Notes under the pieces: generated by a model
Told to the model about the DNA's origin: nothing
Databases searched by the model: none
What the model saw: only the letters and a program-made list of their open reading frames with translations
Made by a program: the position numbers and the translations under genes
Shown here: piece after piece, positions 1-40,904 of the stretch
Position numbering within the stretch: the stretch's first letter is position 1
Layout of the letters: each line of letters begins with the position of its first letter
Virus record (IMG/VR): IMGVR_UViG_3300032046_000075
Location: 1 to 40,904 of that record
DNA: 40,904 nucleotides
Reading direction: 5' to 3' (one strand)
Source: a virus

Positions 1-127
1 GACCATACAATCCCATCACTCTTCCCCCACCTGAACCCACAGACAAGAACATGCCCGGACCATACAATCCCACAGACAAGGACATGCCCAGACCATACAA
101 TCCCATCACTCTTCCCCCACCTGAACC
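1..127. repeat. Terminal overlap, copy 1 (circular closure)
   Basis: Bases 1-127 are identical to 40778-40904. The overlap is longer than the 90-bp internal repeat and includes a copy-specific variant (cccagac rather than cccggac), so it is not merely repeat slippage. An open reading frame continues in phase across it. The simplest reading is assembly overlap of a circular molecule of about 40,777 bp. Confidence 0.85.
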
Positions 128-320
128 TCCATATACAGATGAGGTGAGTCCCCTATACCACCCTCATTATACAGGTGAGGGTGACGGACCTATAATACCT
201 CCCAGTAGGGATATTATCGGAACGGACCCAAAATGGGCCAGTTATTATGCACAAATAAGGAAAGAACAGGCTAGAGAAGAAAGAAGAGCCAAGTACCATA
301 GCAGTGGAACGACAGTATAA
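1..320 (+). CDS. 3' part of origin-spanning proline-rich repeat protein
   Basis: This is the C-terminal part of the gene that starts at 40288 and runs off the window end. Position 127 corresponds to 40904 and the phase matches exactly (617 nt before the cut leaves a 2-nt partial codon, completed at 128). The joined protein is about 270 residues. This part carries the last copies of a 30-residue Pro-rich repeat (motifs ITLPPPEP, MPGPYNP), then a unique tail rich in Tyr, Pro and charged residues ending in a basic helix. There is no membrane segment or signal peptide. The repeat suggests an extended linker or fibre-like structural or adhesive protein. Function is inferred only; the in-frame join is seen directly. 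Confidence 0.85.
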   Translation, partial: PYNPITLPPPEPTDKNMPGPYNPTDKDMPRPYNPITLPPPEPPYTDEVSPLYHPHYTGEGDGPIIPPSRDIIGTDPKWASYYAQIRKEQAREERRAKYHSSGTTV

Positions 321-404
321 ATAACAAAGGATTAGTTAAAATAGAAACAGCTTACCCACCCACATATAAAACATTTAAACCCCGTTTAACCATTAAATAG
401 CCAG

Positions 405-1523
405 TCAACTACCCACGACTAAAGTCGTGGGCTTGTAGTTCAAGTTCCCGTCTGGGCAGACTACAATAGGCTGGTTGACTTCAGCCCTCCACTGAATATT
501 CTTAGCGGCGTTCAAATCGGCGTTCAACTCGAACCCGCAGGATCGGCACTTGAACTCTGATTGGCTGACCCTGTTACGCTTCTCGATGTGCCCACACACC
601 GAGCACCTTCTGCTCGTATTCCGTGGGTCCACCATCAGCACCGGCACACCCGCCACCCTCGCCTTATACTCGACGTAGGCTCGTAGCTGGTTGAACGCCC
701 ACTTACCGTGTCTCTCACGTTGCTTTCTCCTAACCGTGGTCTGAGCGCGTATGCCCTTCAAATCCTCCAGAGCAATCGCCCTCTTCGTGTCTTTAGCAAC
801 GACCACTAACTCCTTACTGATCTTATGGTTTACCTGTCTCTTGAACCTCGCTTCTCTACCTGATAGCTTCCTAAGATGCCTCTTAGCACTCTCTGTCCCC
901 ACATGTTGAAGTTCCGCCTTCACCCCCATGTAGTGTGCCCTAACGGATTCAACCTTCTCACCTGAGTAGGATACGCCGTCGCTTGTCGTCGCCAGTTTGA
1001 TGATGCCTAAGTCTACTCCCAGATAGCCTTCGGGTGTCAGTGGTGGCTCCTCTGGTTGCTCGACCACTAGACATAGGTAGAACTCGCCCTTTATGTAGAG
1101 TAGGTCGGCTTGACCCCTGATGCGTCTCTGATCTAGCTTCCCATAGGCTCCGACAAGTAGGGATACAATCACCCTGCCCTCAAGGGTTGTTAGGCTGACC
1201 TTCTCAAGCCCCTTGAAACTCATTATCCTCTGGTCGTAGATTATGGCTCCGTGGGGATCGAATAGATGCAGGTGCCGTCGCTCCGTCTTATAGGAGTCAA
1301 CCACCTTACTTACGGCTCTCACTGTTAGCTGGGCGGGTAACATGTATTGCTCCCTTATCCTGTAGTAGAGGATGTGGTGTAGCTTGTATTGATTGAAGGT
1401 CTTGGAATCGTAGGCTACCTTGGAGATGTCGTCGCAGGCGTGGTTGAAGGTCTCCATTGTTCTGAGTAGCTTTTGTCCCTGTTCCTCAGTGGGTTGTAGT
1501 TTGACCTTGAGAGTTAAGAGCAA
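405..1523 (-). CDS. tnpB: TnpB RNA-guided nuclease of a solo IS1341-type element
   Basis: A 372-residue protein of normal TnpB length. The RuvC-like catalytic residues are all present: Asp171 in GVDLG, Glu253 in ALEDL and Asp336 in NADLNAAKN. The four-Cys zinc finger (C307, C310, C326, C329) lies between the second and third RuvC motifs. TnpB proteins are omega-RNA-guided DNA nucleases that help IS200/IS605 elements persist; TnpA, the transposase, is not in this window. The gene lies between the proline-rich gene and the ATPase gene and points against both, as expected for an inserted element. The ORF is intact, so it may be functional. Element ends were not mapped precisely: right end near 400, left end between 1524 and 1547. 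Confidence 0.93.
   Translation of the reverse strand: MLLTLKVKLQPTEEQGQKLLRTMETFNHACDDISKVAYDSKTFNQYKLHHILYYRIREQYMLPAQLTVRAVSKVVDSYKTERRHLHLFDPHGAIIYDQRIMSFKGLEKVSLTTLEGRVIVSLLVGAYGKLDQRRIRGQADLLYIKGEFYLCLVVEQPEEPPLTPEGYLGVDLGIIKLATTSDGVSYSGEKVESVRAHYMGVKAELQHVGTESAKRHLRKLSGREARFKRQVNHKISKELVVVAKDTKRAIALEDLKGIRAQTTVRRKQRERHGKWAFNQLRAYVEYKARVAGVPVLMVDPRNTSRRCSVCGHIEKRNRVSQSEFKCRSCGFELNADLNAAKNIQWRAEVNQPIVVCPDGNLNYKPTTLVVGS
407..440 (-). ncRNA. tnpB 3'-end hairpin, possible end of an omega-RNA
   Basis: CCCACGACT (412-420) pairs with AGTCGTGGG (423-431) around a 2-nt loop. An outer AACTAC/GTAGTT stem with a GCTT bulge extends it to 407-440. It overlaps the last codons of tnpB. IS200/IS605 and IS1341 elements carry hairpins at their right end, and TnpB guide (omega) RNAs derive from the tnpB 3' end through the right end into flanking DNA. 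The hairpin is seen; the RNA role is inferred from the family. If correct, the guide would come from the flank at about 380-406 read on the minus strand. Confidence 0.55.
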
Positions 1524-1547
1524 CTTGATAGAAGGATGATATCAAAG

Positions 1548-1557
1548 TATTTATATG
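1548..1557 (+). promoter_or_regulatory. TATA box for the ATPase gene
   Basis: TATTTATATG fits the archaeal TATA consensus. It overlaps the earliest possible ATG (1555), which argues that the ATPase starts at the ATG at 1597, about 40 nt downstream. Confidence 0.6.
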
Positions 1558-1596
1558 TTTGGTTGCCCCAATTCCTCCCATGACTGGGGTCGGATC

Positions 1597-2736
1597 ATGA
1601 GTGTTAATAAGACCACAAACTGCCCCAAATGCAGTTCAGAGGACACCGTAGCCACAGACCAAGATGGTGCCTGCCTCTGCAACACCTGCGGCTATACTTG
1701 GGTAATCCCGCCCCAGAAAGTGGGAGGATCACAATTCATTGAACCTCCATCCACCTACAAGGGCATCGCCAAGACTATGGATTGGAAAGGCGTCTATGTT
1801 AAAACCGGCAGCGGCTACGGCCCATTCTTCTTCAACGAGATAGAAAAGATACGCAATAACATCGAAGCCTGCATCATAGCCGTCACCGGCCCCGGCGGCT
1901 CAGGGAAGACCTACTTCGCCCTCAGACTCGCCCAACTCCTAGACCCCACCTTCAATCCCAAGATACAGGTCCCATTCGGAAGCTCCGCCTTCCTAACCCT
2001 CATCAGCGAGGACAGCCCCCTGAAGATGGGACAATTCATAATCCCAGACGAAAGCCAATTCACAATGGGGGCCCGCAACTGGTATGAGGACATCCAAAAA
2101 GATCTAATGAACCAGATAGAGGCGGTGCGATCTAAGGGCTACGTAATAATGATCATAGCCCTCAACATGGCGGTCCTCGACAAAATAGCCAGAAGCTACG
2201 TAATGACTCACCTCATCCACATGAATAAGCGCGGCGAAGCCACCGCATACAGGTTCTACATGCCCGCATTCGCCAAGGAACCATATAAGAAGAAGCTAGG
2301 CAAAGTCCGCCTCATGCTCCCAGGCGCGGAGGAGTGTGGGCATAGTTCGTGCCTGCGCTGTGGCTTCAGCGGGGTAAAGAAAAGCACATGGGCTAAACGG
2401 GGTGAGTGGGCGGCGGATACACCCATCTGCCAAAACATCCGCGCCCAATACGAGCGAGAGAAGAAGGCATACCTAGAGCGAACCGCCACCGAAGCCGGGG
2501 AACGCAGGCAAAAAACCGTTAAGCCCGAGTTCCCGAAGAAAAAGCTGATGGAGGTTTTACTCGCACACCTAGACGAGCTAAAAGTGACTCGGAACGAGAA
2601 GGTAGACCGGGCTAGGGTTAGGCTAGTCCTCCAAAAATATGAACCCAATACCCCAGTAAACGATAGCCGCCACCGAAGATTAGCCGAGGATTTGGAGTTG
2701 GAGTATCCCTTAGAGTTCGCCAAAATCCGACGATAA
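1597..2736 (+). CDS. Zinc-ribbon P-loop ATPase, candidate packaging/morphogenesis ATPase
   Basis: A 379-residue protein from the ATG at 1597. Residues 9-31 form a TFIIB-like zinc ribbon (CPKC ... CNTC). A Walker A motif GPGGSGKT lies near 98-105, and a Walker B-like FIIPDE near 147-152. A second Cys/His cluster (CGHSSCLRC) follows near residue 250. The C-terminus is charged and helical, possibly winged-helix. The layout is that of an FtsK/HerA or Zot-like ATPase, the class that packages DNA or drives assembly in many archaeal membrane viruses. A replication or partition ATPase is the alternative. It sits alone behind its own promoter and just downstream of the TnpB insertion. The P-loop fold is clear; the packaging role is inference. 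Confidence 0.7.
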   Translation: MSVNKTTNCPKCSSEDTVATDQDGACLCNTCGYTWVIPPQKVGGSQFIEPPSTYKGIAKTMDWKGVYVKTGSGYGPFFFNEIEKIRNNIEACIIAVTGPGGSGKTYFALRLAQLLDPTFNPKIQVPFGSSAFLTLISEDSPLKMGQFIIPDESQFTMGARNWYEDIQKDLMNQIEAVRSKGYVIMIIALNMAVLDKIARSYVMTHLIHMNKRGEATAYRFYMPAFAKEPYKKKLGKVRLMLPGAEECGHSSCLRCGFSGVKKSTWAKRGEWAADTPICQNIRAQYEREKKAYLERTATEAGERRQKTVKPEFPKKKLMEVLLAHLDELKVTRNEKVDRARVRLVLQKYEPNTPVNDSRHRRLAEDLELEYPLEFAKIRR

Positions 2737-2801
2737 TCGCGCGCACCGTCGTTGCCAATTCTTTATGAATAAGGACATTCATAGAACAACCAAAACCTCC
2801 A

Positions 2802-2829
2802 CCCTAGTAATACATATATTTAACTAGGG
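2802..2829 (+). promoter_or_regulatory. TATA box flanked by CCCTAGT/ACTAGGG inverted repeat
   Basis: CCCTAGT (2802-2808) and ACTAGGG (2823-2829) are perfect inverted repeats either side of CATATATTTA (2813-2822), about 35 nt before the start of the LAGLIDADG gene. A repressor bound here would block TBP. The same CCTCCACCCTAGT string recurs near 21427-21438, before another plus-strand gene. The sequence is seen; regulation is inferred. Confidence 0.6.
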
Positions 2830-2857
2830 GAAGGTGTTATAATAGGTCAGTGAGAGT

Positions 2858-3301
2858 ATGGAAACGAATGAAATGCAACCAGTTAGCCTTGAAGACCAAT
2901 GTTATGCCGCCGGGCTTTTCGATGGCGAAGGTCATGCTAGAGTCAATCGTCAAGATAAATCACTGAAGTGTATTATCAGGATAAACATGGTTGACAAGGA
3001 GCCACTTGAGTTCCTTCAAAACCGTTTTGGTGGAACTATAAAACCAGTAATTAAAACACCAAATAAACCATATTGGATATGGTTACTAAGCGACCCAGCT
3101 AGGGGAAAGAAAAATAATGGTGCACACCTTAGAGTAAAGTTCCTTGAAGGTATTATCCCAGTAATGCATAATCTCACTAAAATTAACGATTGTAAGAAGT
3201 GCTTAGAGTTTGATAAAGAGAAGATTCGATTACGGAATAACGGGATCTATATGTTATATGGTAATTCTCCAAATGGGCGATGGAATAGAGTGGATAGGTG
3301 A
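2858..3301 (+). CDS. Single-motif LAGLIDADG homing endonuclease-like protein
   Basis: A 147-residue protein with the dodecapeptide AAGLFDGEG at residues 18-26, where the acidic residue needed for metal binding is kept. Single-motif LAGLIDADG enzymes work as homodimers that cut long DNA sites. The rest (basic beta segments, then KFLEGIIPV and a C-terminal helix) fits one LAGLIDADG domain. It is free-standing, not inside an intein or a visible intron, and is the first gene of the accessory operon behind the inverted-repeat promoter. It could drive mobility of the region or act against competing elements. Family assignment is good; role is open. Confidence 0.75.
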   Translation: METNEMQPVSLEDQCYAAGLFDGEGHARVNRQDKSLKCIIRINMVDKEPLEFLQNRFGGTIKPVIKTPNKPYWIWLLSDPARGKKNNGAHLRVKFLEGIIPVMHNLTKINDCKKCLEFDKEKIRLRNNGIYMLYGNSPNGRWNRVDR

Positions 3302-3311
3302 GGATGAAACC

Positions 3312-3533
3312 ATGAGTACACGTAAAGAGGCTATGAAACAGGCTTGGAAAGCGTACGACGAGGCCAGGGCTTCGGCTCGGAAGGCGCTCAACGAGGCTAT
3401 GGCTCAGGCTGAGAAGGTGTTCGACGAAACCACGGATCAGGCTCAGAAGGCGTTCACCGAGGCCACGGATCAGGCTAAGGAAACGTTCACCGAGGCCATG
3501 GCTCAGGCTTGGAAGCTGCCCGAAAACGCTTAG
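3312..3533 (+). CDS. Small 11-residue-repeat helical protein
   Basis: A 73-residue protein starting ATGAGTACACG just after the endonuclease gene. From residue 10 it is built of five near-identical 11-residue units of the type AFTEATDQAKE/ALNEAMAQAEK, encoded by 33-bp units. Such 11-mers form long amphipathic or right-handed coiled helices, as in LEA and apolipoprotein-like proteins. No catalytic residues or Cys are present. The downstream gene at 4675 has an independent array of 11-mers. Possible roles are membrane or protein binding; no family recognised. Confidence 0.7.
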   Translation: MSTRKEAMKQAWKAYDEARASARKALNEAMAQAEKVFDETTDQAQKAFTEATDQAKETFTEAMAQAWKLPENA

Positions 3534-3546
3534 GAGACTAAAGTAG

Positions 3547-4230
3547 ATGGTTAGAATGTTCAGCTTCATAACCGAGACCTGGAACCCCCTAGCCGGGGGA
3601 CCATGCCCCGGCGAGTGCTCCTACTGCTGGGCCACCGGCTTGAAGAACCGATACAAGTATTCAAAATACCTCGGAGCCTGGCGCGTTGACGAGAAAGTGG
3701 TTGGCAAGACCTTCAAGCCGGGGGCCTTCGTCTTCGTCCAGGACATGGGCGACCTCTGGGCTCCCACTGTGCCATTTAGCATTCAGCGGAAAGTTCTCAC
3801 CAATATAACGGAAAACCCCAATTCTACCTTCTTATTGTTAACTAAATTTCCTGAAGGTTATGAAGCTTATGAAGATGGAATACCTGATAATGTAGTCCTC
3901 GGGATTACAATGGAGACTAACCGCAGTGTCTCCAAATTCTCTAAAGCTCCACCTCCCTATGATAGGCTGATTTCATTTGGCAACGCGACAAAAGATAATG
4001 GTATTCGTGGCTTCATAAGTATAGAACCCATTATGGATTTTGATAGAGAAATATTTTTACCTTGGCTTAACCTGGTTCACCCCTGGGCTGTGGCAGTGGG
4101 GTACGACAACTATAGCAACGGTTTACCCGAGCCGCCGCTAGCTAAGACGCGGGAGCTTATTGGGAGCCTGCGGAGGCGTGGAATCGCGGTCTACGAAAAA
4201 ACGCTTAGGGAGGCCAGGGTAGATGGGTGA
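3547..4230 (+). CDS. DUF5131 (phage Gp37/Gp68)-like CxxxCxxC protein
   Basis: A 227-residue protein. The N-terminus (TETWNPLAGGPCPGECSYCW) matches the DUF5131 family, in which a C-x3-C-x2-C motif (C20, C24, C27) resembles the radical-SAM iron-sulfur site. FVQDMGDLW near 64-72 and the TIM-barrel-like segments (LLLTKFP, VVLGITMET, FISIEPIMDF) also fit radical-SAM-like barrels such as spore photoproduct lyase relatives. Members are common in phages and archaeal elements, but the substrate is unknown. The gene ends in EARVDG*, and its stop overlaps the start of the next gene by 8 nt. The family call is from memory of the motif and not searched. Confidence 0.75.
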   Translation: MVRMFSFITETWNPLAGGPCPGECSYCWATGLKNRYKYSKYLGAWRVDEKVVGKTFKPGAFVFVQDMGDLWAPTVPFSIQRKVLTNITENPNSTFLLLTKFPEGYEAYEDGIPDNVVLGITMETNRSVSKFSKAPPPYDRLISFGNATKDNGIRGFISIEPIMDFDREIFLPWLNLVHPWAVAVGYDNYSNGLPEPPLAKTRELIGSLRRRGIAVYEKTLREARVDG

Positions 4231-4366
4231 GAACTTCGTCATCGTAAACGGTAAAATGATTACCGCGTGCAACTTCTGCCCCGATGGGGAGAAGTGCAAA
4301 AAAGTCCGGGTGCTCTGCTCAGTCTACATGAACTTCAAGGCAAAGGAGGCTAGGGTAGATGGGTGA
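4223..4366 (+). CDS. Small Cys-rich protein (47 aa)
   Basis: ATGGGTGAG overlaps the upstream stop by 8 nt, with a GGAGG ribosome site inside the end of the upstream gene. The 47-residue protein has a possible zinc site (CNFC, then two further Cys) and ends in KEARVDG, like both neighbours. No family recognised. Its position and the copied junctions support it as a real, translationally coupled gene. Confidence 0.65.
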   Translation: MGENFVIVNGKMITACNFCPDGEKCKKVRVLCSVYMNFKAKEARVDG

Positions 4367-4682
4367 GATGTTAGAGGAAAGGTATAAGGAACTTGGGCGA
4401 AAACGAGACTACACACTCAGGGGTTTCGGTGAATCGGATGGGGTGCCGGGGTTCTGGTGCCGTAGGGGGGAGTATAACAATCCCCTTGATTGTCTTCGTC
4501 AATGCGGTGCCTGTCTGAGTTGTGGAGAGAAGTTCGCGCCTATTAGGGCACATGATCAACTTGACAGAGCCCGATTTGATTGGGGCTTGATGGTGCTCAC
4601 CGGTGAAATCAAGCCACCGTTTGGAGACTTGGGTATTCTGCCGAGTAACTTGGTGGTGCTGGAGGCCAGGTTAGATGGGTGA
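4359..4682 (+). CDS. Cys-rich hypothetical protein (107 aa)
   Basis: Starts with ATGGGTGAG overlapping the upstream stop. Residues 34-56 hold five Cys (CRRGEYNNPLDC, CGAC, CGEKF region), consistent with a zinc-binding knuckle. The remainder is acidic/aromatic without a recognised motif, and the C-terminus is EARLDG. The same 5' and 3' junction cassettes flank it as its neighbours. Function unknown; a nucleic-acid-binding or adaptor role would fit the zinc knuckle. Confidence 0.65.
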   Translation: MGEMLEERYKELGRKRDYTLRGFGESDGVPGFWCRRGEYNNPLDCLRQCGACLSCGEKFAPIRAHDQLDRARFDWGLMVLTGEIKPPFGDLGILPSNLVVLEARLDG

Positions 4683-5106
4683 GAAATTGGATAGAAAAGC
4701 CTACATGAAAGCCTATGGGAAAGCTTACCGTGAGGCACATAAAGAGCAGAGTAAAGCCTACCGTGAGGCGCATAAAGAGCAGAGTAAAGCCTACTATGAG
4801 GCGCATAAAGAGCAGTATAAAGAGCAGATGAAAGCCTACTATGAGGCGCATAAAGAGCAGCGAAAAGCCTACCGAGAGGCGCATAGAAAACCCGGTAAAC
4901 ACAAGCCACACCTAACCGACGACCAGATACTCAAAACCTACTACGACAACCCAGGCAACACCTGGGCACAACTCGCGGAGAAGCTCGGGCTCAGCGAATC
5001 CACCACCAAGACGCGGATCGGGTTCGCCCTCATGCAGGAGTGCCGGGAATCCCCAACCTGCCCCATGAAGGCACTCCTACCCGAATACGAGGAGAACACC
5101 CCATGA
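4675..5106 (+). CDS. 11-mer-repeat protein with C-terminal helix-turn-helix
   Basis: A 143-residue protein. Residues 8-78 are tandem units of KAYREAHKEQS/KAYYEAHKEQR type (11 residues, one 4-residue insertion), strongly charged and helical. Residues about 84-130 form a helix-turn-helix: QILKTYYDNPGNTW then AQLAEKLGLSESTTKTRI. It is likely a DNA-binding protein with a long helical oligomerisation or spacer arm. Its stop overlaps the recombinase ATG (ATGA), so it could be an accessory or regulatory factor for the recombinase. This is inference from position. Confidence 0.7.
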   Translation: MGEKLDRKAYMKAYGKAYREAHKEQSKAYREAHKEQSKAYYEAHKEQYKEQMKAYYEAHKEQRKAYREAHRKPGKHKPHLTDDQILKTYYDNPGNTWAQLAEKLGLSESTTKTRIGFALMQECRESPTCPMKALLPEYEENTP

Positions 5107-5876
5107 GTGCCCTCGTTGAGGCTTCCCCCGCCGAACTCAGGAAACGCATCGCAGCCATCCCCAGCGGGGAAATCGAGGTACCCGACCAGAGCCCCCGCTT
5201 CCCAAACGGAGTCTGCCGCGTCGACGGCGACACCCTGCGCCACGCCGACATGCTCCTCCTCATCGGCGGCTTCCGCATCAACGAGGCCGTCACCAAGACG
5301 CGGCGCGGACACGCAAACACCAGCCACACCCTACGCATGGAGGCCACCGAGCACAAAGACTCGGGGGAGGAGGCCCTGCTGATCAGCTGCGGCGCCCTCA
5401 AGAAGCGCGTCCCCGAGACGCGGGAGTTCGCCGTGCCCCTCAAGCCGCGGCACGAGCCATTCGCGGAGCCCATACTCGACGCTTGGAACGAAGCCGGCGG
5501 CAAGAACTATTGCAGCCTCAGCGAACGCCAGGCATACCTCGTCAACCGCCACATCTTCGCCGGACGCGGCTATCTCATTGAGCAGCAGATAATATACCAG
5601 GTAGACGACTCGGGGCACGTCATCCGCGACCCAGATAACAGACGCCCCCTCATAGATCGCGTCATCAAGCCCCACCTCAAGCAGCAGAGCAACCACGGCC
5701 TACGCCACTGGCGCCTCGAAGAACTCGAAGCCGCCCAGCTCCAGGACCGCGAGATAACCAGCTACTTCAAATGGTCCTCGATGACGATGGGCATCAACCC
5801 CATGCGCACCCGATACGGGGCCGCCAAGTGGCACACCTACTTCGCGAAGCTACTCAAAAAGGCGGGGACAGACTAA
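5103..5876 (+). CDS. Tyrosine recombinase/integrase lacking the N-terminal arm
   Basis: A 257-residue protein from the ATG overlapping the upstream stop. LLLIGGFRINEAV (residues 51-63) carries the first catalytic Arg (R58). HGLRHWR (198-204) is the box II H-x-x-R-H motif. RYG (237-239) supplies a likely nucleophilic Tyr238. These are hallmarks of the tyrosine recombinase catalytic domain. Only about 45 residues precede it, so the usual SAM-like core-binding domain is missing or replaced, perhaps by the HTH protein upstream. A 60-residue spacer rich in turns lies between the boxes. Likely site-specific integration or resolution of the circle. Start at 5103 is chosen for the coupling. Confidence 0.75.
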   Translation: MSALVEASPAELRKRIAAIPSGEIEVPDQSPRFPNGVCRVDGDTLRHADMLLLIGGFRINEAVTKTRRGHANTSHTLRMEATEHKDSGEEALLISCGALKKRVPETREFAVPLKPRHEPFAEPILDAWNEAGGKNYCSLSERQAYLVNRHIFAGRGYLIEQQIIYQVDDSGHVIRDPDNRRPLIDRVIKPHLKQQSNHGLRHWRLEELEAAQLQDREITSYFKWSSMTMGINPMRTRYGAAKWHTYFAKLLKKAGTD

Positions 5877-6045
5877 AAGAGATTAACGAGGGGAGATGCC
5901 CCTTCTTTTTGCATCCAGCGCGCTTTTTAATGGGCTGTTTGGCGTCAAATGGCGTCTGGATATATGGCACCCACCGCTCGCCACAGCTTAGACAGAAAAC
6001 GGGGTTCCCACCATATTTTTTCTGGTTATGAAACCCGCAGCTCAT
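5854..6045 (-). CDS. Possible small zinc-binding protein
   Basis: A 63-residue minus-strand frame in the gap between converging operons. Its N-terminus has C3/H6 and CLSC (C18, C21), a plausible zinc knuckle, followed by a basic tail. It would be the last gene of the minus operon and would overlap the recombinase 3' end by 23 nt in antisense. The terminator hairpin lies inside it. Only the Cys pattern supports it, so I keep it as tentative. Confidence 0.35.
   Translation of the reverse strand: MSCGFHNQKKYGGNPVFCLSCGERWVPYIQTPFDAKQPIKKRAGCKKKGHLPSLISFSLSPPF
5889..5910 (+). terminator. Intrinsic terminator of the recombinase operon
   Basis: AGGGG (5889-5893) and CCCCT (5899-5903) form a hairpin with loop AGATG followed by TTCTTTTT, 13 nt after the recombinase stop. 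Confidence 0.75.
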
Positions 6046-6070
6046 ATTTTAAGCCTCATCTGTAGTCCCA

Positions 6071-6093
6071 CGTCGAATAGTCGCTTAGCGACG
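6071..6093. repeat. Short inverted repeat near the recombinase 3' end
   Basis: GTCGC-TTA-GCGAC (6080-6092) is a perfect 5-bp stem, nested in a larger CGTCG...CGACG pairing (6071-6093). It lies between the recombinase terminator and the converging minus operon. It might be an attachment/crossover site or an operon-end hairpin; no T-run follows. Confidence 0.35.
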
Positions 6094-6103
6094 GTGAGCG
6101 CCC

Positions 6104-6760
6104 CTAAATCAAGATACAGTGTTGACACTCCCACCCATCATCTTCCTCAAACACGTTCTGAGCCGGCAACAAGTTACGCAGACCCTTTTCTCTGAGTCTT
6201 ACTTTGGGGTTTAACTCATCTATCTTACACGCCCTCTCGAATAAGCCAGGATGATGTCGGGCTAGTCTCCACCACGAGGCTTTCGGTTGGAATGGACACA
6301 GCCAGCAACCCGATTTAGGTGGGAGAAAAAGACCCGCCTCGGTGATTATCTCCTTACACTTCGCCCGAGTGATGCCTTGTTCAACTAGGGGATACCTATA
6401 AGTGATTTTTCCTTTCTCCGTAATTCTTGCGCGGTGCTTCTCATCGTAAGCGATGCCAATATAGACTGTGCAGGGCTTCATCATGTATTTCTCCATTCGA
6501 CGATGCTTGAATTTCTCGGTACAGCTCCTGAACTTCATAAATGGGGCGTGACCTAGTTTTAGACACCAATCCTCTATTGTGATGCATCCCTCGACGGGGG
6601 CGTTTAGAATTGTAATTGGATAAGGATATGTCTTAAGGTAGACGTAGGTTTCTGGATACTCGCACCCCGTATCAGCGAAGACTTTCTCTGGTTGATGGTG
6701 AAGTACCTCAGCTAGGGCTACACTATTAACACCGGCCCCGAAACTCTGATATTCATTCAT
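6104..6760 (-). CDS. PAPS-reductase-like PP-loop protein
   Basis: A 218-residue protein of the adenine-nucleotide alpha-hydrolase (PP-loop) superfamily. It has a variant PP-loop SFGAGVNS at residues 6-13, FADTGCEYPET at 33-43 and CWLCPFQPKASWW in the C-terminal half. This viral/archaeal subfamily is usually annotated as phosphoadenosine phosphosulfate reductase-like, but few members are shown to reduce PAPS. Relatives act in sulfur or base modification of nucleic acids (DndC and TtcA-like). Several Cys could bind a cofactor or metal. The start ATG overlaps the upstream stop (ATGA). Proximity to a DNA methyltransferase and a deoxyribosyltransferase-like gene makes nucleic-acid modification a reasonable but unproven role. 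Confidence 0.75.
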   Translation of the reverse strand: MNEYQSFGAGVNSVALAEVLHHQPEKVFADTGCEYPETYVYLKTYPYPITILNAPVEGCITIEDWCLKLGHAPFMKFRSCTEKFKHRRMEKYMMKPCTVYIGIAYDEKHRARITEKGKITYRYPLVEQGITRAKCKEIITEAGLFLPPKSGCWLCPFQPKASWWRLARHHPGLFERACKIDELNPKVRLREKGLRNLLPAQNVFEEDDGWECQHCILI

Positions 6761-7020
6761 GGCGTAAACCTCTTTTGAAGTTGGATATCCAGTATCCTCT
6801 TCGCCGCCGACAGCGCCGCGAAGACCTCCGCCTCCGAACCCTCAATCAAGACCTCCTTCTCCCCATGCGCATTCACCACGTCCAACCGACGCACCCGGCG
6901 ACTCATCACCTGGGACTCATATGTCCCATACACCACCCGGCCCACGGGGTGAAGAAACAGCGACACACCCGACGCAGACGCCACATCCGCCACAAGACCG
7001 CGAAGACGATCAGTTTTCAC
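6757..7020 (-). CDS. Hypothetical protein (87 aa)
   Basis: Starts at a GTG overlapping the methyltransferase stop (GTGA) and ends overlapping the next ATG. The protein is alpha/beta with a basic middle (SRRVRRLDVV) and ends in KRFTP, echoing the GFTP end of the upstream gene. No family recognised. The tight coupling supports it as real. Confidence 0.65.
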   Translation of the reverse strand: MKTDRLRGLVADVASASGVSLFLHPVGRVVYGTYESQVMSRRVRRLDVVNAHGEKEVLIEGSEAEVFAALSAAKRILDIQLQKRFTP

Positions 7021-7547
7021 GGCGTGAACCCCCTGCGAACCAACTTAACCCACCACGTCACCCCCTTTCCTACAGCACTTTTACTTTTCCAGCTCTGTTT
7101 AAAAATAGGTTTAAACTCAGTAAATAGGGTTAGAATAGGATCTATTTGATATTCATCAGTGTCGCACCATTTTAAACAAATTCTAGGTGAAATAATTGCT
7201 AATGCTTGTTGCGCTTTTAATAATTCAACTCGAAGAGAGTATTTAGTACTAAATATAGACCACCAAGACCCAGCTTTCTCTTTAGGGTCACAGTGAACAT
7301 CTCGATAAAAGGGACCATGTTGACCGGAATAAAATGGTGGATCAAATATAGCGCAGTGAAAGTAGTCTGCGGGGAAGTGCTTTGGCAGGTCTCGCCACTC
7401 GCAGAGCAGATCAGGCGCAATCCTCAAGTTGGGCTCCTTATCCGTGAAAATCACGTCGTCCCTCATCTTATCCTTACCCCAGATGTGGCGATTCCCCGCC
7501 GTACAATCCAAAATATGTGCATGGGCTTCTTTTGCATAACTTCCCAC
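7017..7547 (-). CDS. DNA adenine/cytosine-N4 methyltransferase, N-terminus probably frameshifted
   Basis: A 176-residue open frame with SAM-binding motif I DCTAGN near residues 14-19 and catalytic motif IV DPPF near 69-72. This order fits small phage-type N6-adenine or N4-cytosine DNA methylases. The frame opens only at a GTG (7547) with a Shine-Dalgarno-like GGAGG too close. In the next frame, a TTG at 7582, preceded by GAGGTGA at good spacing and overlapping the previous gene's end, encodes PVGFSAEAWEVMQKKPMHI. That would join motif I naturally if one base were added at the A4/T4 run at 7510-7513. The true gene is therefore probably 7017-7582 with an indel (sequencing error, mutation or programmed shift). 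Confidence 0.75.
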   Translation of the reverse strand: MGSYAKEAHAHILDCTAGNRHIWGKDKMRDDVIFTDKEPNLRIAPDLLCEWRDLPKHFPADYFHCAIFDPPFYSGQHGPFYRDVHCDPKEKAGSWWSIFSTKYSLRVELLKAQQALAIISPRICLKWCDTDEYQIDPILTLFTEFKPIFKQSWKSKSAVGKGVTWWVKLVRRGFTP

Positions 7548-7588
7548 GCCTCCGCGCTAAAACCCACGGGAACATCAACCAACGGCCT

Positions 7589-7732
7589 TCACCTCGGCTC
7601 CACCCAATACTCATCAACCTTTTCCCCCTTCTTCACCAGCGGCCTCCGCCACAGGTACAGCCCACCCGCCACCGCGCACTCCCGCCGCCTAGCCAGGCCC
7701 GTAGGCGCCGCATGAGGACCCAACTTAGCCAA
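7589..7732 (-). CDS. Small basic protein (47 aa)
   Basis: TTG start at 7732, 1 nt after the Cas4-like stop, with AGGGGAGG as ribosome site. Residues are basic and Gly/Trp containing (ARRRECAVAGG, LYLWRRPLV), ending VEPR. It fills the gap between the nuclease and methyltransferase, and its stop lies inside the ribosome site of the proposed longer methyltransferase. No family recognised. Confidence 0.55.
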   Translation of the reverse strand: MAKLGPHAAPTGLARRRECAVAGGLYLWRRPLVKKGEKVDEYWVEPR

Positions 7733-7733
7733 A

Positions 7734-8405
7734 TTATCGAACCTCCCCTTTAGATTTACAAAACTCACATTCAGGGTGCAAACAATATCCTCGGCATAGG
7801 AAGCACTGCGTCGGATCAGGGACCACGCCGCCGGACACCGCCGCGTGTAGTTCGTCAGCCCGCTTAATCAACTCTAAAAACGCCACCGGATCACGCTGAA
7901 CCCTAAAACGCTTCTCTACCGGACCCCCAGCCCCGCCATTAAGAAGCGCCTCCTTACTAACATAGAATAATTCCCCCTGATCAATCCCCAGCACATTCAA
8001 GTAAAAATTCAGTTGACACAAATGATCAATTTTCGGGCCGTCGAGGTAATAGAAGTTCTTAATCGACTTCACCTCAAAGACAACCTGCCTCCCCGCCGCG
8101 TCACTCGCTAGCAAATCTACGCGACCATGAATCGAGCCCCCCGGAATAGGCCACCGCGCCTGAACCTGAGTGCCGACAATAGAATACCCCCCACACTGAC
8201 CCAGAGCCTTAACAACCAGATCCTCAACCATACGCCCCACCTCAAAGACGCGAAGCGTAGAAGCATCAAATTTCTTAGGCGACACAATATCGTAAAAGGC
8301 TTGACGAAGACAGGACTTGGATAAGTCAGTCGCGTAGTACACGCCTTTCTCCCTCTTTTTACCCGGTTGCAAAGCCAGATACTGATCTACGATGCTTTCA
8401 CTCAT
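7734..8405 (-). CDS. Cas4/RecB-like iron-sulfur nuclease
   Basis: A 223-residue PD-(D/E)XK nuclease. Active-site residues are Asp97 (GRVDLL) and Glu111-x-Lys113 (FEVKS). QLNFY (131-135) is the QhxxY motif of RecB/Cas4 nucleases. Cys32 pairs with a C-terminal cluster (C201, C204, C208, C213, C216) to form a likely 4Fe-4S site. The length matches stand-alone Cas4. No cas1, cas2 or CRISPR array is present, so a replication or recombination role (end resection with the PrimPol-helicase) is more likely than spacer acquisition; such solo Cas4 genes are frequent in archaeal viruses. Start ATG overlaps the PrimPol stop by 4 nt. Confidence 0.85.
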   Translation of the reverse strand: MSESIVDQYLALQPGKKREKGVYYATDLSKSCLRQAFYDIVSPKKFDASTLRVFEVGRMVEDLVVKALGQCGGYSIVGTQVQARWPIPGGSIHGRVDLLASDAAGRQVVFEVKSIKNFYYLDGPKIDHLCQLNFYLNVLGIDQGELFYVSKEALLNGGAGGPVEKRFRVQRDPVAFLELIKRADELHAAVSGGVVPDPTQCFLCRGYCLHPECEFCKSKGEVR

Positions 8406-10963
8406 TTCATTTTTCCATCCTGTTTGATCATCTCATCCAGATGCTTCTTACAGAGACGTCTCCCCTGATAACTAAACGGACCTAATTCGGGGCATATTTC
8501 GCAGTTTGGGGGCTCATTTTTCACAGGTGGGGCACCTGGAGCATCTGGGGCAGGTGTTTCTACTCCCTTCTCCAAATCACCCTTTTTATTATATTCACTG
8601 TTTTCATGTTCGCGAGTAACCGGAGGTGTCCCAACTGCCCCATGTGCCCCATCATCGTTTTTTGTGTGGCCTCCTTCATCATCTCCGAAGTCACCCAACT
8701 CTCCCCCTGTGTGTTCTCTAAGCCTTAACCCCAGCCCAACGCGCTCATTCTTTCCCCGTATCCGCTTCTTATGGTCAACGTTAACTCCGGGGGCTTTTCT
8801 AAGGTGTTCCCAGAACACGCGGTCGCCCTCCGGCGCCTCGTTCAGCGACTTCGCGTAGTCTTTATAATTATCATATAGTGTGGTCCTCAACACATAGTAT
8901 TCTGGGCCGTATTCACATTCTTCGACTAGGAACGCGGCGATTGGATCTGATCTTCTCTTGAATTGGATCATAGCCTCTTTCTGCGTTTTTGATTGTGTGA
9001 ATCTCCCGTTTGCTTTGAGGCGTAGCCAGCCCTCGATAAGCCAGTTCAGTATGCCGGATCGTTCGTCTGGGTCGTTAAGCCATTTGTCTTCTATGTCTTT
9101 TACCTGTTTGCCGCTCTCCTCTGTGAATTGCATCTCGAAGATGATGATTAGTACGCGGTCCCACCATCCTAGTGAGGTGTCGTTTACCTTCGGCATCTTG
9201 TTGCCCTGTACGAAGTGTTTGGCGAAGGGTGGAAATTTTATTGGGTTCTGTTTGCCCTTTACCTCACCATCTAGCCAATCCTCGCCGGATAGGGCTTTGA
9301 GTAATTCTGTTTGCAGGGGCCACCTGGTTGAGGGCTCGGAGCTGACGTTTACCAGTTTACCGTAGAGGTTTGTGGCTATGAATCGGTGTCCGCCGTTCAG
9401 ATAGTCAATTCGTATGTTTGAGATATTTTCTTGTCCTAATATTCCCTGGATTGTTCTTATGAAGGCGCCTTTGCCGTTGCGTCCGTCTCCTACTAGGAAA
9501 CATATTTTGTGGAAGGACATTCGGGGGTATAGGCAGTATCCGGCGTATTCCTGTAACGCTAAACGGTCCTTCTCATCTGGTAGAATGTCCTCTAGGAATT
9601 TCAGCCACTTGGGAGCGCTCTTTGTCTTATCGTATTTTGTTTGGATTTTGAATGTGAATATCTTATCGGTTCTGAAGTCGGTTGTATCCCCCGTTTCGAG
9701 GTTTAGTAACCCGTTCTCGACGGGTATCTCTCCCTCGAATTTATTAAACTCTATACGTGGTGTGTATGATCGGCGTTTGAGGTGTCCCACTACTTCGGCG
9801 CATAATCCGCTGTTTGTGGCGGTGCCGAAGGCTGATTCAACGGCCCCTTTAACATAGGTGTCTCCGGAGACGTATGTGCCTTCTTTGTATCGGTATAATG
9901 CCTCAACGTCCTCCGCTGTTTTGAAGCTGTCTTTTATGAATAGGTTTAACATCTTTTCGATGAGTGTCGGCTCCTTCTTCGCGTCTCTGGCCTCCTCGGT
10001 CTTCTTATTGAAGTCCTCTAGCAGTTGATCCATCGTCTTCTGGTTCTGGCTTACTGTGGTGGTTACAAATTCGCGGGCGCTGGTGATTGTCCGGTCGAGG
10101 TACTTCTTATTTTTGTTGAACTTTTCACGGAACCTGAACCGTATTAATATGTCTTTTATGTCGGGTTCACTGAACTCATAGTAGACGAGGGAGCTGGCTG
10201 CGGCGGCGTCTGCGTCACTGGCGCTCTTGTAGCCGTTGTTTCCCGGCCTCAGCAACTGGTCTAGGTTGGGGTACTTCTCCCGCGCCTCCTCGATGGTTTG
10301 CCCCAGCTTATTCTTTAATCCCCTGGATGCCCCATCCACCTTCGGCGGGGGTGTCTCTGGTGTCGTCTTCGGTGGGTTCTGTATAGCCTCGAATCTGCTA
10401 AGGTTGTCTTGGCACTCAATAACCTCGGTGGGGGTGTCGGGAAGATGGTCGCCTGTGAATGTGAAGAATCGGTTAGTAGAATACGCCTCTATCCCCGTTT
10501 CAGTGTTTTTGAATCCATCAACATTCAACACTCCTTCAACGATTATGTGTATGCCATTTCCGCTGGGTGAATACTCAGCGTAGCTTGGTAGTGCCTTTAC
10601 TGTTTCAAGTGCTAGTTTTGAGGGCACTCCGTCGGCTAAACAGTGGTCAACATCCACGCCTGAGATGCCCGCACCCTTGAAGAATACAAACCCTAACCCG
10701 ATGTTATTGTTTAGGGCTGACTTATATGCCTCCTCGAAGGTGGTGACGTTGTTAGGGTCCGTCACTGATACAGGGATCTGTGGTTTGCCATTGATCCATG
10801 GAGCTGAGGGAACCTTAGTAATTTTACCCTTATCACTCTCTCCATACCGCCAATTAATCCATTGTCTCCGATTCAGCATCTTCTTTGGTATTTTATCTGG
10901 ATCTATTTTTTGTAGGTCGATTGGTGGAAATCCCTCGGGATTTGATGTATCCATCAGGATCAC
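8402..10963 (-). CDS. PrimPol-SF3 helicase replication protein
   Basis: An 853-residue multidomain protein. Residues about 25-180 are an archaeo-eukaryotic primase/polymerase domain with GVDVDHC (D104, D106) and SPSGNGIHI (H139). Residues about 330-660 form a D5-type SF3 helicase: Walker A GDGRNGKG (492-499), then SSEPS, NKMPKVND and a WWDR sensor segment. A winged-helix-like region follows, then a Gly/acidic linker and a C-terminal zinc finger (CEIC ... CKKH). This is the usual initiator/primase/helicase of archaeal plasmids and viruses and the main replication enzyme here. GTG at 10963 directly follows the upstream stop; an ATG at 10954 with GGTGAT upstream is an alternative start. Confidence 0.93.
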   Translation of the reverse strand: MILMDTSNPEGFPPIDLQKIDPDKIPKKMLNRRQWINWRYGESDKGKITKVPSAPWINGKPQIPVSVTDPNNVTTFEEAYKSALNNNIGLGFVFFKGAGISGVDVDHCLADGVPSKLALETVKALPSYAEYSPSGNGIHIIVEGVLNVDGFKNTETGIEAYSTNRFFTFTGDHLPDTPTEVIECQDNLSRFEAIQNPPKTTPETPPPKVDGASRGLKNKLGQTIEEAREKYPNLDQLLRPGNNGYKSASDADAAAASSLVYYEFSEPDIKDILIRFRFREKFNKNKKYLDRTITSAREFVTTTVSQNQKTMDQLLEDFNKKTEEARDAKKEPTLIEKMLNLFIKDSFKTAEDVEALYRYKEGTYVSGDTYVKGAVESAFGTATNSGLCAEVVGHLKRRSYTPRIEFNKFEGEIPVENGLLNLETGDTTDFRTDKIFTFKIQTKYDKTKSAPKWLKFLEDILPDEKDRLALQEYAGYCLYPRMSFHKICFLVGDGRNGKGAFIRTIQGILGQENISNIRIDYLNGGHRFIATNLYGKLVNVSSEPSTRWPLQTELLKALSGEDWLDGEVKGKQNPIKFPPFAKHFVQGNKMPKVNDTSLGWWDRVLIIIFEMQFTEESGKQVKDIEDKWLNDPDERSGILNWLIEGWLRLKANGRFTQSKTQKEAMIQFKRRSDPIAAFLVEECEYGPEYYVLRTTLYDNYKDYAKSLNEAPEGDRVFWEHLRKAPGVNVDHKKRIRGKNERVGLGLRLREHTGGELGDFGDDEGGHTKNDDGAHGAVGTPPVTREHENSEYNKKGDLEKGVETPAPDAPGAPPVKNEPPNCEICPELGPFSYQGRRLCKKHLDEMIKQDGKMK

Positions 10964-11887
10964 CTATTGTCGGTAGAACCGCGCTGCTTTGCGCCCAGTC
11001 CACATCTGGGAGAACATGCGTCGACGTAGTTCGGGGTCGTCTTTGGTTTTCTCTAGGAAGTCGATGTATGTTTGATGATCCATTGTACCCTTTATGATGT
11101 TACATTCATGGCAGACTATGGCCAGATTTTCTGGATTACTTTGTCCGCCTTTACATAGGGGTTTGATGTGATCGAAGGTGAAGCCTTTATTATGTAGGTT
11201 TGAACGATCAATTACCTTTAAGGAGTCGTCGCAGTAATCACATGTAAAATCCGTTTCGTATTTCTGCTTGAGTTTTTCCCATATTTTTTGTGCGTGTGGT
11301 GCTACTGGTGGGTAACCTCTATCTTTTTCCCTGAGTTCGATTGATGCGATTTTGGCGTTGAATTGCATTACTAAGTCAGGTTGTGCTTCAAATTGTTGAA
11401 GCCATTTTTTAATGGTTTCTGGAACCTGTTCGGGCCTACATTTTATCATCGTTATCATATTTTTGTTAAAGTTTATATTTTCATATATATAATCTACTAA
11501 AAACCAGTAATTTGTTTCTCCGATGAAACTTATTCCTTCAAGTTTGTGCGGTTCAAGTGTATCATAACTTTCATCTGTGAATAGAATTAACGCGAGTTTT
11601 CGTTTAGTTAATGCGTGAAGTGTTTCTATTAAGGTTCCTGGTTGGTGTATCTCAGAAAAGATGCTTATAATTCCATTACAAGTATCTAATAATTCGATAT
11701 CTGCTTTTACTATGCCTGTTGGTGAATCTCCTTCATGACTAAAGCCCACTTCATCAGGATAATGCAGGTCAATATTTGGAGTTTCTATTGATTGTCTGAG
11801 GGATTCACTTAAAACACTGGTCCATCTTTGCCATTTCCAACCATCACCCATTTTTCCGGCTACGTAGATTCGGGGATTATTCAGCAT
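10964..11887 (-). CDS. Deoxyribosyltransferase-like domain fused to HNH endonuclease
   Basis: A 307-residue two-domain protein. Residues 6-150 resemble the nucleoside 2-deoxyribosyltransferase/YtoQ-like fold: RIYVAGKM, KADIELLDTCNGIIS and the helix GTLIETLHAL with the putative catalytic Glu88. Residues 210-270 are an HNH domain with CDYC (216-219), DHIKPL (239-244) and CHECN (259-263) as zinc and catalytic residues. The linker is helical. The deoxyribosyltransferase-like half suggests binding of a nucleotide or modified base; the HNH half cuts DNA. The pairing is uncommon and could couple nucleotide sensing or base removal to cleavage. It is the first large gene after the RHH regulator. Domain calls are firm; joint function is speculative. 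Confidence 0.8.
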   Translation of the reverse strand: MLNNPRIYVAGKMGDGWKWQRWTSVLSESLRQSIETPNIDLHYPDEVGFSHEGDSPTGIVKADIELLDTCNGIISIFSEIHQPGTLIETLHALTKRKLALILFTDESYDTLEPHKLEGISFIGETNYWFLVDYIYENINFNKNMITMIKCRPEQVPETIKKWLQQFEAQPDLVMQFNAKIASIELREKDRGYPPVAPHAQKIWEKLKQKYETDFTCDYCDDSLKVIDRSNLHNKGFTFDHIKPLCKGGQSNPENLAIVCHECNIIKGTMDHQTYIDFLEKTKDDPELRRRMFSQMWTGRKAARFYRQ

Positions 11888-11906
11888 CCTTTGAAGCCCC
11901 CTAATT

Positions 11907-12044
11907 CTACTTTTCTAGGTCTTTCATCACGAGGAAGCGTAGGTAGTTACTCATATTCAGGCCGAGTTGTTTGGCTCGGGTTTCTGCTTTTTCTTTGACG
12001 CTCTGGGTTACGTTTGTGCCAATGAAAGTGGTTTCTTCATCCAT
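11907..12044 (-). CDS. Ribbon-helix-helix regulator (45 aa)
   Basis: ATG at 12044. The strand TTFIGTNVTQSVKEKAETRAKQ followed by LGLNMSNYLRFLVMKDLEK is a typical CopG/Arc-like fold (split here for reading; the beta strand is residues 4-12, helices about 13-27 and 31-43). Such proteins dimerise and bind operators via the strand. It heads the replication operon and faces the plus-strand operon across a divergent promoter, so it probably represses one or both. Confidence 0.8.
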   Translation of the reverse strand: MDEETTFIGTNVTQSVKEKAETRAKQLGLNMSNYLRFLVMKDLEK

Positions 12045-12074
12045 AGGTTATCAAACTGATTGATCACCAACCCC

Positions 12075-12113
12075 ATATTTAAAGGTTTTAGAGCATTCAT
12101 AAACCTTATATGT
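12075..12113. promoter_or_regulatory. Divergent TATA promoters between RHH gene and plus operon
   Basis: Minus strand: TTTAAATAT (12075-12083), about 31 nt before the RHH ATG, giving a short leader. Plus strand: TTATATGT (12106-12113), about 50 nt before the ATG at 12162, which has GGGGGTGAAGTGA as ribosome site. The two boxes are about 25 nt apart, so transcription in the two directions may interfere. Confidence 0.65.
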
Positions 12114-12161
12114 TTCTTTTGGGTTATTATTCTTCGCCCCTCTGGGGGTGAAGTGAAGAAA

Positions 12162-12749
12162 ATGAACAAGGAAAAAGCGGTTGAGTTGATACAGGCCGTG
12201 AAGAAGGGCCTGAGCAGGGTGCAGATTGAGGCCATGATCGGCGCCGAGGTACAGGCCGCGGCGGGGCTCCTCACGGAGGAGGCCGCGATCTACCTGGTGC
12301 TGAAGAACCTGGGAATCGGCGCGCCGACTCCGGCGGTGCCTCCTGAGGCACCGAGGGCTGAGACCTTCGCGGAGCGGAGGAGCCGCATGGAGGCCGAGCC
12401 CGACAAGTCGGGGACCTACCTGAAGGCGGATAAGGTCCAGGTGGGGGACCTCGTGCGGATCACCGCCGTGGCGCTTGAGGCCGCGAAGACCATTGATACG
12501 GCTCGTGGCCCCGTGGATATTCCGGCTCGCCCACAGGTGACGGGTGAGTTCAAGGCGAAGGGAACTAAGGACTGGGGGCAGGAGGTTAAGTTCTCGCTGA
12601 GCAAGAGCAACGAGAAGAACCTGTATAAGCTCTGGGGGAAGCCGCTTGACGAATGCGTCGGGTTGGTCCTCATGGTTGCCTCGATTCAGCATAAGAACAT
12701 CGGCGGCAACGATGCCACGTGGGTAGAGTGGACCGGACTTCCTTCTTAG
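12162..12749 (+). CDS. Hypothetical protein, possible OB-fold single-strand binding protein
   Basis: A 195-residue protein from the ATG at 12162 with a strong upstream ribosome site; the longer frame from 12060 would include the promoter. Residues 1-55 are helical (KEKAVELIQAVKKGLS) and may be a small HTH. An Ala/Pro linker follows. Residues about 80-195 alternate beta strands (VGDLVRITAV, EVKFSLSKS, VGLVLMVASI, TWVEWTGLP), suggesting an OB-like barrel. First gene of the plus operon, opposite the replication operon, so a single-strand DNA-binding role is plausible. No family confirmed. Confidence 0.6.
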   Translation: MNKEKAVELIQAVKKGLSRVQIEAMIGAEVQAAAGLLTEEAAIYLVLKNLGIGAPTPAVPPEAPRAETFAERRSRMEAEPDKSGTYLKADKVQVGDLVRITAVALEAAKTIDTARGPVDIPARPQVTGEFKAKGTKDWGQEVKFSLSKSNEKNLYKLWGKPLDECVGLVLMVASIQHKNIGGNDATWVEWTGLPS

Positions 12750-12778
12750 TCTTCCACTTTTTTTAGGATTTGATTGCT

Positions 12779-13027
12779 ATGAGTGAAAGAGTTAAGGAAA
12801 AGAGAAAAGTAGTCTATTTCTATAACGAGTTGGAGCAGCTTGTTGGGGAGGAGGAGACCCGCTTTGAGCCACTTGAAGGGGCTGCGCCCGAGTTCAGCGG
12901 CGTCGTGGGTACCCTGTCGCTTGGTCACGGCGTGGCTCCGCCTGAGCCCGCGGGGGAGTGGAGTATACTGAAAATCTATGAGAAGTCGGTGATTTGGATT
13001 CGCCACGGGCCGGGGGGGGCTTCTTGA
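12779..13027 (+). CDS. Hypothetical protein (82 aa)
   Basis: ATG at 12779 (a TTG at 12770 is possible), preceded by AGGA. Begins with a basic helix, then KVVYFYNELEQLVGEEE, with a Pro/Gly-rich middle and a C-terminal strand (WSILKIYEKSVIWI). The stop overlaps the next ATG (TGATG). No family recognised. Confidence 0.6.
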   Translation: MSERVKEKRKVVYFYNELEQLVGEEETRFEPLEGAAPEFSGVVGTLSLGHGVAPPEPAGEWSILKIYEKSVIWIRHGPGGAS

Positions 13028-13164
13028 TGGTTCTCTGTGTTCTCTGTAAATCCTGTGGAGACTATGATAAAGCCCTTGAGGTGTGCAATAAATTGCACAG
13101 CCGAGAAATGTTGAAGCATCCGGGTTACTGTGAGTTCAAGGTACCTGAGGAGGCTTCCCCGTGA
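13027..13164 (+). CDS. Small Cys-rich protein (45 aa)
   Basis: ATG shares a base with the upstream stop and the TGA overlaps the next GTG. Cys at residues 4, 7 and 10 (CVLCKSC), 20 and 35 suggest zinc binding. The end EEASP is shared with the following gene. Coupling on both sides supports it as real. Function unknown. Confidence 0.65.
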   Translation: MVLCVLCKSCGDYDKALEVCNKLHSREMLKHPGYCEFKVPEEASP

Positions 13165-13853
13165 GGGCTTCCCAGTGTTATCGGTGGGTGTATAGGAACC
13201 CCGATGGATCCTACCACAGCGAGAATGGGGGCGTGACGTGGCGCCTCGGCGAGTGGGTGAAGCACGCCGGCCCCCTACGCCTCTGCAAGAGTGGTCTGCA
13301 TGGCTGCCGAGACGCCCGTGATGCCCTTGATTACTCGGGCTACGGGGACGTGTTCATGGTAGCTGAGTACCGGGGGAAGGCGTCGAGAAGGAGGCCCGGT
13401 GGGGATACGAAGTTCTGCACCGGGGAGATGCGCCTCCTCTGGGAGGTCCCCGAGGGGGTGATCAGGCGCGCCGCGCTGGGCTTCGCGGAGCACGTCTACC
13501 CTCTCTGGGAGAAGGAGTACCCCGATGACTCGAGGGTCCGCGTGAGCCTTGACGCTACAAGGGCGTACCTTGACGATCCTACTCCTGAGAATGAGGTTAA
13601 GATGAACGAGGCTACTGAGGCTACTGGGGCTGCTGGGGCTGCTGGGGCTGCTGGGGCTGCTGGGGCTGCTTGGGCTGCTTGGGCTGCTTGGGCTGCTGGG
13701 GCTGCTGGGGCTGCTGAGGCTGCTAGGGCTGCTGGGGCTGCTGGGGCTGCTGAGGCTGCTAGGGCTGCTGGGGCTGCTGAGGCTGCTAGGGCTGCTGAGA
13801 CGAAGTGGCAACGTGACCACTTCAAGCAACTCATCAAGGAGGCTTCCCCGTGA
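13161..13853 (+). CDS. (xAA)n repeat phage-type protein, DUF7666-like N-terminus
   Basis: A 230-residue protein starting at a GTG inside GTGA. Residues 1-145 show the pattern of phage proteins with 'GGVTW ... LCKSGLHGCRDARDAL ... VAEYRG', which resembles DUF7666. Residues about 150-213 are an uninterrupted array of three-residue units GAA/WAA/EAA/RAA, encoded by a 9-bp GCTGCTGGG-type repeat. The C-terminal WQRDHFKQLIKEASP is charged. Similar Ala arrays follow this N-terminal domain in many phage proteins; their function is unknown. The array will form a long Ala-rich helix or collapse region. Repeat length changes keep the frame, so length variants should be tolerated. Confidence 0.75.
   Translation: MRASQCYRWVYRNPDGSYHSENGGVTWRLGEWVKHAGPLRLCKSGLHGCRDARDALDYSGYGDVFMVAEYRGKASRRRPGGDTKFCTGEMRLLWEVPEGVIRRAALGFAEHVYPLWEKEYPDDSRVRVSLDATRAYLDDPTPENEVKMNEATEATGAAGAAGAAGAAGAAWAAWAAWAAGAAGAAEAARAAGAAGAAEAARAAGAAEAARAAETKWQRDHFKQLIKEASP
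13608..13799 (+). repeat. 9-bp tandem repeat array (about 21 units)
   Basis: Units of GCTGCTGGG with one- or two-base variants (TGG, GAG, AGG in the third codon) run without interruption. All variation falls in the third codon of the unit, giving G, W, E or R. Blocks GAA-EAA-RAA recur as higher-order repeats, indicating growth by slippage and unequal exchange. Confidence 0.9.
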
Positions 13854-14134
13854 GCCGCGTCCGCTCCGCGGCTGAGGACCTGAAGGTCATCAACAAGACG
13901 CTGGAGAGGCTTGAGGCCAACGGCGTCGGTTTGGCGGATGCCGCCCAGGGGCTCCGCCGCGTCTCGAATGTCCTCGGCGTCGCGTTGCAGGAGCTTGAGG
14001 CGCATGAGGCGCGGCTGAAGGCGCTGGGTGATGATTTGGATGGTCATTTGTTTGCGCATGAGAAGTCTGAGTTCTCCGCCGCGGAGCTGAGGGAGTGGCT
14101 GGGGCTGCGGAGGGAGGAGAGGAAGAAGGAATGA
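13850..14134 (+). CDS. Helical coiled-coil protein (94 aa)
   Basis: GTG start overlapping the upstream TGA, with AAGGAGG as ribosome site. Nearly all residues favour helix with heptad hydrophobics (INKTLERLEANGVGLADAA, LQELEAHEARLKALGDDL). Likely a coiled-coil adaptor or oligomeric protein. Its stop overlaps the next ATG (ATGA). No family recognised. Confidence 0.65.
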   Translation: MSRVRSAAEDLKVINKTLERLEANGVGLADAAQGLRRVSNVLGVALQELEAHEARLKALGDDLDGHLFAHEKSEFSAAELREWLGLRREERKKE

Positions 14135-14718
14135 GTGAAAAACTAACCGGAATCAGTAGCAGTGGACAGGAGTTAATTAAGAGGCATAACTTTGACCCTG
14201 ATCTCATTGATTATATTCGTGAAAAAGAGCAACGAATAACCGAGTTTCTGAATCATGCAGAGGCTCTTGAGGCGGAGAAGCAGATGCTGTGGGCGAAGTT
14301 CAGGCTCGACGTCGGCATCCTTCTGGAGAACAACCGCGTGCTCACAGAGCAGCGCGGCGCCCTCAAGGAGCAGTTATCAGAAACTAATAAAATGTATAAT
14401 CAACAGATCGAATATTATAATCGTGACCAGAGCTTCATTGAACATCAAAACAATGAAATTAGAAAAATGGAGTCACGCATCGCTGAGGCGGAGAAACATT
14501 TAGAGAAATTGGCATCAATTACAGATAAAGTGATGAATACTGAGCCTTATGGAGCACTGTTGGAATGGGAGGGTGGAATGAAGTCTGCTCTGCGTGGCAT
14601 AGGAGAGGACTCTGCGATGCTTGACTTAAAAGAGGGTAGAGTTAAGACATTTAAGAACACCGAGGATTTATTCAAAGACTTAGATGGGGTGGAATCAGAG
14701 GAGGAGGGAAAAAGTTAG
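14131..14718 (+). CDS. Coiled-coil protein (195 aa)
   Basis: From the ATG at 14131 overlapping the upstream stop. Residues about 25-140 form a long coiled coil (EKEQRITEFLNHAEALEAEK, KEQLSETNKMYNQQIEYY, IRKMESRIAEAEKHLEKL). The tail is acidic (DGVESEEEGKS). GC content changes inside the gene: the middle 14260-14370 is GC-rich while the flanks are AT-rich, suggesting mosaic origin. No enzymatic motif. A scaffold or partner protein is likely. Confidence 0.65.
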   Translation: MSEKLTGISSSGQELIKRHNFDPDLIDYIREKEQRITEFLNHAEALEAEKQMLWAKFRLDVGILLENNRVLTEQRGALKEQLSETNKMYNQQIEYYNRDQSFIEHQNNEIRKMESRIAEAEKHLEKLASITDKVMNTEPYGALLEWEGGMKSALRGIGEDSAMLDLKEGRVKTFKNTEDLFKDLDGVESEEEGKS

Positions 14719-14946
14719 ATGCCTAAAATAGAGCCTAAGTTAGTGAAGCGTCCTTGTGGGGTTATGCTTATTACAAAGGTATGGAAGAGTGGTTCGAGTA
14801 TCAAATGCAGTAAAGAGGGTACTATGGTTTCTACGCCCGCCCCTAAAGATGAGGGATGGATGAAGGCTAGAATAGAGTTATTTTGTGAAGGCTGCAAATT
14901 CAACCCATCTTCTTGCGCTAAGGGAGGGGATGAGAAACGAAAATAA
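14719..14946 (+). CDS. Cys-containing hypothetical protein (75 aa)
   Basis: ATG directly after the upstream TAG, with GAGGAGGG 14 nt upstream. Cys residues (RPCGVM, IKCSKEG, FCEGCKF, SSCAKGG) could bind one zinc. The last part (AKGGDEKRK) is copied in the non-coding-looking region at 15421-15441. Function unknown. Confidence 0.6.
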   Translation: MPKIEPKLVKRPCGVMLITKVWKSGSSIKCSKEGTMVSTPAPKDEGWMKARIELFCEGCKFNPSSCAKGGDEKRK

Positions 14947-14948
14947 GA

Positions 14949-15338
14949 TTGTCTGAAGAACCGACGACTTCTTGGGATGAAGATGGTCCTATTGAATTAG
15001 ACTCTATACTCGGTAAACAACTTGGATTCACCAGTGATAAATTCGATGGGTGGTTATGGAAGGATGGTGAATATATAATAGTCTCTTTCATTGAAAGTCT
15101 TCAACAGGGACAAGGTAATCTCTCTAAGTTATTTGACTTAATAAATATTAAGGGTTATGGTATTAAGGTTCCTACCCCATTTGCTCGGATGCAGTTAATT
15201 ATCACAGCCAAGGGATTCAAGAAAATAAAGGTTCCATTTCATCCCCCAGATATTATGGAACCCTGTGAGGTTTGGGTAAAAGAACCATCCTCCCAGTTTA
15301 CATTAAAGGGAGAGAAATCGGTCTCCGGAGGGAACTGA
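14949..15338 (+). CDS. Hypothetical protein (129 aa)
   Basis: TTG start 3 nt after the upstream stop. An acidic N-terminus precedes a mixed alpha/beta body (WLWKDGEYIIVSFIESL, MQLIITAKGFKKIKVPF). No motif recognised. The sequence is AT-rich compared with the next 300 nt, marking a composition break at about 15340. Confidence 0.6.
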   Translation: MSEEPTTSWDEDGPIELDSILGKQLGFTSDKFDGWLWKDGEYIIVSFIESLQQGQGNLSKLFDLINIKGYGIKVPTPFARMQLIITAKGFKKIKVPFHPPDIMEPCEVWVKEPSSQFTLKGEKSVSGGN

Positions 15339-15339
15339 A

Positions 15340-15477
15340 GTGAAGGGCGGAGATATAGTGTCAACCTATCCCCCCCTTTCACATCTCCTAAATCCGAGGC
15401 GGAGAAGATGGCTCTGCGCGGCGCTAAGGGAGGGGATGAGAGGTGAGGCGCGTGGTGGCTCCCCCGGCGTCTCCTAG
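15340..15477 (+). CDS. Possible small basic protein (45 aa)
   Basis: GTG start with GGAGGG 7 nt upstream, overlapping nothing upstream. The product is Arg/Pro-rich with one Cys. It overlaps the next frame (15443) by 35 nt. The region contains copied fragments of upstream genes, so it may be a decayed stretch rather than a functional gene. Confidence 0.35.
   Translation: MKGGDIVSTYPPLSHLLNPRRRRWLCAALREGMRGEARGGSPGVS
15421..15441 (+). repeat. Copy of the 3' end of the 14719 gene
   Basis: The 21 nt gcgctaagggaggggatgaga also occur at 14915-14935. Just before it, gaggcggagaag recalls 14267 and 14485, and gctctgcgcggc recalls 14587. The block 15395-15441 therefore looks like a mosaic of fragments from the two upstream genes. 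Confidence 0.7.
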
Positions 15478-15628
15478 GCGGCGGGTCGCCAGGATGCCCT
15501 CGGCGGCGGCGGTTTCCCGCGGGTATTGCTGCTGCGGGTATGCCTCAATCTATAAGAGGCTTGGGCAATATACTGTAATAATTGTGGGGGAAGGATACCC
15601 CGCGAAGCCCATAGGGAGAGATGAATAA
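15443..15628 (+). CDS. Possible small protein (61 aa)
   Basis: GTG start after AGGGAGGGGATGAGA, and its stop overlaps the next gene's start. The N-terminus is Arg/Ala/Pro-rich; the second half (GYCCCGYASIYKRLGQYTVIIV) has three consecutive Cys. Plausible on position only. TATA-like TCTATAAG near 15548 could alternatively serve the next gene. Confidence 0.35.
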   Translation: MRRVVAPPASPRRRVARMPSAAAVSRGYCCCGYASIYKRLGQYTVIIVGEGYPAKPIGRDE

Positions 15629-16388
15629 CATGGATGAGGGAAAAGAGATACAGCCACACCTAGACATTCAGACTCTAGTCATAGCACCTAGACAGCGTAG
15701 GGAGATAGCTGTAGGGGATGCCGATAGCTTCAAGAGAATAGCCGTTCAGACCACGGGTATTCAAGCCGTTCTGTGGAATGAAGGCTCAATAACCCTGATG
15801 ACGGGTGATCCAAGCACAACGATCACTTTCACACCTGAATTAGTGCCCGATACTGCTATGTTCTTCATGCGTGAGGAGAAGCGCATGGGTGGCAACCCCT
15901 TCAAGGAAAATGATGGAATCCGTGTCTGGGAGGGTGATTATGCCCCCGTCAAATTCTCGAAAGCAAACCTGATTAGATTCCTTAAGGAACACGCTTACAA
16001 AAGCTCCGTTGACATCATTGGAAAGGTGAAGGAAATGAAGATCAACGAGCGACGCACCACCACGGAGAGCATGATCAGCCTAGAGGATGACAATAACAGC
16101 CGAACCGTCGAGGAGCAGGAGCTGACGACGAATCTCCCCCCTAAATTCAGCATAGAGATGCCCCTAATCCAAACACCTGAAAAGATAATTACCGTAAACC
16201 TAGACTTCGAGGCATCGGTTGTCAGGGAGACTGATAATTGGAGCCGTGAGAAGGGGAAGAATATTATTCAACTCCGATGCGTCAACGCGAGGGAACGAAT
16301 GCACGAACTGATGCTGAGCTACACGAAGCTAGTTCCCGAGGCTATTCCGAAATACTATGGTCGCCTAGCGGTGGAGATAGCGAATTAG
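15621..16388 (+). CDS. DUF2303/YfdQ-like protein
   Basis: A 255-residue protein; start ATG 15621, or ATG 15630 with GGGAG at better spacing. The second half follows the DUF2303 layout: FSKANLIRFLKEHA (helix), a central segment ending LPPKFSIEMPLIQT, and beta strands with IITVNLDFEASVV, then NIIQLRCVN and a final helix. DUF2303 proteins are common in phages close to recombination or early genes; their activity is unknown. The match is by pattern only and needs a profile search. It is the last sizeable gene of the plus operon. Confidence 0.5.
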   Translation: MNNMDEGKEIQPHLDIQTLVIAPRQRREIAVGDADSFKRIAVQTTGIQAVLWNEGSITLMTGDPSTTITFTPELVPDTAMFFMREEKRMGGNPFKENDGIRVWEGDYAPVKFSKANLIRFLKEHAYKSSVDIIGKVKEMKINERRTTTESMISLEDDNNSRTVEEQELTTNLPPKFSIEMPLIQTPEKIITVNLDFEASVVRETDNWSREKGKNIIQLRCVNARERMHELMLSYTKLVPEAIPKYYGRLAVEIAN

Positions 16389-16405
16389 AAGGAGAAGAGG
16401 GGAAA

Positions 16406-16627
16406 ATGAAGCCACTGGTTGACTGGGTGCGGTGGTCGGTTGAGGTAATCGTTTTAAAGGGCTTGGCTCCACATCTAGGTATGGGAATCTGTTTGGGGTG
16501 TCCTCGGTTGCCTTGTCACGATGGGGATGATCCCCCGTGCCAGGGGTGTGAGCGATTGTATAGGGTGGAGCGGACCCCGGCGGTGAAGGCGGTTTCCGCG
16601 CCCCCAGAGGAGAGGAAGCGTAGTTGA
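16406..16627 (+). CDS. Cys-rich small protein (73 aa)
   Basis: ATG at 16406 with AAGGAGAAGAGGGG upstream. N-terminal hydrophobic/aromatic helix (DWVRWSVEVIVLKGL), then CLGCPRLPCHDGDDPPCQGC, an obvious zinc- or iron-sulfur-type cluster, and a basic tail. Last gene of the plus operon. No family recognised. Confidence 0.6.
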   Translation: MKPLVDWVRWSVEVIVLKGLAPHLGMGICLGCPRLPCHDGDDPPCQGCERLYRVERTPAVKAVSAPPEERKRS

Positions 16628-16788
16628 TTGGTCCCCTTTAAGGATCAGGACTCATGGGTGGTGACAACTCCCATCGTAGTGACGATTTGGGTCCGCGTCT
16701 TAGCGTAGTTTATTCGGGTTCATCAATCTCCGGGAAAATGGTTATCAATAGCATTATGAGGGGTAGTAGAAGCCAGGATATTATTCGT
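16628..16788. other. Convergent intergenic gap
   Basis: Lies between the ends of the plus operon and the minus glycan cluster. A weak ATGGG...CCCAT stem occurs near 16654-16673 without a T-run. An open frame from 16654 runs antisense into the epimerase and is not convincing. I see no clear gene. Confidence 0.5.
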
Positions 16789-17715
16789 TTAATCCTCATT
16801 CTTTTGACTCTCCACGACTCTCCTTATGCCATCCTCAATCTTCACCTGTGGCGTCCACCCGAGTATTCTCCGCGCTATGGAGCAATCGTAGCTCATCCTC
16901 TGAATCTCCCCCAGGGAGCGCGGCCTAGCCTCATACTTCACGGGTTTATCGAGGACGCGGCACACCGTTTTCAGGGCATCCACCACGGAGGTTTCCACTC
17001 CACTACCCAGCAGAATCGGCCCCACGGATTCCTTCACCTCCGCGCCTTTAACGAGGGCGTCCACAATATCGCCCACGTAGATGAAGTCCCTCGTTTGCTG
17101 ACCGTCCCCCGTTATGTAGGGTGTGTCTCCGCGCTTGAGTGTGTCTATAAATGTGGCGACTACGGGGTTCCACTCTGAGGAGACGCGTTGCCGGGGACCG
17201 TAGACAGTGGCGAATCTGAAGATGGTGTACGGTATCCCGTAGGCTTTGGCGTATGCTTTGATCATGTGCTCCGCCGCCAGCTTATCCACGTCATAGGGAG
17301 TTGTGGGGTTCTCGGGGTTTCCCTCTTTTATTGGCTGAATCGCTGAGTCGTAGATGCCTGAATTACTCGAAAATATCACCCGCGCCCCACATCGGCGCGC
17401 ATATTCAAGCATCATCACAGTTCCGATTAGGTTCACTTCCACGTCTCGAATCGGGTTCACATAGCTGCGGCTACGGGGCCAACAGGCGAGGTGATAGATT
17501 ACGTCGGCGTCGCCCCAGTTGAACCGCTTATCCAGTTTACTAGAGATGTCCTGTTGGATGAAGTTTATTTTCCCCGAGTCTAGGGGACCCTGTATATTAG
17601 TTAATGATCCATTACTGAGGTCGTCAATCACCGTCACGTCGTCACCCCGCGCCACCAGGCGTTCAACTAAGTGTGATCCCACGAAACCGCAGCCGCCGTC
17701 CACAATAATCCGCAT
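16789..17715 (-). CDS. NAD-dependent nucleotide-sugar epimerase/dehydratase
   Basis: A 308-residue extended short-chain dehydrogenase. Rossmann motif GGCGFVGSH (residues 7-15), acidic NAD-binding residue at VIDDLS, Ser cluster SSNSG (116-120) and catalytic YDVDK (141-145). YGPRQR and the C-terminal LGEIQRMSYD...ILGWTPQ are typical of UDP-glucose 4-epimerase or dTDP-glucose 4,6-dehydratase relatives. Length is normal. It probably makes an NDP-sugar for the glycosyltransferase in the same cluster. Exact substrate cannot be told. Last gene of the cluster, 1 nt after its neighbour. Confidence 0.9.
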   Translation of the reverse strand: MRIIVDGGCGFVGSHLVERLVARGDDVTVIDDLSNGSLTNIQGPLDSGKINFIQQDISSKLDKRFNWGDADVIYHLACWPRSRSYVNPIRDVEVNLIGTVMMLEYARRCGARVIFSSNSGIYDSAIQPIKEGNPENPTTPYDVDKLAAEHMIKAYAKAYGIPYTIFRFATVYGPRQRVSSEWNPVVATFIDTLKRGDTPYITGDGQQTRDFIYVGDIVDALVKGAEVKESVGPILLGSGVETSVVDALKTVCRVLDKPVKYEARPRSLGEIQRMSYDCSIARRILGWTPQVKIEDGIRRVVESQKNED

Positions 17716-17716
17716 T

Positions 17717-18238
17717 TTATTTCACCTCATCATTAAACGGAACATAGTATATTAGGAAGCTTCCCCCATCCCCAAGGGTGTTAGCGAAGAAGTCTACCTG
17801 TAGTACCTTCCCGGCTTCAACGTAGTAGTAGAAGCCTCGGGGAAGTATAACCGTTGCTGTGGCTTGTCCACCTGTTTGGCTGTAGATTGCGCTTAGGTGA
17901 AACATCGTGTCATTACTATAGGTGTCAACAGAGAAGTCATGTTTACCTGTGGATAATAGTATCTCAATTCCCTGCGTGGCTGAGACGCATGAAATTAGGC
18001 TCGCTCCAATCACCATCACCGGTTCATCGAAAACTATCTCTTGGATGTGATTGGACCAGCCCTGCTTCTCCCCCACTAGGATGTATTCGATTGTCTTCAC
18101 CTCTTTGGCGGTGGATGGGTTATTAACCTCGTAGGTGTTCTGGTAAAAGTAGTCGCTACAATTTATTTCGTCTATCCTAAAAATTAGTGTTGTTTGAAGC
18201 AGAATAATTATCACTAGAAGAGCCTTAACGGTATTCAC
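17717..18238 (-). CDS. Membrane-anchored exported protein (173 aa)
   Basis: GTG at 18238 shares GTGA with the methyltransferase stop. Residues 4-21 are a hydrophobic anchor or signal (VKALLVIIILLQTTLIF). The rest is beta-rich (EYILVGEK, VMVIGASLISCV, TATVILPRGFYYYVEAG, FLIYYVPF), like a small extracellular jelly-roll or virion-surface domain. No family recognised. It lies inside the glycan cluster, so it may be the protein that is decorated or an assembly partner. Confidence 0.65.
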   Translation of the reverse strand: MNTVKALLVIIILLQTTLIFRIDEINCSDYFYQNTYEVNNPSTAKEVKTIEYILVGEKQGWSNHIQEIVFDEPVMVIGASLISCVSATQGIEILLSTGKHDFSVDTYSNDTMFHLSAIYSQTGGQATATVILPRGFYYYVEAGKVLQVDFFANTLGDGGSFLIYYVPFNDEVK

Positions 18239-18888
18239 GGCGTTTTCGCCTCTATGAAGCACCCCAACGAGACACTATTTCCATCTATGTGGTAAAACCG
18301 CGTAATCCGGAACCCGTGGCCGCGTAGAAGCAGCGACAGTTCATCATAGGTGTAGTGGTGGGGGTGATCTATATCCCCCGGCGTGTGACGGTGGTAAAGC
18401 GTCTCCCAGAGGTAAAGCGTCTTCACCCCAGCCCCTTTAAGCCGTTTAATCGCTGTTATAGGGTCTGCTATGTGGTCAAACGTCGTGACAAACGCGGCCG
18501 CATCCAGGGGGGGTAGTTCGATGTCCTCGATTTTTCCCCGCTTGAACTCTGATAGCCACGGGATAGGCTTCAACTGGGGAAGAGGGTCAACCCCGAGGAT
18601 ATATCCCTCCCCCCGAATCAGGGGGAGATACCCCGCCTCACCGTAGCTTACCCCCGCGAACACGCCGTTACCGCATCCCACGTCAACCATCCGCGAAGGC
18701 ATACCCACGAAGACGCTGAAATGCCGCCCCACAGACTTTACATACTCTATATACCGGGGATCCATTGGGTTTCCAGCCCAAGAGACGTAGCGCCTCTGCG
18801 CTCTCTCCCACCGAACATTAACGGGCACCAGCCCCGCGTAGACGTGGTTAAACGCTTGTCTCAAGTATCTTACGCATCTCTTGAACAT
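18235..18888 (-). CDS. Class I SAM-dependent methyltransferase
   Basis: A 217-residue protein from the ATG at 18888 with GGAGGG upstream. SAM motif I is MVDVGCGNG near residues 67-75; ILGVDPLP follows as motif II, and FVTTFDHI as motif IV. HHYTYDELSLLLRGHGFRI is the usual C-terminal helix-strand of Methyltransf_11/23 enzymes. It overlaps the upstream gene by about 41 nt. In a glycan cluster the likely substrate is a sugar or lipid-linked intermediate. Substrate unknown. Confidence 0.8.
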   Translation of the reverse strand: MFKRCVRYLRQAFNHVYAGLVPVNVRWERAQRRYVSWAGNPMDPRYIEYVKSVGRHFSVFVGMPSRMVDVGCGNGVFAGVSYGEAGYLPLIRGEGYILGVDPLPQLKPIPWLSEFKRGKIEDIELPPLDAAAFVTTFDHIADPITAIKRLKGAGVKTLYLWETLYHRHTPGDIDHPHHYTYDELSLLLRGHGFRITRFYHIDGNSVSLGCFIEAKTP

Positions 18889-19243
18889 CAAGGCCCTCCT
18901 TCTCCGCGAGTGCCATAAGCGTCTTCCACATAGGTATCATCACGGGGGTTAGCTTCGTCTGGCTGTAGGGGTTGCTCTCCACGTTGATTGTCTGCTCGAT
19001 TCGGTAGAATGGCATCTTCTTGAAGTGAAACCACCCCGCCAACGCGCCACTAGGGTAGACCACCACGACAAGGGCTAGGCCAAACTCTAGGACTCCGGGG
19101 AAGACGCTCTTTAATATGGGGATGTTTTGAATCGCTAGGTAGTAGACGGTTGTGCAGAGGCTTATCATGGTGAGGGGTAAACTGAGGTATATGCTGTACC
19201 CGGTGCGGAAGTAGTAGAAGCTGCGCATCAGGAAGTTGATCAA
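18848..19243 (-). CDS. Membrane protein (131 aa)
   Basis: TTG at 19243 overlaps the previous stop (TTGA). Two predicted TM helices: residues about 18-37 (YLSLPLTMISLCTTVYYLAI) and 50-70 (LEFGLALVVVVYPSGALAGW), followed by a soluble amphipathic C-terminus (MWKTLMALAEKEGLDVQEMRKIL). No family recognised. Together with the 59-residue gene it may form a membrane complex in the glycan pathway. Confidence 0.65.
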   Translation of the reverse strand: MINFLMRSFYYFRTGYSIYLSLPLTMISLCTTVYYLAIQNIPILKSVFPGVLEFGLALVVVVYPSGALAGWFHFKKMPFYRIEQTINVESNPYSQTKLTPVMIPMWKTLMALAEKEGLDVQEMRKILETSV

Positions 19244-19419
19244 TTTTGAATCTCCCTTATCGTATCCAGTACGTAGCTTATTATGTACAGTATCGGCTCG
19301 TAGAACCACGGCGGAGTATAGCTTAAAACCGTCGCGCCCAGCGTCACCAAGTAGACGGAAAAATATGGGGTGTAATTATAATTATCCTTGGCGCTTTTTC
19401 GGGATGGTTTCTCAGTCAA
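19240..19419 (-). CDS. Small membrane protein (59 aa)
   Basis: Not an obvious ORF because it starts with TTG at 19419, sharing TTGA with the glycosyltransferase stop; its own TGA overlaps the next TTG in the same way. After a basic N-terminus (EKPSRKSAKDNYNYT) it has one long or two short hydrophobic helices (YFSVYLVTLGATVLSY, EPILYIISYVLDTI). The repeated TTGA coupling supports it. Confidence 0.6.
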   Translation of the reverse strand: MTEKPSRKSAKDNYNYTPYFSVYLVTLGATVLSYTPPWFYEPILYIISYVLDTIREIQN

Positions 19420-20507
19420 TTTAAAGCCTCTTCGTAGATTTTCTTAAGCCGCTCAGCTACCATCGAATAACTTAGGTGGCGGAGCGCGAAGCTCCGACCC
19501 GCTTCGGATAGGCGTCGACGCAGTGTATCACTCTCAAGGCTATGCAGTCCTTCGAGGATTTCGGCTTCAGATGAGGCGTTCACACACGGGGGAGCCTCGC
19601 CGAAGTGTTCACTAGCGGTCGGTGCGAAGTAGATCATGAGGGATGCGCCACAAGCCATAGCCTCAAAACCCGTGGTCCCAGAGGCACCCAGCGTAAACTG
19701 GTCTAGAACCGCGTCCACGTTTTGATACCGCTCTATCAGCGCGGGTTTGCTCATCGGGGGAACCCATGTCACCGAGTCTTTAACAGGTTCAACTATGCGG
19801 TGTGCCTCCTCAACATCCTCTGAGTACCCCCAGTCAACGAGGGTTAGATGCGCCTTAGCCCCACTCTCAACATATTTTACGTATGTGCGGAGTAGGCGAT
19901 CGTTTCCCTTAACGTCGAAGACCATGCGCGCTGGGTGAAGAAGCTCAAGAATCGAATTATCCCTTTCTCCGCGAGGACAGTACCGATCAGTGTTAATCGC
20001 GAATGGCACAAACTCCATGCGCTGGGGATGAACGCCCGCAACCATCTCAGCCGTATCCGTGTTAGTGTAGGTAACACACTTTGCTTCTCGGTAGGTCCTC
20101 AGCCCCAGTTTCACGCGGTTACTATTCCTCAAGGCGCCGTAGCCTTGGCGGATGAAACCCGCCTCATACACTAGATATGGAGTCAGAGAGAATGAGAGGT
20201 GAAGCACCGTGGGAAAGTGAAGGTGAAGTAGATCGTAGCCGCGCGTTATCTTGTTAAGCTGAATTACCTTCCTTATGAAGTTCCGCCGATCACCCTTAAC
20301 GGTTTTAACCCAATCCGGCGAGGGGGGTAATTCATCGAGGCGCATCTTGTAGGGGTCGCCGTTTATTCGGTGGATCTCCCACTGGGGAAGACTCATACCG
20401 AAGTCGTTTTCATCAATGATCAGCTCAGCGTCAACGCCGGCTCCGCGAAGAGCCTCAACGCAGGCAAAGCCGTCGTTCGCCATATTACCGACGTGACATA
20501 CGCGCAT
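19416..20507 (-). CDS. GT-B (GT4-like) glycosyltransferase
   Basis: A 363-residue protein from ATG 20507 with GGAGGTGG upstream. N-terminal Rossmann features: VCHVGNMANDG, DLLHLHFP. The acceptor-side segment YTNTDTAEMV and FVPFAINTDRY lead into the donor domain, with the loop GASGTTGFEAMACG carrying the conserved Glu of retaining GT4 enzymes. Length and order match family 4 glycosyltransferases. It would transfer a sugar made by the epimerase onto a lipid or protein. It overlaps the asparagine-synthase gene end by 23 nt. Confidence 0.85.
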   Translation of the reverse strand: MRVCHVGNMANDGFACVEALRGAGVDAELIIDENDFGMSLPQWEIHRINGDPYKMRLDELPPSPDWVKTVKGDRRNFIRKVIQLNKITRGYDLLHLHFPTVLHLSFSLTPYLVYEAGFIRQGYGALRNSNRVKLGLRTYREAKCVTYTNTDTAEMVAGVHPQRMEFVPFAINTDRYCPRGERDNSILELLHPARMVFDVKGNDRLLRTYVKYVESGAKAHLTLVDWGYSEDVEEAHRIVEPVKDSVTWVPPMSKPALIERYQNVDAVLDQFTLGASGTTGFEAMACGASLMIYFAPTASEHFGEAPPCVNASSEAEILEGLHSLESDTLRRRLSEAGRSFALRHLSYSMVAERLKKIYEEALN

Positions 20508-21267
20508 CAAGCCACCTCCCAGTTAAATAGGCATTAACCAGCATATTCGCCTCACGGTGCGTAGCAGGGGCGTCAACGTGAAGCGTGGGTTTTATCTCCG
20601 CGTCCCACACAAGCGGGTTCTCCCAGTTCACCCGCCCCGCATACTTTGGCCTCTCAAGGACCTCCGCCGGCAGGTGCCCCCGGTAGGCTTGGCGGAGGTT
20701 CCACTTATCCATCGGCGCATCATGGGGATCAACCCAGTACTTCAGCGTCTCGCTGATTGGAAGCCCGATAAATGGGGTATGTATTTTCACCCCATAGATT
20801 GTAGCGAGTTGCCTATGCGTCGGTAGGCTCCACTCAAGGACGCCACCCCAGTACTCTTGATAGGACACGCGGGGCTTGTTTATATATCCGCCGAAGTGCT
20901 CATCCAATCCCTCAGCTATATAAATATTCTCCGCGCCGATACTCTTTGCCAACCTGTAACCGAAGACGGGCCATAGGTTGAACCTTGGGAAGTCGAGAAG
21001 GGGCGCAGTCTCCGCGAATGTCTTTAATATGTCTCTGGCGGTGACTTCGTGGTATCGTGCTCCGTAGTATTTGGCGACTTCGTAGGATCCTCGATACTCC
21101 ATCTCCCCCGGTAACCGGATGTGGATGGCATCCACGGATTCAACTGTAAGTTCCGTCAGGTGCTTGAGTAGAATAGTGGAATCTAAGCCGCCGCTTATGA
21201 ATACGGTGGGGCGGTGAGTCGGTTTTATAGATGCGCGGATAAGCCCACGCAATGCCTTATAATTCAT
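20485..21267 (-). CDS. Asparagine synthase-type amidotransferase domain without glutaminase
   Basis: A 260-residue protein consisting of the AsnB C-terminal PP-loop domain: SGGLDST (25-31), AEGLDEHFGGY (near 118-128), THTPFIGLP and the C-terminal KWNLRQAYRGHLPAEVLERPKYAGRV pattern (conserved Arg/Pro/Lys; shown only in part). The N-terminal glutaminase domain of AsnB is absent, so ammonia must come from another protein or from solution. Such short proteins in surface-glycan clusters (WbpG-like) amidate sugars or make lasso-like linkages. ATG overlaps the RHH stop by 4 nt. Confidence 0.85.
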   Translation of the reverse strand: MNYKALRGLIRASIKPTHRPTVFISGGLDSTILLKHLTELTVESVDAIHIRLPGEMEYRGSYEVAKYYGARYHEVTARDILKTFAETAPLLDFPRFNLWPVFGYRLAKSIGAENIYIAEGLDEHFGGYINKPRVSYQEYWGGVLEWSLPTHRQLATIYGVKIHTPFIGLPISETLKYWVDPHDAPMDKWNLRQAYRGHLPAEVLERPKYAGRVNWENPLVWDAEIKPTLHVDAPATHREANMLVNAYLTGRWLDARMSRR

Positions 21268-21383
21268 TTCTTGACTCCTATGAGTCGCTTTATGGTATCT
21301 TCGTAGGATTCCCTGGGTTGCTTTCGCAGCTTCTTAAGAGCCGCTTTAGTCTCGGTGCTTAACTGGATTGAGGATACTCCCAT
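21264..21383 (-). CDS. Short RHH/antitoxin-like regulator (39 aa)
   Basis: ATG at 21383. SSIQLSTETKAALKKL (strand plus helix 1) followed by QPRESYEDTIKRLIG (helix 2) is the standard archaeal VapB/DUF7557-like ribbon-helix-helix. No toxin partner is visible: the next gene is the asparagine synthase. It heads the glycan cluster and probably autoregulates from the CTATAG palindrome directly upstream. Confidence 0.75.
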   Translation of the reverse strand: MGVSSIQLSTETKAALKKLRKQPRESYEDTIKRLIGVKK

Positions 21384-21385
21384 AA

Positions 21386-21445
21386 CTATAGAGTATCTAT
21401 AGGAGCGTATAAGTATTTTTAAGTCCCTCCACCCTAGTGTAAACT
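21386..21445. promoter_or_regulatory. Divergent promoter/operator with CTATAG repeats and CCCTAGT element
   Basis: CTATAG-AGTAT-CTATAG (21386-21402) is a symmetric double hexamer next to the RHH start, an operator-like spacing of 11 bp. TATA boxes: minus CTTAAAAATA and plus TATAAGTATTTTTAA share 21403-21422. CCTCCACCCTAGT follows (to about 21438), the same string as at 2796-2808. ACCCTAGT...ACTATGGGT forms an imperfect inverted repeat just before the plus-strand ATG at 21446. Confidence 0.6.
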
Positions 21446-21610
21446 ATGGGTAAAGTTGCTGAGAAGCTGTGGGAAGCCAACTCAAAGCTCCCCGCTAACG
21501 TGAAGAAGGGAACAGACCTCATTATACGGGGCGCGTTAAAGTGGCGTCAATCCTCCCAGAGGCGTGGAAAAGAGTTTGTTAAGAATCAGCGCAAGAAGTT
21601 GAGGATTTAG
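21446..21610 (+). CDS. Small basic protein (54 aa)
   Basis: The only plus-strand gene between two minus-strand blocks. Its own TATA box and CCCTAGT element precede the ATG. The protein is strongly basic (KKLRI, KWRQSSQRRGKEFVKNQRKK), likely a nucleic-acid binder or small regulator. Its stop overlaps the end of the spike gene by 4 nt on the opposite strand. No family recognised. Confidence 0.6.
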   Translation: MGKVAEKLWEANSKLPANVKKGTDLIIRGALKWRQSSQRRGKEFVKNQRKKLRI

Positions 21611-24600
21611 CGCCTCCGCGCGAGTAGGATGAAGACCACCCCGGCTACTACCACGATTATGAGCCAGTAGGGGAGACCGCCGCCAACTGCGCCGAGCCAC
21701 GGATCACCTGAGACTATGAGGTTCAGCATCACAGACGCGGCGCGTGATACCACGAAGTTGAAGACGCCGAGGGCACCACTACTAAGCATCAACGCCAAAG
21801 ACGCGGCCTTGTAAACGTCAAGCCCCTTGGCAGCCGCGAGGCTTATAGCGATTGTCTGCGCGGCGGCGCGGGTATAGTTAATGGCGACAACGATGACGCT
21901 CCGCGTCGCATCGCTTAGCCAAGTTATTCCCTGCGCGGCGGCGCGGGTGAACTCGCTGAACACCGAGGCCGCGTTAGCCACTGTGAATCCCTGAGTCGCG
22001 TCGCGTAGCGCCTCAATGAGCCTACCCCCGCTTAGGATTGTGACTATTCCCTGAGTAGCTGATCGTCCTACTTCGATGAGTTTACCCGCCCCATTTGTGA
22101 TGCTGATGCTAAGTCCAACGAGGGCGGACACGATTTGGGCGCTTATCCCCTCTAGGCTGACGCTGATGTTTAGCGTCACGTTTTTCAAGACCTCGATTAG
22201 GTGACTCACGTAGAGGTTCATCATAATGCCTTGGGTAGCGACTCGCCCAAACTCAGCCAACCTATCCGCGCTAAGCGTCGCCGCGATTGTCTGTGAGGCT
22301 ACTTTGCCTACTTCGATGAGTTTACCCGCCCCATTTGTGATGCTGATGCTAAGTCCAACGAGGGCGGACACGATTTGGGCGCTTATCCCCTCTAGGCTGA
22401 CGCTGATGTTTAGCGTCACGTTTTTCAAGACCTCGATTAGGTGACTCACGTAGAGATTCATCATAATGCCTTGGGTAGCGACTCGCCCAAACTCAGCCAA
22501 CCTATCCGCGCTAAGCGTCGCCGCGATTGTCTGTGAGGCTACTTTCCCCACTTCGATTAGGCGAGCCGCCGAGTTTCCGAGGGTTAGACTTACTGAGGTG
22601 GCAACATCCAGTATGATGCCCCTAGCCCCGGCGACTGTGAGGCCTATATTCTGTGAGGCTGCTTTGCCTACTTCGATGAGTTTAGTCGTCGCGTCTGCGA
22701 AGGTGAGTCCCTGCGTTGCTGACCTTAGCCACTCACCTAGCCTCATAGTGCTTGACGCGGCGCCTAGGCTCAGGGCGGCGTCTCTGAGGTATTCTTGTAG
22801 CCCCGCTAGGAACTCTGTGAGGCTTCCCGAGGTGAGTGTGAGCGTCTGCGCGGCGGATCGAAGGTAGTCCCCGAGGTATGAGGCGGCGTTGTTAAGCGTC
22901 ATGCCCTGCGTCGCGGCTCGCAGCGCTTCGTAGAGTCTCGCGCCGCCCTGCGTTATGGTGATGCTGAGGCTTATGGAGACTTCGACGATTATCCCTCGGA
23001 GGCTGTTGGCGGCGAAGGGTATGGCCTGCGCCGCGGCCCTAGTGGCTTCAATTAGGCGCGTTGCCGCGGGGGATAAGCTGAGTATCTGTGAGACGCCGCG
23101 GACCCACTCATTGAAGGCGTCTGCAGCGTTTCCGAGTGTTAGGGCCTGTGATGCACTTTTACCCGCCTCAAGTAGCCGCGCGGCTGTATTCGTCACCGTT
23201 AAGCCCAGTGACGTTGTAACTGAAGATATGAAGGTTCTCACTGCATCCGCTGAGAAGATTATGCTCTGAGATGCGCTTTTACCTATCTCAACCAGCCTCA
23301 CGGCGGCGTTTGTGAAGGTGAAACTCGCCGTGGCTGCTCTGAAGTACTCCGTGACCCCAGTGATGAACTCCGCGAGTGTTGAGCCCGCCCAAGTTATTCC
23401 CTGGGATACTATTCGGGTGAACTCGGCTAGGCGGTCTGAGCTGAGGGCGGTGGAGATGGCTTGGCTTACCGCCTTTAGCACCTCTATTAGGCGCGCTGCG
23501 TTGGGGGCGAATGTGAGTGTAGTGGTGGCTGCCCGCATCCACTCAAACAGGCCCCCGACTCCGCTGGTTAATGTCACGCCCTGGGTTACGCCCCTTAGCA
23601 TCTCCGCGAGACGCCCAGCCGCACCGCTAAAAGTGATGCTCTGAGCCGTATCTAAAGATACTTCGATTAGTCGGGTGATGGCGCTCGTCATCGTTAGGGA
23701 TTGAGCCGCTGCTTTCCCAACGTCAAGTCCACGCGCTGCTGAGAACGTGCCCATGATTGCCTGTGATGCGGCTCGCGTTATCTCAATGAACTTCGCCGCT
23801 GATGAGGATAGGGCTATTGCCTGCGTTGATGCTCTTAGATATTCCCCGAATCTGGCGGTGGATGATGCCAACGCGACGGCGAGGTTCACGGCCTTATCCA
23901 TTATCAGTCCACGCGCTGAGTTTAGTCCCATCGTGAGGGCGAGTGTGGCTGCTCTGCCGCGTTCAAGAAGGTTTGCCACGCTGGATGCTAGGCTGAGGCT
24001 CTGGGTTGTGGCGCGGGTAGCGGTGAGTAATCTCGTAGAGGAGACGCCCATTGTTAGGGATTTTGCCCCAGTTTTTGTGACTTCGATGAGTCTCGTAGCG
24101 GATTTGGTGAATGTCAGGCTTTTTGATGCGGCTTTGTAGCTGAATATGAGTCGGAACTCGGCTGTGTAGGTGTCCGTGTCCGTGGCGGTTGCGTCGTCGG
24201 TTGTTATTGTTTGCACGTTGCAGTTTCCGAGGGCGGGTACTTGGGTGAACTTGATCTTGAAGGCTATCTTGTCGGTGTCGGTGTCTATGTTGACTCTTAC
24301 TGAGCCTGACTCTGAGCTTATGCCGTTTGGGTCGCTTGTCTCGCTGAATACGCCGGTGCTCTGTGTCCAGAGGTAGACGCTGGTTTTGCTGTCGCTTGTC
24401 GTGATCGTGATTTGAACGGTATAGAGGTTGGCTACTAGGTCAACATCGGTTACGGTCATGTTGATCCAGCCGAGGACATTGTAGTCGAAGGTGGCGGTGC
24501 TGTCGCAGGCGTCGTTTACGGGGGCGGTGTTTGTTATGGTGGGTTTGAAGTAGCCCGCGTACATGAAGTAGCCTGCCGTGTTAAGCCCCGCGTAGAGTTC

Positions 24601-27252
24601 CACGGCTGCGGTTGCGCCCGTCTCCACGGTGACCGTGTAGCCGTTGTACTCTGTTCCGGCGGCGGATTCGCTTTCGTGGACGAGTATGTAGCGGCTGATC
24701 GCGCTCCCCGATTTCCGCGCGCCTACGTTGTATTCGGCTCCTCCGTCGCCGTTGCAGAGGATGAAGCTGGCGAAGGTGTTTGTAGTGATAGGAAAACGAC
24801 TTTTGAGTAGATTACCGTTCGGGGCTGTCCCACCGTATATCTCACCGTTGAGGACGCAGAGAGACGGAATCTGTGTCTCTGAGACATATATTGGTGCTAC
24901 CTGAGTCCACGCGTTGACGCCGTTCCACTTCAGCAGATTACCGCTCGGGTACGTCCCACCGTATATATTGCCGTTGAGGACGCAGAGAGACATAATATCT
25001 GTCTCTGAACCATATATTGGTGCTACCTGAGTCCACGCGTTGACGCCGTTCCACTTCAGCAGGTTGCCATTGGGACCTGTCCCGCCGTATATCTCATCGC
25101 CGAGGACGCAGAGAGACCGAATATCTGTCTCTGAACCATATATTGGTGCTACCTGAGTCCACGCGTTGACGCTGTTCCACTTCAGCAGATTACCGCTCGG
25201 GTACGTCCCACCGTATATCTCATCGCCGAGGACGCAGAGAGACCGAATATATGTCTCTGAGCCATATATTGGTGCTACCTGAGTCCACGCGTTGACGCCG
25301 TTCCACTTCAGCAGATTACCGCTCGGGTATGTCCCGCCGTATATCTCATCGCCGAGGACGCAGAGAGACAGAATCTGTGTCTCTGAGCCATATTTCGGTG
25401 CTACCTGAGTCCACGCGTTGACGCCGTTCCACTTCAGCAGATTACCGCTCGGGTATGTCCCGCCGTAGATCTCGCCGTTGAGGACGCAGAGAGAATAAAT
25501 CTGTGTCTCTGAACCATATATTGGCGCTACCTGAGTCCACGCGTTGACGCCGTTCCACTTCAGCAGGTTGCCATTGGGACCTGTTCCGCCGTAGATTTCG
25601 CCGTTGAGGACGCAGAGAGACCGAATATATGTCTCTGAACCATATTTCGGTGCTACCTGAGTCCAAATCGATGATGATTTTAATTCCCATGTCGCTGATG
25701 CATCCACACCAAACTGAGCCCAATCCTCAACGAAGTCAACGGCGCTGTCAAAGTATCCGAGGTCGTAGACAAGTTTCGTTGTGGTGTCGCTGATATAATA
25801 CTCGATAACATCTGAGACGTCGCTCTTCACATAGAACATGAAGCCTGATTCACCACCTGCCTCCGGCTCGTGAATCACGAGGCTACGGGTTAAATCAGCG
25901 CCACCATTTGTCCTGATGCCCCCAGTGAAGCCAACATCCTGCTCCTGTGAGGACAGGATCACACTATGAACCAATCCACCATGAGTACCAAGGTCAAGGT
26001 CTGTCCACGTGTTAATCGTCGCCACCGCGTTGCTGCCAAACGCCTCCGTGAAGTCACAGTTCGTAAAGTAGCCCAGTATCCTGAAGTTATCTAAATCACT
26101 TACATCACTGTGATAAGCCTCAATAATACCCGTAGTTGAGTGAACTTTGACGGGCATCGTATAGAGAACTTGACCACCCCCCTCAGCCTCATGAATCAAA
26201 ATGTAGCGGTTCAGGGCACTTCCGTCAGTACGAATACCCATCGTGTTCTCTGTCCCAGTCTGCTCCATACAAAACGCAATCTCTACAATCGCACCCTTTG
26301 GTATCCCTTTATTTGTGGTGACGTCGTAATTACCCCAAACTCCATCGCTTCCAAACGAGGTGAAAGTATCAATCATCTCCGTGTATGCAATGTCAGGGTC
26401 AATCAAAGCTGCATTGACAGGAAAAATGCTCACGGTTCCCTTACCATTCCAGAACGGTTCTGGGCCAACCTGACGCTCCGTCGCACCGTAATCCTCGGTG
26501 CCCACACTCAGCCACATCCCATCAGCGTTCAGCGTCACATCCTTCCCAAGGTACAGCTTACTCTTAGCCCCGACACTCTGCGGAACCGTCATCGTCGTTA
26601 TGTCTGGATAAGTCGCGTTAACATTCGTCGTCAACTCATCGTTAATATAATACCTGTAGTTTGATGCTGGCACCACATCCCAGATCCATCGGAAATCGCC
26701 GAGGTTCCACTGAGCAGACTTCGTGAACGAGACGCTTACCTTCGGCGGCTTCAACGGATCAGAGCAATCAAAGTCAATGACAACGCTCCCCATCACCTTC
26801 TTCTTATCCATGACACTGTACATCAGCCTGTAAAAAGTCGAGTTATGGATAGGAGAAGCCACGCCCGTGAAGTCAATCAACGGAAGCCATGTTTGCCCCG
26901 ATAAATACTGCAGCACGTAGACACTCTTCGACACCACCTCCTCGCCATAGTGGTTCACGAACTTCAGAATATTACCGGGCTGAAGCCAAGTATAAGACCC
27001 GTAAGGCGTAGAGTAAACATAATTGGCCCCATCGTAACTCACAGACGAAACATTGGTGCCATGATTCCTAGAAGCGACACGCTCATGACCAAAAGGCACG
27101 TAGCCGAAGTCACCTGAAAGCCCCGAAATACCAGATTCACCGCTGGATAAGATCGGCGACCCCCCGTTCCACGGCTCCGCGAAGCTGATTGGCAGGCTGC
27201 TAACTAGAAGTAAGGCTAATACAACTAAGCTAGGGAGGCGGCGACGCGACAC
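21607..27252 (-). CDS. Giant virion spike/adhesin with seven-repeat propeller
   Basis: An 1881-residue surface protein from GTG 27252. Signal peptide at 1-25 (LVVLALLLVSSLPISFA); C-terminal TM anchor about 1857-1877 followed by RRR, so most of it is outside. Residues about 270-600 hold repeated beta domains (motif GIRT-GSAL-RYILIHEAEGGG ... ILGYF). Residues 530-823 are seven 42-residue repeats (WTQVAP-YGSET-I-SLCVL-EIYGGT-P-GNLLKWN), likely a seven-bladed propeller, interrupting the third copy of that domain. Residues about 900-1030 match an Ig-like domain of the 29555 protein. Residues about 1035-1840 are about 24-residue repeats (AATQ-LTF---AARLIEV-K), a probable stalk, with an 80-residue exact duplication. 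Role in host attachment is inferred. Confidence 0.85.
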   Translation of the reverse strand: MSRRRLPSLVVLALLLVSSLPISFAEPWNGGSPILSSGESGISGLSGDFGYVPFGHERVASRNHGTNVSSVSYDGANYVYSTPYGSYTWLQPGNILKFVNHYGEEVVSKSVYVLQYLSGQTWLPLIDFTGVASPIHNSTFYRLMYSVMDKKKVMGSVVIDFDCSDPLKPPKVSVSFTKSAQWNLGDFRWIWDVVPASNYRYYINDELTTNVNATYPDITTMTVPQSVGAKSKLYLGKDVTLNADGMWLSVGTEDYGATERQVGPEPFWNGKGTVSIFPVNAALIDPDIAYTEMIDTFTSFGSDGVWGNYDVTTNKGIPKGAIVEIAFCMEQTGTENTMGIRTDGSALNRYILIHEAEGGGQVLYTMPVKVHSTTGIIEAYHSDVSDLDNFRILGYFTNCDFTEAFGSNAVATINTWTDLDLGTHGGLVHSVILSSQEQDVGFTGGIRTNGGADLTRSLVIHEPEAGGESGFMFYVKSDVSDVIEYYISDTTTKLVYDLGYFDSAVDFVEDWAQFGVDASATWELKSSSIWTQVAPKYGSETYIRSLCVLNGEIYGGTGPNGNLLKWNGVNAWTQVAPIYGSETQIYSLCVLNGEIYGGTYPSGNLLKWNGVNAWTQVAPKYGSETQILSLCVLGDEIYGGTYPSGNLLKWNGVNAWTQVAPIYGSETYIRSLCVLGDEIYGGTYPSGNLLKWNSVNAWTQVAPIYGSETDIRSLCVLGDEIYGGTGPNGNLLKWNGVNAWTQVAPIYGSETDIMSLCVLNGNIYGGTYPSGNLLKWNGVNAWTQVAPIYVSETQIPSLCVLNGEIYGGTAPNGNLLKSRFPITTNTFASFILCNGDGGAEYNVGARKSGSAISRYILVHESESAAGTEYNGYTVTVETGATAAVELYAGLNTAGYFMYAGYFKPTITNTAPVNDACDSTATFDYNVLGWINMTVTDVDLVANLYTVQITITTSDSKTSVYLWTQSTGVFSETSDPNGISSESGSVRVNIDTDTDKIAFKIKFTQVPALGNCNVQTITTDDATATDTDTYTAEFRLIFSYKAASKSLTFTKSATRLIEVTKTGAKSLTMGVSSTRLLTATRATTQSLSLASSVANLLERGRAATLALTMGLNSARGLIMDKAVNLAVALASSTARFGEYLRASTQAIALSSSAAKFIEITRAASQAIMGTFSAARGLDVGKAAAQSLTMTSAITRLIEVSLDTAQSITFSGAAGRLAEMLRGVTQGVTLTSGVGGLFEWMRAATTTLTFAPNAARLIEVLKAVSQAISTALSSDRLAEFTRIVSQGITWAGSTLAEFITGVTEYFRAATASFTFTNAAVRLVEIGKSASQSIIFSADAVRTFISSVTTSLGLTVTNTAARLLEAGKSASQALTLGNAADAFNEWVRGVSQILSLSPAATRLIEATRAAAQAIPFAANSLRGIIVEVSISLSITITQGGARLYEALRAATQGMTLNNAASYLGDYLRSAAQTLTLTSGSLTEFLAGLQEYLRDAALSLGAASSTMRLGEWLRSATQGLTFADATTKLIEVGKAASQNIGLTVAGARGIILDVATSVSLTLGNSAARLIEVGKVASQTIAATLSADRLAEFGRVATQGIMMNLYVSHLIEVLKNVTLNISVSLEGISAQIVSALVGLSISITNGAGKLIEVGKVASQTIAATLSADRLAEFGRVATQGIMMNLYVSHLIEVLKNVTLNISVSLEGISAQIVSALVGLSISITNGAGKLIEVGRSATQGIVTILSGGRLIEALRDATQGFTVANAASVFSEFTRAAAQGITWLSDATRSVIVVAINYTRAAAQTIAISLAAAKGLDVYKAASLALMLSSGALGVFNFVVSRAASVMLNLIVSGDPWLGAVGGGLPYWLIIVVVAGVVFILLARRR
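22067..22545 (-). repeat. 240-bp tandem duplication in the spike stalk
   Basis: 22067-22306 and 22307-22545 are identical except one transition (22216 g versus 22456 a). The unit encodes 80 residues and keeps frame. Near-identity, including silent sites, indicates a very recent duplication. Confidence 0.93.
24784..25665 (-). repeat. Seven 126-bp repeats encoding propeller blades
   Basis: Seven consecutive 126-bp units, highly similar at the DNA level. Differences cluster at a few codons: the residues after SET (Y/Q/D) and after the next Ile (R/Y/L/M/P), NG versus GD, and G/Y/A before P(N/S)G. The last unit has lost the C-terminal WNGVNA. Confidence 0.93.
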
Positions 27253-27273
27253 ACCCTAAATCCACCTTTTAGA

Positions 27274-27972
27274 TTAAGATACTTGTATCGTCCAAGTCAC
27301 AGTGATTTTGTCTCCACTGGCGAGGGTAACGGGCGCGAAGGTATCAGCGCATAGCATCGTATTATTCTCACTACCAGTAGTCGTCCAGTGAAGACCCGTA
27401 GCCTGAACAGCAACGTAAGCTGCGTCGGCGGTGAACTGCTTGATGACCGTCCACGTGCCAACCCCAGTAGACGCATAGGCGCCCTCCGCCTTATCAAGGC
27501 CGCCGGCGGTGTCAATCTCACTCCACAGGCGGTGATCTGCTGCAGCGGGGCTATGGGAGCTACGCGTTAAGGCGATCCACTTCGCAATTGTCGCCGCACT
27601 AGGTGAATCACTAAGCTGATCCTCAATCCAATCCGCGCCATCGTTCATAAGCACCCCCACGTGGCGGCTCCAGAAGATGCTGTAGGTACCATCGGGCTCC
27701 TGCCACATCTTACCCGTAGCCTGCCACACAACCGAGGTCAGCGGCGCAAGCATATACTCCACCCCAACCATATAGTTCTCGGGGTTGAGTGTATTAATCA
27801 CGGTGGATGTATCAGTCCTGAACCCGATTTGCTGCCCGAAGCCCGGCCCCACGCCCCCGTACTCACCCGTGATGAAGGTGAATAAGTTACCCATTAGGAG
27901 CCCACCGAGGATGAGCCCTACTATGCCTACCGCCGCGAATCCAGCCGCCGCCGTTTTCTTATCATTGAACAT
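27274..27972 (-). CDS. Virion membrane-anchored surface protein (232 aa)
   Basis: ATG 27972. N-terminal TM helix at about 12-34 (FAAVGIVGLILGGLLMGNLF) with a short cytoplasmic basic end, then a beta-rich ectodomain. The C-terminus VTLASGDKITVTWTIQVS resembles the end of the 31530 protein (VAIPAGNSIRVVFTISL), suggesting related folds. It sits directly upstream of the spike gene, so it may be a spike partner or minor surface subunit. No named family recognised. Confidence 0.65.
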   Translation of the reverse strand: MFNDKKTAAAGFAAVGIVGLILGGLLMGNLFTFITGEYGGVGPGFGQQIGFRTDTSTVINTLNPENYMVGVEYMLAPLTSVVWQATGKMWQEPDGTYSIFWSRHVGVLMNDGADWIEDQLSDSPSAATIAKWIALTRSSHSPAAADHRLWSEIDTAGGLDKAEGAYASTGVGTWTVIKQFTADAAYVAVQATGLHWTTTGSENNTMLCADTFAPVTLASGDKITVTWTIQVS

Positions 27973-28012
27973 ACTATATTAACTATTCCAACCCACCTTA
28001 AAAGTTTAATGA

Positions 28013-28381
28013 TTAACTACGATACGCAACCACGCCTATGATGAGCCCCAGCACGATTACGAGGGTCTGCACCTGCTCCAAGGTGGCGGGGGCGAGCATC
28101 GCAGCCGACACCATCCCCGCTACATTTAACTCGTAGAGGAGAAGCGCCAACCCCACCCCCATAACTGTGTAGCCCCCCATCGCCCCCACCCCATTCTTAG
28201 CCCACGCCGCCTCCACAACCGCCACACCCATAATAAGTAGACCGGGGAGAATAATGCCAAACGTCGCGCCTATGCCAGTGGGTATCTCGGGGATACTCAT
28301 CGTGGTAAACACGTAGTAGAATGCCACGGGAATAATCGCAACCGCCAAATATACCATGAAACCGTTTTCGCGTTTACCCAT
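28013..28381 (-). CDS. Four-TM membrane protein (122 aa)
   Basis: Nearly all hydrophobic: helices at about 8-26, 37-57, 64-86 and 100-120 with short loops. Its start overlaps the upstream gene by 8 nt. Pleolipovirus and spindle-virus genomes carry similar small polytopic virion proteins beside the spike gene. Function inferred only. Confidence 0.65.
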   Translation of the reverse strand: MGKRENGFMVYLAVAIIPVAFYYVFTTMSIPEIPTGIGATFGIILPGLLIMGVAVVEAAWAKNGVGAMGGYTVMGVGLALLLYELNVAGMVSAAMLAPATLEQVQTLVIVLGLIIGVVAYRS

Positions 28382-28997
28382 GTAGAGTCTCGCCTACCTT
28401 ATCCTTTACCCTAAATATTAGTTTATCCCCATACCCCGGAAACTGAAGCACCCACAGCAGCGTGTAGAGGCTTACCACGCGACACACCATATTGAATACA
28501 GGTGATAGCTCCGAGAAGAAGAAGGGCACCACCATCCGAACCATAGAAAGCCCCCCCACAAACGTCCACATGGCGATGGTCCAATACCACCACCGCCTGG
28601 GAAACACGAAGCCCACGCCCAGCAAGAAGGGAACCACGTAGAGGTGTGTGCTCTGGAAAACTACCAAGCCCGATGCGATTAAGATGTTACTCAAGTGGAT
28701 GGGAACTTCCCAAAAATATGAGTTAAACCAAACAACCAAGACCCCCAGGCTAACCGACTGAAAACCGGGGCGATCACGATAGTGGTGAATCACAAACACA
28801 GTCGCAAGGGCATAGAATACTAATATCTCATTTGTGTAGAACCCGGAGCCATACCCCGTCCACAATAACGCCCCAGCTAACGCTAATCCTAATCCTTGAA
28901 CGACTTGAGGTGAGATTGGCATCTTTTTATTATAAGCCCACATAAAAAAGATGGGCTGTAAATAAACAAAACCCACCGCGATAGTTAAGAGGTCCAC
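28374..28997 (-). CDS. Polytopic membrane protein (207 aa)
   Basis: GTG start. Five to seven hydrophobic segments (LLTIAVGFVYLQPIFFMW, GLGLALAGALLWTGYG, ILVFYALATVFVI, SLGVLVVWFNSYFW, LYVVPFLLGVGFVF, MWTFVGGLSMVRMVVPFFF). No transporter motif recognised. Probably a virion membrane or assembly protein given its place between the capsid candidate and the 4-TM gene. Confidence 0.6.
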   Translation of the reverse strand: MDLLTIAVGFVYLQPIFFMWAYNKKMPISPQVVQGLGLALAGALLWTGYGSGFYTNEILVFYALATVFVIHHYRDRPGFQSVSLGVLVVWFNSYFWEVPIHLSNILIASGLVVFQSTHLYVVPFLLGVGFVFPRRWWYWTIAMWTFVGGLSMVRMVVPFFFSELSPVFNMVCRVVSLYTLLWVLQFPGYGDKLIFRVKDKVGETLHG

Positions 28998-29020
28998 ACA
29001 CTAATTACTTGATAAGTGTT

Positions 29021-29049
29021 ATAAAAATAAGCGGATTCACCCATCCGCT
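29021..29049 (-). terminator. Intrinsic terminator after the capsid candidate
   Basis: On the minus strand AGCGGAT-GGGTGA-ATCCGCT (29049-29030) is followed by TATTTTTAT. It lies 9 nt after the stop of the 68-residue gene. Confidence 0.75.
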
Positions 29050-29057
29050 GGGGGGAA

Positions 29058-29264
29058 CTAACTTCCGCCGAGTGGGCCCTTCTTCCCGAAGAGGAATAGG
29101 ATCACGACTAGGCCGAAGAGGCTCGCAATCATCGTAACGGCATCATTGATACCGGTGGATACGGCTGCGAAGAAGGCGATGCCTGCGAGTATCGTCAGGA
29201 CACCCGCGATGATAGCCCACTTGACGATTGGGTTATCCATGATATCATTTGCTATATTAGACAA
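29058..29264 (-). CDS. Two-helix hydrophobic protein, major capsid protein candidate
   Basis: A 68-residue protein (TTG 29264; ATG 29240 possible). Two TM helices at about 15-34 (WAIIAGVLTILAGIAFFAAV) and 38-58 (DAVTMIASLFGLVVILFLF) joined by a short loop, with a GKKGPLGGS tail. This matches the size and layout of major capsid proteins of spindle-shaped archaeal viruses (fusellovirus VP1-like). It has its own TATA box and a strong terminator, consistent with an abundant product. There is no sequence proof; it is inferred from architecture and genome context. Confidence 0.6.
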   Translation of the reverse strand: MSNIANDIMDNPIVKWAIIAGVLTILAGIAFFAAVSTGINDAVTMIASLFGLVVILFLFGKKGPLGGS

Positions 29265-29318
29265 AGTTTTGGTTCTTCGCTCCCGGTGACGCTACAGGTA
29301 ACTAAGTGGCGATGGGGT

Positions 29319-29328
29319 AATATAAGAT
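29319..29328 (-). promoter_or_regulatory. TATA box for the capsid candidate
   Basis: Minus strand TCTTATATTA, about 55 nt before the TTG start. Together with the terminator it makes this gene a single-gene transcription unit. Confidence 0.55.
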
Positions 29329-29333
29329 TATTG

Positions 29334-29543
29334 CTAAAATAAGACGCATATTGTTAAGCCGTACCACATAAAAACGCCCATAACTAATAACAACCATTCA
29401 TCTGGTGTTTTAAGTACCTGTGGTGCCCCCCCACCATTTTTGGCGCGTTGCTCGTTTTTATGTAGTTCCCGAATGTCCTTTGTGACGTAAGGGAGTGCCC
29501 TGATCTCGCTTCTTTCATTTACTTTTTCGGTTTTCCTAAACAT
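29334..29543 (-). CDS. Small C-tail-anchored protein (69 aa)
   Basis: ATG 29543, after the end of the 654-residue gene; the longer frame would overlap that gene. A charged N-terminal half (RKTEKVNERSEIRAL, DIRELHKNEQRAK) precedes one TM helix (WLLLVMGVFMWYGLTICVLF) at the C-terminus. Likely a small membrane protein of the virion or assembly complex. Confidence 0.6.
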   Translation of the reverse strand: MFRKTEKVNERSEIRALPYVTKDIRELHKNEQRAKNGGGAPQVLKTPDEWLLLVMGVFMWYGLTICVLF

Positions 29544-29554
29544 TCCAATCACAT

Positions 29555-31519
29555 CTATGGCACGAAGATTCCCACGAAGGTCAGGATCATGTTTACCACG
29601 AAGTTGAAGACGGTGAAGCTCCAGTTCCATATCTCCCCAATGATGTATGACGCGACCTGTAGGTCACGTATCGCTACCTCTAGGGCGCCTACCCCCATCC
29701 TCCTAGCCCTCCTTGACAAGCCATCGAACCAAATTATGAAGGCGAAGACTGGTATAACGTCAATCCACGCTGAGACGTTAAAGGCTGCGAACCAATCCGT
29801 TCCGCCGCCGGTGCCGTGGGCGACGTTGTTTATGGCTGTGAAGAGGGCTACGAAGAAGGTCGCTACCCTCGTTACCCAGCTCGTTATGGTCCCCGCTAGG
29901 TAGAAGATTAGGGTGAACAGCCCCACCACCATGTCTCTGATAGCGGTGGCGCTTTGGGTGAACCACCCCGTGAAGGCGGTTATCGTGAGGTAAACTTGCG
30001 CGAAGTCTACTCCGAAGAACGTGAAGCCCTGCAGGATCTGGCTTACGACGCCGAAGTCGGGGCTGACGCTGATTGCCACGGAGTCGCCGTCGACCGCGTA
30101 GCCGTCACTGTAATCCGGGGCCAGGTCGAGCCAAGCGTAGTAGAGAACGGAGCCCAACGAGGCGGGGGTCGTCACCGTCACGTTGAAGAAGCCGTTCACT
30201 ATGGTAGCGTCTGTGCCCTGAAGCGTGGGTTCATCATCAAATATCTTAACTGCGGTGAACTGTGTGTTAGGTGGATAACTCGTGGATGCGGTGATGGATG
30301 CGATGTCGAGGGCATAGCGGATGTATCCAGTTATCTCCACGGGGCTGCTGATGGTTGTCGATGTAACGTTTCCGGTGAAGTCCCGCGTCACGAGGCGGGT
30401 AACCACGTCGAAGTAGTTAGTTTGCGCGGTGGTCCAGCCAACGGTGTGGCCGCCCACATCACTGGCCCACACTTCGAGTTCACAATCATTCTCTTGAGCG
30501 TAGTCCCACTCGAAGCGAATCATCAACGTTAAGGTGCCGACGTCTCCATCCTCCGCAAAACTACATAAAATTGCGTCGAGGTCAATAATTTGGTCACCCA
30601 TGATTATATTATACGTCGCTATACCATCCAGATTTGTTGCATTTACAAGCCACCTAATAGTCGCTCCCTGCGTTCCCCGAACCGATATTTCCTGTATGTC
30701 AGTTGCCCCATTGATGTCGGTTATCACTGTTTGGAAGGCATAGTATTTCTTCATGGCGTAGCAGTTATCGGCATCGTCTAAATCCGTGGTGGTTGACGAA
30801 CTTATTATGGGGGTAGTACCCGTTACTAACGTGAACTCGGGGGAATAGGTGTCAACGTCTGACGCTGAGGTATCATCCGTCGTGGTGGCTTCCACATCGC
30901 AGGCCCCGGCGGCTCCGCCTGTGAACTTGAATTGGAAGGCAATCTTATCGGTGTCCGTGTCGACGTTCTCCCTGACGCTTGAGCCGAGGGTGCAGATGTT
31001 GCTCGCGTCGGATACTTCGCTGAAGACTCCGGTGCTCTGGGTCCACTTGAGGGTGAAGGATTCTGCGCCACCTATGGTGCTGACCTGAATATCAACTGTG
31101 GAGAGATCAGCGACTAAATTTAAGTCCGTGACCGTGATGTTTACCCAACCATTGATAGTTAGATAGAATAAGGTTGTGCTATTACAGGCATCGTTTGTGG
31201 GGGCACTTGATTCGCTGTCGTAAGCGATTGTTGATATTGTAATTTTGGGGCTGAGTAACTTTTGGTCTGATAGTACACCGGAGGTAGATAGTGTCGCTGG
31301 GGCTAGAGGCGTTTCTTGGTCTGACGGTGCACCGGAGGTAGATAGTGTCGCTGGGGCTAGAGGCGTTTCTTGGTCTGACGGTGCACCGGAGGTAGATATC
31401 GTAAGCGCGTTAAGAATATTTTGTGAGTATGCAGTTGCATAAACTAAGATGGGCGCTAGAAAGACTAGGATTATGATGATTGGGGTTAACCATTTTTTTT
31501 TACCTAGCCTAGCTCCCAC
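29555..31519 (-). CDS. Large surface/membrane virion protein (654 aa)
   Basis: N-terminal signal or anchor at 10-29 (LTPIIIILVFLAPILVYATA). Residues about 41-90 carry an 18-residue Ser/Pro/Thr repeat (STSGAPSDQETPLAPATL), a flexible and possibly glycosylated linker. Residues about 105-235 are an Ig-like domain clearly homologous to residues 900-1030 of the spike (shared DACxST, WTQSTGVFSE, NVDTDTDKIAF, TTDD). Further beta domains follow. The last 200 residues hold several hydrophobic segments (YLTITAFTGWF, VVGLFTLIFYLAG, VATFFVALFTAI, VIPVFAFIIWF, FVVNMILTFVGIF). Probably a polytopic virion surface protein that works with the spike. Confidence 0.7.
   Translation of the reverse strand: MGARLGKKKWLTPIIIILVFLAPILVYATAYSQNILNALTISTSGAPSDQETPLAPATLSTSGAPSDQETPLAPATLSTSGVLSDQKLLSPKITISTIAYDSESSAPTNDACNSTTLFYLTINGWVNITVTDLNLVADLSTVDIQVSTIGGAESFTLKWTQSTGVFSEVSDASNICTLGSSVRENVDTDTDKIAFQFKFTGGAAGACDVEATTTDDTSASDVDTYSPEFTLVTGTTPIISSSTTTDLDDADNCYAMKKYYAFQTVITDINGATDIQEISVRGTQGATIRWLVNATNLDGIATYNIIMGDQIIDLDAILCSFAEDGDVGTLTLMIRFEWDYAQENDCELEVWASDVGGHTVGWTTAQTNYFDVVTRLVTRDFTGNVTSTTISSPVEITGYIRYALDIASITASTSYPPNTQFTAVKIFDDEPTLQGTDATIVNGFFNVTVTTPASLGSVLYYAWLDLAPDYSDGYAVDGDSVAISVSPDFGVVSQILQGFTFFGVDFAQVYLTITAFTGWFTQSATAIRDMVVGLFTLIFYLAGTITSWVTRVATFFVALFTAINNVAHGTGGGTDWFAAFNVSAWIDVIPVFAFIIWFDGLSRRARRMGVGALEVAIRDLQVASYIIGEIWNWSFTVFNFVVNMILTFVGIFVP
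31262..31397 (-). repeat. 54-bp tandem repeat in the 654-residue gene
   Basis: Two full units (31262-31315, 31316-31369) and a 28-bp partial unit. The second and third units match more closely than the first, so the array grew by in-frame duplication of an 18-residue linker. Confidence 0.9.
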
Positions 31520-31529
31520 TAGAAGTCAC

Positions 31530-32735
31530 CTAGAGGGATATAGTGAAGACGACCCTGATCGAGTTCCCGGCGGGTATAGCTACTAGGGTAAACGTGTCTC
31601 TCCAAAACATGTAGGTGTCTGTTGTGGTTGTTCCCCCAAGGAAGAAGGCGGCTTCAACGACATCTTGGGCTGAGGTGCAGAGGACGTCGGCTATAATAGT
31701 TACTGTGGCTCCGCTTATCGCGGGGATTGGGGCGGGCGTAGTCATTGTCTCCACTGCGGCGATGAGGTTGGTGTGGGTTCTTGCCGGCGCCGTGTTTGCG
31801 GTGCCTATACCAACCCTAGCTCCACTAACCGTAGCGGAGCTTGGCCAGACTGTTACTACTGAAGGACTTTGATAAGATGTTGAATAATATATATATATAG
31901 TATCTGTATTTCCTAATTGATCTTTAAGAGAAACGTAAACAGAACCTCCATCTGCTACGGTTGTAAAGAGGGCGGCTAGGAACCTCCCAAAGTTGTCGCT
32001 AAACTCTACGCTTGTAAGCTCAATAAAATAGGTGATCACGCAAGTATCCAAGTTATGTACGACAACCCCGGCGAACGTGTCTCTGAAATGAATGAACGTG
32101 TATTCTGTTACTCCTGTGTCTGGGATCCAGACGCATCCTAGGGCCGCCTCTGTGATTGTTCTGGTTGCGGTAATCGGGATGGTAGCCGTTATGGTGACGT
32201 TACCAGTTGCAGAAGTCCATGTAGGATATCCACTGGTAATCGCCGTATAGGATTCAACCTGATTTTCAAGGTTATAATCTGAAACCGTTGGGGCTGTGCT
32301 TCCAATTCCGATTCCTATGACTCCGCCTTTAGCCGCTGTCCCTGAACTAGAATCGGAATAAGTATTTACACTATAAACAGTGCTAGTAGATCGGGTCTGT
32401 ATTACTCTAGCTGCGTTAGTCGTATCCTTTAAGGATACGGTCTTAGAGTTTTGATTATAAACGGGCACAAACACCCCACACAAGAAGATCCTGAAATTAT
32501 TGAGGACAAGATCATCCTTCTTAACCACCGAATCCCTCAACACCCCATTAGAATCATACACTTGGATTTGAAGAGTAGTCTGAATCTTCTTCCAAGGAGC
32601 ATCCACCGAGACCCTTACCTCACCAGTTTTCTGGGCTTCAAGCATCTGGAAAACGACGCCGCCCCCAGAGGCTATGAGTAGGATGAATACAGTAGATAAG
32701 ACCACCAACTTCATTCTACCAGACGCAAAACTCAT
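31530..32735 (-). CDS. Virion surface protein with duplicated beta domain (401 aa)
   Basis: ATG 32735. TM anchor at about 9-30 (KLVVLSTVFILLIASGGGVVF). The ectodomain holds two copies of one beta domain: VSLKDTTN ... IGIGSTAPT ... VTITATIPI ... EAALGCVW ... HFRDTFAGV (copy 1) and VSLKDQLGN ... VGIGTANTAP ... VTIIADVL ... EAAFFLG ... FWRDTFTLV ... VVFTISL (copy 2). The pattern recalls repeated tail-fibre or pilus-like domains in phage and archaeal virus surface proteins. The C-terminus resembles that of the 27274 protein. Likely a virion surface subunit. Confidence 0.7.
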   Translation of the reverse strand: MSFASGRMKLVVLSTVFILLIASGGGVVFQMLEAQKTGEVRVSVDAPWKKIQTTLQIQVYDSNGVLRDSVVKKDDLVLNNFRIFLCGVFVPVYNQNSKTVSLKDTTNAARVIQTRSTSTVYSVNTYSDSSSGTAAKGGVIGIGIGSTAPTVSDYNLENQVESYTAITSGYPTWTSATGNVTITATIPITATRTITEAALGCVWIPDTGVTEYTFIHFRDTFAGVVVHNLDTCVITYFIELTSVEFSDNFGRFLAALFTTVADGGSVYVSLKDQLGNTDTIYIYYSTSYQSPSVVTVWPSSATVSGARVGIGTANTAPARTHTNLIAAVETMTTPAPIPAISGATVTIIADVLCTSAQDVVEAAFFLGGTTTTDTYMFWRDTFTLVAIPAGNSIRVVFTISL

Positions 32736-32766
32736 AACTCAATCACTCACGTATAAATGATCCACG

Positions 32767-32780
32767 TTAAAATATTTATC
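32767..32780 (-). promoter_or_regulatory. TATA box within the virion block
   Basis: Minus strand GATAAATATTTTAA directly after the 32782 gene stop and about 32-45 nt before the ATG at 32735. It would give an internal transcript for the surface-protein genes. Confidence 0.55.
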
Positions 32781-32781
32781 T

Positions 32782-33213
32782 CTATAGGTTACAGACAGCG
32801 TTCCCCTTGAAGAGCCCCGCGTAGAGAAGCATCAAAGCGGCGGAGAAGATGAATACGGCGTCGCCTATATTTGGCCAAGCCGGAAACCACCAGCCCTCAC
32901 TGTGAATAATAGTGTAATCTGTACCGGGGAGAACCCTGTCGATGAAGTTGCCTTGGAGGGTTACGGTTGAGTGCTCCGCATCGTTGAATGTGATTGTCGA
33001 CTGATCCTTTAACCCATAACAGACGCTGTAAACCTCACCGATTACCATGGTGTAGCCAACCCTCTCGAAGAGTGTGGTAAATTTTAGGCTGAACCCCATA
33101 AGGCCAAAGCTCAGAATAATGATTACTGCATACCAAGCAAAGTCACGGTTCTTCAATGTACTAATTCCAGTCCTCTCGATCCGCAATATGGTGCCATAGT
33201 TGAAGTCAACCAA
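32782..33213 (-). CDS. Two-TM membrane protein (143 aa)
   Basis: TTG start 33213, overlapping the upstream gene end by 8 nt. TM helices at about 28-46 (WYAVIIILSFGLMGFSLKF) and 118-138 (GDAVFIFSAALMLLYAGLF) flank a soluble, beta-rich 70-residue loop (VIGEVYSVCYGL, STVTLQGNF), presumably extracellular. Likely virion-associated. No family recognised. Confidence 0.65.
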   Translation of the reverse strand: MVDFNYGTILRIERTGISTLKNRDFAWYAVIIILSFGLMGFSLKFTTLFERVGYTMVIGEVYSVCYGLKDQSTITFNDAEHSTVTLQGNFIDRVLPGTDYTIIHSEGWWFPAWPNIGDAVFIFSAALMLLYAGLFKGNAVCNL

Positions 33214-36200
33214 CCCGCGTCACCGTCACCCTTCTTCCTCTACCTCTTGAAGCCTTAGAAAGCGCCTCAACAAACGAACCAGCCTCAACCGTCGAAGGCA
33301 CACCATCAAGGACCACGCGGAAACGCGCAGGATGTTTCGAGGATTCAACAAGTTGACTTTGGAGCCTTTGAATTTTTTTCCTTAAAAGTAGGGGCACCCT
33401 CTTTTTCACGGCTTCAATCTGCTCTATAGACAATACTGAAAGGAGCTCGGTAAGTGTAGACTGGTCTTGTACCGTGGAGAGCACCTGTACAAGCCCCGTT
33501 ATTGTGGGCACACCCAATTTTGTGACCATACTACTAATTTGGATTGTATCAAGAGCCCCGAGTACATCAACTAGCGTATTAGTATCTAAGGCAGCTAATA
33601 CCGCTGGGAGGGTAATCGCGTTGAGTCTTGGTATCAGATCTGTAAGATCATTATCATCGAGGTCGTTAACAATTTTTTCGACTGCCTCATTTCTAATACC
33701 TCGGTTTTGAAGTACACCAAGTAGCGTCATAACATCTAGTTTACTAAGAGCCTTAGCTAAAGTCGGGTCGTCAACCGTTAAGATTACTGTGTCTAGTGCC
33801 ACTGGGGTCAACGTTGACAAGGCAACACCCACTTTATCAACAGTGGGATTAATCAACACGGGTAATACGGCGTCAATCTGTATCTGTGTTAGCCCCCGAG
33901 CCTCCAGATTTTGTATAATAGCCACACTATATGTATTTATTATTAGACCATTAGTCGCTATTAGGGAAACCACGCTATCACTTAGACCAAGAGAATTTGC
34001 TAGTTTCACAGCACTCACTACCCCAGTGGTCAAAGTTTCGTTAACAATACTCGTCGCCTGTATCGGAGACACCCCCTTATCAACTAACACGGCGTAGAGA
34101 CCCTGATACATAGCGAGTTCTGTAGGCGCGGTTCCACCACCTAATATATTTTTAATTGCCCCATCACCCATGACAGCCACCGCCTGTTGCCCACTACTCA
34201 CAAGATCATCATACTGGCCCTGTGTAATTGTGTTTAACCAATCAATCTGCTTTGTGGGCACATCTGTAACCAATTTAGAAAGAGTCTTTGCTATATCTGA
34301 GGAAGCCGTGGTGAGGAACTTGCCCCCGCCGATTATAATGTTACCCTCACGACTTACAACCATAGGAATGTCTTTGAGCCGCGTACCGAGCAAATTCGCG
34401 ATAACTTCTGTAGTTGCCCCACTCTGTTTAAGGAATTTTATTCCACCAATTATAATATTTCCCTCAGAACCCACCGTTATTGTTCCGCCCACTGACTTTA
34501 CAAACGCCGTAAGGTCGTTTAACGTTGCCTGCCCCAAAAACTTCGCCGCACCAACAAAGGCGCTTCCCTCCCCTACATTTGTGCCATACTTTGCCATAAC
34601 AATACTCTCAGATATTCCTTGCTTGTAGAAGTTTACTGCTCCTTTGAGCACACTAGCAGAGTCCGCGGCACTCAATTCCCCTACGTTGAACTCTGGGAAA
34701 TCCGCGTTCGACGCAAATTTTCTGGCATAGTATATATTGTTAACTCCGGGTATTTTTGGACCAAGTTTATTCCAAATCTCCGCCATCGCCGCGGGAATAG
34801 GCTCGGTGATCGGGGTTAGGGCTTTACCAACTAGATAACCGCCGAGAAGCCCGCCGCCGGTCTGCATTACAAAGTCAAATGGGTTATCTGCAATGTATTT
34901 TACGAAGGCTGTTCGAGCATCTTCACTAATCGCAAGATTCGCAATTCCCGCAACCTGTAAAGGCCTGAATGGTAAAGTCGCCGCGCCAAATGCGCCGATT
35001 GCCGCTTGTGTTCCCGCATACGCTATGGCTGCGCCGAGGGCGTTTATACCATTTTTCTCTACCACCCCTTTTTGGATTTCTTTAGCGGCGTTAGAGAGAG
35101 CATTCGTAACACTTACAAATACTTGTTCTGATGCACCTACAGCGGCCTCTACTCTCCCATAGAGCCCCACACCACCTATACTAAGGTCAACCTTCGGTGT
35201 AGTAGTAGGCGTGGGGGTGGGGACAGTTACCACGAATCCAGCGTCAACAAGTTGTTGCTTATCCTTTGCCGTGAGGTCCTTAAATGGTTTTGTTAGAGTA
35301 TAGGATACGGGTTCTCCAGAAGAAGTTGAGCTAACGTCGCCAACTTTTACTGTGCCAAAGGTTTTGCCTAATACCCCGTTGTCCGTGAGGGCCTTAATCT
35401 TATCTAGTGCCTGTTTGTTGAGGTCGGCTATGAAGTCGGTTGCCATAGATGTTGTAGTGAAGTTTTTGTCGTGTTGTACGCCGTCAGGTGTGACGTAGGT
35501 GACTGTGATTATGTCCCTTGTGGTCCACTTTTTGGTAACTGGGTTAAACACTGTTTCTGCTGGGTGAACTAGGTACTCTGGGCCAGTTGTAGGGATGATA
35601 CTGGACTCTATGTTTATCTTGGACTTGTTGAGTTTGGCAAGATTTGTTTCTGCCGCCGTCATTGATTTATTATAATTTTCCGCGTTGATGGCGTAGTCAT
35701 TCTTTATCTTGGCTAGGTTCTCCTCAGTAGCTTTTAGTTGGGTAAACCACCCAGCTCTCCCACCCTCTACGGAGCTAAAATCATAGGCATCTGGGTTATT
35801 GATTATATCTTGTACATCGGCTAGATTTGCGTTCATATCAGAAACTGCTTTATTGTATTGTTCTGTATAAACGTCAAAATCGGATCGACCTGATGATATG
35901 GCGGCTGTTTGTTGTTTTATACCTGTATTTACGATTGTATTCTGTAGCTTTAACTGGTAGTTGAGGTCATCTGTTTGTTGTTTAATAATTTGGGCGGCGT
36001 CAGTAACTGCTTTATCAGCCGCCGCTTTGGCGGCCTTGTCAGCTGCTGCCTTAGCTGCTTGTTGTACGCCTTCAAGTGCAGCCCTGTTTGCTTCAACCTT
36101 AGCCTGTAATTGTTTAGCCGTAACAGCTTTTACCGTAGTGGCCGCCGCCGTTTCCTCTGCCTGTTGTTGAACCATATTCTCTGAGGCCATGGCGGCGTCC

Positions 36201-36367
36201 GCCTCCCTCTGGGCATCAACCTGTTGCCGCGCCGCCTCATACGCGGCTATCCGCGCCGACTCCGCCTGAGCTTCAGCGGCCGCTGCCTGCTGCGCGTTTA
36301 TGCTGTCTATGACTGCCTGCTGCGCCGCCGTAAGCGGCTTCGCCGTCTGCTGCTGAGCCTCACTCAA
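33206..36367 (-). CDS. Large helical structural protein (1053 aa)
   Basis: Residues 1-260 are Ala/Gln-rich coiled coil (AQQAVIDSINAQQAAAAEAQ, AAADKAAKAAADKAVTDAA). A beta-rich segment and Pro/Thr linker follow (about 270-390). Residues about 430-530 are Gly/Ala-rich and hydrophobic with membrane-active character (AAIGAFGAATLPF, GGGLLGGYLVGKAL). Two copies of EGNIIIGGxKFL occur near 640-690. Residues about 760-1000 form leucine-rich helical repeats. The last 40 residues (RFRVVLDGV ... RRVTVTRVG) match the C-terminus of the 88-residue gene upstream. Probably an internal scaffold or a membrane-penetration protein; tape measure is less likely because no tail genes are seen. Confidence 0.65.
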   Translation of the reverse strand: MSEAQQQTAKPLTAAQQAVIDSINAQQAAAAEAQAESARIAAYEAARQQVDAQREADAAMASENMVQQQAEETAAATTVKAVTAKQLQAKVEANRAALEGVQQAAKAAADKAAKAAADKAVTDAAQIIKQQTDDLNYQLKLQNTIVNTGIKQQTAAISSGRSDFDVYTEQYNKAVSDMNANLADVQDIINNPDAYDFSSVEGGRAGWFTQLKATEENLAKIKNDYAINAENYNKSMTAAETNLAKLNKSKINIESSIIPTTGPEYLVHPAETVFNPVTKKWTTRDIITVTYVTPDGVQHDKNFTTTSMATDFIADLNKQALDKIKALTDNGVLGKTFGTVKVGDVSSTSSGEPVSYTLTKPFKDLTAKDKQQLVDAGFVVTVPTPTPTTTPKVDLSIGGVGLYGRVEAAVGASEQVFVSVTNALSNAAKEIQKGVVEKNGINALGAAIAYAGTQAAIGAFGAATLPFRPLQVAGIANLAISEDARTAFVKYIADNPFDFVMQTGGGLLGGYLVGKALTPITEPIPAAMAEIWNKLGPKIPGVNNIYYARKFASNADFPEFNVGELSAADSASVLKGAVNFYKQGISESIVMAKYGTNVGEGSAFVGAAKFLGQATLNDLTAFVKSVGGTITVGSEGNIIIGGIKFLKQSGATTEVIANLLGTRLKDIPMVVSREGNIIIGGGKFLTTASSDIAKTLSKLVTDVPTKQIDWLNTITQGQYDDLVSSGQQAVAVMGDGAIKNILGGGTAPTELAMYQGLYAVLVDKGVSPIQATSIVNETLTTGVVSAVKLANSLGLSDSVVSLIATNGLIINTYSVAIIQNLEARGLTQIQIDAVLPVLINPTVDKVGVALSTLTPVALDTVILTVDDPTLAKALSKLDVMTLLGVLQNRGIRNEAVEKIVNDLDDNDLTDLIPRLNAITLPAVLAALDTNTLVDVLGALDTIQISSMVTKLGVPTITGLVQVLSTVQDQSTLTELLSVLSIEQIEAVKKRVPLLLRKKIQRLQSQLVESSKHPARFRVVLDGVPSTVEAGSFVEALSKASRGRGRRVTVTRVG

Positions 36368-36371
36368 GTTT

Positions 36372-36638
36372 TTAGACCCTCTGGACTGTGACTGATTGCC
36401 CCTCTGCTGGTAACACGTCTACGCCTCGACTGAGCCCCGCCACGATGTCGCTCCCCGAGACCGTGACTGTTGACCCGCCCCGGGTGACGCGCCAACGCGC
36501 ATCCTTGAGGGACCTTGACCCAATCACGCCGCGGGGCACCGTGGGCTTCTTACCCTCACCCCTAACATACTTATCAACGCGAGTACCCTCACGAGTGTAA
36601 GCCCGCACGGGGTGACGATAAGGACTCTTGCGGGGCAA
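36372..36638 (-). CDS. Chimeric small protein sharing domains with two neighbours (88 aa)
   Basis: TTG 36638 with AAGGGGAAG upstream. Residues 1-36 (PRKSPYRHPVRAYTREG...) are nearly identical to the start of the origin-spanning protein at 40288. Residues 49-88 (RWRVTRGGS ... QSVTVQRV) match the C-terminus of the 1053-residue protein. It therefore links two otherwise separate proteins by shared domains, perhaps as an adaptor between DNA or membrane and scaffold. The N-terminal basic motif is seen in archaeal proteins of unknown function. Confidence 0.7.
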   Translation of the reverse strand: MPRKSPYRHPVRAYTREGTRVDKYVRGEGKKPTVPRGVIGSRSLKDARWRVTRGGSTVTVSGSDIVAGLSRGVDVLPAEGQSVTVQRV

Positions 36639-36641
36639 AGG

Positions 36642-36749
36642 CTACTTCCCCTTGCATGTTACGTGTCGATAGTACCAGCGGTTATACGCTCGCTTCTGCT
36701 CCTTCGTCCTGCAGGGCGGCGACTTCGGGTGACTCTTATAATGCCTCAA
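36642..36749 (-). CDS. Very small basic protein (35 aa)
   Basis: TTG start 2 nt after the upstream stop. The product is highly basic with two Cys (PPCRTKEQKRAYNRWYYRHV, then TCKGK). It fits exactly between two genes and carries the ribosome site for the next one near its end. It may bind DNA in the particle. Confidence 0.5.
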   Translation of the reverse strand: MRHYKSHPKSPPCRTKEQKRAYNRWYYRHVTCKGK

Positions 36750-36751
36750 CG

Positions 36752-37006
36752 CTAACGCCTCTTTGCCCTAAGAAGACCACGAGCCTCCGCCTTCTTAGTA
36801 TCAGCTTCATTACAGAAAACGGTATATCCCTGATCAGTTTTTACGACGCGAGACTTTATGCCAAACCTTCGAACCGCTTTCGCGGTTGCTTGAGCATCAG
36901 TCTTGCTTTTATGGCTGTCCCTTAAAGGACCATACCACTCGTGATTAAATGGGCGATGATCAAGAGTAAAAACGCCCTTCAGCTTCTGAACAGATGATTT
37001 AGGCAT
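36752..37006 (-). CDS. Basic protein (84 aa), possible DNA-binding virion protein
   Basis: ATG 37006 (longer starts would overlap the upstream gene by up to 49 nt). Strand-helix-strand pattern: GVFTLDHRPF, SKTDAQATAKAVRRFGI, KSRVVKTDQGYTVFCN, then a basic helical tail (KKAEARGLLRAKRR). The net charge suggests nucleic-acid binding. No family recognised. Confidence 0.6.
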   Translation of the reverse strand: MPKSSVQKLKGVFTLDHRPFNHEWYGPLRDSHKSKTDAQATAKAVRRFGIKSRVVKTDQGYTVFCNEADTKKAEARGLLRAKRR

Positions 37007-37041
37007 CAGTCTTTCACGGCTAGTTATACGCAATTCAGAAT

Positions 37042-37692
37042 TTAAGAATTGTGTATCAGACGCGGAACCCTGCGATATACGCTCAACCACTTAAATAAGT
37101 AGTACCCCAGAAACGGTGAGGCGAAGACGAGGTACAGTTCAAAGAAGACCGCGAAGTTCACCATCGCGTCAACCATCAAACCATTGTTCGTCACCGCTAA
37201 AATCGGTAAATCTATGATTGGCTTCAACAAAACGTATCCGATGATAATAAGGGGAACCGTTGAAGCGACGATAAGTAGAATAATGGTCTTGCCATCCTTT
37301 AATAATTTGAGTACGGCGTTCACGAAAAGGGTAAATATGATTCCCATAATCAGAAAAATGGCTCCAATAAATATCCAATCCGGAGTAACGAAGCCAAGAA
37401 CCGATATAGACGCAATAAAGTTTGTGACAGTTTGAGCCGCCGCAATAAGTGCGCTAAACTTAGCCTGCATATATGGGACCTCGACGAGAATCTGGGCGGT
37501 GTCAATCCCCGCCGTGAAGAGGTAGAATGCGGCGCCCTCCCACCACGGCAACAACCCCAAGAAGAGCCCCACGATAATCATATCCATCATAGATGCGAAG
37601 GGAACCACACCGCTCAGAGAATCCAATAATGGCGCGCCTACGAAATAGAAGCAGAGGGCGATACTGAGTAAACCAGCGCTACGAAGACGCAT
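37042..37692 (-). CDS. Polytopic membrane protein (216 aa)
   Basis: Five or six hydrophobic helices (GLLSIALCFYFVGAPLL, MMDMIIVGLFLGLLPWW, FIGAIFLIMGIIFTLFV, IILLIVASTVPLIIIGYVLL, FAVFFELYLVFASPFLGYYLF). No transport motif recognised. ATG overlaps the upstream gene by 14 nt. Likely part of the virion or assembly membrane set. Confidence 0.65.
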   Translation of the reverse strand: MRLRSAGLLSIALCFYFVGAPLLDSLSGVVPFASMMDMIIVGLFLGLLPWWEGAAFYLFTAGIDTAQILVEVPYMQAKFSALIAAAQTVTNFIASISVLGFVTPDWIFIGAIFLIMGIIFTLFVNAVLKLLKDGKTIILLIVASTVPLIIIGYVLLKPIIDLPILAVTNNGLMVDAMVNFAVFFELYLVFASPFLGYYLFKWLSVYRRVPRLIHNS

Positions 37693-37972
37693 TACATGTC
37701 TCGCCCTTAGAATCCTCTTTATCGACTAAAATTACCCTGAATTTTTTATTATGCATACCCGGAATCAAAACCAGAAAACTACCTAATGATACGACCCCGA
37801 ACCAAGCACCGGCTAAATATCTCATATAGCCAAGGTCATCTATTGGTGGTTGGGTTCCTAGTAACGTCACACTAAACATAAAAATGGTTGGCAGTGTAAA
37901 TATCATCACCTCTACCATTAATATTTTTCCCACTGCAAAAAACGTTTCCTTAACCTCCTTCTTCACATTCAT
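37679..37972 (-). CDS. Two-TM membrane protein (97 aa)
   Basis: ATG 37972 overlapping the upstream TGA (ATGA), preferred over a longer frame that would cover most of the upstream gene. TM helices at about 13-36 (VGKILMVEVMIFTLPTIFMFSV) and 51-71 (YLAGAWFGVVSLGSFLVLI), with a basic/acidic tail. Function unknown. Confidence 0.65.
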   Translation of the reverse strand: MNVKKEVKETFFAVGKILMVEVMIFTLPTIFMFSVTLLGTQPPIDDLGYMRYLAGAWFGVVSLGSFLVLIPGMHNKKFRVILVDKEDSKGETCNASS

Positions 37973-38328
37973 TTTCGTGTCAGCCTCAGATAGTGGAGTA
38001 GGATCAGGATATTCGGGATCAATATAACATACAGCATCAGGTTCAGGTACCAGATGTTTGAGTAGAGGAGGACGCCGGCGGCCAACCAGACTAGGGTAAG
38101 CGCCGCGGCGAAGGCCCTGAATACGCGTGCGCGGACGCGGGCCCAGAACCCGGCGAAGCGGCCCCACAGTTCCCAGAGGGAACCGCCTGTCTCCTTCATG
38201 GTGGGGGCGGGGGAGTCATCCACGACCCAGCTCCTAATCTCTTTCTTCGCCGGGGGACCAACCCAGCGCCGAAGAAAAGCCTTAAAACGCGCAAAAATGG
38301 TGACGACGTGATCCCTAATCTTCTCCAT
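37969..38328 (-). CDS. First gene of the virion operon, membrane protein (119 aa)
   Basis: ATG 38328 with GAGGTTA as ribosome site. The N-terminal half is basic and amphipathic (IFARFKAFLRRWV, FWARVRARVFRAF), followed by one or two TM helices (FAAALTLVWLAAGVLLYS, LNLMLYVILIPNILILLHYL). No family recognised. Its position after the promoter/operator marks the start of the late block. Confidence 0.6.
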   Translation of the reverse strand: MEKIRDHVVTIFARFKAFLRRWVGPPAKKEIRSWVVDDSPAPTMKETGGSLWELWGRFAGFWARVRARVFRAFAAALTLVWLAAGVLLYSNIWYLNLMLYVILIPNILILLHYLRLTRK

Positions 38329-38345
38329 TGAGTAACCTCAGCATC

Positions 38346-38409
38346 CTGAATTATTTAATAATATCTATTCAGAATTTTTAAGAATTATTCAGAACAATAG
38401 ACTTAAACA
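38346..38409. promoter_or_regulatory. Divergent promoter with CTGAAT/ATTCAG operators
   Basis: CTGAAT (38346-38351), ATTCAG (38367-38372) and ATTCAG (38387-38392) are spaced 21 and 20 bp, about two helical turns. Minus TATA ATTCTTAAAAATTC (38372-38386) lies between the last two and serves the virion operon; plus TATA-like CTTAAACA (38402-38409) serves the gene at 38442. A regulator bound here would control both directions. Confidence 0.6.
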
Positions 38410-38441
38410 AATGAACGCCATTATTTTCATCCAGTGAGAAC

Positions 38442-38570
38442 ATGGCTGAGAAACGACCCGCGGGGCGACCGCGCATATACGATGATCCTTTCCACCAAGA
38501 GGCACGGCGAAAAGCCAGAGAAAATAGGCAGAAGAAGAAGACGGAGCCCCCGAGGATTCCAACCGCGTAG
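38442..38570 (+). CDS. AT-hook-like small regulator (42 aa)
   Basis: ATG 38442 after CCAGTGAG. The sequence EKRPAGRPRIYDD contains an AT-hook-like RPAGRPR core; the rest is a basic helix (EARRKARENRQKKK) and a Pro-rich end. It is a good candidate to bind the AT-rich operators directly upstream. Confidence 0.6.
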   Translation: MAEKRPAGRPRIYDDPFHQEARRKARENRQKKKTEPPRIPTA

Positions 38571-38582
38571 GAGACACGGTAA

Positions 38583-39161
38583 ATGTTCTGGGATAACTGG
38601 TTCAGATCAAGCAAGAAGAAGACCGAGGTGCTGCTGCTAAGCACCCGCAACGGCAGCCTAGAGCGAGTGCCAATCATCAATGAAACAGACCTGCACCTAG
38701 AGTCGGGGAAGAAGAAGGGCATCACCCGCCACTTCGACATCGAGGGCCGGGGCTGGATGGAGAAGGGCGTCGGAAAAATGTACTTCTTCGCATACACAGC
38801 ACTCATCAAAACCACTAAATTACAAAACGGGGTACCTGTCCCGATGGGCGTCGGCGTCTACCTGGAGAAGATACTGGGCGCAGAGCTCTACAAGAAGGTC
38901 ACCCCCGAGATAAAGGAGAAGGTGGAGAATGCGGAGTGGGGGATCCTCATAGAACCCGTAAACCCCACCGACGCAGAACTAGCCGGGGCAAGCAATGAGA
39001 GCCGACACACGGAATCAGATGAACGCATGATAGACTACTACGCCAAAAAGGTGGGTAACGCCCTCAAATCTAAGTTCGACTTAACCACGTTTCTCCTGGG
39101 AGGATTCTGCTTTGCCCTCATAATTACCATGTTATTCGTAACGAAGGTAATAAAACTGTGA
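38583..39161 (+). CDS. C-tail-anchored protein (192 aa)
   Basis: A soluble domain (about 1-160, mixed alpha/beta: VLLLSTRNGSLERVPII, MYFFAYTALIKTT, LGAELYKKVTPEIKEKVENA) ends in one TM helix (TTFLLGGFCFALIITMLFV) with a short VIKL tail. The topology puts the domain in the cytoplasm or particle interior. No family recognised. Second gene of the plus operon opposite the virion block. Confidence 0.65.
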   Translation: MFWDNWFRSSKKKTEVLLLSTRNGSLERVPIINETDLHLESGKKKGITRHFDIEGRGWMEKGVGKMYFFAYTALIKTTKLQNGVPVPMGVGVYLEKILGAELYKKVTPEIKEKVENAEWGILIEPVNPTDAELAGASNESRHTESDERMIDYYAKKVGNALKSKFDLTTFLLGGFCFALIITMLFVTKVIKL

Positions 39162-39167
39162 TAAACC

Positions 39168-39539
39168 ATGAGTGAAGACGAGAAAAATGAAGGCGCTAAA
39201 CTCCTACATAACCTAGGCACCGACACACGTGAGGTACAGCAGGGACGCACCAACATGAGGCGCTTCACCGTCATCGACGCCGGCGACAAAGCACTTCTTA
39301 ATTACGGGGACTTTAGAACCCCCAACAGTAATTTCTGGAGAACCTTTGTACGTAATGAACTAGATTATAACTGCGCTGTAGGTGGACGCGCCAGACGCGA
39401 CGCCATCAACGGCACACAGGTTGAACGCGGGGCAAGCGTTGACATGAAGCCCGAGAAGCCGGGGCCCATTGATGGGCTCCTGCACCCCGACAAGAAGAAG
39501 GCATACGAGGACTGGAAGAGGGAAAACGAGGTTGAGTAA
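39168..39539 (+). CDS. Hypothetical protein (123 aa)
   Basis: ATG 39168, 6 nt after the upstream stop. Charged and soluble, with RRFTVIDAGDKALLNYGDF and a C-terminal helix rich in Lys/Glu (DKKKAYEDWKRENEVE). No TM, Cys cluster or catalytic motif. Its stop overlaps the next TTG start. Probably acts with its tail-anchored neighbour. Confidence 0.6.
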   Translation: MSEDEKNEGAKLLHNLGTDTREVQQGRTNMRRFTVIDAGDKALLNYGDFRTPNSNFWRTFVRNELDYNCAVGGRARRDAINGTQVERGASVDMKPEKPGPIDGLLHPDKKKAYEDWKRENEVE

Positions 39540-40242
39540 ATCCTTTGACCCATTCGCCAACCAGTACAACGGCGGAGTAGACCGCGATAGAAACGACCCC
39601 ATATACAGGGGCGACCTTGAACCCGAGTTAGTCGCCCGCGTTCAACAGCTACGGTGCTGCTCCGCCCAGTCCTCGGGGAACGAGGAGATATTCGCCGGAG
39701 CCGTCCTCGCCCTACTAGGCGTGATTCCGCCGCAGGTACGCTACGCCGTGGAGGATGCTGAGAATGAGGCCACGATGAAGATAGCGGAAATCGTCTCGGA
39801 GCTACGAAAGACCGTAACCGCCGAAGCGCCCCCAACCAACCTTGACCTAGTGCGGATAATACGGATGATAATGGATGTAAAAAGCTCGACATACTCTGAA
39901 GAAATAGAGGATTGGGATTACGTCACCGTCAACGGCATCAAGCTAGGCACCCAAGAGCACCCCTATTATACCAACCTGCCAAACGACGAGGACTACCGAG
40001 GCGGAGAACCCATCCTAGTCTCACCTAAGATGAAGATGACCACCAAAGTAGACTACTACCGCCTCTTCATGCGGATAGGCGAAGAACTCACAAACTTCGG
40101 CTTAGGCTGGGAACTTGAATCAATCACCGAGGAACTGGGAAAGATACCCCGAAAAGCGGACCCACCACCCACCCCGACACTACCCGACGGCGTACAAGTA
40201 AATTTAACAAACTTCGATGACGAGAAAGAAGACGAAACATAG
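39532..40242 (+). CDS. Hypothetical soluble protein (236 aa)
   Basis: TTG 39532 overlaps the upstream gene by 8 nt and is preceded by AGAGGG; the longer frame would overlap by 71 nt. The first 50 residues are polar (FDPFANQYNGGVDRDRND). Helices follow (EEIFAGAVLALLGVIPPQV, KIAEIVSELRKTVTAEA, NLDLVRIIRMIMDVKSSTY), then a mixed segment and an acidic Pro-rich tail (NFDDEKEDET). No family recognised. Confidence 0.6.
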   Translation: MSKSFDPFANQYNGGVDRDRNDPIYRGDLEPELVARVQQLRCCSAQSSGNEEIFAGAVLALLGVIPPQVRYAVEDAENEATMKIAEIVSELRKTVTAEAPPTNLDLVRIIRMIMDVKSSTYSEEIEDWDYVTVNGIKLGTQEHPYYTNLPNDEDYRGGEPILVSPKMKMTTKVDYYRLFMRIGEELTNFGLGWELESITEELGKIPRKADPPPTPTLPDGVQVNLTNFDDEKEDET

Positions 40243-40264
40243 GATAACCTTTTATTCTTACTAA

Positions 40265-40278
40265 GTTTATTTAAATCG
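40265..40278 (+). promoter_or_regulatory. TATA box for the origin-spanning gene
   Basis: GTTTATTTAAATCG, centred about 17-20 nt before the ATG at 40288; the transcript would be leaderless or start very near the ATG. Confidence 0.5.
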
Positions 40279-40287
40279 TTGAGCTGA

Positions 40288-40904
40288 ATGACAAGAAAGT
40301 CTCCCTACCGTCACCCAGTTCGAAGCTATACCCGTGAAGGCCACCGCGTAGACAGATATGTGCGCGGCGAAGGCAAGAAACCCGTGGAACCAACAACGCT
40401 TCTATCTAATAACGAACGCAATAATGAGAGAGCCCTTGGATACCGCCGAGTAGCCGAGAGACGCATCCCCATACCTGATCGCCGCCGAGTTCAAGTGGGG
40501 TGGGAAGAACCTCCCGCTGAAACCAAAATGGGTGCCAAAATATATTATAAACCAATAAAATTCAAGGGTGTGGAACGCACCAAGTATGATGCCCAGGGAA
40601 ATTTCTATAAATACATGGAGAGGGTATATCGCAAAACGGGTGAAGGAATTACACGCGATGAGATGTGGGTAAAGCAAATCCCCATCTATCAAGATGCTCC
40701 CATCACTCTTCCCCCACCTGAACCCACAGACAAGAACATGCCCGGACCATACAATCCCACAGACAAGGACATGCCCGGACCATACAATCCCATCACTCTT
40801 CCCCCACCTGAACCCACAGACAAGAACATGCCCGGACCATACAATCCCACAGACAAGGACATGCCCAGACCATACAATCCCATCACTCTTCCCCCACCTG
40901 AACC
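40288..40904 (+). CDS. 5' part of origin-spanning proline-rich repeat protein
   Basis: ATG 40288. Residues 1-37 (TRKSPYRHPVRSYTREGHRVDRYV...) are a basic domain shared with the 88-residue protein at 36372. A charged middle follows (KYDAQGNFYKYMERVYRKTGEGI). From about residue 138 come 30-residue Pro-rich repeats (ITLPPPEPTDKNMPGPYNP TDKDMPGPYNP). The frame continues at position 128 of the window and ends at 320. The repeat count is uncertain because the assembly ends inside the array. Likely an extended virion or adhesin-linker protein; function inferred. Confidence 0.85.
   Translation, partial: MTRKSPYRHPVRSYTREGHRVDRYVRGEGKKPVEPTTLLSNNERNNERALGYRRVAERRIPIPDRRRVQVGWEEPPAETKMGAKIYYKPIKFKGVERTKYDAQGNFYKYMERVYRKTGEGITRDEMWVKQIPIYQDAPITLPPPEPTDKNMPGPYNPTDKDMPGPYNPITLPPPEPTDKNMPGPYNPTDKDMPRPYNPITLPPPE
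40701..40904 (+). repeat. 90-bp tandem repeats in the proline-rich gene
   Basis: Units at 40701-40790 and 40791-40880 plus a partial unit from 40881, continuing at 104-127 after circular closure. Unit 2 differs from unit 1 by one g-to-a change (40877 area). A 30-bp sub-repeat (ACAGACAAG-ACATGCCC-GACCATACAATCCC) occurs twice per unit. Confidence 0.9.
40778..40904. repeat. Terminal overlap, copy 2 (circular closure)
   Basis: Identical to bases 1-127; see the entry there. Confidence 0.85.

Follow-up and report, generated by a model that had tools for sequence, protein, structure and literature searches.

Here we describe a viral spike protein in which a seven-bladed β-propeller is inserted into the third of three tandem copies of a knob domain. 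The resulting 620-residue cassette probably sits at the distal end of a membrane-anchored spike as its host-recognising head, with the propeller carried on a pseudo-trimeric knob and contacting the receptor.

Overall organization of the spike

The spike is encoded in the window, that is, the whole stretch of DNA analysed, which is a complete virus record from a public collection, 40,904 bp long. Its open reading frame (ORF; 21607–27252, minus strand, 1881 aa) reads as starting with a putative signal peptide (residues 1–25) and ending with a putative hydrophobic anchor (residues ~1860–1878) and an RRR tail. The signal peptide is followed by a unique N-domain, unrelated to the N-domain of L013, and then by the cassette. 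The cassette comprises two full knob domains, D1 (26059–26397, residues 286–398) and D2 (25741–26058, residues 399–504), the N-flank of the third domain, D3 (25666–25740, residues 505–529), the propeller (24802–25665, residues 530–817) and the C-flank of D3 (24541–24801, residues 818–904). Right after it come a domain spanning residues 908–1042 (24127–24531) and a shaft-like region of 20-residue repeats with a period of 20/40/80 (21700–24126); all of these features lie on the minus strand. A Pfam search with the spike returned no family. The repeat region includes a 240-bp duplication, 98% identical, at 22067–22557. A 52% identical copy of residues 908–1042 is encoded at 30806–31210 (minus strand), within a neighbouring 654-aa membrane protein (ORF 29555–31519, minus strand), so that this domain is common to two of the virus's surface proteins.

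The propeller splits the third knob domain

An earlier note on this DNA had proposed that two full copies of a repeated domain precede the propeller and that a third copy is interrupted by it. Both proposals hold: D1 and D2 are complete, and D3 is interrupted between its second and third strands by seven blades of ~42 residues each, as seen from uninterrupted relatives, from the placement of the joined flanks in the D3 clade and from the predicted strands. D1, D2 and the C-terminal part of D3 are homologous, with local alignment scores of 103, 99 and 68 against shuffled means of 27–29 (SD 5–6); none of 500 shuffles scored as high.

The N-flank scores weakly when taken by itself (P 0.03–0.2 in the pairwise shuffle test), as would be expected if the two flanks were separate, the 25 residues before the propeller being a linker and the part after it a shorter variant domain; at 25 residues, the flank is too short for its pairwise score to be convincing. 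An HMM built only from the D3 N-terminal parts of 17 propeller-less relatives, with both propeller-bearing proteins left out, found exactly three matches in the window spike and three in the only other propeller-bearing protein, from contig L003; in each protein they mark where D1, D2 and the flank ahead of the propeller begin. Against separate flanks there are also the relatives with an empty site and the two-plus-six predicted strands that add up to eight, and we consider that reading very improbable. The insertion of the propeller into D3 is real and well supported.

Propeller-less relatives and domain copy number

Domain-alignment searches recovered about twenty contigs with the knob domain; single-sequence searches of genome_contigs and cultured phages gave no matches. 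Relatives with the same domain and no propeller, which the earlier note had recommended looking for, were found in the form of 17 other triads from viral and genome contigs, all with the order D1–D2–D3 and an uninterrupted D3. Their insertion site is made up of about 10 residues, LSAYLDQDGR, and in the closer relatives D3 runs on continuously as VE..Q...W..(D)L(S/T)AYLDQDGRV.. when up to nineteen triads are aligned. The window spike and the L003 protein have their propeller at the position of this LSAYLDQDGR loop. These two are the only proteins with an insert at D3, and no other type of insert is present at the site among the 19 triads. When 69 copies of the domain are placed in a tree, the window and L003 sequences obtained by joining the D3 flanks come out as sisters (100/99) within a sixteen-member D3 clade (96/92); the copies group by position as D1, D2 and D3, with weak deep support.

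The knob domain occurs nearly always in threes, a regularity absent from the earlier note. Exactly three copies are present in 19 proteins, nine in L014 and one in each of L025, L028 and L029, the last of which has an apparent long fibre ahead of its domain. The nine copies of L014 are arranged as three groups of three in a 2225-aa protein (L014:5650–12327). We infer that the knob is homotrimeric when the domain is single-copy and a single-chain pseudo-trimer when it is triple-copy. In L010, a propeller-less triad is followed by a different repeat array (~6990–7616; LSSTRVAYID..NDKLETYDWSGTDWTKTGNSLTITGA) that ends at the contig end and is perhaps another propeller type.

Predicted structure of the triad

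The AlphaFold2 model of the window cassette (19 sequences) has a mean pLDDT of 90.2, with eight strands each in D1 and D2 and, in D3, two strands ahead of the propeller and another six behind it. Because D3 reaches eight strands across the insert, the flanks are predicted to form one domain, as the earlier note had supposed, rather than two. The model of the propeller-less triad of L012 (pLDDT 94.7, pTM 0.93) has eight strands or nearly so per domain, with the insertion site taken up by a short helix and a turn, suggesting that the propeller-less triad folds as a single rigid unit.

Among the listed PDB hits of the triad in Foldseek, the best TM-score belongs to a single-chain APRIL–BAFF–BAFF trimer (4zch; probability 1.00, a moderate TMq of 0.43, rmsd 9) and the lowest E-value to the turret protein of the archaeal virus STIV, which has a triple jelly roll (4ind; TM 0.20). 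The triad model resembles both in having three jelly rolls within one chain, but the TM values are low to moderate (0.43 and 0.20, respectively) and no common sequence family was detected. Pfam assigned no family to the triad of the L003 protein or to the L020 triad protein, and in the window, L003 and L020 alike it did not place the triad among TNF/C1q-like knobs. Since the propeller-less triad is modelled as one unit at high pTM and its best TM match is a single-chain TNF-family trimer, the triad may form a single-chain pseudo-trimeric knob.

Blade repeats and variable columns

As the earlier note had read from the repeats, the propeller has seven blades: an HMM finds exactly seven, and TRF on the propeller DNA gives a 126-bp unit repeated 6.8 times. 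Foldseek matches it to WD40-type propellers (TMt up to 0.75), and blade matches, AlphaFold2 strands and Foldseek together identify it as a seven-bladed propeller. DSSP combined with the repeat phase places strand D first and strands A–B–C last, with blade strands at columns 2–5, 13–20, 23–29 and 34–37. Window blades 1–6 are 86–93% identical and blade 7 is 71–78% identical. Near-identical 126-bp units misassemble easily, and the repeats or the blade number could in principle be an assembly artefact; yet in L003, which is another metagenome record, the site likewise holds seven blades, and their sequences are more diverged. An artefact is for this reason extremely unlikely, and on account of L003 we reject a chance or assembly origin.

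Variation among the blades is concentrated in a few columns. In blades 1–6 of the window, 23 of the 42 codons are invariant, synonymous sites included, and across the window blades codons 8, 10–12 and 16–20 likewise show no variation even at synonymous sites. At codons 13, 15 and 29, the changes involve more than one base (codon 15, for example, reads CGG, TAT, CTG or ATG). Over seven propellers, columns 15, 13 and 29 have the highest mean within-protein entropy (0 of 20,000 column permutations as high), and it is on this protein-level test that the variable-column signal rests; for L003 alone, no significant excess of substitutions is seen at these codons on the DNA level (P 0.61), because its remaining codons are diverged as well. 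Not all propellers show the pattern, columns 13, 15 and 29 being much less variable in those of L005 and L006.

By the deduced strand order, columns 13 and 15 start strand A and column 29 ends strand B, which would place all three on the D–A/B–C face. Because the chain enters and leaves on the C–D side, the face with these columns should be turned outward from the knob. We considered a diversity-generating retroelement as the origin of the variable codons and rejected it, there being no RVT_1 reverse transcriptase match in the window record or in that of L003.

Near-identical blades with few hypervariable codons are also a feature of the HIC (high-internal-conservation) propellers of Podospora HNWD sensors, whose WD40 repeats are more than 80% identical and whose propeller bears four diversifying codons on its interaction surface (PMC12222747). 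Window blades 1–6 exceed the 80% identity, and the few hypervariable codons (columns 13, 15 and 29) lie on one face as deduced. HNWD proteins, by contrast, are fungal intracellular immune receptors (NLRs) for which diversifying selection is reported, whereas the window propeller belongs to a viral surface protein known from one sequence of the virus. Amplification of highly repetitive β-propellers from single blades is known, and the parts of these reports available to us describe near-identical, recently amplified tandem blades like those of the window; insertion into a viral knob domain and cassette exchange do not appear in those parts (PMC9218822, PMC6805158).

The same cassette in a tailed virus

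The 72-kb L003 contig encodes terminase, portal, neck, minor tail and tape-measure proteins, and its cassette protein is positioned after the tape measure and a tail protein. The first 620 residues of this protein are 64% identical to the window cassette. Cassette aside, blastp between the two records gave no same-frame match, the remainder of the cassette proteins included; the remaining matches are reverse-strand frames of the cassette. As the cassette is common to both records and nothing else matches, it behaves as an exchangeable unit between virus types.

Relatives of the propeller were found at 21 viral loci, as stand-alone proteins of ~300 aa, as N-terminal parts of tail-tip-like proteins, or fused to or inserted in GP46, Mu Gp48 and Phage-tail_3/Rcc01698 proteins; the queries used retrieved none from 50,697 records of cultured phages. 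The design had been called swappable in the earlier note, a description that agrees with a cassette present in two viruses without other common genes and with related propellers in GP46-, Gp48- and Phage-tail_3-type proteins. The sharing suggests that the cassette is an exchangeable host-recognition head that has been transferred between the two viruses. Separately, L005:7470–12104 and L006:7470–12101 encode near-identical tail proteins in which one propeller blade differs in length and sequence (TYPSGK vs TYTGK), suggesting blade-level recombination.

Genomic context of the spike

The window ends in a 127-bp direct terminal repeat (1–127 and 40778–40904); as this repeat sits within a 33/90-bp tandem repeat in an ORF, circularity is uncertain and may be a repeat effect. 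The phrog_17415, phrog_12 and phrog_58 models (terminase, portal and tape measure), all of which match the L003 contig, had no match in the window, a result that rests on models able to miss divergent proteins. A spindle-shaped virion type was considered for the window virus, given its many small membrane proteins and no tail genes. Queries with its primase or a 122-aa membrane protein retrieved no relative from viral_contigs. A 232-aa window protein (27274–27972, minus strand) is 36% identical to the product of L012:2336–2944, just upstream of the triad gene in that virus, and both this protein and ORF 31530–32735 of the window match phrog_5417 weakly. At 13610–13797, ~21 copies of a 9-bp unit (GGCTGCTGG) encode an Ala/Gly-rich or Ala/Pro-rich stretch in overlapping ORFs.

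The region directly downstream of the spike (16789–21267, minus strand) contains genes of nucleotide-sugar epimerase, methyltransferase, glycosyltransferase and asparagine-synthase-like type, which may together form a cluster for glycans of the virion or of a surface. Such a cluster, together with the signal-like N terminus and the C-terminal hydrophobic anchor of the spike, would also suit a protein that is not on the virion and instead serves on the surface of infected cells, in adhesion or as a superinfection factor. The spike gene, however, stands among genes for putative structural and membrane proteins, and the cassette takes a tail-fibre position in the tailed virus L003; a cell-surface role has accordingly only a small chance of being correct.

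Probable function of the propeller cassette

A receptor-binding head best explains the cassette, as judged from its position, its variability and the analogy with phage receptor-binding propellers, and the suggestion gains strength because the hypervariable columns lie on one face. The receptor-binding protein of Staphylococcus phages 80alpha and phi11 is trimeric, and its platform domain, a β-propeller, has been proposed to bind GlcNAc on wall teichoic acid (PMC7048315). Like the head proposed here, it is a viral receptor-binding protein with a β-propeller, but that propeller is five-bladed, sequential and present once per homotrimer chain, whereas the window propeller has seven blades and interrupts one knob domain of a fused set of three.

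Alternatively, the propeller could be a general structural, docking or enzymatic module, one that binds a further tail or spike protein or cleaves a glycan, say, with receptor contact elsewhere, for example in the triad or the N-domain. β-propellers do have structural roles in phage tails, as in the SU10 nozzle protein (PMC9509320), and the present family also occurs as stand-alone proteins and in several unrelated tail proteins. The reverse pattern of variation would be expected of a conserved docking or catalytic surface, however, from that seen here, in which three columns on one face vary and codons 8, 10–12 and 16–20 are invariant, and no enzyme family was matched in Pfam. We regard a general module as unlikely, if somewhat less so than a cell-surface role.

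For a receptor-binding head, we envisage that the three jelly-roll-like domains of one chain would pack as a single-chain pseudo-trimeric knob, where an ordinary fibre tip has three identical chains. The propeller would have entered the strand 2–3 loop of the third domain in an ancestor of the window virus and the virus of L003; with the trimer made of one chain, a single bulky propeller could be carried. Tethered by its bottom (C–D loop) side, the propeller would turn its D–A/B–C face outward, and the receptor would be contacted by a ring of variable residues, located in each blade where strand A begins and strand B ends. Blade re-amplification would keep the scaffold uniform while contact residues diverge, and the whole cassette would have moved between a tailed virus and a virus without recognised tailed-virus genes. 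More tentatively, and with the odds somewhat against so complete a picture, the cassette may be an exchangeable head whose re-amplified propeller, with a hypervariable contact ring, sits asymmetrically on a pseudo-trimeric knob and is traded across virion architectures, as a retroelement-free viral counterpart of fungal HIC propellers.

The spike offers a natural example, with empty-site relatives for comparison, of a bulky recognition module added to a three-part fibre knob without being tripled, and of one head common to two viruses whose other genes are unrelated. Specificity should lie in three positions of each blade, and the spike connects host recognition by viruses with a way of diversifying that is known in fungal immune sensors.
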